DNA from: Armatimonadota bacterium
Lineage (GTDB): Bacteria; Armatimonadota; Fervidibacteria; Fervidibacterales; Thermosaccharophagaceae
Direction: 5' to 3'
Assembly (NCBI GenBank): GCA_025062195.1
Contig: JANXAS010000027.1
Span: 1-44,015 of the forward strand
Length of the DNA stretch: 44,015 nucleotides
Shown here: positions 1 through 44,015 of the stretch, one piece after another
How positions within the stretch are numbered: the first letter of the stretch is position 1
Layout: every line of letters starts with the position of its first letter
The notes under the pieces: generated by a model
Told to the model about the DNA's origin: nothing
Seen by the model: the letters and a program-made list of their open reading frames with translations, nothing else
Database searches by the model: none
Made by a program: the position numbers and the translations under genes

Positions 1-659
1 ACATGGTAGTCTGCGAAGATGTAATTTGCCCCATCATTATGCTTTGGTCCGATGCGTCCGCCACTGCGCATTGGTTCAATGCCCCAACGCGGGTTGAAGA
101 AGACATGAGCCACATCACGGCAGGCGGAAAATGCGGCTTGCACTGTTTGCGAAGTTGTGGCTTCATACGGGCTCCAACAATCCGCATCTGCCATCAATAC
201 CATCTCACTCGGCCATCTAATCATGAACAGAGCTTTTGGTGTGGTGTTGTTCCATCCACCCATCACATCCGAGTTTGCCGCCCAACCAGTCTTCATGTGA
301 GCAAGGACTGTTGAACCCAAGCCCCAGAACCCTCCTTGCACTGGGTAGTTTCCTGAGCCGCTTGGGCAACGCCAAACATCAATGTTTTTGATGTAAGGCT
401 GCACAGCCAAGTAGTAAATGGCAAAGTGATTGGATGGGTAGCGTTCATCGTAGTCCTGAACATACTGTGCAACGGCTAAAGCAATTTGCTTAGCATGAGA
501 TAAACAGGCGGTCGCCCTCGCCTTCTCCCTCGCCCTTGCGAAAACTGGAAATAGTATCGCTGCCAGGATGGCGATTATGGCAATCACCACCAGCAGCTCT
601 ATCAGCGTGAAGCCAATCAGATTGCGCCTCCTTAAAATCAGTGTCGCTTTGCTGCGCAT
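1..659 (-). CDS. Type II secretion-type pseudopilin, H-X9-DG (DUF1559-like) family, 3' end outside window
   Basis: The reverse strand reads openly from an ATG at 659 to the window edge, so the C-terminus is missing. The N-terminus has a short basic leader followed by [20 protein letters not shown], the textbook prepilin peptidase site (cleavage after Gly, Phe at +1, Glu at +5) with its hydrophobic helix. [22 protein letters not shown] then gives the usual amphipathic spine. Near the edge, [16 protein letters not shown] matches the H-X9-DG motif of the large pseudopilin family abundant in Planctomycetes and Armatimonadetes. A strong RBS (GAGGGAGG) lies 10 nt upstream of the ATG. The product should be an inner-membrane-anchored periplasmic pseudopilin; substrate and partners are unknown, and no pilus or secretion machinery genes are nearby. 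Confidence 0.93.
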
Positions 660-1073
660 TGTTTATCACCCTCCCTCATTCATGAATTTGAACGCCCACA
701 CACCCGCTATTCAATATAGTAAGAACCGATGTGAATGTCAACGCCTGATTGTGCATTCACCTTTGATTGCACAATTCATTTTGCGCCTCCTTTACCGCAT
801 CTTTTGTTTTAGGCTTGCCAACTGCAGCGCACACTAAAAATTGTTGCCACAGTTTTGCCCTGCCATATGGAGGTTCACCTGAACCACCAATAATGAATTG
901 ATGCATCATTGATAAATTGCAAATGCACTCCCCAGCAGCGAACGATTCCAGGCATAGTTGTTCGCATATCGCTATCATTGACTAAGATTAACTAAAGCGA
1001 AGCCCTCGTCAACATTTGTTTAGAGCGTCTTAAAGGCACATGGAGCAAATCGCACTGCAGGAGGGCAAAGCCA
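660..1073. other. Intergenic region between divergent pseudopilin and membrane glycosyltransferase
   Basis: This 414-base gap separates two divergently read genes and must hold both promoters. No convincing coding frame or RNA gene was seen. One perfect 8-bp inverted repeat (ATTGTGCA at 748-755, TGCACAAT at 768-775, 12-nt loop) lies about 90 nt upstream of the pseudopilin start and could be an operator. A 10-bp palindrome, TGATGCATCA, lies near 900. Neither has independent support. Confidence 0.5.
748..775. promoter_or_regulatory. Inverted repeat upstream of the pseudopilin gene, possible operator
   Basis: ATTGTGCA (748-755) is exactly complementary to TGCACAAT (768-775) across a 12-nt AT-rich spacer. 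It lies about 90-115 nt upstream of the pseudopilin ATG. It could bind a dimeric regulator or form a small stem. Only one copy was seen, so function is speculative. Confidence 0.25.
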
Positions 1074-2687
1074 TTGCTGAGCCGCGCATCTTTTTTGGCT
1101 GTAGCTTTCTTTGCGCTCGCAGTCAGGCTTGGCTTCGTTACCGAACAAAGTCTTTGGATTGATGAAGCATTTACGGCAAGCTGGTGCTGCGAGAGTTTAC
1201 CGAAGATGCTCGGGCGAATAGCCAGTGAGGATCGTCATCCGCCATTGTATTGTTTGCTGTCGTATACAATTGTGCGCCTAACGGATTGTGCTTCATGCCA
1301 ATTTGATAGCACTGGCAAGTGCGAAATTTCGTTGAGATTGGTCTCTGTCGTCTCTGGCGCTGCGCTAATTTTTGTCGTGTCATTAATCGGGATGCGCATC
1401 GGTGGCATTGCATGCGCTTTGCTATCTGCAAGCTTGCTTGTGCTCCATCCCGGTGCAATTCGCTTTTCGCAAGAGGCGCGCCCATACATGTTATACACCT
1501 TCTTATCGGCGTTTGCGTGCTTGCTTTGGATTGAAGCTTTGAATTGTGGAGACCGGCGGTCAGGAACTGCGGGTAAATGCGACAAGATACGGCTGTCAAG
1601 TGTTGTGGCTTTTTGCATTGTAAGTTTGCTCAGCCTATATTCGTGCTACATGGCATTCGTGCCTTGGCTTGCAAGAGTGCTTTGTGCTGGTGCACAACTT
1701 AGACGACGGCACAACACCGCCTCACTCCACTTGCTGGCTGCCGATATTGCTGCTATGCTTGCACTGCTCTTTTGGCTTGCCTTCGTCCTCTTGCAGCCAA
1801 ATGTGATGGGCACAAAAGTGTCACCAACTGAAACTGGCGTCCAAGTAGTTGCAGCTTTCTTGATGAATGATTTTGTCGGCTACGAATATGGCTTGAGTCA
1901 AAGTGCATCATCCGTTCTTACGCTCACACTTATAGCATCCATCACCTGTGCAATTAGTGTTGTTAGCGCTGTATACATGTCTCTTAGGAGCGTCACTCGC
2001 TATGGTGAAGGACAAGACAGGGAAGCACTGATGCTGATGCTCACATGGTTAGTTATACACTTGGCTTTGTTACTCATAGCGCCATTACTTATCCATGAGT
2101 TTAACCGTTGGCAACGCGTCATTGATGGTATAGTCCCGCTATCACTTCTGCTCGCCTGCAACGCTGCAACTGCGCGCTCGGCTTTAAGCTCACTACACAA
2201 AAGGCTCATCGTAGCCAACACGAGATTGACGATTGCCATTTTGCTTATACTCCATTGCATCGGAACACACAGCCAATTTAATGACAGTCGTTATTTTCGG
2301 GAAGACTGGCGTGGCGCTGCACAATTTGCTATGGCGCACGAGCGGGAATTTGAATTCATCATCCTCAATGCGCCTGTGGGAAGCTTCCCCTTCAAGCTCT
2401 ACTATAACGGGCAGAGGGAGTATAAAGATGCGCCATCGCTTGTTACAGAAGCTGAACGGGCAGCTGCAACTACATGGCTGCGAAACTTGCTCAATAGGCA
2501 CAGACGCATACTCGTGATTGAGTGCAGGCTATGGCAGGTTGACCCGACTGGTTGGCTAAGTGCGCAGCTTCAAAGGATTGCAACCCCGAGATTGACATGG
2601 CACAGCTCAAAGATCAGTGCAACAATTTGGGAAGTGAAAAGTTTGGGAACGGGGATTAGGGAATCAACATCACAGATAGTGCCCTGA
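1074..2687 (+). CDS. Polytopic membrane glycosyltransferase, GT39/ArnT-like
   Basis: A 537-residue membrane protein with about ten hydrophobic segments. Near the N-terminus it carries SLWIDEAFTASW (residues ~27-38) and then DRHPPLYCLLSY. This is the acidic first periplasmic loop and the HPPLYY-type motif of the GT-C fold PMT/ArnT (GT39) superfamily, where the Asp/Glu pair is catalytic. Family members move a sugar from a polyprenyl-phosphate carrier to lipid, protein or polysaccharide outside the inner membrane. The C-terminal ~100 residues form a soluble periplasmic part. The start is TTG at 1074, chosen for the GCAGGAGG sequence 8-9 nt upstream. Substrate cannot be told from sequence. It sits alone, with a long palindrome-rich gap before the next membrane gene. 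Confidence 0.8.
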   Translation: MLSRASFLAVAFFALAVRLGFVTEQSLWIDEAFTASWCCESLPKMLGRIASEDRHPPLYCLLSYTIVRLTDCASCQFDSTGKCEISLRLVSVVSGAALIFVVSLIGMRIGGIACALLSASLLVLHPGAIRFSQEARPYMLYTFLSAFACLLWIEALNCGDRRSGTAGKCDKIRLSSVVAFCIVSLLSLYSCYMAFVPWLARVLCAGAQLRRRHNTASLHLLAADIAAMLALLFWLAFVLLQPNVMGTKVSPTETGVQVVAAFLMNDFVGYEYGLSQSASSVLTLTLIASITCAISVVSAVYMSLRSVTRYGEGQDREALMLMLTWLVIHLALLLIAPLLIHEFNRWQRVIDGIVPLSLLLACNAATARSALSSLHKRLIVANTRLTIAILLILHCIGTHSQFNDSRYFREDWRGAAQFAMAHEREFEFIILNAPVGSFPFKLYYNGQREYKDAPSLVTEAERAAATTWLRNLLNRHRRILVIECRLWQVDPTGWLSAQLQRIATPRLTWHSSKISATIWEVKSLGTGIRESTSQIVP

Positions 2688-2775
2688 CAGATAATCAGCT
2701 TCGCTTTTTGCGCTACCAAGCCAAGTTCAATGTTGAGTGCAAGGTTCTGAATTCAAAGTTTGCTTCAGAGTGCGG

Positions 2776-2858
2776 GGTTACCGCCAAGCCAAAAATGGGT
2801 GCGAGGCGAAAAGTCAAGGTTCGTTTCCGCAGGGCGAGGCTACTGCCGAGCCGAAAAT
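2776..2858 (+). repeat. Degenerate tandem direct repeat, 62-bp period
   Basis: The 21 bases at 2776-2796 (core TTACCGCCAAGCC) and at 2838-2858 (core CTACTGCCGAGCC) differ at four positions only, and all four are transitions. The flanks upstream of each (TTTGCTTCAGAG versus TTCGTTTCCGCAGGG) are also loosely alike. A third weaker copy may begin with AGGGCG at 2881. The pattern suggests decay of a duplicated short element rather than coding constraint. Confidence 0.6.
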
Positions 2859-2898
2859 TTTCCAGCAAAGAAAAAATCGTAGGGCGTGGTTGTTGTCC

Positions 2899-3047
2899 TG
2901 CCGAAAGAAATTCGGCAAGCCAGTAGGCTTGCCCTCCGAATGCCTTTTGCTACAAGCTACAAACCTTCCCAGTGCTTTGGTTATCCATGCCACTGGCTTT
3001 AGCCAGTGGTTGATGACGAAGCAAATGAGCGCCAAATTCATTTGGCG
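2899..3047. repeat. Cluster of four short perfect hairpins (REP/BIME-like)
   Basis: Four stems lie in 149 bases. TGCCGAA/TTCGGCA is at 2899-2905 and 2911-2917. GGCAAGCC/GGCTTGCC is at 2914-2921 and 2926-2933, sharing bases with the first stem so that the two are mutually exclusive. CCACTGGCT/AGCCAGTGG is at 2990-2998 and 3001-3009. CGCCAAAT/ATTTGGCG is at 3030-3037 and 3040-3047. Arms are 7-9 bp without mismatch and loops are 2-5 nt. No U-tract follows, so simple termination is not the obvious role. Confidence 0.7.
2986..3042 (+). repeat. Dispersed 57-bp repeat with central hairpin, copy A
   Basis: The segment begins CATGCCACTGGCTT, closes its stem with AGCCAGTGG, and continues TGACGAAGCAAAT and CAAATTCATT. 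It aligns with the reverse strand of 43885-43942 at about 50 of 57 positions with one single-base gap. Conservation runs beyond the stem on the 3' side, so this is a sequence family and not two chance hairpins. Confidence 0.75.
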
Positions 3048-3515
3048 AAAATATTCTTCGCCCTCTAAAGACGGCGCTAAGAGATTTCGTCAACGACTAT
3101 GGGCTAAGTAGCATGGCTGTGAAAAAAGCGCATACCAACAGCGTTTGAAGTAAAGAGCGAAACTGATTATCCGACAGGTAATGCCTTGAAGAGAACAACC
3201 GTCAAACCGAGAAGTAAATTGAGCGGTGGCTTTCATGAGCTGTTAAAAGTTGGCGCACCGGCAGCGAGCAAATCGTGTATGGTGCTAAGAGTTTATAGTA
3301 AGGCACGAAATGAAGTGTAGCGCTGTCAAATGTGTTCAAGGCGGATTCTTAACGCCGTTTCGGTGCTTCACAGCGGACTACGAATCGCGTATCATTCGCA
3401 ATGTTTGCACTGCTGCCACATTGGGTGGCGCACTCTCCAAGGATGCTCAGCCTACAATTGAAACTGTGCCAGCTTTATTTCTGACCATCACTTTGTCATA
3501 GGAGTTCATACGGAG

Positions 3516-5939
3516 ATGACCAAATCCAACTTTGCCATTAGAATCGCCAAAGCAGTGGCACCGATAATGGTGTTAACGCTGCTTGCAACATTTTTGCTTC
3601 GCAGGCAAATCATCTTTGGCGAAGCATTGTGGTATGGCGACATACTCACATTCTTCTACCCAGTTAGGAGCTATGTTGCCGAACGCTTGCTCAACCTGCA
3701 GGTGCCACTTTGGCAGCCGTATTCCAACATGGGCATAGCTGCGCTCGCGGAACCGCAGTATCAGGTCTTCTACCCGCCACTTTGGTTGACATTGCCCCTG
3801 CCAACACACTACGGCATATCGCTCGTGCTATGGTTGCATATCCTTCTCGCTGGGTGCATCTTGTATGTCTTCTTACGGACCTGCCTGCGCTTGAAAGAGA
3901 CGGCGGCACTTTTTGGCGCAATTGCATATATGCTCAGCGGTTTCATTCAGGGTCATATGGCTCATTTGATCCATGTGCTCGCATATCCATATCTGCCGCT
4001 GTTGCTCCTGATCGTGCACAAAGCGCTAACGATGTTTGCGTCCGGAGAACTGGGATTGAGCGTTAATGAAAGGCGAAGCCGAAAAATCATCTGGGCGATA
4101 GCTTGCGGTGTTGTCATATCCTTGCAAGTTCTTACAGGTTCGCAATTTGCATACTACAGCATCATTGCCGCAATCGCATTCAGCGTCTTCATTGCTATTG
4201 ATGTCAAAGTGAGCTGGCATCGGTGCATTCTATTTTGGCTCCCCGCAATTGCGGTGGGCTTGGGAATATCTGCATTGCAAACCATGCCATCAATGGAGGT
4301 GGCAATGTTCTCGGCAAGAACCGCATCATTCAAATTCGCCTCCGACGGTTCTCTCCCGCCGCTTTACTGGCTCATATCAAGCACGCTGCCAAACTACTAC
4401 GGCACATTTCTAACAGGCTTCACATTAACCGGGGTGATTTCCCCCGAAGAGGCATTTGCATTTGTCGGGCACTCAACAATCTTGCTGTCGCTCATTTGCG
4501 TTATGGCTTTTCTCAAGCGCAACCGCTTCGCCATATTCTTCGCAGCAATGGCGTTGGCATCATTGATCCTTTCATTCGGAATTTATAATCCACTCTGGAA
4601 ACTGCTCTCGCCAATTGCATCTTTTATGTTCAGACTGCGTTGCCCATCAAGGTGGCTCATCATATACACGCTTGGAATCTCTGTCCTATCCTCAATTGGG
4701 CTGCATAGTCTTTTGGAAGGGCTGGGGAATTTGGGCTCGGGATCGGCGAGTGGGCGCAAGTTGGCGCTCTTCCGACTGCTTTTCATTTTTGTGACGCTCT
4801 ATGCTGCTTGCCTGACGGCAGTTTTGCTGCTTCATTGGAGACGGGGGCAAGATGAATTTTCGCTCTTGCTTGATTTGCTTTTGCTCGCTCTGCTTTGGTG
4901 GTATGCGCTTCTAATTATGCGTTGGGCAATGAGGGGCTTCTCTAAATTTGATGCGTTGCTGCTCACGCTCGGATTAACCTGTGAGTTGTTTTTGCTTTCA
5001 CTCGGGATGCACTTCTCTGTCGGTGTCAAACACGAACTGATTGAGCGCCCTGCAAGTGCTGCTAAGTTCGTTGGCGAACATGAGCGATACTTTAGTGAGC
5101 GCTTCGCTGTTGCGCCAGCTGTGCTCGCAAACGGATATCTTCGCGCCGAAAAGTTTTCAAACTTTCAAGATGCCATCACAAGGGCACAAATTGAATTGCT
5201 CAAGCCCTCACTGAATTTGCTCGCCCTGAGGCGCGCCGTTGATACAGAAGGGGAACTGCTCTCACGCCCGTTGTGGGCATTGTCATTTGTTCGTTTTAGG
5301 GATTTGTGGCACAGTAATAACGAGCATCTTTACAGGTTGGCTGGCGTAAGGTGCATCATATCAGTCTGGCAACGCAAAGGGCTGAAGTTAAGAGGTAAGA
5401 CCAAGGACGGTATTTTCGTCTACGAAGATGCCAAGGCGTTGCCGTTGCTCTACCCCGTTGAACACGCACACATAATGCGTTCAACTAAGGAGGCAATCAA
5501 ACTTATTACAAGACCTCACTTCAATCCGAGGGCGGAGGTGGCGCTGTTACCCATGGGCAGCATTAAAAATATCACCGTTGGTGAAGACAGCGCTCAAGCA
5601 CCCGCCTCACATGCAGCAAGCAGCAACAAATTTAATGTGAGGAAATGGGAGTATGAGGTTTGCGAAGTTGAATGTGATGCCAAGCGTGCGTGCTGGCTAA
5701 TATGGCTTGAGTGTTTTCATCCGGGTTGGAAAGCATTCATTGATGGGATGCCGACAACTGTCCATTGCGCCAACGGAGCATTCATGTCGGTAAGAGTTGA
5801 GCCAGGAAGACACAAAATAATATTCGCCTTCCTGCCAACGAGTTATTTGGTGGGGGCATTCATCACGCTGTGCACAGTCTCTGCAATCTTTGCCATCATG
5901 GTTTGCTATGCGGTGCAGCGAATCGGTAAGAAACCATAA
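3516..5939 (+). CDS. YfhO-like polytopic membrane protein
   Basis: An 807-residue membrane protein with roughly a dozen hydrophobic helices and a C-terminal periplasmic domain. Residues ~35-85 contain ALWYGDILTFFYPVR and VPLWQPYSNMGIAALAEPQY, followed by FYPPLWL. This is the conserved first extracytoplasmic loop of the YfhO family (Pfam DUF of the GT-C superfamily). The end contains CFHPGWKAFIDG and VRVEPGRHKIIFAFLPTSY, matching the YfhO C-terminal beta domain, which is followed by a last helix. YfhO in Gram-positives glycosylates teichoic or lipoteichoic acids; here the acceptor is unknown and probably an envelope glycolipid or protein. The ATG at 3516 has AGGAG 13 nt upstream. It is isolated between long gaps, so it is likely transcribed alone. 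Confidence 0.82.
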   Translation: MTKSNFAIRIAKAVAPIMVLTLLATFLLRRQIIFGEALWYGDILTFFYPVRSYVAERLLNLQVPLWQPYSNMGIAALAEPQYQVFYPPLWLTLPLPTHYGISLVLWLHILLAGCILYVFLRTCLRLKETAALFGAIAYMLSGFIQGHMAHLIHVLAYPYLPLLLLIVHKALTMFASGELGLSVNERRSRKIIWAIACGVVISLQVLTGSQFAYYSIIAAIAFSVFIAIDVKVSWHRCILFWLPAIAVGLGISALQTMPSMEVAMFSARTASFKFASDGSLPPLYWLISSTLPNYYGTFLTGFTLTGVISPEEAFAFVGHSTILLSLICVMAFLKRNRFAIFFAAMALASLILSFGIYNPLWKLLSPIASFMFRLRCPSRWLIIYTLGISVLSSIGLHSLLEGLGNLGSGSASGRKLALFRLLFIFVTLYAACLTAVLLLHWRRGQDEFSLLLDLLLLALLWWYALLIMRWAMRGFSKFDALLLTLGLTCELFLLSLGMHFSVGVKHELIERPASAAKFVGEHERYFSERFAVAPAVLANGYLRAEKFSNFQDAITRAQIELLKPSLNLLALRRAVDTEGELLSRPLWALSFVRFRDLWHSNNEHLYRLAGVRCIISVWQRKGLKLRGKTKDGIFVYEDAKALPLLYPVEHAHIMRSTKEAIKLITRPHFNPRAEVALLPMGSIKNITVGEDSAQAPASHAASSNKFNVRKWEYEVCEVECDAKRACWLIWLECFHPGWKAFIDGMPTTVHCANGAFMSVRVEPGRHKIIFAFLPTSYLVGAFITLCTVSAIFAIMVCYAVQRIGKKP

Positions 5940-6119
5940 TGGTGGCTCAATCGCTGCCGGCTACAAGGTGATTACCGCATCTATCTGCGAATCCTTTACG
6001 AACTGCATGCACATTGAGGCGTCAAAAGGTGAGGATGCTTCACAATGGTTGGGGTTCACGGCTAAAGGCTTGATAAGGTTTTGCAGCTTATGAAAAACAG
6101 TTGAAGGGGGAGATGTATT

Positions 6120-8918
6120 GTGCGATTGCAGTTTTGGCTTGTGTCAACCACTTTGCTGCTGTGTGCCATTATGAGCACAGCTTTTGGGGCAACGCTTGAA
6201 GAGGACTGCGACCCATCATTCAATGTCGCTGCGCAATTCTTGCCGACGAACCAATGGGCTAAGGGGACGGTCTTTAAGGCTGTGTTGAATCAAAATAGCA
6301 ATGCCACTGGATATGTCGTCACTATAACCGCAACCAATGCCGCTTTGAACAGGCTTGACGGGAATGCACAGCGCCGCATTGCAGCAGCTCAGCTGCCGAA
6401 GGAAACACAAATTAAGCCGTGGCGGCTAACAATTCAACGAAGGGACGCAAAGGATAAACATCGCATCGCTGTAGTTGTGAACGGCGCGCCGATAATCATC
6501 GCCCATGATGATAAGTATTCTGGCGGGAGAGTGTGCTATGAGGCAAGCAACGATATGTTCAAGACGGAGCCTCGCTACCAGCCGATTGAGCCGGTTTGCT
6601 TCATGGACGATTTCATGAGGAGAGCTGAGGAACCATCAGCATGGGAGACCGTAAGTGGCAACTGGTCAATTGGGCAGACGCAAACATTGCGCACGAGCGT
6701 TGGTGCTCCAGAGCCATTGCGCACGGCGAACGCATTCGCTTATTATGGCAAGCCGACCGATAAGGCAATTGCGATTTCCACAGTTGGCTATTGGTTCTGG
6801 GACACCTACACCGTTGATGTTTCAATGCGCGCTGATGGTGATGGTGCTGTCGGGATAATCTCATGCTATCAGGACAGCAATAACTACATCATGTTTCGTT
6901 TGGCTTCACGACATAGCGCAAAAAGAGCTGAGCTTGTGAGCATCGTTGATGGGGCTGAGCGGGTTATGTCAAGCGCCCCTATCGGTTATGAGCCTAAGCA
7001 ATGGTATCGGATGACGATGCGATTCAATGAAAGCGTTGTTGAGGCATTCGTTGATGGCGTAAAAGTCTGTGAGGCAAAGAGACCGCAGTTCATTGAGGGC
7101 AATGCTGGTTTGTGCATCATCGGCACTTCAGCATGCTTTGATGACTTTGCCGTAATGCATTGGGATGGCTCGCAGGAGCTGCTTCCAGCTTCCTATGCAA
7201 AGATTGCCCAAGGCTTTCAGCGTGAGGAGACAATGGCACAGTGGGCATCGCCAATTGGGGACTGGGTTAAAAGGCAATCGCAAGATGGCTCAACCTACTT
7301 GGAGCACCGCGGTTTGTTCTTCGGAGATGTGTCTGTGAGCATACCAATTGGCTTGAGAAGCTCAACTGGGGAACTTAAAGTTAGCTTCATACCAAGCGAC
7401 GCTTTGAGCGGACAAGGCTCTTCATGCACTTTGCGTCTTCACGGGCTTACCTACGAACTTCTGGTGGATAACAAAGTGAGCTCAAGCGGTAAGCTTAACA
7501 TAGATGCGGACAGTTTGAGTGATGAGTTGGGATTTAAACTCATCGGTGAAAAGGTCAGCGCATGCATTAACGGGGGAGAAATCGCAAAAGCTCAGCTTGG
7601 CAAGCGCTCTCGCGGCTACAAGCTCGCGTTAGTGGTAAACGGATTCAACATCCAAATAAACGCAATCAGGGTTTGGGCGACAAATGTCATTGACGATACA
7701 TTTGCCAATGCACCAACACTTTGGTGGGCATGGCGTGGTGAATGGTCAACTGCGCCAAGATGGGCATGTGACCCATCTTGGGGGTGGTTTGGCGGCGGTG
7801 TGAGCGAATGCCCAACGCTATGGAGCAAGCCCTCGTTTAATGGCGACATCGTTGTTGAGGCGTTCATGACGATAGCGATGGATTTGCCGAGAAGCCCGGG
7901 GTATAGCCACCCAAGCGATTTGAACTTGACGATATGCGGTGATGGTCTGAACCTTGACAGCGGCTACAGTTTCATATTCGCCGGTTGGAGAAACACATTG
8001 ACGGCGATGCTGCGCAAAGATAAAATCGTCGCATCAACCAATGAGTTCAGGATGATAAACCCGACGAGTTCCAACCCGGATTTCCACAGACATTGGTTTT
8101 ACATCCGTGTGGAGAAGCTTGGCTCAAAGCTGCGTTACTTCGTTGACGACAAGCTTGCAATTGAATACGAAGATAGTAAACCAATTGGTGGTGGCAAAGT
8201 CGCACTTTGGACATTCCACAACATGTTGATGGTGGCACGGGTGCGCATTTGGTATGAGCGTATGGAGCCACCGAGCGAGTTACCGTGCACATGCGATGTT
8301 GAGCGCACCGCAAAGCGGGCATTCATTGAAGGGACTCCAACAAACCCCTCGGGAAAGACGGTCGCACACGACTTTGAAAAAGATGCATGTGGTTGGAGTG
8401 GAAAATGGCTGACTGATGGTGCAATAGTTATGCTTGATGACTCAACTGCATCAACTGGCAAGCGCAGTCTAAAGGTGCTCACACCAAAGGGCGGTGGTCA
8501 CTTCACCGTATGGGCTGGCATTGGCGCATTTGATGCCGCTCAGTATCCATTGCTCAAGTTTGACTATAAAGTGCCACCAAGCGTCAAAGTCAATCTCTAC
8601 ATAAGGGCATTCGGAAATTACTATGCAATTGAGTTCACGGGTGGGGAGCAGCCTGATGGAACAACACCGCTTATCGGTAAAGTTGAGAATGTGATTGCAG
8701 ACGGCAAATGGCACACTGCAACGGTGCGCCTATATGATTTTCTCAAGAAACTCTTCCCATGGGCAACTTCAATTCCGGTGAGCGAAATATGTTTTGCGGT
8801 GCCAGATGAGACATATCTGCGCTGCGGCATTGGCGGAAACAGAGCTGGAGATTACTTCAACATTGATAACTTCAGGGTGATCGCTTCTCAGGATTTGCGT
8901 GATGCGGCTTCGCCATAG
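6120..8918 (+). CDS. Secreted protein with repeated LamG/ConA-like domains and a C-terminal jelly-roll module
   Basis: A 932-residue exported protein whose signal peptide ends near AFGA (residues ~20-25). Four blocks open with a similar Asp-Phe/Trp signature: DDFMRRAEEPSAWETVSGNW (~residue 162), FQREETMAQWASPIGDW (~370), DDTFANAPTLWWAWRGEW (~530) and DFEKDACGWSGKW (~757). The first three are followed by beta-rich sequence typical of concanavalin/laminin-G folds, with ..VRIEKLGSKLRYFVDD..-like strands. The last looks like a carbohydrate-binding galactose-type jelly roll. No catalytic motif was recognised, so a sugar-binding or surface-coating role is more likely than hydrolysis. Start is GTG at 6120 behind GAAGGGGGAG. 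It ends 27 bases from the convergent rsmI. Confidence 0.7.
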   Translation: MRLQFWLVSTTLLLCAIMSTAFGATLEEDCDPSFNVAAQFLPTNQWAKGTVFKAVLNQNSNATGYVVTITATNAALNRLDGNAQRRIAAAQLPKETQIKPWRLTIQRRDAKDKHRIAVVVNGAPIIIAHDDKYSGGRVCYEASNDMFKTEPRYQPIEPVCFMDDFMRRAEEPSAWETVSGNWSIGQTQTLRTSVGAPEPLRTANAFAYYGKPTDKAIAISTVGYWFWDTYTVDVSMRADGDGAVGIISCYQDSNNYIMFRLASRHSAKRAELVSIVDGAERVMSSAPIGYEPKQWYRMTMRFNESVVEAFVDGVKVCEAKRPQFIEGNAGLCIIGTSACFDDFAVMHWDGSQELLPASYAKIAQGFQREETMAQWASPIGDWVKRQSQDGSTYLEHRGLFFGDVSVSIPIGLRSSTGELKVSFIPSDALSGQGSSCTLRLHGLTYELLVDNKVSSSGKLNIDADSLSDELGFKLIGEKVSACINGGEIAKAQLGKRSRGYKLALVVNGFNIQINAIRVWATNVIDDTFANAPTLWWAWRGEWSTAPRWACDPSWGWFGGGVSECPTLWSKPSFNGDIVVEAFMTIAMDLPRSPGYSHPSDLNLTICGDGLNLDSGYSFIFAGWRNTLTAMLRKDKIVASTNEFRMINPTSSNPDFHRHWFYIRVEKLGSKLRYFVDDKLAIEYEDSKPIGGGKVALWTFHNMLMVARVRIWYERMEPPSELPCTCDVERTAKRAFIEGTPTNPSGKTVAHDFEKDACGWSGKWLTDGAIVMLDDSTASTGKRSLKVLTPKGGGHFTVWAGIGAFDAAQYPLLKFDYKVPPSVKVNLYIRAFGNYYAIEFTGGEQPDGTTPLIGKVENVIADGKWHTATVRLYDFLKKLFPWATSIPVSEICFAVPDETYLRCGIGGNRAGDYFNIDNFRVIASQDLRDAASP

Positions 8919-8945
8919 CGATGCTAAAAAGCGCTAAGGCGGAAT

Positions 8946-9836
8946 TCACTGAGAGCACTGAATTGACTCACGGATGGCTATCGTTCGCTTATATGCATCT
9001 CTGCGCTGCATCCCAAACCTCTCCATTAGGCTTTTGACTATCTCTCTTGTGGTCAAGCCTCGCTCCAGCTCCTTCCGTATGAAGGCATCAATTTCAGCAT
9101 TATCGTGCCCCGCAGTTTCATCACGAACATCTTCCCTATGACCTTCAATGACGAGGGTAAACTCACCGATCGGCTTAACCGATGTATAACGCCTGAGTGC
9201 GCTCTCCAAATCGGTGGCAAATATCTCCTCAAACTGCTTCGTGAGTTCCCTCGCCATGACAAGCCTGCGGTTGCCGAGGACATCAAACAGCTCCCTGATT
9301 GTTTCTACAAGCCTGTGCGGAGCCTCGTAGATGACAATCGGATGACGCCAATGCTTAATTCCGTTCAGAAGTTCAACCCTGTCTCTTCGGTTCCTTGGCA
9401 GGAAGCCCAAAAACATAAAGCGCTGCGCTCTTATGCCAGCCACTGAGAGAGCTGCAATGGCAGCTGACGGACCGGGGATAGGCACCACTTTGTAACCTCG
9501 CGATAAAGCGGCGTTGACAATTTCAGCACCGGGGTCGGAAATGCAAGGTGTGCCGGCATCGGAAATGATGGCGAGGCTCTTTCCATCTTCAAGCAAATGA
9601 AGCAGGTGATGCAACCGAGATTTTGGTGAATGTTCGTGAAAGCTTATCAGCGGCTTCTTTATCCTATAGCGATTTAGCAAACGCTTTGCCACCCTTGTAT
9701 CCTCGGCAATAACGAAATCAACCGCCTGCAACACTTCAAGCGCTCTCAGCGTTATATCACGGAGGTTGCCTATGGGCGTTGCGCAAACATAAAGCACACC
9801 TTTCTCGCTCTTATCTTCAGACCCATTGCAGCGCAT
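8946..9836 (-). CDS. rsmI: 16S rRNA (cytidine-1402-2'-O)-methyltransferase RsmI
   Basis: RsmI methylates the 2'-hydroxyl of C1402 in the decoding centre of 16S rRNA using SAM. The 296-residue protein has the full tetrapyrrole-methylase-fold signature: YVCATPIGNLRDITLRALE near residue 15, AEDTRVAKRLL, ISDAGTPCISDPG (~residue 92), VPIPGPSA and FLGFLPRNRRDR. Length is normal for the family (about 280-300). The ATG at 9836 is preceded by GGGTGAGAT at good spacing. The gene follows the COX24-like gene on the same strand, with a 9-bp-stem hairpin in the 99-base gap, and converges with the secreted LamG protein. Confidence 0.96.
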   Translation of the reverse strand: MRCNGSEDKSEKGVLYVCATPIGNLRDITLRALEVLQAVDFVIAEDTRVAKRLLNRYRIKKPLISFHEHSPKSRLHHLLHLLEDGKSLAIISDAGTPCISDPGAEIVNAALSRGYKVVPIPGPSAAIAALSVAGIRAQRFMFLGFLPRNRRDRVELLNGIKHWRHPIVIYEAPHRLVETIRELFDVLGNRRLVMARELTKQFEEIFATDLESALRRYTSVKPIGEFTLVIEGHREDVRDETAGHDNAEIDAFIRKELERGLTTREIVKSLMERFGMQRRDAYKRTIAIRESIQCSQ

Positions 9837-9876
9837 TTGATGCCTATCTCACCCTTGACAGCTTCATAATGCCTCC

Positions 9877-9912
9877 CGATTTAGCACTTGCCACTTGCCA
9901 TCCGCTAAATCG
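9877..9912 (-). terminator. Hairpin between the COX24-like gene and rsmI, possible attenuator
   Basis: CGATTTAGC (9877-9885) pairs perfectly with GCTAAATCG (9904-9912) around an 18-nt loop that itself contains a tandem ACTTGCC. It lies just downstream of the short basic gene and upstream of rsmI. There is no clear U-run after it in the minus direction, so it may be a partial terminator, an RNA-processing site or a regulator site. Confidence 0.4.
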
Positions 9913-9935
9913 CTGCCCGAAAAAGCCCCTCAAAA

Positions 9936-10031
9936 TTAGCGGTTTTTCTTCTTGTGCCTGTGCATGCGGCGGCGCTTCTTCTGCCAATGCTTCTTTACTT
10001 TCTTGCGGTGCTTCTTCTTGTCCGAAGGCAC
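9936..10031 (-). CDS. 31-residue AURKAIP1/COX24-domain-like basic protein
   Basis: A short frame read from GTG at 10031 to TAA at 9936 gives VPSDKKKHRKKVKKHW, then QKKRRRMHRHKKKNR. More than 60 percent of residues are Lys, Arg or His. The pattern KKHRKKVKKHxxKKRRRxxRHKK matches the small AURKAIP1/COX24 domain proteins of bacteria, relatives of mitochondrial ribosomal protein mS38. These tiny basic proteins are thought to bind the ribosomal small subunit. The call is supported by an ideal RBS, GGAGGTGAG, 9 nt before the GTG, which would be unlikely by chance. Placement just upstream of the 16S rRNA methyltransferase gene on the same strand fits a ribosome role. Annotation pipelines commonly miss genes this short. 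Confidence 0.78.
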   Translation of the reverse strand: MPSDKKKHRKKVKKHWQKKRRRMHRHKKKNR

Positions 10032-10278
10032 TGCATCCTCACCTCCATTTTCATTCACAGCGTTAATTGCTCCAATTTATGCGAACCAGCACCCATCTGA
10101 CTCATCCTTTGAGAAAAGATGCCACTTGCGAGACGAGAAACACACCTACTTAAGGGCATCGCATCAGTGTGGAGCATAGCGAGACAGAGCAAAGCCACCT
10201 CATTATTTTTGTGCGCCATTCGCAAATCGTAAAATGGTTCATCGCACCGAAATTGGATTCGCTGCGAGATAGGAAAAA

Positions 10279-11274
10279 TCAAAGCCCGAGCAAATGGAGA
10301 GTGCTAACTGTGAGCGCACACAGAGCCATCTTAAACTGATGCTCAAGTGGTGTCGGCTCATCGGTGCTTGTATGCCTATTGTTGCGCACCTCAATGCTTA
10401 ACTTGACCATGTCATAACCTTTGCCCTCCCAAAATGCTTTGAGGAACTGCTGCCTCTGCTGCCCACGATATGGCACAAACGGCTCTTCAGCTGGATTTGC
10501 ACCCAACCTTTTCCACGAGTTGATGATGCTCTCCGACCATTCCCTCAACTTAACCTTCTCGGCATCGTCCAGCTCGTCATAGTCAGCTGGTAACAAGACC
10601 GCTTCATCAACCTCGTGTTGATGCATCTCAAGGTAGTGGGTGTAGCGATACACACGGTAACATTCGTCAATCGCGATGGCGTGTGTTGAGTTTCGGTTAG
10701 TGTTCGGCTCAACAAACATGTCATCGCCGATCTGCTCGTAAATGATGCCAATAGCTCTTGGGTGATGTTCGCTGTAGCGCCATTGTGGATAGCGTCCAAA
10801 TCGGCTTCCATCCTTAGCTATCCCAAATGCCACTTTGAGAAAAGCATCATTGTCATACATTGTCCCATCCCAACATCTTACTGGGCTTCTGGCTCTGCCC
10901 TGAGGATTTGTGTCGGGAAGAAGCGTGATCAGCGCCTTAGAAAGTATCTCATCAATTGGCAGCTTGCTCTCGGTGCCATCAATGTGGTGTCCGGTCAGGA
11001 GTTGGCATGCAAAATCCACGCACGCTGCAGTCCCAGCCGGTTCATGAGCGTGTGGCACTGTGACGAGCAGACGAATAACCTTTTCAGCTCGGCGCTCATA
11101 GTCATCGGTTATGGTTAAGCCGTAGACCTTCATCCCGCCATATTGCACCCATGAGTGCTTGCGCACCGATCTGCTATAAAGCTTGCACCATTCATCCACT
11201 GTTGGCTGCCACTCCTCCGGATGGCTGCGCCAACAGGAAGCTGCATCACAAGATACAAATGATGTTATGTCCAC
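10279..11274 (-). CDS. M14 family zinc carboxypeptidase-like protein
   Basis: This 331-residue protein carries the M14 zinc site. HAHE at residues 75-78 (within VTVPHAHEPAG) supplies the HxxE pair. LLPDTNPQG near 118-126 matches the NPDG-type substrate loop. A later His in YLEMHQHE (~218) is the likely third ligand, and IEVRNN (Glu ~295) the general base. Upstream, YGGMKVYGLTI is the usual second-strand pattern. No signal peptide was seen, so it is probably cytoplasmic, unlike many secreted M14 enzymes. Such enzymes remove C-terminal or amide-linked groups from peptides or small conjugates; the substrate is unknown. The start is GTG at 11274 with GGGGGTGGTG upstream. It is a stand-alone gene in its own transcription unit. 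Confidence 0.75.
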   Translation of the reverse strand: MDITSFVSCDAASCWRSHPEEWQPTVDEWCKLYSRSVRKHSWVQYGGMKVYGLTITDDYERRAEKVIRLLVTVPHAHEPAGTAACVDFACQLLTGHHIDGTESKLPIDEILSKALITLLPDTNPQGRARSPVRCWDGTMYDNDAFLKVAFGIAKDGSRFGRYPQWRYSEHHPRAIGIIYEQIGDDMFVEPNTNRNSTHAIAIDECYRVYRYTHYLEMHQHEVDEAVLLPADYDELDDAEKVKLREWSESIINSWKRLGANPAEEPFVPYRGQQRQQFLKAFWEGKGYDMVKLSIEVRNNRHTSTDEPTPLEHQFKMALCALTVSTLHLLGL

Positions 11275-11709
11275 GAATCACCACCCCCAAAAGGCACAGA
11301 ATCACCCGCTCACTTTCCCAGAGCATGTTCAAAGGCGGTTAAGTCCGCACAAATTTCGGTTACATCACACCGCAAAGAAAAATAGCACAAGCTTCAAAAC
11401 TGTGAGTCATGAACAAGATACTATGTCGCGCCACACCGGATCACTTCGCTAAAGGGAATGTGCGCAATTTTTGAGCCTGAAAGTCGTAAGCAAGATGCTC
11501 ATGCCACACCACAATGTCAACATTTTAAATGATGCAAAGCGATGTGGAAAATAGCTTGCCCAACTTTCGGTTAAGTTTGTGCGCTCCCCCAACAACCGGT
11601 TAAAGAGGCGCCCGTTTACTCCTTAGACTCGCAAGCCTATACTTCCGATTTGAGAGGAAGTTCGGCAGGGGAGGGGTGCATTCATATGCCAATATGAGAG
11701 GTGAGCATC
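11275..11709. other. Divergent intergenic region before the carbohydrate gene cluster
   Basis: The 435 bases separate the M14 gene (minus) from the plus-strand sugar cluster. CGGTTA occurs four times (near 11335, 11363, 11567, 11597), too irregularly to call an operator. A reasonable sigma-70-like promoter for the plus strand lies at 11615-11643. No small gene or RNA was recognised. Confidence 0.5.
11615..11643 (+). promoter_or_regulatory. Putative sigma-70-type promoter of the carbohydrate cluster
   Basis: TTTACT (11615-11620) and TATACT (11638-11643) are separated by exactly 17 bp. The predicted start would give a leader of about 60 nt before the ATG at 11710. A weak 6-bp inverted repeat, ACTTCC/GGAAGT, overlaps the -10 and start region (11641-11661) and could be an operator. 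The assignment rests on consensus match and position only. Confidence 0.4.
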
Positions 11710-12546
11710 ATGGCGATGAGCATAGGCATAAACCTTGAATTTGTTAGGCACGCTGATAAGCCGTTTGAGTATGGCATTCGCAAGGCAGCCGAACTTGGCT
11801 ACGAGTATGTTGAGCCATGCGTCGCAACTGGAAGAGACCTGCTTGCCGAAGCCGGCTATTACCACATGTTGAGCATGGAAGAAGACCCACTTTACTATAA
11901 GGCGATGCTTGACGAACTTGGACTGAAGTGCTCCGGGCTGTCGGCGCACTCACCGCTCATGAAGCCAGAGGTAGCGGTGCCTTATCTGACACAAGCAATA
12001 AGATGGGCTGCCGATATCGGTGCGCCAGTCGTGAACACTGATGAAGGACCTAAGCCATATTGGATTGAAGACGATGAAGAGGCATTTGCGATAATGCGCT
12101 ATACGCTTAAGCGCGTCCTGCCTATTGCCGAAAGGCATGGCATATACATAGCGCTTGAGCCCCATCAAATCTATACGACACGGCTTGATACACTCCTCAG
12201 ACTTCTTGAACTCGTTCCATCACCCATGTTCAAGGTAAACTTTGACACGGGCAACTGTTACCTTGCTGGAAACGACCCTGTTGAGTTCCTAAAAGCGGTT
12301 GCAGACAGAGTTGTTCATGTGCATGCAAAGGATATAAGCATTGAGCAAAGCGTTGACGAGCGAGGGAAGGTTACCGGCACGCCGGTTGGATGCGCCTGTG
12401 GCGATGGTGTAATTGATTGGCAGGCAATAGTAAAGGTGCTAAGGGATGCTGGGTATGAGGGCGTCCTATCGGTTGAATGTGGCACTGAGGAGCAAGCTGC
12501 AAAGAGCATCACATACCTTAAGTCAATCATTGAGATGACCAAGTAG
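11710..12546 (+). CDS. Sugar phosphate isomerase/epimerase (xylose isomerase-like TIM barrel)
   Basis: A 278-residue AP-endonuclease-2/xylose-isomerase-like barrel. It opens with IGINLEFVRHADKPFEYGIRK and shows the expected metal-ligand strands: IALEPHQIY (Glu), FKVNFDTGNCYLAG (Asp), VVHVHAKD (His) and GVLSVECGTEE (Glu). Such enzymes interconvert keto and aldo sugars or epimerise them using a divalent metal in the cytoplasm. A GTG at 11701 and ATGs at 11710 and 11716 are in frame; 11710 is chosen because GAGAGGTGAGCATC ends right before it, the same leader type as at 13560. It is the first gene of a five-gene plus-strand run, which fits a role in converting a sugar released by the hydrolase at the end of the run. 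Confidence 0.88.
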   Translation: MAMSIGINLEFVRHADKPFEYGIRKAAELGYEYVEPCVATGRDLLAEAGYYHMLSMEEDPLYYKAMLDELGLKCSGLSAHSPLMKPEVAVPYLTQAIRWAADIGAPVVNTDEGPKPYWIEDDEEAFAIMRYTLKRVLPIAERHGIYIALEPHQIYTTRLDTLLRLLELVPSPMFKVNFDTGNCYLAGNDPVEFLKAVADRVVHVHAKDISIEQSVDERGKVTGTPVGCACGDGVIDWQAIVKVLRDAGYEGVLSVECGTEEQAAKSITYLKSIIEMTK

Positions 12547-12620
12547 AGCGGCTTAAGCTGCGAATGCGAGAAGGAGAGGCGTAGCCAAAAGCCCATCCTA
12601 CTGGCGAGAGGTGGTTGGGG

Positions 12621-13520
12621 GTGGATTTAGCCGTCCGCTATGGGTTGTATGCGCTTTTGCTCAGCTATGCATCAGCAGTCGCTCCAGCCGTTCAAGATGA
12701 GCCCCAGAAGTTCAAACTCATTCACAAGGATGGCGAGAAGGTTACCGTGCTGTTTGGCGGGAGGCAGCTGTTTGAGTATCGCTACAGCCACTCGTATCCA
12801 AAGCCGTATGTTCACCCGATATGGAATGCAAACGGCGTTGCCATAACACTTGACTCACCTTCTGACCACAAGCACCATAGGGGTTTATTCATAGGTTGGT
12901 CAAATATCAACGGCGCAGACTTTTGGGGTGAGTCAACTGGGAGAATAGTTCACCGAAGCTTTGAGCGCTTGGTTGCCGGTGAGTTAGCCAAGATTACGGC
13001 GCTCATTCATTGGGTTGTAGAGGCAACTGGCAAAGCCTTGCTCATTGAGCGCAGAACATTGACGGCGTTCCCACCAAGTAAAGATTTGACGATGTTCGTT
13101 TGGGAGAGTGAGCTAACAGCGAATGAGGAACTTACCTTGTCTGGTGCTCAATACAATGGCTTGGGCATACGATTCATAAGAAGCATGAATGGGGGCAATG
13201 TGCTCAACTCAAACGGCACAACGGAGATAAAGAGAGCAAACGGTGAGAGGGCGAGTTGGTGCGCTTACTTTGGCAACGCGAACGGCTCTCTGTGCACAGT
13301 TGCGATATTCAGTCACCCAAGCAACCCGAGACACCCAACACCGTTCTTCGTGATGGACCAACCATTCGGCTTCTTGAGCGCAGCCCCGACATTCTATGAG
13401 CCAATCAAACTCAAGCCAAACGATGTTTTAAGGCTGCGCTACTTGATCATCACATTTGTCGGAAAGGCTGACGGCAAAGTGTTGAATGAGATTTATGACC
13501 AATGGACCTCCAAAGAATAA
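12621..13520 (+). CDS. DUF6807 family protein (Pfam 'PmoA'-like), exported
   Basis: A ~300-residue beta-rich protein with a hydrophobic N-terminus (YGLYALLLSYASAVAPAV) that reads as a signal peptide. Family marks are LFEYRYSHSYPKPYVHPIW, the His-rich SDHKHHRGLFIGWSNINGADFWGE, and a C-terminal FLSAAPTFYEPIKLKPNDVLRLRYLIITF. Pfam once named this family methane oxygenase PmoA, but it is unrelated to particulate methane monooxygenase. It is a widespread partner of Gfo/Idh/MocA oxidoreductases in sugar-degradation clusters of Planctomycetes and relatives, which is also its setting here. Biochemical function is not established. GTG 12621 is preferred over TTG 12615 because GAGAGGTGG then lies 6 nt upstream. 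Confidence 0.85.
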   Translation: MDLAVRYGLYALLLSYASAVAPAVQDEPQKFKLIHKDGEKVTVLFGGRQLFEYRYSHSYPKPYVHPIWNANGVAITLDSPSDHKHHRGLFIGWSNINGADFWGESTGRIVHRSFERLVAGELAKITALIHWVVEATGKALLIERRTLTAFPPSKDLTMFVWESELTANEELTLSGAQYNGLGIRFIRSMNGGNVLNSNGTTEIKRANGERASWCAYFGNANGSLCTVAIFSHPSNPRHPTPFFVMDQPFGFLSAAPTFYEPIKLKPNDVLRLRYLIITFVGKADGKVLNEIYDQWTSKE

Positions 13521-13559
13521 ATTGCAAAGCAACCAAAACCATTTTGAGAGGTGAGCTAA

Positions 13560-14846
13560 ATGCGTGATGAAGCAAACGGGCGGGCAAAAAAGGGCATTGT
13601 TAACAGGCGCAGATTTGTGGGCATGGTCACTGCATCAGCCTTAGGAGCAACCATGTGGCGCAAGAGCAAAGTTTATTCACTCTCAGGCGCACCGCAACTC
13701 TTGGGCGCTAATGAACGAATCGGAGTTGGATTGATCGGATGCGGTGGAAGAGGGATGCACCTTGGGCGTGTTGTCAGAGAACTTTCGCACAAGGGCGTGA
13801 ATGCCCAAATCGTCGCTGTGTGCGATATCTACAGACCGAGGCTTGAGCGTGCTGCTAAGGAATTCAACGCAAGGGCATATATGGATGTTAAGGAACTCGT
13901 AACTGACAAGGATGTTGACGCCGTCATCGTTGCCACACCTGATAGGCTTCATGTCTTCAACTCGCTTGAAGCCGTTAGAGCCGGGAAGGATGTTTACTGT
14001 GAAAAGCCGCTGACTCATTGGCAGCAATTTGAGCTACTAAAGCAGCTTGTGAGGGAGGTCAAGGCAAAGGAGAGAGTCTTCCAAGTTGGCACGCAATGGC
14101 TTTCCGACAGCGTTTGGCATCAGGCTGCCGAGCTCATCAAGCAGGGGGCAATCGGAAAACCGTTGCACGCCCAGTGCGGTTATTTCAGGCACGGTGACTG
14201 GGGTGAGAGGGGGATGCCTATTGACGACCCAAATGCAAAGCCCGGTCCGGACTTGAACTGGGAAGCGTTCCTTGCCGATGCACCAAAGAGGGCGTTTGAT
14301 GTCTCCCGCTTCTTCAGGTGGCGAATGTATATGGACTATGCCGGTGGACCTTGCACCGACCTTTATCCGCACTGCCTGACTCCGGTTGTAAAAGCGCTCG
14401 GGGTCGCGTTCCCTAAAACTGTCGTAGCCGTCGGCGGAAAATACCGATACGATGGTGAGAGGGATGTGCCAGATACATTTGACATGCTCATCCAGTATCC
14501 TGAGGGGATAACTGTTGTCGTCCTCGGAACGATTGCAAATGAATGGGGTATACCGACGCTAATTCGCGGCGAAGATGCGACAATGCTTTTTGAAGGTCAC
14601 GGCATAGTCATCCAACCGCAGGGGGCTGTGAAGAAGGAGAGGCGTGAGATTAAGCGGGAGAGGGGAGCGTCGGATGAGGAGCACATGCGCAACTTCATTG
14701 AGTGCGTCCGCACAAGGCAAAAGACATACAGTGATATTGACCTTGGGTATCATGTTCAAACGGCACTCATTATGGGTATGTTGTCATTCGTTCACAGCAA
14801 GGTGGCGACATTTGACCCACATGCGGAGACAATAAAACTTGTGTGA
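13560..14846 (+). CDS. Gfo/Idh/MocA family oxidoreductase with Tat signal
   Basis: A 428-residue NAD(P)-dependent oxidoreductase. The leader NRRRFVGMVTASALGATMW is a twin-arginine signal (RRxFV then a hydrophobic core), so the enzyme should be folded with its cofactor in the cytoplasm and exported. The Rossmann fold starts at VGLIGCGGRGMHLG (~residue 58), and YCEKPLTHW is the family EKP motif. Later GPCTDLYPHCL carries the G-x-x-x-D-x-x-x-H catalytic pair. The substrate is likely a sugar or sugar derivative, in keeping with the neighbouring isomerase and hydrolase. Start ATG 13560 follows GAGAGGTGAGCTAA. It ends 31 bases before the tautomerase. Confidence 0.93.
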   Translation: MRDEANGRAKKGIVNRRRFVGMVTASALGATMWRKSKVYSLSGAPQLLGANERIGVGLIGCGGRGMHLGRVVRELSHKGVNAQIVAVCDIYRPRLERAAKEFNARAYMDVKELVTDKDVDAVIVATPDRLHVFNSLEAVRAGKDVYCEKPLTHWQQFELLKQLVREVKAKERVFQVGTQWLSDSVWHQAAELIKQGAIGKPLHAQCGYFRHGDWGERGMPIDDPNAKPGPDLNWEAFLADAPKRAFDVSRFFRWRMYMDYAGGPCTDLYPHCLTPVVKALGVAFPKTVVAVGGKYRYDGERDVPDTFDMLIQYPEGITVVVLGTIANEWGIPTLIRGEDATMLFEGHGIVIQPQGAVKKERREIKRERGASDEEHMRNFIECVRTRQKTYSDIDLGYHVQTALIMGMLSFVHSKVATFDPHAETIKLV

Positions 14847-14877
14847 CGCACAAGCTATACCAATGGAGGGAGGAGCA

Positions 14878-15069
14878 ATGCCTGTGATAAGGGTGGATGG
14901 TCCAAAGATTGATACCGATAAGAAGAGAGAGCTAACAAGGAGGCTCACAGAAGTTGCAGCCGAGATTTATGGGATGAGTAAGGAACACATAATCGTCCTG
15001 ATTCGTGAAAACCCCCCGGAGAATGTGGGTGTTGGTGGGGAGCTGATAGCTGATAGACAGAAGAGGTGA
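14878..15069 (+). CDS. 4-oxalocrotonate tautomerase family protein
   Basis: A 63-residue protein that begins Met-Pro-Val-Ile, so removal of Met exposes the catalytic N-terminal Pro of the 4-OT family. The core KKRELTRRLTEVAAEIYG and the ending IRENPPENVGVGGEL match the family closely; PPENxGVGG is its hallmark. It would act as a homohexamer in the cytosol on enol or 2-hydroxydienoate-type substrates. The reading frame is open further upstream, but ATG 14878 is fixed by GGAGGGAGGAGC just before it and by the need for Pro at position 2. It sits between the oxidoreductase and hydrolase genes and is probably co-transcribed with them. Confidence 0.93.
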   Translation: MPVIRVDGPKIDTDKKRELTRRLTEVAAEIYGMSKEHIIVLIRENPPENVGVGGELIADRQKR

Positions 15070-15085
15070 CGAGGGGGCAAACTTA

Positions 15086-18000
15086 ATGGCGCAATCGGCA
15101 AAGTTTAACAACGACCCTTTGCGCATGGTTGGTTTTGTGTGCGTCTGTTTGTGTGTTTTCCTCGGACAATCTTTGAATGAGGCGGGGCAGACAAAAGTTT
15201 CCCCTTCCGTCCACAATCTTAAGCTGCAAGCCCCCAATACTTTGATTGCGTGGTGGCGATTTGAGGATGAGGCTATGCCCGGAAGAGATGAGCTTGGAAA
15301 GCACCATGCAAAGCCAGCGGGCAAAGTCAGCATATCTGAGGGGCGCTTCGGCAATGCGCTATGGCTTGACGGTAATGGCTTCCTTGAAGTTGAGCCATCC
15401 TCAGAGTTTGATTTGACAGACGCAATCACCATTGAGGCTTGGGTTCTGCCGAAGGTTTTGCAACCAGCTGGGATGAGAATCGTTGATAAGACAACAGTTG
15501 GGACAGACGAAGCTTACATGATTGACACCTATCCCGGCTTGTCGCTGCGCTTCGTCGGCGAGCCGTCGCATGTGACCGCCAAAGACATTTTGAAGCTTAA
15601 TGAGTGGCAGCATGTCGCAGCTACATTTGATGGTCGGCTCGGCATCATCAGGCTGTTTGTCAACGGCAACATAGTCGCCGAACAGTTTTTGACGAGGGGT
15701 AAGTTGAGCGTTAACAAGAATAGCCTTCGCATCGGTGCAGACAGCCTCGGCGGAAGTAGGTGGGTTGGGGCAATTGATGAGGTGCGAATTTACTCACGGG
15801 CATTGTCACCGCAGGAAATCGCCCTGCGCAGCCGGGGCGAGGAGACAAAACCACCAACGGCATTAGCGGAGAGGATGGCACGCAAACCCTCAACTTGCTT
15901 TCGCGATGGAAAGATGCATATCAACTTTAGGGCGCTCCTATCAAGGAACGATGTTGTCTACCTCTCTCCGGCCACCTTTGAATTTGAAGCCATTCCGATA
16001 GGCAATGGAAAGCTTGGGGCAGTTGTTTGGAACGAGGATTTGCTATCGTTTCAACTTGGTCATTCGGATTATTACGGCATTGAGTTTCCATCGTTGTGCC
16101 GCATCCGCATAATTAGCGAGCCATCCCCATGGATTAAACCGCCAAGGGAATTTGAGCAGCGCCTCTCGCTATACGATGGCGAACTGAGGATGCGCGCAAA
16201 GCTTTATGACAGCACTATCTCAGCAGAGGCTTTTGTCGCTGAGGATATTGATGCAATCATGTTACGGGTCAGCGATGCCCGCCGGGCAGCGCGCAAGGTC
16301 GTCATTGAATTCTGGCGCAAAGATAAGGAGCACAGGTGGGTGAGCGGCGAAAAATATATCGGCATATGCGAGTCATCCAGGCACGAACCGGACGACCATT
16401 TCAGCAGAAGCATGTGCGTCCTCGCCTCAGCGCTTGATGCCGACGCCATCCCAGAGAAATTGAGCGATGAGAGGGTGGCGTTGCGCCTGACAAAAGATGG
16501 CGGTGGCAAACTCACAATCGCCATTGCAGTTGGAGTTGCTATAGGAGACACGAATGCAGCCGTGCGAAAGGCGCTCGCAACGCTTGATGAAGTTCGCAAG
16601 CTCGGTTACGAGAAGCTCAAAGAGGCGCACAGACGCTATTGGAATTCATTCTGGGAGCGTTCGTTCGTATACCTAACTGATGAGCACGGCATTTCCGACT
16701 ACCTTGAAAACCTATGGTGGCTACACATGTATTGGATGGCTGCAAGCTCAAGGGGTGAGTTCCCACCGAAGTTCAACGGTGGAATCTTCTTGCTCTCAAG
16801 GGATGAGCGGTGTTGGGGCGGTGCCTATTGGCATCAAAATCAACGCCAGCTGTCATGGAGCCTTTTTGCTGCTAACCATATTGAGCTCGTCGTGCCATTC
16901 TTCAGGCTATATGAGCGCATGCTGCCCGCAGCAATTCGCAACGCTAAAAAGTTCTTCGGGTGCTCAGGGGCATATTTCCCGGAGACAGTTTTCGCAGATG
17001 GCGACCCAAGGGGTTGGCGCAATCAATACACGAGCCATATTTTGACAGTCGGCTTGGAAGTCGCATTGCAAATGTGGTGGCACTACCGATACACTGGCGA
17101 TGAGCACTTCCTCAGGGAGCGCTTTTATCCGTTCGCAAAAGAATGCGTTTCACTTTACCTTGACTATCTCAAGAGGGGTGACGATGGGAAGCTGCATCTT
17201 GAGCCGGTGCATGCACAGGAGAGCTTTTGGCTCGTCAGGGATTCACACACCGATTTAGTTGCTCTGAGATGGGTCTTGCCATTGCTAATCCAACTCAGCA
17301 GGCGCTATGGCGTTGATGATGAGCTAAGAAACCGCTGGCAAATTGTGCTTGAGCAACTTGCGCCGCTGCCATTGAAGGATGACGGGACATTCGCTCCAGC
17401 CGACATATCCCCAAACCCCCAGAGGCGCAACTGCGAAAATGTTGAGTTATACGGCATCTTCCCGTTCGGCGTATTTGGCAAAGGACGGCTTGAGGAGGAG
17501 CGAGCCATACAGACATTTTTGAAGCGCCCAATAAAAGGGATATGCTGTGGATGGAATCCATCACCAATTCAAGCTGCAAGGCTGTGGCTCGCTGAGGATG
17601 CCGAGGCTTTGCTCCTGCAACACATCCGTGAGAATCAACTTCTCCCGCAGGGCTTTTGGTATAGCCCGGGCAACCGCAAATATGGCGGCTTGCTGCCGGA
17701 GATGTGCTACTTTGACTCATCCGGCATGCTTGCTATGGCGATAAATGAAATGCTCCTTCAAAGCGACACCGGCACAATATTTGTTGCCCCAGCTATACCG
17801 AAAACTTGGAGCGCAAAGTTCTCGCTTCGCGCATTTGATGGGTTCATCGTATCATCAGAGATCCACAGGGGCGAAGTGCTGTATGTCATCATCAAGAGCG
17901 AACTCGGAAGAGAATGCAGGGTCTTTAACCCATGGGGCGTAAGAGAAGTTGATGTCAAACTCATACGGGGGAGACAAGCAAAAACGCATTCCCGCCTGAA

Positions 18001-18262
18001 AGGCGATGTTCTCAAGTTTTCAACCGCTCTGGGGGAAGCTTATATTTTAACGCCTGTTGGGAAGACGCTCTCATCGCTGCCATTTGAGCCGCTCTCGCCA
18101 GAGCCGGCTAAAGCGCCGAAGTATCCGGGGTTTAAATCCCTCCCGCCACCGTGGCAAAGATATGGCTACCCATCGCAAGCGCACTTCCCGTGTCTTGGGA
18201 TAAGTTCCGATGGCAAGTCGCCAGCGAGGGATTTCGTAATCAGGCATTCCAAGGATAAATAA
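15086..18262 (+). CDS. Secreted LamG plus DUF5703/GH95-like glycoside hydrolase
   Basis: A 1058-residue exported enzyme. After a hydrophobic leader (MVGFVCVCLCVFLGQSL), residues ~50-250 form a LamG_3 domain (WWRFEDEAMPGRDELGKHHAK, FGNALWLDGNGFLEVEPSSE, AITIEAWVLPK, GAIDEVRIYSRALSPQEI). Residues ~285-480 resemble the DUF5703 N-terminal beta domain (NDVVYLSPATFEFEAIPIGN, then GKLGAVVWNEDLLSFQLGHS). The rest is an (alpha/alpha)6 barrel with GGIFLLSRDERCWGGAYWHQ and LHLEPVHAQESFW, followed by a C-terminal beta cap. This order is that of GH95 and related families, so an exo-acting fucosidase- or galactosidase-like activity is possible, but catalytic residues could not be fixed. It is the last gene of the carbohydrate run. 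Confidence 0.78.
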   Translation: MAQSAKFNNDPLRMVGFVCVCLCVFLGQSLNEAGQTKVSPSVHNLKLQAPNTLIAWWRFEDEAMPGRDELGKHHAKPAGKVSISEGRFGNALWLDGNGFLEVEPSSEFDLTDAITIEAWVLPKVLQPAGMRIVDKTTVGTDEAYMIDTYPGLSLRFVGEPSHVTAKDILKLNEWQHVAATFDGRLGIIRLFVNGNIVAEQFLTRGKLSVNKNSLRIGADSLGGSRWVGAIDEVRIYSRALSPQEIALRSRGEETKPPTALAERMARKPSTCFRDGKMHINFRALLSRNDVVYLSPATFEFEAIPIGNGKLGAVVWNEDLLSFQLGHSDYYGIEFPSLCRIRIISEPSPWIKPPREFEQRLSLYDGELRMRAKLYDSTISAEAFVAEDIDAIMLRVSDARRAARKVVIEFWRKDKEHRWVSGEKYIGICESSRHEPDDHFSRSMCVLASALDADAIPEKLSDERVALRLTKDGGGKLTIAIAVGVAIGDTNAAVRKALATLDEVRKLGYEKLKEAHRRYWNSFWERSFVYLTDEHGISDYLENLWWLHMYWMAASSRGEFPPKFNGGIFLLSRDERCWGGAYWHQNQRQLSWSLFAANHIELVVPFFRLYERMLPAAIRNAKKFFGCSGAYFPETVFADGDPRGWRNQYTSHILTVGLEVALQMWWHYRYTGDEHFLRERFYPFAKECVSLYLDYLKRGDDGKLHLEPVHAQESFWLVRDSHTDLVALRWVLPLLIQLSRRYGVDDELRNRWQIVLEQLAPLPLKDDGTFAPADISPNPQRRNCENVELYGIFPFGVFGKGRLEEERAIQTFLKRPIKGICCGWNPSPIQAARLWLAEDAEALLLQHIRENQLLPQGFWYSPGNRKYGGLLPEMCYFDSSGMLAMAINEMLLQSDTGTIFVAPAIPKTWSAKFSLRAFDGFIVSSEIHRGEVLYVIIKSELGRECRVFNPWGVREVDVKLIRGRQAKTHSRLKGDVLKFSTALGEAYILTPVGKTLSSLPFEPLSPEPAKAPKYPGFKSLPPPWQRYGYPSQAHFPCLGISSDGKSPARDFVIRHSKDK

Positions 18263-18267
18263 CTTCG

Positions 18268-19338
18268 TCAGGCAACCTGCCAACCCTGCGGGACATATAT
18301 CCTCGTAAACTGGTCAATCGCATACCTGTCTGTCATCCCGGCGATGTAATCGCACACTGCCCTTGCAAGTTCTTCTCGAGATGATGGCATCTCACAGCGC
18401 AGCATTGGGACTGCCTCCGGATAATTCATGTAGTAATCAAACAGGACCTCAATCATGCGCTCCACTTTCTCAACTTCGGCTTTGACCACCCTCTCGTCAA
18501 GGTAGACACGCTCATAAAGGAAATCCTTCAGCTCATCAAGCGCTTCCCTCACCTTGTCACTTATTCGTATCTCGCCGCCATCAAGCCCGTTGGTAACGAT
18601 GTCACACACAATCCTTGTTATTCGTTCAGAGTGTGTTTCGCCGAGGATATCCCTGATCCGCCTCGGGACATCTTCAAGCTTGAGTATGCCGGCTCGTATG
18701 GCATCATCAAGGTCATGATTGACATAGGCGACCCTATCGGCGATGCGTATGACTTTTCCTTCAAGTGTTGACGGCTCCTGTCCTTCATGGCTCTCATCGG
18801 ATTGCAAATCAGCCATCCCTTTTGAGTGGTGCAATATGCCATCTCTCACTTCCCAAGTCAGATTCAGTCCCTCACCGTCACCTTCAAGCACATCTACGAC
18901 CCTCAAGCTCTGCTCCCAGTGCCTGAAGCACGCGCTTGGGTCATACTTGCGATAGATTCTATCAAGGACTTCCTCGCCAGCATGCCCGAATGGGGGATGA
19001 CCCAAATCATGCCCGAGCGCTATCGCCTCAGCGAGGTCTTCATTCAAGCGCAGCGCACGGCATATCGTCCTGCCAATCTGAGCCACCTCAAGCGTATGTG
19101 TCATCCTCGTTCGGTAATGATCGCCGCGCGGCGCGATGAAGACCTGCGTCTTATGCATGAGCCGCCTGAAGGCTTTGCTGTGTATGATCCTGTCCCTATC
19201 CCTTTGGAAGTCGGTCCGTATCGGGCACTTCGGCTCCGGACGAATGCGCCCACGAGTCAACGCAGCCTTCGCCGCATGCTCCGAAAGATGCTCAAACTCC
19301 CACTTTTCTGTCACTTCCCTTGGGCACATCGCCATCAT
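18268..19338 (-). CDS. dgt: Deoxyguanosinetriphosphate triphosphohydrolase-like HD protein
   Basis: This 356-residue HD-domain enzyme hydrolyses dNTPs (classically dGTP) to nucleoside and triphosphate. It shows the family signature RDRDRIIHSKAFRRLMHKTQVF, RTRMTHTLEVAQI (first His), LGHDLGHPPFGHAGEEVLD (HD pair) and IADRVAYVNHDLDDAI (last Asp). Length is typical of the shorter, type-2 bacterial Dgt proteins. ATG 19338 has GAGG 7 nt upstream, lying in the intergenic 32 bases behind glyS, so it is the last gene of the long minus-strand train. It converges with the hydrolase gene, leaving 5 bases between stops. Confidence 0.93.
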   Translation of the reverse strand: MMAMCPREVTEKWEFEHLSEHAAKAALTRGRIRPEPKCPIRTDFQRDRDRIIHSKAFRRLMHKTQVFIAPRGDHYRTRMTHTLEVAQIGRTICRALRLNEDLAEAIALGHDLGHPPFGHAGEEVLDRIYRKYDPSACFRHWEQSLRVVDVLEGDGEGLNLTWEVRDGILHHSKGMADLQSDESHEGQEPSTLEGKVIRIADRVAYVNHDLDDAIRAGILKLEDVPRRIRDILGETHSERITRIVCDIVTNGLDGGEIRISDKVREALDELKDFLYERVYLDERVVKAEVEKVERMIEVLFDYYMNYPEAVPMLRCEMPSSREELARAVCDYIAGMTDRYAIDQFTRIYVPQGWQVA

Positions 19339-19370
19339 GTGTCAACCTCGCAAAATCTCCCAGCTAATCC

Positions 19371-21497
19371 TCATACAATGAGCCTTGAGAAGTCAGCAAT
19401 TTGAAGCAACACTCTCTCAATAGCTTGAAGCAGCGCAAGCCTATTCTCCCTGAGCCTTATGTCGGGATGCATGACGAGCACGCCGGTTCCGGGGGCTGTC
19501 CCGAAGAAACTATCAATCGCCGGCTTTAGCTCCGAAAGCTTGATGAAAGCTATCTCATACTCACTTTCATCAGCGCCCCGCAGCGTCTCGGGCAAGTCTC
19601 CCTTCACTCTCGTGAACTCGTCGTAAAGCCTCTTTTCAGCCGGCTCAATTAGAAGCCCCTCTTCAAACTCGGCATCTGTCCTCTGTTGGGCGAGTATATT
19701 AATCACTCTCGTAAAAGCTATCACAGCTTCACCGAAGCCATTGTAACTTCCCTTAAGCCTCAAAAGCGCATTTGCCCTGATGAACGCATCGGGCACATCA
19801 TCAAATGAGGCAGCCAAGACTGCCTCACGAATATCGTGCTCAATGCCTTTGTCCTGAAGGAGGGCGTCAAGCCTGCCCCTGAAGAAATGCATTAGCGAAT
19901 TCTGTGTCTCGGCTATGTTGCGCTTCAATAAACCATCATCGGAGAGTATGCTTAGAGCTTCCCCAATGAGCTCCGTAAGCAACAGATGAAGGTTTTGGTC
20001 ATAGAGTATGTTCACCACCGCTGTTGCAGCCCTTCGCAACCCCACAGGGTCGGCACTGCCAGTCGGAATAATTCGGCGGTCAAAGCACGCACAAAGAGTA
20101 TCCATGCGGTCAGCTATTCCAAGGAGCGCCCCCAAAATGGCTGTGGGCAGCTCATCACCAACAAAGCGCGGAAGATAATGTTCTCTAATTGCCAATGCCA
20201 CTTGGGCATTCTCACCATGAAAACGCGCATAGTGGTAACCCATTATGCCTTGCAACTCGGTGAACTCCTGAACCATCTTCGTAGCCAAGTCGGCTTTGCA
20301 GAGGTGAGCAGCCCTGACAGCGTGCGAGATCAACTCATCATCTAAGCCAGCCATTCTGCAGTAGCGCTCAACGAGCCTTTTAAGGCGCTGAACCTTTTCA
20401 TACATGCTCCCAAGGTCGCGCTGAAACAGCAATCCCTTGAGCTGTTCAACATAGCTTTCAAGTGGACGCATCAAATCCTCCTCAAAGAAAAACTTGGCGT
20501 CGGCGAAGCGAGCCGAGAGCACCCTCTCATAACCTTGCCTTACCGAGTCCATGCCCTCGGTGCCACCATCTCGCACAGCTATAAAATGCGGCAGCAGCTT
20601 GCCACTCATATCAACTACAGGGAAGTATCGCTGGTGATGCATCATCACCGTCTTGAGCACATCCTCTGGCAGCTCAAGGAAACGTTCGTCAAATGCACAC
20701 ATGACAGCTGTTGGGTGTTCCATCAGGAAAGTGACTTCGTCAAGCAGCTCGTCGGTCATGAAAGCCTTAGCACCAAACGAATTAGCTAACTGCTCAACCT
20801 GCGCCTTTATCAGCTCCCTTCGCTCATCATGCCTCAAGATAACATGCGCCCGATAGAGGGCGTCAAAGTATTCCTCAGCGCTGTGAATTACAACCGGATA
20901 TTTGCACAGAGTCCTGTGACCCCTTGATATGCGATCGCTCTGCAATCCTGCAAGCTCAAACCTTATAACATCATTTCCGAAGAGCGCGAGCAGCCAACGG
21001 ATTGGGCGACCAAACTTGAAGTTCAAACTTCCCCAGCGCATCATCTTCGGGAAGGAAAGCTTAGCCGTGACGGCGGGCAATACCTCAGCAAGCACTTCAA
21101 CGGTAGCCCTTCCACCGACGCGCTTTTCCACGAATACGAATTTACCCCTCTCGGTCTCCTCAACCTTGAGTTCGCCAACGGAAACACCGTGGGAGCGCGC
21201 AAAGCCGATTGCAGCCCTTGTCGGATTACCGTCCCTATCAAATGCAACATTTGCAGCCGGACCTTTGATCCTAATGAACCGCTCAAATTGCACGGGCGAC
21301 ATTGAACGGCAATATGCCACCAACCTCCTCGGCGTAGCGTAGCATTCCAATTCATCGTGCCCAATCATAGCCTCATCCAATGCCTCAGCCAAAAGCACCT
21401 TTAGTTGTTCAACCGCCGGCAAAAGGAAGCGTGCTGGCATCTCCTCAGTTCCGATCTCATAGACGAATGCTCTCGGCTCAAGCGGGCTCACTTCCAT
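19371..21497 (-). CDS. glyS: Glycine--tRNA ligase beta subunit
   Basis: GlyS is the large subunit of the heterotetrameric bacterial glycyl-tRNA synthetase; it binds tRNA and, with GlyQ, charges it with glycine. The protein (708 residues) begins FVYEIGTEEMPARFLLPAVEQL and contains RRLVAYCRSM, LSFPKMMRWGSLNFKFGRPIRWLLALFG, MMHHQRYFPVVD and ADRMDTLCACF, all standard for the family. TTG 21500 and ATG 21497 are both in frame; ATG is preferred because GAGAGG then has normal spacing. The start overlaps the end of the preceding sugar kinase gene by 20 bases, indicating translational coupling. No glyQ was seen in the window, so the alpha subunit must be encoded elsewhere. Confidence 0.95.
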   Translation of the reverse strand: MEVSPLEPRAFVYEIGTEEMPARFLLPAVEQLKVLLAEALDEAMIGHDELECYATPRRLVAYCRSMSPVQFERFIRIKGPAANVAFDRDGNPTRAAIGFARSHGVSVGELKVEETERGKFVFVEKRVGGRATVEVLAEVLPAVTAKLSFPKMMRWGSLNFKFGRPIRWLLALFGNDVIRFELAGLQSDRISRGHRTLCKYPVVIHSAEEYFDALYRAHVILRHDERRELIKAQVEQLANSFGAKAFMTDELLDEVTFLMEHPTAVMCAFDERFLELPEDVLKTVMMHHQRYFPVVDMSGKLLPHFIAVRDGGTEGMDSVRQGYERVLSARFADAKFFFEEDLMRPLESYVEQLKGLLFQRDLGSMYEKVQRLKRLVERYCRMAGLDDELISHAVRAAHLCKADLATKMVQEFTELQGIMGYHYARFHGENAQVALAIREHYLPRFVGDELPTAILGALLGIADRMDTLCACFDRRIIPTGSADPVGLRRAATAVVNILYDQNLHLLLTELIGEALSILSDDGLLKRNIAETQNSLMHFFRGRLDALLQDKGIEHDIREAVLAASFDDVPDAFIRANALLRLKGSYNGFGEAVIAFTRVINILAQQRTDAEFEEGLLIEPAEKRLYDEFTRVKGDLPETLRGADESEYEIAFIKLSELKPAIDSFFGTAPGTGVLVMHPDIRLRENRLALLQAIERVLLQIADFSRLIV

Positions 21498-22566
21498 CAA
21501 CCCCTCTCAAACCAGCTTCATAGTATCGCTCAAAGTTATGCAAGACTTGCTCCCTTGTTGCGGTGCCAGTTGTGCCAATCTGCTTTATTGTCACCGAAGC
21601 TACGAGATTACCTATGAAGGCAGCCTCAAGACAGCTTGCGCCAGCACAAAGCGATGGCACAATGCCAGCTGTGACACTGTCTCCAGCCCCAACTATATCA
21701 ATCTCGCCACTTACCGGCACTGCCGGTATATGTGTAACCCTTTCACCCTCCACGACGAGGATGCCCCATTCACCCATAGTCAGAAAAACCGTTCTACCAA
21801 TACGCCCGTAAAGCAGCTTCCCGAACTCAACAGCGTCGTGTATGCTCATCCCCTCAACCCAACTTCTGCCGATCGCCATCGCTGCCTCATACCTGTTCGG
21901 CTTTACCATCACATTCTTAAACTCGCCTATGCGCGCCCTTGAGTCGGCATAAAAGATTTTGTTCGGGTTATCCTCGGCGAGTTTGCACACGAACCCCCTC
22001 ACCCTATCTGTGACGACACCGCAATTTCGCTCCTGCACCTGATCTTGGACGATTACCGCGTCAACTTCGCTGAGCAACCTGCTTAACACTTCAATCACTT
22101 TGTGCTCAAGCTCGGGCTTCATCGGCTCCCTATTTTTGATGTCTTGGCGTTCCATCTCAATTTCCCTGCCGCCTTGCAACATCATTGGCTTTGTGTAAGT
22201 CGGCGTAAAGCGCTCTTCATCAACGATGATGTAATTCGTGATTACACCCCGCCTTTTTAGCTCGCGTGTCAGTTCATACCCCTCCCCGTCGTCCCCGATG
22301 ACTGTGAGCGCGTAAATTCTGCCGACGCCGAGCGAGGCTAAGTTATTGCATATCGTGCCGGCAGCCCCGGGACTGCGTCTTTTTCGGACAACCTGATGAG
22401 CAGTCAGACCAGTCTCAAGCGAAACCTCACTTAGGCTTGGGTCAATGATGAGATACTTGTCCAGGAAAAAGTCACCGAGCACCACCACGCTCACATCGTC
22501 AAACTTCTCAAGTATCCACGCAAGCCTCTCTCTGCTCATCATGCACATCATCCTCTGATGCATCAT
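21478..22566 (-). CDS. PfkB family sugar kinase, RfaE/HldE kinase-like
   Basis: A 362-residue ribokinase-fold enzyme. VVVLGDFFLDKYLIID opens the first strand, SPGAAGTICNNLASLG is the sugar-binding Gly-Gly-type motif, and GEIDIVGAGDSVTAG is the PfkB signature 2 with the catalytic Asp in GAGD. The overall pattern resembles heptose-7-phosphate kinases (RfaE domain I), but the SLETGL stretch differs from classical HldE and there is no C-terminal nucleotidyltransferase, so the substrate is open. Its neighbours, a membrane glycosyltransferase and a carbohydrate-type protein, support an envelope-sugar role. The upstream stop and first ATG overlap (ATGA); an internal ATG at residue 6, 9 or 10 may be the true start because AGAGGATG lies within the first codons. 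Confidence 0.8.
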   Translation of the reverse strand: MMHQRMMCMMSRERLAWILEKFDDVSVVVLGDFFLDKYLIIDPSLSEVSLETGLTAHQVVRKRRSPGAAGTICNNLASLGVGRIYALTVIGDDGEGYELTRELKRRGVITNYIIVDEERFTPTYTKPMMLQGGREIEMERQDIKNREPMKPELEHKVIEVLSRLLSEVDAVIVQDQVQERNCGVVTDRVRGFVCKLAEDNPNKIFYADSRARIGEFKNVMVKPNRYEAAMAIGRSWVEGMSIHDAVEFGKLLYGRIGRTVFLTMGEWGILVVEGERVTHIPAVPVSGEIDIVGAGDSVTAGIVPSLCAGASCLEAAFIGNLVASVTIKQIGTTGTATREQVLHNFERYYEAGLRGVDGSEPA

Positions 22567-23993
22567 TGTTGGGCTTGCTCCAGCACAAATATTAATCTGC
22601 GCAGCAGCTCACGGTATTGCCGCCTGAACATCTTTGCCATCATAATTGCGCTGGCTATGTGGCGCCTGCGCGCAGCTTGAAGCATGAGCGAGACGCACTC
22701 GCTCATCCTGCCAAAACATTCGCTGCACATTTGCCTTACTTCACCTTTAAGTGAGTTGAGCAGCGTCTTTGCCATCTCCAACTCCTTCAAAGCCCATTGA
22801 ACCTCATATTGCATTACAGGGGCTGCGATTGCGTTCATATGCCGATGCAACTCCTCAACTGATGACCTGTTGGACGAAATGAATACGCTATCGGCAATGT
22901 CAAAATCGGGGACATAAAACAGGATGCAATTTCCCTTAAAGAGCGTTCTTAACCTCTTTGGGCTCGGGAAGCGCAACAGATAAGGGCGCAGCGTTTGCCC
23001 CATCACTCTGTCATTGAGCTGGTGGCAGATGCTCAACCGGCAGCTGCTGACTGGGAGACTAAAGGCGGAGTTTGAAACCCAACGAAGGGCGGTTAGGAGC
23101 ACTTCGGGCATGCCGTCGGATTCAATCACAAAGCGACAAACTCGTATGCACGAATGACCATCCACTGTCTCTCCATTACACTCAACCGCAAGGCTAACTG
23201 CGTCGTCGCCCCTTGATGCCTCACGCCAGAAGCGTGATACTATTTTAGCCTCAGAATACACCGCCGCCAACGCCTTAAACAGGTCTTGCCTGTGGGTCAT
23301 CAGGTAATCGGTATCGGGCATAATGATACCGTGAGCACCGCATAGTGCCGCAGCATATGTGAAACAGCGGAGATGGTCCCCTGACGGAATGTAAGCGCTC
23401 AAATATTCAGCGCCGCTTGCGCCCTCTACCCCTTTAACTATCAGAGCGAGCCATAGGTTCGCGTTACCAAACCGCTGCCTGGCGAGCCCGAGCATCATCT
23501 TGGGGTCATCTGACGGAACCTTCGCGCTCACACAAACATGAGTTGGCTCAATGCGTGCGATTAATTCGCATAAATCGCTCACGATGCTTTCACCATCAGC
23601 GCTCTTTTCAACCGCATTCAGCCAAAGCATCATCACACGCCCTCGCAGCTGTTCCGACAGCGTTGCTAAATTTTGAAGCGCAACTTTTGCATCGTCCCTG
23701 TGAGAGATTCTGAGCGCCAAAGAAACTCGTTCCACCCTCGCCAGGAAGTCCACACACAGCTGCGCAGCGGCACTACCATGCAATTGCAAATCATCCGAGA
23801 TGGTGAGCATCGGTAGGAGCGCCATGCCAACTTCGTTTGCAAACGCCCTAAGCCCCTCAAACTTTGCAAGGTCTGGTTCCGAGCAAACGGACATGAGCAC
23901 TGCCTCAAAGCCGTGCTCAGCGAGGCTCTCAACTATGGCTTCATTTGTCGGCAATGCCTCAACCTGTGGTAGCACATATGGCAGTCTATCCAT
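22563..23993 (-). CDS. Uncharacterised protein with TIM-barrel-like N-terminal half
   Basis: Not assigned to a known family. The 476-residue soluble protein has an N-terminal half with alternating strands and helices (VESLAEHGFEAVLMSV, GMALLPMLTIS, RVMMLWLNAVE, PTHVCVSAKVP). It includes RCFTYAAALCGAHGIIMPDTDYL, a pattern reminiscent of glycoside-hydrolase-like barrels, where a Gly-Ala-x-Gly turn precedes the last strand. Residues ~270-370 look like a beta domain, and the last ~90 residues are strongly helical and Arg-rich. No signal peptide is present. ATG 23993 has GGGGGAG 8 nt upstream. It lies 36 bases after the membrane glycosyltransferase and overlaps the sugar kinase by 4 bases, so the three genes are very likely coupled. 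Confidence 0.7.
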   Translation of the reverse strand: MDRLPYVLPQVEALPTNEAIVESLAEHGFEAVLMSVCSEPDLAKFEGLRAFANEVGMALLPMLTISDDLQLHGSAAAQLCVDFLARVERVSLALRISHRDDAKVALQNLATLSEQLRGRVMMLWLNAVEKSADGESIVSDLCELIARIEPTHVCVSAKVPSDDPKMMLGLARQRFGNANLWLALIVKGVEGASGAEYLSAYIPSGDHLRCFTYAAALCGAHGIIMPDTDYLMTHRQDLFKALAAVYSEAKIVSRFWREASRGDDAVSLAVECNGETVDGHSCIRVCRFVIESDGMPEVLLTALRWVSNSAFSLPVSSCRLSICHQLNDRVMGQTLRPYLLRFPSPKRLRTLFKGNCILFYVPDFDIADSVFISSNRSSVEELHRHMNAIAAPVMQYEVQWALKELEMAKTLLNSLKGEVRQMCSECFGRMSECVSLMLQAARRRHIASAIMMAKMFRRQYRELLRRLIFVLEQAQQ

Positions 23994-24029
23994 TAGCGCA
24001 TCTCCCCCATGCCTGAATATGCAAACTCG

Positions 24030-26060
24030 TCACTTGCGCATAGCGTTAACTGCTCCCCAATCAATCTCGTAAAGCTCTTCACCCCTTTGGCTCATCAATT
24101 GCTTTAACAAGCCCTTCCTAATTGCCTCTCGCAGCAAGCCGTTTGGGACACCCTCCATAGCGAGCGAAAAATAACGCCTGTTTAGAAGAACATGAGTTAC
24201 GCCGAGTCTGCGATATGCTTCAAACAGCGCCAACATCGGCTCATCTGAGGAGGCAACCTTATCGTAGTCAATGAGCAAGTTATGACCGGGGTCACCCCAA
24301 AGGTAATCCCGCTCAAAGTAGTAGCAGAGCGGCTCCCCATAGGTTATGATTTTGGTGTCCTTTGGCAGGTGGCGGTTGATGTATTTAGCCGCAACATACG
24401 AGGGCAATGTTTGCGTGAGATACTCGTCGTCGCTTACTACGCCCAACACAACAGGCACATACGGAAGTGACCACGCTAAGGTGATGAGCAAAGAATACGA
24501 GAGGGCGATGAGCATTGCAACCTGAGAGACTATGCGTGTCAGTGTGCTCCGCTCAAACCAATGCGAGTATGCATATCCGACAATGCCGCACAGCATGACA
24601 ATACATGGCAGCAGATAGCGCAGGTATTGAACGCTGTAAAACCAAGCCAAGAACCAGAAGGCACACACTCCCATGAGCAATGCGCCATATGTGGGGAACG
24701 GTCTTATCAGCGCCGCCGTCGGGATGAAGGCGAGGAATGTTAACCCTATGCCGCTTGTTGGGTTCGGCTCAACCTCATACTTGATTGGCTTTTTTCCGGA
24801 GCGTGTGAAGCCGCTTGGGATGCCGGAGCGCATCGTTAAATTCCATGGCGCAAGGAGGAGTTGCAATGGTGTTCGCCCCGTCCCAAACTCAAGCTGATGC
24901 CTGCGATACTGTTCCGCCATCTTCTCGTTCCATCCGCGCCCGCCAAATATCTCATAGAAGAATGGGAAGAATGGGTTGCCCGTCAAGATGGCGTTCTTTA
25001 CATACCAAGGGCTGGCTGTAATCAGCGCTATAGCAATTGCAGTAAACGATTGCATCATGCTCAGCGGCGCCCGCAACTTTATCCTGCACCTTGTTTGTGC
25101 CAGTAGAACAATACATAGAAGCGGTATGATGAGAAGCACGCCCGTGTATTTTGTCCCCATACAAACGCCACACGCTATCGCTGCAAGCACCAACCATCCA
25201 AATGAGAGCGTTGAAAGCCACCTTATAAGGGCATGGATGAACAAGAGCGCGTAAAACGAAAGAGCAATGTCTATGTATGCTGTTGACGCTTCAGCGAGCG
25301 CAATCGGTATCGTGAAAAGCGCCCATGAGGCAGCCCATGCAGACCTTTTTGGAGACGGCAAATTTGTCTTTGAGCCGCTTTGGTTCACCGAATGCCACAA
25401 CTGCAGCGCTATCGAATTACCCAAGCATAGCAGCAGGAATGCACATCCGATGAAGAATGCGAAATGAAAAAGCTTGGCAAGCGCATGACCGCTTAAAGCA
25501 AGCCCAACTGTATAGAGCATCTCTATCGTAAACGGAAAGCTCGCGTGAGATGTAAATTGCACGAAGTATATTCGCCCGGCTTTGAGGTAAAGCTTTGGTA
25601 TAGCGAGATGATACGATAAGCTGTCCCATTCAATTATCGTCGGCGGGCTGAGCGCACCAATGAGCGCAAGCGATGAGGAGAGGATGCAAAGAAATGTCAT
25701 AAGCCGCTCTGCCATTGACTGTGAACTATGCAACCTCAGCAACTTTTCGGGCAAGTGAGGGCGCTCATTTGAAACTGTGCAACGCCAGTCGCCCTTGGTC
25801 AATGCCACCGAAAAGAGAAGCATAAGGGCGAGCAGAAACAGCACCGAGAACCTGTTTAACCATCCGAGCAGACCCACAATAAAGACACCGTTTGCTAATG
25901 CTGCTAAGCCAATACCGATGGCGCACACAACAGCTTCAATTGTATGCGCAAATCTTACGCGCATAAAAGCCGATGCCCTCATCCCAAAGCCATACGCGAT
26001 GAAAAGAATCATTGAGAGCAAAAGCAAATCTAAAAGATGCCTTGCAATGGCAGTCCACAT
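24030..26060 (-). CDS. Polytopic membrane glycosyltransferase, GT-C/ArnT-like
   Basis: A 676-residue protein with about twelve hydrophobic helices. After the first helices, PPTIIEWDSLSYHLAIPKLY (~residue 137) matches the DSLSYHL-PKLY first-loop signature of lipid-carrier-dependent GT-C transferases, with the acidic ED-type residue expected for catalysis. The C-terminal ~110 residues (KYINRHLPKDTKIITYGEPL onward) form a small extracytoplasmic domain as in other GT39-like proteins. Donor and acceptor cannot be inferred. ATG 26060 has GTGAGGGATG upstream, partly inside the end of the 46-residue membrane protein gene 13 bases before, which suggests coupled translation. Confidence 0.78.
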   Translation of the reverse strand: MWTAIARHLLDLLLLSMILFIAYGFGMRASAFMRVRFAHTIEAVVCAIGIGLAALANGVFIVGLLGWLNRFSVLFLLALMLLFSVALTKGDWRCTVSNERPHLPEKLLRLHSSQSMAERLMTFLCILSSSLALIGALSPPTIIEWDSLSYHLAIPKLYLKAGRIYFVQFTSHASFPFTIEMLYTVGLALSGHALAKLFHFAFFIGCAFLLLCLGNSIALQLWHSVNQSGSKTNLPSPKRSAWAASWALFTIPIALAEASTAYIDIALSFYALLFIHALIRWLSTLSFGWLVLAAIACGVCMGTKYTGVLLIIPLLCIVLLAQTRCRIKLRAPLSMMQSFTAIAIALITASPWYVKNAILTGNPFFPFFYEIFGGRGWNEKMAEQYRRHQLEFGTGRTPLQLLLAPWNLTMRSGIPSGFTRSGKKPIKYEVEPNPTSGIGLTFLAFIPTAALIRPFPTYGALLMGVCAFWFLAWFYSVQYLRYLLPCIVMLCGIVGYAYSHWFERSTLTRIVSQVAMLIALSYSLLITLAWSLPYVPVVLGVVSDDEYLTQTLPSYVAAKYINRHLPKDTKIITYGEPLCYYFERDYLWGDPGHNLLIDYDKVASSDEPMLALFEAYRRLGVTHVLLNRRYFSLAMEGVPNGLLREAIRKGLLKQLMSQRGEELYEIDWGAVNAMRK

Positions 26061-26073
26061 CTTACGACATCCC

Positions 26074-26214
26074 TCACCAATTGAGCAGCTGATAGAGATT
26101 TACGATGAGGTAGGCTATGAGGTAGCTGTGTTCAAGAACGAACAGCAGCGCGATAACGCATATCCAAAGCGCAGCAATGGCACATTGCAACTGTTCCGAA
26201 AAACGGATGCGCAT
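26074..26214 (-). CDS. 46-residue single-pass membrane microprotein
   Basis: Read from ATG at 26214 to TGA at 26074: a short basic start (MRIRFSEQLQ), then CAIAALWICVIALLFVLEH, then a second hydrophobic stretch SYLIAYLIVNLYQLLNW. About 32 of 46 residues are hydrophobic, in one long or two short membrane segments. An RBS (GAGGTGA) lies 5-6 nt before the ATG, and the stop is 13 bases from the start of the glycosyltransferase gene, whose own RBS overlaps the stop. Both flanks are same-strand genes. It may assist the adjacent glycosyltransferase, or it could relate to FeoB, but it does not look like FeoC, which is a winged-helix protein. No family was recognised. Confidence 0.62.
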   Translation of the reverse strand: MRIRFSEQLQCAIAALWICVIALLFVLEHSYLIAYLIVNLYQLLNW

Positions 26215-26280
26215 TCACTTTCACCTCAGGCACCAGACCGAATCGGCGTGCAATTCCCTCAACACATTGTCAGCAGGGCT

Positions 26281-28257
26281 TTAGCCAGTTAGCCAGATCC
26301 CAAAATGATAGATGAGCCCTGCAACGATCGTTGCAATCACAAGCGGATAAATAACGGCGAGCGCTACTAACTTGAAAGAGCGCGTCTCAAGCCATATCGC
26401 AACAACAGTTGCAACGCACGGTATGTAAAGCATTTGGAAGGCGGTGAATGAAAGTGCTTGAAGAGGGGTCATCGCTTTGCGCAAGCTTTCCATCAACCCC
26501 TCTTGAGGGCTGCCGTAGAGCACGCTCAGTGTGGCGAGCGAATTTTCCTTTGCCAAAAAGCCGGTGACAAGCGCTGCGCAGGAGCGCCAATCAAGCCCGA
26601 TGAGTTTCCCGAACGGCTGGAGCAAAGAGCCGAGCTTGCCAAGATAAGTCTCATGCATCGGCGCACCAACCGGCAAATGTGAAAGCAGCCAGATGATGAT
26701 TGAGACTGACACAATGATGATTGAAGCGCGCTTTAAAAAAGCCACCACCTTATGCCAAGCGAACAGGATGATGTTGCGCATCGTCGGCACGGAGTAGATG
26801 GGCAGCTCTATCATCAACGGTGTTATCTCGCCCTTGATAGCAAACAGCCTCAGCAGTATCCCGGCAACGAAGACCATCAAGAGGTTAATCATGTGCAGCC
26901 CCAGCATCACTGTGACCTGAAGGTGCCTTGGGAAAAGAGCTGCGACAATGAACGCCATAACGCTGAGCCTTGCTGAGCATGGTATTATCGGGTTAAGGAT
27001 CGCAACCAAAACTCTATCCCTTTCGCTTTCAAGGATTCGGCTGCCCATAACACCCACGACATTGCACCCGTATGCCAAGATAAGTGGCAGTGCCGCCTTG
27101 CCATGCAACTTGAGCATATGCATTAGCCCATCCATAACGAAAGCCACCCTCGCCATGTATCCGCTATCTTCAAGGACGCTCATCAGGATGAAGAAGACAA
27201 CCAACACCGGCAACAGCGACATGACTGCTCCAAAGCCGGAAAGCGCGCCATCAATGATCAAGCCTTTGACGAAATCGCCAAAAGGTAGCATCGCCCTGAG
27301 CCGCTCACCAGCCCAAGAGATGATGCCATCAAGCGCTATAACAAGCGGTTCCGAAAGCCTGAATGTAAGCCAGAAGATGCACGCAAGCACAATAATAAAG
27401 ATGAGTAAACCGATGATCGGGTGCGCAAGGACATGGTCAAAGCTGTCTGTGATTGTTATTGCTTCTCTTGCTGGTCTATGCATGCACTGCGCCAGCGTTT
27501 CTCTCACCCATGCATATCTTGCATCGGCGATAAGCATTGGTGCTCTCTCGTTAGCCCTTAGCAACTCTTCAACTTGCTTCCAAAGGTCAGCATTGAGCGA
27601 GGCTTTGAGCAGCCGTTCAACTTCGGCATCGCCCTCAAGCAGCTTTACGGCAAGCCACCTTGGCGTGTAACCGCCTACAGCTTGCCTGCCGAGGAGTTCC
27701 TCCAACCGATTGAGCGTCCCTTCCAAACCGCTATAGCGTATCGGCTTTGGACTGACACCCACATCTCCGTTTGCGACCTCCACAATGCGTTCAACCAGTT
27801 CTCTAATGCCTTGAGCCCTCCTTGCAACCATTGGCACAGTCGGCACCCCAGTTTCCTCCTGCAGCTTGTGCGCATCAATCCTGTAACCCTTTGTCTCAGC
27901 CAGGTCCATCTTGTTGAGCGCCAAAATGACGCGATCGGTTAGCTCCAGCACCTGTGCAAGTAGGTAAAGATTGCGTTCAATGCCGGATGCGTCGGCTATC
28001 ACCACGACGATGTCTGGGCGCTCTTGGACTATGAATTCCCTCGCAATGAGCTCTTCAACTGAACTGGCTGTCAGGCTGTATATGCCGGGCAGATCAACGA
28101 TGTGAAGCACATGGTCGTCAAATCGGCAGATGCCCTCCTTTCGTTCAACAGTTTTACCCGGCCAGTTCGCCACATGCTGGTGCATCCCTGTAAGCATGTT
28201 GAAAATGGTGCTCTTTCCGACATTGGGATTGCCAGCAAGCGCAACACGAAGCTCCAT
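26281..28257 (-). CDS. feoB: Ferrous iron transport protein B
   Basis: FeoB is the GTP-gated inner-membrane Fe(II) importer. This 658-residue form has the N-terminal G domain: GNPNVGKST (G1, residues 9-17), the switch Thr36 region, DLPGIYSL (G3, 55-62) and NKMD (G4, 115-118). A spacer domain (~170-270) follows, then the membrane part with GCNVVGVMGSRILESERD (~415) and NPIIPCSARLSVMAF, the paired Gate motifs with the conserved Cys residues. Length is slightly short of the Escherichia coli protein (773). ATG 28257 is chosen over upstream in-frame starts because GGGGTGA lies 9 nt before it and the G domain would otherwise have a 40-residue tail. It is co-directional with feoA, 61 bases away. Confidence 0.96.
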   Translation of the reverse strand: MELRVALAGNPNVGKSTIFNMLTGMHQHVANWPGKTVERKEGICRFDDHVLHIVDLPGIYSLTASSVEELIAREFIVQERPDIVVVIADASGIERNLYLLAQVLELTDRVILALNKMDLAETKGYRIDAHKLQEETGVPTVPMVARRAQGIRELVERIVEVANGDVGVSPKPIRYSGLEGTLNRLEELLGRQAVGGYTPRWLAVKLLEGDAEVERLLKASLNADLWKQVEELLRANERAPMLIADARYAWVRETLAQCMHRPAREAITITDSFDHVLAHPIIGLLIFIIVLACIFWLTFRLSEPLVIALDGIISWAGERLRAMLPFGDFVKGLIIDGALSGFGAVMSLLPVLVVFFILMSVLEDSGYMARVAFVMDGLMHMLKLHGKAALPLILAYGCNVVGVMGSRILESERDRVLVAILNPIIPCSARLSVMAFIVAALFPRHLQVTVMLGLHMINLLMVFVAGILLRLFAIKGEITPLMIELPIYSVPTMRNIILFAWHKVVAFLKRASIIIVSVSIIIWLLSHLPVGAPMHETYLGKLGSLLQPFGKLIGLDWRSCAALVTGFLAKENSLATLSVLYGSPQEGLMESLRKAMTPLQALSFTAFQMLYIPCVATVVAIWLETRSFKLVALAVIYPLVIATIVAGLIYHFGIWLTG

Positions 28258-28318
28258 CCAAACTTCACCCCAAAATCTTTGAATGCCAAGCCCACGCATA
28301 TGGTGTGATCCGATAAAG

Positions 28319-28582
28319 CTACCTTGAGCCTTTCGCCCTGATGAGTATCTCCCTTGCCATCCCCCTGCCAATAGCAACTCTTACATCTCTCACATTGATT
28401 AACACAGGACCAACAAACGCATTTTGAATGACAGAGATCTCTGTGCCTACCGTGATGCCCAAACTGCTCAGGCGTTCCAACACCCTTCTGCCACCGTATA
28501 TAGCTTCAACGATGCCAACTTCACCCGACGGAAGCTCACTCAGCGGAACCAACCTTTTACATTCCGGTTCCTCGCTTTTCAT
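28319..28582 (-). CDS. feoA: Ferrous iron transport protein A (SH3-like FeoA)
   Basis: A small cytosolic protein of 87 residues with the FeoA SH3-like fold: RLVPLSELPSGEVGIVEAIY, RRVLERLSSLGITVGTEISV and GPVLINVRDVRVAIGRGMAREILI. The last block is the family signature GRGMAxxI. FeoA is thought to bind FeoB and to support iron transport. It is the first gene of the minus-strand train. An operator palindrome ends 12 bases upstream of its ATG (28595-28617), so expression is probably controlled by a metal-responsive repressor. The RBS is modest (TGGTGAT), which may be a cost of the overlapping operator. Confidence 0.95.
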   Translation of the reverse strand: MKSEEPECKRLVPLSELPSGEVGIVEAIYGGRRVLERLSSLGITVGTEISVIQNAFVGPVLINVRDVRVAIGRGMAREILIRAKGSR

Positions 28583-28594
28583 GTCGCATCACCA

Positions 28595-28617
28595 GATTTG
28601 AGAGTTTGTCTCAAATT
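28595..28617 (-). promoter_or_regulatory. Operator palindrome upstream of feoA, site A
   Basis: Two 10-bp arms (GATTTGAGAG, 28595-28604, and GTCTCAAATT, 28608-28617) flank TTT and match at 8 of 10 pairs. On the minus strand TTTGAGAC begins 11 bp after a -10-like CATAAT (28627-28632), so the site covers about +4 to +26 of the predicted transcript, where a bound repressor would block RNA polymerase. The same sequence and spacing occur at 29471-29493. Fur or DtxR/MntR-type regulators are the natural candidates, by gene context only. Confidence 0.75.
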
Positions 28618-28626
28618 GAGATTGCT

Positions 28627-28632
28627 ATTATG
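28627..28632 (-). promoter_or_regulatory. Putative -10 hexamer of the feoA promoter
   Basis: CATAAT on the minus strand differs from TATAAT at one base. No good -35 lies at the usual distance, so the promoter may need an activator or have an unusual -35. It is supported mainly by its exact 11-bp spacing to the operator, shared with the beta-barrel gene. Confidence 0.45.
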
Positions 28633-28827
28633 ACACCTGCCGCGCATTAAACTTGTGCTCCCTGAGCAACCGTAGCAAAGGCGCATGGCATCTTGTAACC
28701 GCTCCATACATAAGCATTAAGCCAAACATAGGCTTTGCTCAAGATTACAGATGCCGTTTACACATCGGATTTGAAGTTCAAATAACACTCCCCCAATCCA
28801 TTGGATGTTAATTATGCTCATCCCCAT

Positions 28828-29451
28828 TCACCTGAAAGTCCATGCAACGCTGAGGCGAAACTGCCTCTTGTCGGAAACGATGATAGCCGCCCCGAGCTCA
28901 ATTTGCTCATCAACACTAACATACATCCCAAAAGCGCCACCAGAGCTAGTTCCAAAAAAGCGCTCAACAGCAATGTATGTCTGCTCCGCAAGATAGTGTT
29001 TAACTGCTGTCCAAGAGTTCCAATTGCCATTGGAATAACAGTGACCAATATGAATTGAGAGCCTTCCAAATGACTTACTTAAAGCGATGTATTTCGTGGC
29101 GCTCAGATTTGACCCCCAATCCATGATACCAATTGCAACCTGAGGGTTTTCTTTCCCCTCCTTCAGCAACCTAAATTTGATGTTGAAAGCAAAGCAACTT
29201 CGCTCATCCTTAACGCTGTAGTAATCAATGCCTGCTTCAGCTGCTCCAAAACCGAGCTGCAAAAATGCACACTTTTCACCCAACGACCTCAATGAGCCGT
29301 TGTTTGCGGCTAAGGAAAGTTCAAAGCGTATTTCTTTGCGCTCCATCACTTCGGCAGTCGGATAAAGGATTGAGCCTGTCGGGGACGAATATGAGCTTTT
29401 AGCGTTACATAACACCACTAACATACAAGTGATGGTCCTGCGCCACCGCAT
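28828..29451 (-). CDS. Predicted outer-membrane beta-barrel protein, metal-regulated
   Basis: A 207-residue protein with a Sec-like signal (MRWRRTITCMLVVLCNAKSSYS). Its mature part then begins SPTGSILYPTAEV, a motif shared with YjbH-like outer-membrane proteins (SPTGLIxTPTA). The remainder alternates polar and hydrophobic residues with aromatic edges (FAFNIKFRLLKE, LSIHIGHCYSNGNW, FGMYVSVDEQIELGAAIIV) and ends FRLSVAWTFR, consistent with eight to ten strands. ATG 29451 is chosen because AAGGA lies 9-10 nt upstream; a longer frame would run through the operator and promoter. The operator at 29471-29493 is a perfect version of the one before feoA, so this gene probably belongs to the same metal regulon. 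Function, perhaps as a metal-linked porin, is inferred. Confidence 0.65.
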   Translation of the reverse strand: MRWRRTITCMLVVLCNAKSSYSSPTGSILYPTAEVMERKEIRFELSLAANNGSLRSLGEKCAFLQLGFGAAEAGIDYYSVKDERSCFAFNIKFRLLKEGKENPQVAIGIMDWGSNLSATKYIALSKSFGRLSIHIGHCYSNGNWNSWTAVKHYLAEQTYIAVERFFGTSSGGAFGMYVSVDEQIELGAAIIVSDKRQFRLSVAWTFR

Positions 29452-29470
29452 AGTGATATGTCCTTCCCCG

Positions 29471-29493
29471 GATTTGAGACTTTGTCTCAAATC
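29471..29493 (-). promoter_or_regulatory. Operator palindrome upstream of the beta-barrel gene, site B
   Basis: GATTTGAGAC (29471-29480), TTT, GTCTCAAATC (29484-29493): a perfect 10-3-10 palindrome. On the minus strand TTTGAGAC begins 11 bp after a -10-like TATACT (29503-29508), the same geometry as site A before feoA. The repeat of sequence and spacing at two genes is the main evidence for a shared repressor. Confidence 0.8.
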
Positions 29494-29502
29494 TGTCCAA
29501 GC

Positions 29503-29508
29503 AGTATA
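29503..29508 (-). promoter_or_regulatory. Putative -10 hexamer of the beta-barrel gene promoter
   Basis: TATACT on the minus strand, five of six matches to TATAAT. A loose TTGTGA lies 19 bp further upstream as a possible -35. The predicted start point falls just before operator B. Confidence 0.5.
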
Positions 29509-29577
29509 GCGCATTTTGAGCTTTGTATCACAACTAACTGTGCAGCATTCAAATGACATCCATTGAAGCCGATCTCA

Positions 29578-29644
29578 AAGTGGGACATGAACGGCGTTCT
29601 CCGCTCGCCAATGCATCACCGTTGCCCCCTTCCATGTCCCACTT
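29578..29644. repeat. Perfect 12-bp inverted repeat with 43-nt loop
   Basis: AAGTGGGACATG (29578-29589) is exactly complementary to CATGTCCCACTT (29633-29644). The loop contains smaller self-pairing segments (GGCG/CGCC; AACGG/CCGTT), so an RNA of either strand could fold into a long stem with a structured head. There is no U-run. It could be a non-coding RNA element, a relic of a mobile palindromic element, or a protein site. Confidence 0.55.
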
Positions 29645-29914
29645 GTGATAGCACCACATTTTGCTTTGCGCCTCACCATAAACACCTCACAGCCATGCCC
29701 CCAATTATGCCAGATTGTTTTTTCGAGGTGGTATAACTTCACCGCTGAAATTGCGCGCGATAATTGGCATCAGCAAAAATTCTGCTGCCGAGCATGGATT
29801 TAAACTGTTAAACTATACTGCCGATGAGCGGCGAACCTACATTCGTTATGTCTGAAAGAGCGGTTGCTCTGATGGGGTTGTAAATTTTTGGACTGCACAC
29901 AAGGGGGGTTTAGA

Positions 29915-30973
29915 ATGACGCCGAGGGAGAGGGTCTGGCGGGCTATACATCGTCAGTATCCAGACAAGGTCCCAAAGGAAGCTGGCTTCACACCGGCAGC
30001 ATACGAGCGCTTCAAAAGGGAAACCGGCTGTGATGACCCGGCGGCATACTTTGGCTTTGAGACAAGAGGTGTTGACTTCAAACCCTTGAAGGATGAGGAC
30101 AAGCCCGACTTCACACCCTACCTGAAGTTCCTGCCAGACGGCACAAAGATTGTGAGCGAGTATGGACACATGCAGGTGGCAGGGAACTTTTACCACTTTG
30201 CCAGATATGTTTTCCCGTTGGCTCATGCCGAGACCGTTGAGGAAGTCGAACACTATCCGCGCCCCGATGTTACATTGCCATACAGGCACGAACACCTTGA
30301 AGTGGAAGTAAAGCGTCTTCACGATGCTGGCTATTTCGTAAGCGGCTTTGCTGGGCACATCTTTGAGAGCACATGGCAACTGATCGGCATGGAGAAAATG
30401 TTCGTTGACATGCTTTTCAACCCGGCACTCGTTGAGGCGTTGCTTGAGAGGTTCACCGAAGATGCGTGCTTCCGCGCAAGGCGCTATGCCGAAGCCGGCA
30501 TTGACATGCTCCGCACAGGCGATGATGTTGGGATGCAGGATCGCATGATGATGGATCCGGACCTCTGGAGGCGCTTCTTAAAGCCTCGCTTGAAACGAGT
30601 CATTGAAGCCGCAAGGGATGTCAAGCCGGATTTGCCAGTGTGGTATCACAGCGATGGCTACATTATGCCAATCATTGAGGACTTGATTGAGGTCGGGGTG
30701 ACAGTCCTTAATCCAGTTCAACCAGAGTGCCTGGATGTCTATGAGGTCAGGAAGAGGTATGGTGATAGGCTCGCCTTCTGGGGCACCATAGGGACACAAT
30801 CAGTTTTGCCATTTGGCACTCCAGAGGATGTTAAACGAGAGGTCAAAAAGATGATTGAACTGTTCGCCCCGGGAATTGTTATAGCGCCGACTCATGTGAT
30901 AGAGCCGGATGTGCCCTGGGAAAACATCGTTGCGTTGTTTGAAGCGGTTGAAGAGTATGGAAGGTTTGGATAG
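29915..30973 (+). CDS. Uroporphyrinogen decarboxylase (URO-D) superfamily protein
   Basis: A 352-residue TIM-barrel protein of the URO-D/methylcobamide methyltransferase superfamily. TPRERVWRAIHRQYPDKVP is the usual N-terminus, and VWYHSDGYIMPIIEDLIEVG, LNPVQPEC and AFWGTIGTQSVLPFGTPEDV follow. The His of HSDG and Cys of QPEC stand where methyltransferase members (MtaA type) bind zinc. The Arg-rich N-terminal substrate motif of true HemE is not evident, so heme synthesis is unlikely; demethylation of an unknown methylated compound, or another role, fits better. No corrinoid protein gene is close by. ATG 29915 is preferred to the upstream ATG 29888 because AAGGGGGG lies 7 nt before it. It converges with the aminotransferase, 11 bases apart. 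Confidence 0.87.
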   Translation: MTPRERVWRAIHRQYPDKVPKEAGFTPAAYERFKRETGCDDPAAYFGFETRGVDFKPLKDEDKPDFTPYLKFLPDGTKIVSEYGHMQVAGNFYHFARYVFPLAHAETVEEVEHYPRPDVTLPYRHEHLEVEVKRLHDAGYFVSGFAGHIFESTWQLIGMEKMFVDMLFNPALVEALLERFTEDACFRARRYAEAGIDMLRTGDDVGMQDRMMMDPDLWRRFLKPRLKRVIEAARDVKPDLPVWYHSDGYIMPIIEDLIEVGVTVLNPVQPECLDVYEVRKRYGDRLAFWGTIGTQSVLPFGTPEDVKREVKKMIELFAPGIVIAPTHVIEPDVPWENIVALFEAVEEYGRFG

Positions 30974-30984
30974 AGCAACCTTTG

Positions 30985-32334
30985 CTACACCCTTGCAGCG
31001 CCGACTTTTGCCAGCGCTTCAACCTCAGCAATCGCATCAGCGAGTATTTTCAGACCTCTTTCGGCAAGCTCCCATGTGATGACAAGTGGTGGTGCAATGC
31101 GTATCACATTTCCGAACAAACCTATTGGGGCAATTAACAACAGCCCCTTTTCAAAAGCCCTGCGAATTATGAGCTTCGTCAAGTCGGGCGCCGGCTCCTT
31201 ACTCGTCTTATCCTTAACTATCTCAACAGCAATCGCAAGACCAATCCCTCTCGCCTCACCAACGATTTCATGTTCCTTTTCAACCTCCTTCAATTGCTCA
31301 AGCATTTTTGAGCCTACCTTCGCTGCATTCTCACACAGCCCTTCACGCTCAACTATCTCAATTGATGCAAGGGCAGCTGCACACGAGAGCGGGTTGCCGC
31401 CATTAGTGCTTGACATACTCCCCGGCTCAAGTATGTCCATTATGCGGGATTCGCCGACAACTGCGGAGCACGGCACGCCACAGGAGATGCCCTTACCGAG
31501 GCAAAGCAAGTTCGGCGTTATACCATAGTGCTCAAAGCAAAACATTTTGCCTGTGCGCCCGAACGAAGCTTGCACCTCATCAACTATGAGCAATACATCC
31601 CTCTCCCTGCACCACGCCTCAAGGCGCTGCATCCATTCAACCGGCGGTATGATTGACCCCGCAGCGCCTTGATATGTTTCAACAATCACCGCTGCCACAT
31701 CACCTGTAGTTTCCGTCTCAACGAGCCAGTCAAGGTAGGAGAGGCAATAGCAGTTGCATTGTGGATAAGTCTTATCAAACACGCACCTATAGCAGTAGCA
31801 GAATGGCGCAAAGTGAATTCCGGGAAGCATTGGACCAAATCTTCTCTTTACGCCCATCTTTCCGCCAACGCTCATGCAGGCATATGTGCGCCCGTGGAAT
31901 GCACCGTGAAATGAAATTATCTCATGCCTGCCGGTGTAGCGCCTTGCAATTTTTATCGCCGCCTCAATTGCCTCGCTGCCGGTGGTCAATATGAAAGCTC
32001 TGTCAAGGTTTGGCGGGGTTAGTTCCACAAGTTTTTTTGAGAGCATTATCCTGGGCACATTCGCAAAGTCATAACAGTTTAGCAGCTTTCCAGCTTGCTC
32101 TCTTATCGCAGCGACATGCTTAGGATGACAATGCCCGACATTCATCACAAGAACACCGGAGGTGAAATCAATGAACCTGTTGCCATCAACATCCTCAACT
32201 ACAGCGCCTTCTGCCCTCTCCCAAACGACCGGAACTTGATCGGAGAGCGAACGGCTCTCATAGCGCCTTGATAGCTCAAGGTATTGGCGAGACTTTGGTC
32301 CGGGAAGTTCCGTGACAATGCGCGGCACATCCAT
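30985..32334 (-). CDS. Class III aminotransferase, 4-aminobutyrate/ornithine type, with Cys-rich insert
   Basis: A PLP-dependent class III enzyme of about 449 residues. TTGSEAIEAAIKIAR binds the cofactor phosphate, DEVQASFGRTGKMF holds the conserved Asp, and LCLGKGISCGVP carries the Schiff-base Lys. It likely moves an amino group from an omega-amine such as GABA or ornithine to 2-oxoglutarate. Between them, FAPFCYCYRCVFDKTYPQCN with the following CYC forms a six-Cys insert; related thermophile enzymes have a shorter CYRC...C version, so this copy is unusually Cys-rich. Of the in-frame starts, ATG 32334 is chosen because AGGGG lies 8 nt before it. Followed upstream by the exported methyltransferase gene in the same direction. 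Confidence 0.9.
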   Translation of the reverse strand: MDVPRIVTELPGPKSRQYLELSRRYESRSLSDQVPVVWERAEGAVVEDVDGNRFIDFTSGVLVMNVGHCHPKHVAAIREQAGKLLNCYDFANVPRIMLSKKLVELTPPNLDRAFILTTGSEAIEAAIKIARRYTGRHEIISFHGAFHGRTYACMSVGGKMGVKRRFGPMLPGIHFAPFCYCYRCVFDKTYPQCNCYCLSYLDWLVETETTGDVAAVIVETYQGAAGSIIPPVEWMQRLEAWCRERDVLLIVDEVQASFGRTGKMFCFEHYGITPNLLCLGKGISCGVPCSAVVGESRIMDILEPGSMSSTNGGNPLSCAAALASIEIVEREGLCENAAKVGSKMLEQLKEVEKEHEIVGEARGIGLAIAVEIVKDKTSKEPAPDLTKLIIRRAFEKGLLLIAPIGLFGNVIRIAPPLVITWELAERGLKILADAIAEVEALAKVGAARV

Positions 32335-32475
32335 GTCCATCACCCCTGCAGGGTGAACTTCCCTCCACCGATCACCGCCCGAACGATATCATCCACTCAC
32401 TCGTCTTTTTGGGATGACTGGGGCGGCAATTGCCGAAAACGCAAAAGTGTTTTCCGCAACGCTTCGCGGCACGCC

Positions 32476-33639
32476 TCACTTGCTCATCTTTTCAGCTCTC
32501 CACTCGCCCTTTGTTTCCCATGCATCACAAGCCACTTCGCCAACTATTGTCTCACCCTCAACGAAACCGCTGAATGTTAACTCGCGCTCCCCTTTCTGAG
32601 ACCACAACTTGACCGAAAAGCGAACACATGCACCCCACAAATACGAGTCCCAAATTGCTGTTTCAGTCCCATCCGATACGAGCGAGAACAGCGGTATGCC
32701 ACGCTTATCTCGCCCAATTGTCAACTGCCCCGTCAACTCCCCATCTGGTGTCTTTGCCACCCACTTCCACCTTCCTTCAATGCCGACTTTGGCACGGCGC
32801 GCGTCCCAACGAAGTGATGTTCCATCAATGAGTTGCGTGCCCTTGAGTGCATCCCCGGATACCTTCCCGTTGAAAGTCATCTTCACTTCTCTGCCGCCGA
32901 GCTGTATCGTAGCCGAAAATGAGACCTCATTTCCGGTTACCTTCCCGTTGGTTATTTCACAAGCTGCTTCACCGATGCTCAGTGTGCCACTTAGCTTCTG
33001 AAATTCTTGTTTCAACTTGAGCGTGCACTCAACTGCCTTACCGTTTATTGTTGTCCTCCAACGCCATATTCCTGCAACGCCCGCTGGAACCACCCAGTAG
33101 TATAGGGTGCGTTGATAATCAACATTCACATTCACGACCTTGTCCGCTTCCCAATCACCCATTGAGTAGTTGTGAGAAACAATCCTCACTCCCGGCTTTA
33201 GTTCCCTTAATAGCTTCGGGCGCAACTTGAGCATGGCTGATGGCAGGACATACAGTGTGACGACCGTGGCATCGCTCACATCGCTCTTCATTGCATCTTC
33301 GGCTATGAAGCGCACCCTGTCTGAGACGCCCTCCCTCTCCGCGCCCTCCTTGCACTTCTCTATCAATTCGGGGTCTATATCAATTCCCACTCCCTTTGCC
33401 CCATACTTCTTCGCTGCCATAATGACTATCCTTCCATCGCCGCAGCCAAGGTCATAGACGATATCATCTTTCGTAACATTGGCGAGCTTAAGCATCTCTT
33501 CAACCACAGGCATCGGCGTGGGAACGAACGGACCAAATGAGACCTCTGGCTGAGCAGCTTTGCAGTGCCCGTGAGCGATAAGCAAAGCCGCTGCAAGCGA
33601 TACACTGGCAAAAGCTGTCATTGCCAAATTGCGCCTCAC
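32476..33639 (-). CDS. Exported SAM-dependent methyltransferase with C-terminal lipocalin-like repeats
   Basis: A 387-residue protein. It starts with a signal peptide (RRNLAMTAFASVSLAAALLI, cleavage near KAAQ at 27-30). FVPTPMPVVEEMLKLANV and then VYDLGCGDGRIVIMAA (residues 61-76, SAM motif I) and GVGIDIDPELIEKC form a class I methyltransferase domain to ~190. That N-terminal VPTP motif is shared with bacterial relatives of ATPSCKMT/FAM173 protein-lysine methyltransferases. Residues ~195-387 contain two similar beta-rich blocks (AGIWRWRTTING.. and EGRWKWVAKTPDG..) of lipocalin-like type. A SAM enzyme outside the cytoplasm is puzzling, as SAM is not known to be there. GTG 33639 has AAGGGGTGG 6 nt upstream. 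Confidence 0.8.
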   Translation of the reverse strand: MRRNLAMTAFASVSLAAALLIAHGHCKAAQPEVSFGPFVPTPMPVVEEMLKLANVTKDDIVYDLGCGDGRIVIMAAKKYGAKGVGIDIDPELIEKCKEGAEREGVSDRVRFIAEDAMKSDVSDATVVTLYVLPSAMLKLRPKLLRELKPGVRIVSHNYSMGDWEADKVVNVNVDYQRTLYYWVVPAGVAGIWRWRTTINGKAVECTLKLKQEFQKLSGTLSIGEAACEITNGKVTGNEVSFSATIQLGGREVKMTFNGKVSGDALKGTQLIDGTSLRWDARRAKVGIEGRWKWVAKTPDGELTGQLTIGRDKRGIPLFSLVSDGTETAIWDSYLWGACVRFSVKLWSQKGERELTFSGFVEGETIVGEVACDAWETKGEWRAEKMSK

Positions 33640-33682
33640 TTTGCACCACCCCTTTTGTTTGATGTTTTAGCGTTCGCATGGC

Positions 33683-35056
33683 TCAAGCTCTGCGTTTCTC
33701 CATCATTGATGTCACAAAGTAGAATGGCACAGAAAGTGATAGCACGCCAACTCCGATAAGGGCATACAGCCGCCCGAACTCAAGCGTGTATGCAAGGCTT
33801 GAATAAAACATGTAGGCGCACATCCCGCAGAAGACGAGCAATGTCAGCGGCAGCACTGGCACCTTGAATGGGCGCTCAATATCTCTATCCCTGTAGCGCA
33901 GTATCACTACGGAAAGACCCGTCAAAAGCATGAAGAGCCAAAAGGCAGGAGCTGTGTATTCAACCATGTTCTCAAAGCCGCGCTTGTAGTTTTCACCAAG
34001 ACATGACAACATAATCAACGCAACACAGATTATGCCCTGAGCAATAAGCGCGTTTGATGGGGTTGAAAGGCGACTGTGCCATGCGCCAAGCCAACGCAAA
34101 CCCAAATAATCGCTGCCAAGGGCGTATATGCTTCTTGCGCCCGTGAATATAGTGCCATTCGTTGCACCAAGTGCTGATATGGCTATAAATGCGCTCACCA
34201 CAATTCCACCGACCTCACCAAGCGCATTTGAGACTGCATCAGCTGCAACAACGGTGCTTTTGCGCATCCCATCAAGTGAGAGCAACCTCAAATAGGCGAA
34301 ATTGACAAGCACATAGATGGCGGTTAGTGTGAACATGCTTGCCACTATAGCTCTGATCATGTTCCTATGGGCGTCTTTCAACTCGCCGGCGACAAATGCC
34401 ACCTCGCTCCAACCACCATAAGTGTAAAGGACAAAGATCATCGCAAGCCCAAACGCAGCCCAACTGAATGGTTCAAGCCCTTCTGCACCCCCTTGCTGAG
34501 GAGCTGCGGACTGACTGCGGCTTGGAAATAGCAATCCCAAAGCAACTATGCTTAGCAGCGCAAGCACCTTTGCGGTCGTGAGAATATTCTGCGTCCACTT
34601 ACCCTGCTGCACACCCAGAACATTTATGGCTGTCAGGATGAAAACAATCAGGGCTGCATAAATTGTTGATGAAAACTCACCGAGGTTGATCAATTTGCTC
34701 ATGTAGTCGCCGAAGGCATATGCGAGCGCAACTATTGAACCAGTCTGTATCACGCTCAGCCTTGCCCAAACAAACGCGAATCCGACAAACCTGCCATAAG
34801 CCCGCTTCAGGTAGATGTAATCACCGCCGGCATATGGGTATGCGCTGGCAAGCTCCGCATAACAAAGAGAGCCGGCAATGCAAAGCAAGCCGCCGATTAG
34901 CCACGCAAGCAGCATCAATAAGTCGTTTGGGGTATTCTTGGCGATCTCGTTCGGGGTTTTGAATATGCCGACTCCGATGACTATACCGACAACGATGCAC
35001 ACAACATCAAAAACACTTAAGACGCGCTTTGGGGCTGAAACCGAATCATTGCTCAC
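33683..35056 (-). CDS. APC family amino acid permease
   Basis: A 457-residue inner-membrane transporter with about twelve helices. VVGIVIGVGIFKTPNEIAKN is the unwound first helix (GxGIF motif) that binds the substrate carboxyl and amino groups. ELASAYPYAGGDYIYLKRAYGRFVGFAFVW is the helix 2-3 region typical of the LAT/APC superfamily. GTG 35056 is preferred to TTG 35101, because GGAGGTG lies 6 nt before it while the longer frame has no RBS. The gene precedes the exported methyltransferase in the same direction, 43 bases apart, and the aminotransferase lies beyond; an amino acid import and conversion unit is possible but not shown. Confidence 0.92.
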   Translation of the reverse strand: MSNDSVSAPKRVLSVFDVVCIVVGIVIGVGIFKTPNEIAKNTPNDLLMLLAWLIGGLLCIAGSLCYAELASAYPYAGGDYIYLKRAYGRFVGFAFVWARLSVIQTGSIVALAYAFGDYMSKLINLGEFSSTIYAALIVFILTAINVLGVQQGKWTQNILTTAKVLALLSIVALGLLFPSRSQSAAPQQGGAEGLEPFSWAAFGLAMIFVLYTYGGWSEVAFVAGELKDAHRNMIRAIVASMFTLTAIYVLVNFAYLRLLSLDGMRKSTVVAADAVSNALGEVGGIVVSAFIAISALGATNGTIFTGARSIYALGSDYLGLRWLGAWHSRLSTPSNALIAQGIICVALIMLSCLGENYKRGFENMVEYTAPAFWLFMLLTGLSVVILRYRDRDIERPFKVPVLPLTLLVFCGMCAYMFYSSLAYTLEFGRLYALIGVGVLSLSVPFYFVTSMMEKRRA

Positions 35057-35285
35057 ATTACCCACCTCCGGGCGGATTGAAGCCAGCTCGAACCTCTTCA
35101 ACCATAAGTCGCAAACTCATTTTGGCGCACTCGCACGACACACAAATATTAGATGCATTACAATCCAGTTGCAGCATATCGGTAATGGACACATCACAAG
35201 CGCTGTTGAATTCTCAAAGCGTTTAAGCTGTCAAGCTGAGTGGACAACTTTAAATCTTACTCTGTGCCATTTAGGGGAGTGAAAT

Positions 35286-35834
35286 GTGATGAGTTACGGG
35301 GCGCTTCGTTCCGTTGTAGTGGCAAACCAAGCGGAGATAATAATGGCGCTTGTCTTTGTGTGTCTCGTTGAGTTAGTCATGATAATTGCGCTCAATAAGA
35401 GGCATCGCCGATTGAGCGAATTGCTTGACAGGCTGATCACGGGGATAGAGCCACCCACCTTCCAAGATGCCCTCACAAGGTTGTTTGAACGCATTGAGCA
35501 TATGAGCAACGATGTGCGCTCACTGCAACGCTCAATTGAGGAGTTATCTGAAAAGCAACTTCGCTGCTTACAGCACATCGGCATTGTGCGCTTTGATGCC
35601 TTTCAGGGTGTTGGTGGGAGACAAAGCTTCTCGCTCGCTGTCCTTGACGGGAGAGGTAACGGTGCCGTCATAACTTCACTTTTCGGGAGGCAAGAGAGCA
35701 GGTGCTTTGCAAAGCCGATAATCGGTGGTAAATCACCGCTTCGTCTGACAGAGGAAGAATTGGAAGCGATGCGTTTGGCAACCTCTTCAGGGAGTGAAGC
35801 TGGGGGTGAAATAGCGTATCAGATTGAAATTTAG
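35286..35834 (+). CDS. DUF4446 family membrane-anchored protein
   Basis: A 182-residue protein: an N-terminal membrane helix (AEIIMALVFVCLVELVMIIAL), a likely coiled coil (residues ~45-95, ERIEHMSNDVRSLQRSIEEL), then the DUF4446 core CLQHIGIVRFDAFQGVGGRQ and SFSLAVLDGRGNGAVITSLFGR. The core ends with SPLRLTEEELEAMRLA. DUF4446 proteins are common in Firmicutes and relatives near cell-envelope genes; no biochemical role is established. GTG 35286 has AGGGGAG 6 nt upstream; ATG 35289 is nearly as good. It leads a plus-strand set with a lipoprotein, mltG and a YqeG-type phosphatase. Confidence 0.9.
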   Translation: MMSYGALRSVVVANQAEIIMALVFVCLVELVMIIALNKRHRRLSELLDRLITGIEPPTFQDALTRLFERIEHMSNDVRSLQRSIEELSEKQLRCLQHIGIVRFDAFQGVGGRQSFSLAVLDGRGNGAVITSLFGRQESRCFAKPIIGGKSPLRLTEEELEAMRLATSSGSEAGGEIAYQIEI

Positions 35835-35887
35835 TGATGAACAAGATCGACAATTTGTCTTGCAACCATAAGCGCGGGTGACGGAAA

Positions 35888-36586
35888 ATGAAGCTCTCCA
35901 AATATATTGCTGTTGTGCTGGCAGCGAAAGGTGCATTTGCGCTCTTCATCCTGACAGCACTTGCAATGACCATATACGGCTGCGCACGCTACCCAGAACT
36001 GCCGACTAAGCCATCCGGGATTAATAGGCTTACAGTCAGGTTTGAGGTTGCTGAGGGACTCAAACCGGAGGCTTACTATTTCCTCGCATTTGATGATGAC
36101 GATGACTCGCTTGATGGACCACTTCCAGCTGTAGTTAAACCATTTGGCAACGGTTGGGGCACCGGCTCATTTACGCGCTTCATTGAGATTCATCTTGGGC
36201 GAGCAACACTTTATGAAGTCAATCCGAATGATCCATACCAACCTGTCCTCATCGGCTACCCAATTGAGTTTGAATTGAGCGCAAACACTGCTTCTATAAC
36301 GATTGACATGGACACTTTTTTTACCAAAGGCATCCCCAACACCGTTGACTTCAACATCATTGCTGTGGATGAAATCATCCTAAATCCAGACTATCAAGGC
36401 ATCAGGAGTTATGATGCGCTCGGACCAAGAGGCAATGATTATGTTACAATGTCACTTCGCTCTACAGCTGAGTATCGTAACGGGCATGGCTTTGTTATCC
36501 GAGAGATCAGCGGCGATGCTGTGCCAGTTGATGCAGACCACCTTGACATTGTTGACTGGTCAATGAGGGTTGTGAGGGGCAGGTGA
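35888..36586 (+). CDS. Predicted lipoprotein of unknown function
   Basis: A 232-residue protein with a long hydrophobic leader ending AMTIYGC at Cys32, close to a lipobox (the -2 Tyr is unusual), so it is probably lipidated and held in the envelope. The rest is beta-rich: INRLTVRFEVAEGLKPEAYYFLAF, DIDDDD-like acidic turn (DDDDDSLDGP) and a final HLDIVDWSMRVVRG. The acidic turn could bind calcium, though no EF-hand or similar motif is clear. No family was recognised. The stop overlaps the mltG start by 4 bases, so it is tightly linked to peptidoglycan processing. Confidence 0.7.
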   Translation: MKLSKYIAVVLAAKGAFALFILTALAMTIYGCARYPELPTKPSGINRLTVRFEVAEGLKPEAYYFLAFDDDDDSLDGPLPAVVKPFGNGWGTGSFTRFIEIHLGRATLYEVNPNDPYQPVLIGYPIEFELSANTASITIDMDTFFTKGIPNTVDFNIIAVDEIILNPDYQGIRSYDALGPRGNDYVTMSLRSTAEYRNGHGFVIREISGDAVPVDADHLDIVDWSMRVVRGR

Positions 36587-37653
36587 AAAAATTGGGGGCA
36601 AAGATATCACGGAGGTTCGCCACGTTGCTCATTTTGATTGCGCTCGCCACCTTATTTTCCTTTGCGGCGATGCTCTCAATCTGGCTATTCAAGCCCATAA
36701 ATATCGGGCGTGGCAAATCCATACGCGTGCATCTTGGTGCAACGGTTGAAGATGTGATCAACGAGATGGCATCCATCAAAATGCATCGCCCGGTATGGTT
36801 GCTCAAGATTTGCATTCACGCACTCGGCATCAATAGGAGGTTGAAAGCCGGTTGGTATGACCTCAAAGAACGCTCTTCAAGGTTCGGTGTGCTCATGGCG
36901 CTGAGGGAAGGAAATCCGAGGCTCGCATATGTGCTCATACCGCCGGGGCTAATGGCGCACGAAATTGCAGCGAGGCTTGAAGGGCTTGGACTCGTTGATG
37001 CAAAACGATTCGTCAACTTGGTGGAGAACCCACAAAATGAGCTTAGAAGACCTTGGTTGCCGGAGGGCAAACCGCTTGAGGGCTTTCTGTTCCCAGAGAC
37101 ATACTGCTTCCCTCCGCTTCATCCCGGCAAGGACGAAGCTTATGCAATTGAAGTCATGCTGAAGGAGTTTGAGAGACAGTTCATTAAGCCGCATGAGAGC
37201 GAACTTGAAGCGCTTGGGAATTCACTCTACGAAGTCGTGACGATTGCTTCAATGGTGGAACTTGAAGCCAAAGTTGATGAGGAACGCCCAATCATTGCTG
37301 GAGTGCTGCTTAACAGGCTCAGGCTGAAAATGCCCTTGCAATGTGACGCCACAATATTTTACGCCCTCAAGCAGCGCAAACGCAGGATCACATACTCTGA
37401 CCTGCGCATTAATTCACCTTACAACACATATAAGCACAAGGGCTTGCCGCCAACGCCAATCTGCAATCCCGGTTTGAAGTCACTGCGTGCAGCACTAAAG
37501 CCAGCCAATGTTGACTTTCTCTACTATGTTGCGCGTGGCGATGGCAGACACAACTTCTCGCGCACCTATCAGGAGCATCTTGAAGCAGTGAAGCAATGGC
37601 GCAGGATACAGCGCCAAATTTTGGAAAGGGAAAGCACAACGGGTTCGGAATAA
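36583..37653 (+). CDS. mltG: Endolytic murein transglycosylase MltG
   Basis: MltG (YceG) cuts nascent glycan strands near the inner membrane, thereby setting strand length. This 356-residue copy has one N-terminal helix (LLILIALATLFSFAAMLSIWLF), a LysM-like segment (~45-105), and the YceG domain: LEGFLFPETYCFPP, YEVVTIASMVELEAKVDEER with the catalytic Glu in VELEA, ERPIIAGVLLNRLRLKMPLQ, and SPYNTYKHKGLPPTPICNPG. All conserved blocks are present. The start GTG overlaps the lipoprotein stop (GTGA) with GAGGGGCAG just upstream. It is followed by a YqeG phosphatase, an order also common in other bacteria. Confidence 0.95.
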   Translation: MKKLGAKISRRFATLLILIALATLFSFAAMLSIWLFKPINIGRGKSIRVHLGATVEDVINEMASIKMHRPVWLLKICIHALGINRRLKAGWYDLKERSSRFGVLMALREGNPRLAYVLIPPGLMAHEIAARLEGLGLVDAKRFVNLVENPQNELRRPWLPEGKPLEGFLFPETYCFPPLHPGKDEAYAIEVMLKEFERQFIKPHESELEALGNSLYEVVTIASMVELEAKVDEERPIIAGVLLNRLRLKMPLQCDATIFYALKQRKRRITYSDLRINSPYNTYKHKGLPPTPICNPGLKSLRAALKPANVDFLYYVARGDGRHNFSRTYQEHLEAVKQWRRIQRQILERESTTGSE

Positions 37654-37724
37654 GCAAGTGTAGGATGCGCGCTTATGCGGTGAAACTTTTATACGAGGCA
37701 TGATGAACGAGGGTGGCTACTGGT

Positions 37725-38270
37725 ATGGTGAAATGGATGATGGAGCGCATAGTTTTGCGTTACTTGCTTCCCGACTTCTATGCGGAGTCGGCGATCAGCA
37801 TATCGCCGATGTGGTTGCAATCGCTCGGAGTGAGAGTCGTTTTCATTGACTTAGACAACACGCTGACGCCGACCGGCTTCTGGGATGTGGGCGGTGATGA
37901 GAGGAGATGGATTGAGCAACTCAGACTTTGCGGCATGAAAGTTTATATCGTCTCAAACGAAGCGCGCTCAAGAAGGGTTGCACACATAGCGAACACGCTC
38001 AATGTGCGTTATATCGCTCCGGCGTGGAAGCCACGCACATCATTGATAAGGCGCATACTTGAAGCCGACTTCACAGAGCCACACAGCGCAGCGATGATTG
38101 GCGATCAGCTGTTTACAGATGTGCTTATGGCAAAGCGCCTCGGCATGCTCACAATACTCGTTAAACCGATGACAAACCTCAGCTTCATCACGACGAAGGT
38201 GATGCGTTGTTTTGAACGCCCGTTGCTTAAATGGATGCGCCAAATCAACCTTCTACGCCACTGCCCATAA
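37725..38270 (+). CDS. YqeG family HAD-type phosphatase
   Basis: A HAD superfamily subfamily IIIA protein of 181 residues. VVFIDLDNTLTPTG holds the nucleophile and acid Asp pair, KVYIVSNEARSRRV the motif II Ser, KPRTSLIRRIL the motif III Lys, and AMIGDQLFTDVLMAKRLGM the motif IV Asp residues. The N-terminus LRYLLPDFYAESAISISP is standard for YqeG, and the C-terminal tail ERPLLKWMRQ matches as well. The closest known relatives act on phosphatidylglycerolphosphate or have unknown substrates. ATG 37725 is preferred to GTG 37713 because AGGGTGG lies 8 nt upstream. The end of the plus-strand set; a convergent hairpin follows. Confidence 0.93.
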   Translation: MVKWMMERIVLRYLLPDFYAESAISISPMWLQSLGVRVVFIDLDNTLTPTGFWDVGGDERRWIEQLRLCGMKVYIVSNEARSRRVAHIANTLNVRYIAPAWKPRTSLIRRILEADFTEPHSAAMIGDQLFTDVLMAKRLGMLTILVKPMTNLSFITTKVMRCFERPLLKWMRQINLLRHCP

Positions 38271-38277
38271 ATAAAGC

Positions 38278-38314
38278 TATGGCGGGGCAACCGCTACGAT
38301 GTCACCCCGCCATA
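38278..38314. terminator. Hairpin between convergent genes, possible bidirectional terminator
   Basis: TATGGCGGGG (38278-38287) pairs perfectly with CCCCGCCATA (38305-38314) around a 17-nt loop. It begins 8 bases after the YqeG-type gene and lies 60 bases from the end of the convergent microprotein gene. A strong GC stem at that place argues for a terminator, although neither side has a long T run. Confidence 0.55.
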
Positions 38315-38373
38315 ACTGGGCAATGCCAAAATTAAAGCCTTCGCAAGTTACCCCTTCCACTTATTACTTTCGC

Positions 38374-38577
38374 TTACCTCGGACCCGGCGGCATTGGACC
38401 CGGTCCAGGTCCATACTTCGGTCCAGGTCCATATGTTGGTCCCATTAGGTCTGTCATTGGTCCGGGTCCCGGCGGTGGTGCTGGTGGCTTAAAAGTCTTC
38501 CAGGCTTGCCATACTGCAACTACAATCGCCACCAACCCGATTATAATCACTACAACCTGCCACGGCTTCGCCTGCAT
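38374..38577 (-). CDS. 67-residue membrane microprotein with Gly/Pro repeat tail
   Basis: ATG 38577 has a strong RBS (GGGAGGTGACGAAA). The product starts MQAKPWQ, has one helix (VVVIIIGLVAIVVAVWQAW, residues ~8-26), then a tail with Pro runs and GPGP units: PPAPPPGPGP, TYGPGPKYGPGP, GPMPPGPR. The DNA shows matching near-repeats of GGTCCAGGTCCAT. The tail is unlikely to fold and would lie on the outer face if the N-terminus is inside. No family or function was recognised. A longer frame upstream to 38661 lacks an RBS. Confidence 0.72.
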   Translation of the reverse strand: MQAKPWQVVVIIIGLVAIVVAVWQAWKTFKPPAPPPGPGPMTDLMGPTYGPGPKYGPGPGPMPPGPR

Positions 38578-38725
38578 TTTCGTCACCTCCCGCTGTCGCT
38601 TTGAAATATGCCCACCCACAGTTGGCATTGGCTTAGCCATTATCATTATATTCGTCAACAAATCGCTTAGTCAAGCATTGACGGTGTGTTTTCCTATAGG
38701 CAGCGACAAAGGCAATTTATCGCCT

Positions 38726-39367
38726 TCACCTTGGCAGCACAATCCTCCTTTGCGCCCTTGATTCATCGGCACTCTTCAAGCTGGCTATAAACTCATTGAG
38801 CGAGTGTGGCTTCACTGATACCCTCAACGAGCGTATGAAAGTTCGCCTGTCATCGGAGCGGTGAGCAATTGTTTCAGCTTCTTGCTTTATCGCCCTCAAT
38901 GCGCGAATCAATGCGGCATTGTGCGGGAAATTAAGCTCGCCCCTCATGGTGCTCACATTGTCCATTAAGGCTTTGGCTAAGGGCATAAGGTGTTCGGGCA
39001 ATTGCGGTGCAACCTTTACACCTTGCACCATCTCACGATGCACGGCATCCTCAAGCGCATTCAAGACCGCTATCACATCGGCATCGGTAACATCGGGGTG
39101 GATTGATGTATAAGTCACAATCGCCTCACGCACCGGAAAACTTGCCACCTCAAGCTCAATAGCACTTGCAGTGGCACTCTTCCTGTGCAACTCACGCTCT
39201 CGCCTTTCAACCTCAACTGCGCGCGCTTGCTGCAGGTAGACACAACTTGAGGGACATTGAATTCGCTTCAATCTATTGCTGCCACAACACTGCGTGCAAA
39301 TGGCGCTGCGCAGTGCTGGGCAGCTCCGTCTACCTTTGCGCCTCATGCATAAAGAGCACCTTGCCAT
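38726..39367 (-). CDS. Protein with N-terminal eight-Cys zinc-ribbon-like motif
   Basis: A 213-residue soluble protein of unknown function. The first 45 residues hold eight Cys: CSLC (4, 7), C16 in RSCPALRSAIC (16, 24), CTQCC (27, 28) and CPSSC (38, 42). The spacing CxxC...CP...CxxCC...CPxxC suggests two zinc sites; similar headings occur in uncharacterised proteins of related bacteria. Then comes a basic, helical region (RAVEVERRERELHRKSATAS) and a mostly alpha C-terminal domain. The charge suggests nucleic acid binding, but that is inference. ATG 39367 is used; the frame stays open to 39409 without an RBS. It is divergent from pyrE. Confidence 0.72.
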   Translation of the reverse strand: MARCSLCMRRKGRRSCPALRSAICTQCCGSNRLKRIQCPSSCVYLQQARAVEVERRERELHRKSATASAIELEVASFPVREAIVTYTSIHPDVTDADVIAVLNALEDAVHREMVQGVKVAPQLPEHLMPLAKALMDNVSTMRGELNFPHNAALIRALRAIKQEAETIAHRSDDRRTFIRSLRVSVKPHSLNEFIASLKSADESRAQRRIVLPR

Positions 39368-39559
39368 GATTGCTTTCACGCCCTTTCGTTCGCTGCGATG
39401 CAAACTCAAAATTGAGCCAATGCATTACAAACAAATGGAACATGCAGTCTCATTAAATTTTGTCACATGGGTGCCAAATCATAGCAGCTCAAAATGTTTT
39501 CCATGGGAAAGTAAAGGACATGTAAGCATAGCAAAGGTTACAAACACCATTGGAGGTGA

Positions 39560-40165
39560 ATGGCATTGAGCTGTGAAGCGCTTACATCATCAGATGTGGA
39601 AGCCATACTGCGTTCGTGCGGTGCATTCCTTGATGGGCATTTCGTGCTAAGTTCGGGAATGCATAGCGCTCACTACATTGAGAAGTTCAGAGTGCTTGAG
39701 CGCCCCGATATCACAGCAGCTTTGTGTGCTGAGTTCGTGAGGCGATTTTGCAATGAAGGGATTGATGTCGTCCTCGGAGCAGCAGTTGGCGGAATCATAC
39801 TCGCATATGAGACTGCAAGGCAGTTGGGTTGCAAGGCTATGTTCACAGAGCGTGAAGGGGGTTTAATGAAACTGCGCAGGGGTTTTGCCATCCATGTCGG
39901 GATGAATGTCCTCGTAGTTGAAGATATTGTCACCACTGGGAGCTCGTTAAAAGAAGTTATCTCGGTGGCAAAGTCTCATGGTGCAAACATAGTTGGCGCT
40001 GCCGTAATTGTGGACAGGGGCAAAGAGCCATTGCAGCTTGATGTGCGCTTTGAAGCATTATTGCGCTTGCCATTAGATGCCTACGAACCGAATGAATGCC
40101 CGCTTTGCAAACTTGGTATACCATTGCAAGTGCCGGGAAGCAGACACCTGAGTGGGCAGCAATGA
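39560..40165 (+). CDS. pyrE: Orotate phosphoribosyltransferase
   Basis: PyrE joins orotate to PRPP to make OMP in pyrimidine synthesis. The 201-residue protein has HFVLSSGMHSAHYIEKFRVL, the substrate region GAAVGGIILAYETARQLG, the PRPP loop VLVVEDIVTTGSSLKEVI and a short C-terminal tail NECPLCKLGIPLQ with a CxxC that is common in a subgroup of thermophile OPRTs. ATG 39560 follows GGAGGTGA with only 3 bases; TTG 39566 would have a 9-base gap and is a serious alternative, costing two residues. No other pyrimidine genes are in the window. Confidence 0.94.
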   Translation: MALSCEALTSSDVEAILRSCGAFLDGHFVLSSGMHSAHYIEKFRVLERPDITAALCAEFVRRFCNEGIDVVLGAAVGGIILAYETARQLGCKAMFTEREGGLMKLRRGFAIHVGMNVLVVEDIVTTGSSLKEVISVAKSHGANIVGAAVIVDRGKEPLQLDVRFEALLRLPLDAYEPNECPLCKLGIPLQVPGSRHLSGQQ

Positions 40166-40329
40166 AGCGTGTGTTTTAAGGGCACACTGTCCATGAGCAC
40201 ATTTGCAAACACATTAAGAGCGCGTCATCAATTGGATTTTGAAGCACTGTGTTCTGGTGAGCACGAAGCTAAAAGTTAGTTTGGGGGCGCACTTAAGAAT
40301 GACGCATCACCAAGCAGCGAAAGGGTGAT

Positions 40330-40800
40330 GTGCAAGTGATCGAGATTCGTGTGGCGAATGTGGGGCAGGACAAAAATGGCAATTTCATACTTCTGCTTAA
40401 AGAGCCGACATCGGGGGCGGAACTGCCAATATGGATTGGCGAGTTTGAGGCGCTTGCCATTGACATGGAATTGCGCCACATCAAACCGCAAAGACCAATG
40501 ACGCACGACCTGCTTGCGAGCATTTTGAATACACTCGGCATTGAAATGGAGTGCGCAATTATTAACGAACTTGTCGGCGACACATACTATGCCGCTATTG
40601 TGCTTCGCTGGGGCGATGAAGTCTACGAAATAGATTCAAGACCAAGTGATGCTGTCGCAATCGCGCTTCGCCTCAATGCCCCAATTTACCTGTCGGAGGA
40701 GTTGGCAAAGATGCTCAACATCCACCCAACAAAAAGGAGAGACCACGATACGGAGCGCTTCATGCGACTTGTTGGCGATATTGAGTTGCCCGAATGGTGA
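40330..40800 (+). CDS. Bifunctional nuclease (BFN, DUF151) domain protein
   Basis: A 156-residue BFN-domain protein. The family blocks are clear: VIEIRVANVGQDKNGNFILLLKE, LPIWIGEFEALAIDMEL, RPMTHDLLASILNTLGIEM, and YEIDSRPSDAVAIALRLNAPIYLSEEL. Plant and bacterial members were reported to cut RNA and DNA, though the bacterial role is uncertain. GTG 40330 has AGGG 4 bases before it, and GTG 40336 lies 10 bases after the same site; either start is possible. The 163-base gap after pyrE has no clear terminator. Confidence 0.92.
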   Translation: MQVIEIRVANVGQDKNGNFILLLKEPTSGAELPIWIGEFEALAIDMELRHIKPQRPMTHDLLASILNTLGIEMECAIINELVGDTYYAAIVLRWGDEVYEIDSRPSDAVAIALRLNAPIYLSEELAKMLNIHPTKRRDHDTERFMRLVGDIELPEW

Positions 40801-40850
40801 AAGCAGCACCAAATGAAGATTCATTCCGTGAAGAATTCCGCAGCGTTTCA

Positions 40851-42902
40851 TCAATTGTCGGCGTTCAAAGGCAGCACAAGCAGCGCTTCCCTGGCTGGGG
40901 CGAGCAATGGTGGTATGCCTTGAAGCTGCACATAAAAGTCCTCAAGCACGCCAACCGATGGGCGTTGGAAGCGCAATGAATAGATTGAACCTCGCTTTGC
41001 ATCGTCCCTTGCGATGACGAACTGATGAGCCTGAGCGATGTTGTCCTTCTCACCTACCACCCGCCCGAGCTCGTCGCTGAGGGTAACTTTGACTCGTTCC
41101 AGCTCGTTGCCACCGGCAACTTTAACCCCGAACTCACCAACTCCTGCAGGAACAAAGAAGTAAAACTCACCAGCCGTCCCAAGGAAGTGGAAAACGCCAT
41201 CACTCGCAGACAAGCAGAACCTATGAGAGCACCACTTCATCGTTACAGTTGCCCAGCCAGCATCGCAAACGATTCGGTATGCGCCTTTCTCATCGGCGAC
41301 AAATTTGTAATCGCATTCTCGTTCGCTAACAGCGTCCTTCATTGCAATGGTTCTGCCCGAGGGAGTCACCATGCTGACTTTCGCTGTCCCAACTTCAATC
41401 CTTCCGACAGGTTGGACGGTCAGGGTGAATTCTACCTTTTCACCAGCCCTTGCCCAAATCAGAAACTCAGCCCGCCCGCGCAGCCTCGCGTTGGATGAAA
41501 CACCCTTCACTAATTTGGCGTCGGGGAAAAGAGGGCTTAGCTTTGTGGCTAAAGCCACCCCCACATCAATTGGCGGAAAGACTTTGAAGGCTTGGGTAGG
41601 GAACCATTGATTAAGCAACTCACGGGTCAGCTTGTATTCGCTTCTTAATCCACCTCTCATTAGCGTTATCGTGCCAGCGACTTCAACCAATTCCAACCCG
41701 CCAGCGAAGTCAAGGTAGGCAAATGGCAAACGCTCAACTTCATCCTGGACAATACAGTCAACGAACTCAACGCCGCCGATTGGCTCAAAGTTGCCGCGAG
41801 CGCTCGCAAACATGATTGGTGCTTGCGTTGGTTGTTTTGCCGCAGCGTTGCTAACTTTGCACTTGAAAAAGCTTATCTTGCAACCGAACGGTGGCTTTTG
41901 TGCGATGAAAATGCCAGCGCCTTCGCTGCCCTCAAACTCACAGTCAACGAACTCAATGATGCCCTTAACCGTTTTGTCTTTGCTGTTGCCGATGGAGATG
42001 CTGACGCCGCGCCTGTTTCCAATTGTTTTGCAACCTTCAAGGCGTATTGAGACCGGGTGTGAAGTTGCATTCAAATTGTGCAAGTAGAAAGCGAAGCCAT
42101 CGCCAGCGTTGTTTTGCGAGATGCAATTTCGCATCACAATGTTTGAGAGCCTTTCCGTTGGGTCGTTTGGCTCAAAGTCAATGCCAGCCATCGGCGGAGT
42201 CCCACCAGTGTCCCTCATCACGACATTTTCCATTAGCACATTCTCGGCACTGATGACGCTTATGCCCTGCCGGTAATTATCAATGCAAACGACATCTTTG
42301 ATGTGGATGTTCGTGCATGGGATGCCTCGTTTTGCGACGCCAAGGTAAATGCCATCACCGCCGCTGCTTGCAAGCGTCAAACCATATATGCGGACATTGT
42401 CGCAGCTTCGTATGCTGAGCGCATGGCGCCACTCGGCTCTTTCGTAAGGCGGTTTTGTGTAGTCAAGTTTGCGCATCCGCAAAGTTGCTCCATAGCCGAT
42501 GAGGGTGATGTTCTTCTGAAGTGCCGCGAGGAAAAGGCAATCGCCCCTGCCCAAGAAAGCGCCTTGCTTGGCTTCAACGACGACGCCCTTTTCAAACACG
42601 ATTTCTTGGTCGCTGCGCAAATTGATTGTCCTGCTGACAACCCAAGGCTTACCCACATCGTCAATGATGAGTTTTGGGACGCCTGAATCAATCGCAGCTT
42701 GAAGCGCGTTCGTAGCATCCTCAGGGTCAAATCCCCACCAAGAGGCATAGGCAACCTTGTGTTTACCCTGCTTCACTTCCTCAATTGCTCGTTCATTTGG
42801 CGGAAGTTTAACTTGAGCAGCTCGCAGGCTGCTTGCTGGTAGAATTAAGGTAGCAACAAAGAAGCTGTAGAGCGCAACATTCACCACAAATGCTACCCAC
42901 AT
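40851..42902 (-). CDS. Secreted right-handed beta-helix (pectate-lyase-like) protein
   Basis: A 683-residue exported protein with signal MWVAFVVNVALYSFFVATLI to SSLRA. The mature part starts WWGFDPEDATNALQAAIDSG, the entry motif of the pectate-lyase-3/beta-helix superfamily. Residues ~60-420 hold repeating strands (VRIYGLTLASSGGDGIYLG, NIVMRNCISQNNAGDGFAFY, IIEFVDCEFEGSEGAGIFIA). The C-terminal ~200 residues form beta sandwich-like sequence (EFLIWARAGEKVEFTLTVQP). Such proteins cut or bind acidic or complex polysaccharides; no catalytic Asp triad was fixed. ATG 42902 is preferred to TTG 42920, as AAGGGGG lies 9 nt before it. Two inverted repeats lie upstream (42941-42960, 42991-43010). Confidence 0.82.
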   Translation of the reverse strand: MWVAFVVNVALYSFFVATLILPASSLRAAQVKLPPNERAIEEVKQGKHKVAYASWWGFDPEDATNALQAAIDSGVPKLIIDDVGKPWVVSRTINLRSDQEIVFEKGVVVEAKQGAFLGRGDCLFLAALQKNITLIGYGATLRMRKLDYTKPPYERAEWRHALSIRSCDNVRIYGLTLASSGGDGIYLGVAKRGIPCTNIHIKDVVCIDNYRQGISVISAENVLMENVVMRDTGGTPPMAGIDFEPNDPTERLSNIVMRNCISQNNAGDGFAFYLHNLNATSHPVSIRLEGCKTIGNRRGVSISIGNSKDKTVKGIIEFVDCEFEGSEGAGIFIAQKPPFGCKISFFKCKVSNAAAKQPTQAPIMFASARGNFEPIGGVEFVDCIVQDEVERLPFAYLDFAGGLELVEVAGTITLMRGGLRSEYKLTRELLNQWFPTQAFKVFPPIDVGVALATKLSPLFPDAKLVKGVSSNARLRGRAEFLIWARAGEKVEFTLTVQPVGRIEVGTAKVSMVTPSGRTIAMKDAVSERECDYKFVADEKGAYRIVCDAGWATVTMKWCSHRFCLSASDGVFHFLGTAGEFYFFVPAGVGEFGVKVAGGNELERVKVTLSDELGRVVGEKDNIAQAHQFVIARDDAKRGSIYSLRFQRPSVGVLEDFYVQLQGIPPLLAPAREALLVLPLNADN

Positions 42903-42940
42903 TTTGCTAACCCCCTTCAATCCTTTCAGCTCTGGAATTT

Positions 42941-42960
42941 AGCCAAAGCAATTTTTGGCT
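42941..42960 (-). promoter_or_regulatory. Inverted repeat in the probable leader of the beta-helix gene
   Basis: AGCCAAA (42941-42947) and TTTGGCT (42954-42960) pair around GCAATT, 39 nt before the ATG. It may form a small leader hairpin or be a regulator site. Single copy; function unknown. Confidence 0.3.
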
Positions 42961-42990
42961 CAGCGTGAGCATCACCTTTCCATCAATTCC

Positions 42991-43010
42991 GCAACATTAA
43001 TCCATGTTGC
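42991..43010 (-). promoter_or_regulatory. Inverted repeat upstream of the beta-helix gene, possible operator
   Basis: GCAACAT (42991-42997) and ATGTTGC (43004-43010) form a perfect 7-6-7 repeat of the size of many dimeric-regulator operators, 90-110 nt before the ATG. No second copy was found in the window. Confidence 0.35.
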
Positions 43011-43311
43011 AAATTTTAGCCCTTGGAAAAACCTGCAGCATCACCTTATTGGCGATGGCTGCTCAAACAACAGTTAAGGGTAAGTCCAGTGTTACTGAAA
43101 TTACGGCAGCGTCTCCCCTCATGTTATGAGTGATAGCTATTAAAACAGTTGAGTGGGTTGGACGCTGTCATCCTCAACAAAATTGACTCAAGGTGGTATA
43201 CCTTTTGGCGTGCCAAATTTTAGGGCACATCTCCTAACGCACCGAATTTGGGCAAAGCATCTTCTGCCTTCCGAACATAATCACGCAATTGAACTAACCG
43301 CACCGATAGCT

Positions 43312-43872
43312 TTAGCCATCAGTTGCCGATGGGCTTTCCAAGCGCTGATTGTTGTCGGTGACTTTTCCGCCTCTCCAACCACGCGGGTCAGTGAAGTAGA
43401 AAGCGAGAAGGAATATACCCACTAATGGTGAAAGAGCTACTGCGCTAGAAACAAGGCTTATTGGGAAAAGGATAAACCACACGATGAAAATAAGGGACAC
43501 AGGCAACCCCATCGTCATGAATGCGAGTGTAGCTACCACCCCGCCACCAACCCAATTTTTCCCAACGAATATTGCTTCACAAGCAGTTGCAACAGCTGCC
43601 CAAAATGCCTCGTAACTGAAAGCAGCTAAAAGCGCAACTCGGTCAAACTGTGGCTTGCGTTTGGTCAAAACAATTGTCAATGCAACAAGGGCAAGCCCCA
43701 AAACAATTCCCAAGGCGATGGCTGATGGAAAGACCATAGCATATTGCCCATCCGAAAGCATCCTCGGCGAAGTTAGCATGGCAAACAGATGAACCTCGAG
43801 CGGTAGCGAAAAACAACTTGCAAGCCAAACGACGAAGGATGAGACTACTAACCATGCCTTTCGCACTTGCAA
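43312..43872 (-). CDS. Small polytopic membrane protein of unknown function
   Basis: A 186-residue protein with four to five hydrophobic helices: WLVVSSFVVWLASCFSL, MVFPSAIALGIVLGLALVAL, VALLAAFSYEAFWAAVATA, GGGVVATLAFMTMGLPVSLI and FPISLVSSAVALSPLVGIFL. It ends with a hydrophilic tail (FTDPRGWRGGKVTDN). No family motif was recognised. TTG 43872 and GTG 43866 are both possible; GGATGTGAT precedes either. The dispersed 58-bp repeat copy B ends just upstream, so its leader contains that element. Confidence 0.6.
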   Translation of the reverse strand: MQVRKAWLVVSSFVVWLASCFSLPLEVHLFAMLTSPRMLSDGQYAMVFPSAIALGIVLGLALVALTIVLTKRKPQFDRVALLAAFSYEAFWAAVATACEAIFVGKNWVGGGVVATLAFMTMGLPVSLIFIVWFILFPISLVSSAVALSPLVGIFLLAFYFTDPRGWRGGKVTDNNQRLESPSATDG

Positions 43873-43884
43873 TCACATCCATTG

Positions 43885-43942
43885 AATGAATTTGACACTC
43901 AATTTGCCTCGTCACAAACCAATGGCTTAAGCCAGTGGCATG
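43885..43942 (-). repeat. Dispersed 58-bp repeat with central hairpin, copy B
   Basis: On the minus strand it reads CATGCCACTGGCTTAAGCCA, then TTGG, TGACGAGGCAAATTGAG and CAAATTCATT. It aligns with 2986-3042 at about 50 of 57 positions. The stem has one mismatch (CCACTGGCTT against AAGCCATTGG). It ends 13-19 bases before the start of the small membrane protein gene, so it is part of that gene's leader or promoter. Confidence 0.72.
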
Positions 43943-44015
43943 ATTTTTGGTTAAGTCAAACCTGTCAATGCGCCAGTTTGGCAAGCTATCAAAACTTTAG
44001 GCTTACAATGAGCAC

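Follow-up and report, generated by a model that had tools for sequence, protein, structure and literature searches.

Two palindromes, one in front of feoA and one in front of a small beta-barrel gene, are very probably operators of the single Fur protein of this Armatimonadota genome, a member of a Ser51-Arg52 subclade with a respelled 7-1-7 box that would shut off feoAB together with the barrel gene. The sites, their position at the promoters, the sole Fur, the boxes of its clade-mates and the linkage to feo are read from the sequence itself. Coordinates given without a contig refer to the window, i.e. the whole stretch of 44,015 nucleotides that was analysed.

Two palindromes and their promoters

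The features of the locus are listed here from high to low coordinates:

29526-29531, minus strand: weak -35 (GTGATA) of the barrel promoter, 17-bp spacer to the -10
29503-29508, minus strand: -10-like hexamer TATACT of the barrel promoter (consensus match only)
29471-29493: putative operator 1, plus-strand letters GATTTGAGAC-TTT-GTCTCAAATC, perfect 10-3-10 palindrome (10/10 pairs)
29475-29489: inner 15-bp Fur frame of operator 1, TGAGACTTTGTCTCA
28828-29451, minus strand: small YjbH-like predicted outer-membrane beta-barrel, 207 aa (PF06082, 3e-9)
28627-28632, minus strand: -10-like hexamer CATAAT of the feoA promoter (consensus match only)
28595-28617: putative operator 2 at the feoA promoter, plus-strand letters GATTTGAGAG-TTT-GTCTCAAATT, 8/10 pairs
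28319-28582, minus strand: feoA, 87 aa (PF04023, E 1e-18)
26281-28257, minus strand: feoB (PF02421, 3e-61; PF07670, PF17910, PF07664)

The sequence-only reading had described both palindromes with these pairings, on the same strand, and had noted that, on the minus strand, TATACT and CATAAT are each followed after exactly 11 bp by the start of TTTGAGAC; the letters are as it stated. The two sites are separated by 876 bp and each lies at a promoter. In operator 2 one half reads TGAGAG instead of TGAGAC. Operator 1 is located between the -10 and the start codon of the barrel gene, and with the start placed at ATG 29451, where it fits best after a ribosome-binding-like stretch (GGGGAAGGA), it falls after the -10 and ahead of the ribosome-binding site. 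The start of feoB was taken by reading as ATG 28257 (MELRVALAGNPNVGKS), the listed ORF beginning at 28377. With a FeoA domain as well as the G-domain and gate domains of FeoB, a Feo transporter is encoded, and the identities proposed earlier for feoA, feoB and the beta-barrel hold at the level of the family (PF04023, PF02421, PF06082). Upstream of the barrel promoter we also noticed a 17-nt inverted repeat (29578-29594 / 29628-29644; AAGTGGGACATGAACGG / CCTTCCATGTCCCACTT) with a 33-nt spacer and without a match in Rfam.

The genome-wide scan that had been suggested with the palindromes was carried out with TTTGAGAC-N3-GTCTCAAA. Within 3.42 Mb only two sites with at most one mismatch were found, one exact and one with a single mismatch, both of them in the window, while the reversed pattern used as control gave 0 matches. 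When up to three mismatches were allowed, 22 sites were found in comparison to 21 in the control, and those examined are nearly all located in ORFs. The core TGAGA-N5-TCTCA occurs 6 times in the genome (control: 0); the four copies elsewhere lie inside ORFs, of which the one at C110:24449 is short and may be no gene. Inspection of the sites with 0–3 mismatches for additional regulon members likewise led nearly always into ORFs. Only one candidate is well placed at a promoter, C33:7263 (TTGATATGACATCTCAA); the gene behind it is weakly LmeA-like and has no link to metals, and the site is not claimed. The sequence-only reading had looked to other metal genes for further copies of the motif; among the metal genes inspected, the predicted regulon looks confined to the barrel and feoA promoters.

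Across the 291 genomes of the phylum, matches with at most one mismatch were present in 12 genomes, which corresponds to chance level. Since the motif reaches only this level across the phylum, two copies 876 bp apart and both at promoters are not a product of chance. Most other matches in the phylum belong to this chance level, for example that of G004 from the same order, which is located inside an ORF. An informative exception is G283, described below. In G244, near-identical copies with one mismatch lie near two contig ends (G244:C20:68867 and G244:C49:129197; L033, L035); they are at chance level too and probably part of a repeat.

A single Fur and the boxes of its clade

The search for Fur, DtxR and MntR genes that had been recommended turned up a single FUR-family gene (E 3.8e-27; C22:36836-37309, L020:1453-1926). 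Neither PF02742 nor PF01325 (N- or C-domain) matched in this genome (G000), and DtxR/MntR was rejected as the regulator since the genome lacks any DtxR-family protein. At a genome completeness of 97%, a second regulator could be missing from the assembly. The protein carries the winged-helix FUR domain (PF01475) together with the metal ligands: the E. coli positions H33, E81, H88, H90, E101, C93, C96 and C133 are kept, as is Arg57, and its recognition helix contains Ser51-Arg52. Because the genome's own fur promoter shows no TGAGA-type box, the connection between Fur and box is made here by the clade and not by autoregulation.

To compare promoters, 82 fur loci of the phylum were fetched. Exact TGAGA-N5-TCTCA was found upstream of fur in 10 of the 82 loci, where about 0.02 such boxes would be expected at equal base frequencies and 0 were found in shuffled sequence. 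In a maximum-likelihood tree all ten box-bearing Furs, four with near versions of the box and the Fur of G222 join the Fur of this genome in one clade of 16 rows (support 96/70, SH-aLRT 70), in which the latter sits on a long branch of 1.09. Most members are organised as fur-feoA-feoB operons (in part from ORF translations that were read, FeoA homology by tblastn). The box marks ten fur promoters, fur-feoAB operons and the feoA promoter of the window. In G283, TTTGAGACTGTGTCTCAAT follows 4 bp after a perfect TTGACA-17-TATAAT directly ahead of the operon fur - small barrel - feoA - feoB, and in G283 as well as G284 fur, barrel, feoA and feoB stand behind a single box. In two further loci (L113 and L119; G276, G285) a 344-aa ORF occupies the place between fur and feoA in which G283 and G284 have the small barrel. 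A search for related loci with FeoB returned only two distant archaeal loci.

Both TGAGACTTTGTCTCA and TGAGAGTTTGTCTCA fit the frame of the Fur box, a 15-bp 7-1-7 inverted repeat with TGA-N9-TCA. Their five outer pairs are perfect, the centre departs from the classical AATNATT, and in comparison to TGANAATNATTNTCA there are 3 mismatches. Some relatives in the Fur clade have a perfect 7-1-7 form (TGAGACTGAGTCTCA), and other Fur clades of the same phylum use the classical spelling (TGATAATGATTATCA in G061, TTGAAAATAATTTTCAA in G206, also TTGCGACAATGTCGCA). The sites of the window share with the classical Fur box TGATAATNATTATCA and the Fur repression of feoAB the 15-bp TGA...TCA frame, the promoter position, an iron-uptake target and a Fur-family regulator. 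They differ at half-site positions 4 and 6, which are G and C (TGAGAC) rather than the classical T/A and A, and their Fur has Arg52 in the recognition helix where classical Furs have Leu or Ile. Owing to the frame common with TGATAATNATTATCA and to its presence in fur promoters of the same clade, we read TGAGAC-N3-GTCTCA as a respelled classical Fur box, not as a motif foreign to Fur. Of the lineage-specific motif proposed at first, the spelling is retained, but a type of operator outside the Fur family is not.

The position of the box was compared as well. In Arg52-type fur loci its core starts 3–14 bp after the -10, usually with a good TTGACA; the promoters ahead of the boxes in relatives are good TTGACA-17/18-TATAAT-like ones. 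For the window sites the distance from the -10 to the start of the core is 13 bp. What is conserved is that the box lies over the start region, immediately downstream of the -10. The fixed 11 bp is no hallmark, since the distance varies in the related fur promoters. What remains of the 'fixed promoter geometry' in the sequence-only reading are the -10 hexamers, at the level of consensus; consensus reading finds no good -35 at feoA and only the weak GTGATA at the barrel gene, and the 11-bp spacing is not conserved in relatives. The fur promoters of L114, L115 and L117 (G279, G280, G282) contain, upstream of the Fur box, another perfect palindrome, GTATATTGAATATAC, that overlaps with the -10. 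It may represent an additional operator or simply an AT-rich -10.

That the protein is a Fur paralogue sensing manganese, zinc, nickel or peroxide (Mur/Zur/Nur/PerR-like) instead of iron has some points in its favour. No NCBIfam equivalog cut-off is reached for any subtype, Pro and Arg stand in place of the ligands H87 and H125 of a further metal site, and in one clade member (G204) the sequence after fur reads like a Cbi-type cobalt/nickel transporter. We nevertheless regard this as unlikely: the Fur model scores best (PRK09462 with 70.7 bits at a cut-off of 146, versus 55.7 for PerR and 28.4 for Zur), Glu81 and Glu101 are as in Fur, and feoA/feoB lie downstream in most of the clade. At the G204 locus (L127, fur at 905-1420 on the reverse strand) a same-clade Fur has the box TGAGATTCAGTCTCA and no feoAB, which suggests that the metal has changed within the clade.

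A different repressor, another winged-helix or an Rrf2-type protein, could also bind the palindromes, their likeness to the Fur box then being convergent. The missing box at the genome's own fur gene and the restriction to just two sites at one locus would suit such a protein. The same box, however, marks promoters and fur-feoAB operons of precisely the clade that holds this Fur, and with no DtxR-family protein in the genome we give this explanation little chance. A short mobile or structural element present in two copies, with no operator role, can be dismissed almost entirely: a palindrome can form a hairpin and the two copies would sit in 5' leaders, but their likeness ends 1–2 bases beyond the palindrome, about 20 related promoters carry the box with different flanks at a similar place after the -10, and an RNA element was dropped as their identity as Rfam gave no match.

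A single metal-responsive repressor with iron as the probable signal, as supposed from the two sites at the outset, is supported by the sole Fur, the lack of DtxR and the clade boxes at fur-feoAB. For repression by Fur we infer binding, metal, repression and barrel function as follows. With sufficient intracellular Fe(II), metal-loaded Fur dimers would cover the transcription-start region just past each -10 and block RNA polymerase. At low iron Fur would depart, releasing two transcription units, one for the small beta-barrel and one, feoA-feoB, for the import of Fe(II). Passage or handling of Fe(II) at the outer membrane would probably be the role of the barrel.

Recognition-helix residues and box spelling

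The recognition helix of this Fur clade reads [VA]SRA[ST][VIL]YR, that of most other Furs xLATVYR. Of the 24 fur genes that encode Arg52 (E. coli numbering), 21 have TGMRAY-N3-RTYKCA in their promoter, compared with 0 of 58 others, the pattern being partly fitted. Because it had been tuned on the same 82-gene set, 40 further fur genes were fetched as a held-out set. Here the genes with Arg52 and Arg57 had the exact pattern in 2 of 4 cases and the pattern within one mismatch in 3 of 4; among the rest it was present in 1 of 36. Where Arg52 is combined with Asn57 (VYN type) the box was found in 0 of 5. Half-site position 6 is C/T where residue 52 is Arg and A where it is Leu, and position 3 is C where residue 51 is Asp/Asn and A where it is Ser/Gly; given the clade structure, these associations are not independent events.

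In the published Fur-DNA structure Tyr56 and Arg57 read bases and Lys15 reads shape (PMC4506495). The feoAB1 operator of Magnetospirillum Fur (MgFur) is likewise a Fur operator at feoAB that is unlike the textbook GATAAT repeat; its crystal oligonucleotide TGCAAATCATTTGCA has the same 15-bp frame as the window operators, and the DNA-reading Tyr56/Arg57 are a further likeness to our Fur (PMC4506495). In contrast to the latter, MgFur has Ile at position 52 (by alignment) and position 6 of its operator is A, not C/T, which fits the association for residue 52, whereas its Ser51 occurring with TGC is a misfit for residue 51. A two-residue code, with position 6 (A or C/T) determined by residue 52 (Leu or Arg) and position 3 (A or C) by residue 51 (Ser/Gly or Asp/Asn), is a tentative proposal that we think somewhat less probable than its failure; the window operators would then be the Ser51-Arg52 reading and would regulate a dedicated Fe(II) channel of the outer membrane that is coupled to Feo. 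Searches of the open-access literature gave no mention of Fur boxes of the TGAGAC type or of a 51/52 helix code.

The small barrel and the sister family

The barrel protein matches PF06082 with 36.7 bits (cut-off 24), covering only 150 of the 658 profile positions. No relative was found in the PDB, and a single-sequence AF2 model (pLDDT 42) is too poor to judge the fold. The protein is 21–23% identical to the barrels of G283 and G284 (E 1e-7), and its profile detects relatives in 40 of 291 genomes. Eight of the 30 barrel loci fetched adjoin feoA/feoB on the same strand (G000, G283, G284, G287, G193, G246, G203, G190) and span six families (f1, f45, f22, f37, f24, f20). On account of this linkage the barrel may be an outer-membrane partner of Feo. 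Some genomes with a feo-linked barrel are not among the FUR matches listed, so the link of the barrel to feo is wider than its link to Fur. In Francisella, FupA is an outer-membrane ferrous-iron protein working with FeoB (PMC4905997, PMC7432831). This pairing is a functional precedent for the proposed role and not a shown homologue of the 207-aa PF06082-type barrel.

Conservation at feoA in close relatives, whose lack the sequence-only reading had named as refuting its idea, gave a divided picture. Two genomes of the sister family (G001, G002) have feoA and no FUR match. In both (2/2) a co-directional DtxR gene immediately precedes feoA, and no TGAGAC-type box was found at their feo loci; in these two genomes the lack of the box goes along with the lack of Fur. 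In more distant relatives with a Fur of this clade the box is conserved at (fur-)feoAB. As in the fur-feoA-feoB operons, a metal-repressor gene stands beside feoA and feoB in G001 and G002; they differ in having DtxR for Fur, and TTTAGC-N4-GCTAAA upstream (read in L269) for TGAGAC-N3-GTCTCA. In G002 a DtxR/MntR-like palindrome, TTTAGCCAACGCTAAA (L269, ~1709-1724), precedes the DtxR gene of the DtxR-feoA operon. Judged by gene content, the regulator at the feo locus is replaced between the sister families, Fur in one and DtxR in the other, which documents such a change at the same locus.

The assignment made here gives a putative regulator to an operator that scans with the classical Fur-box consensus would miss. 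The proposed rule from residue to base is testable in a widely studied family of metalloregulators: single exchanges of residue 52 (and 51) should change which box is preferred. Finally, the small predicted outer-membrane barrel would be a recurrent co-directional partner of FeoAB in diderms, where little is known about how Fe(II) passes the outer membrane during uptake.
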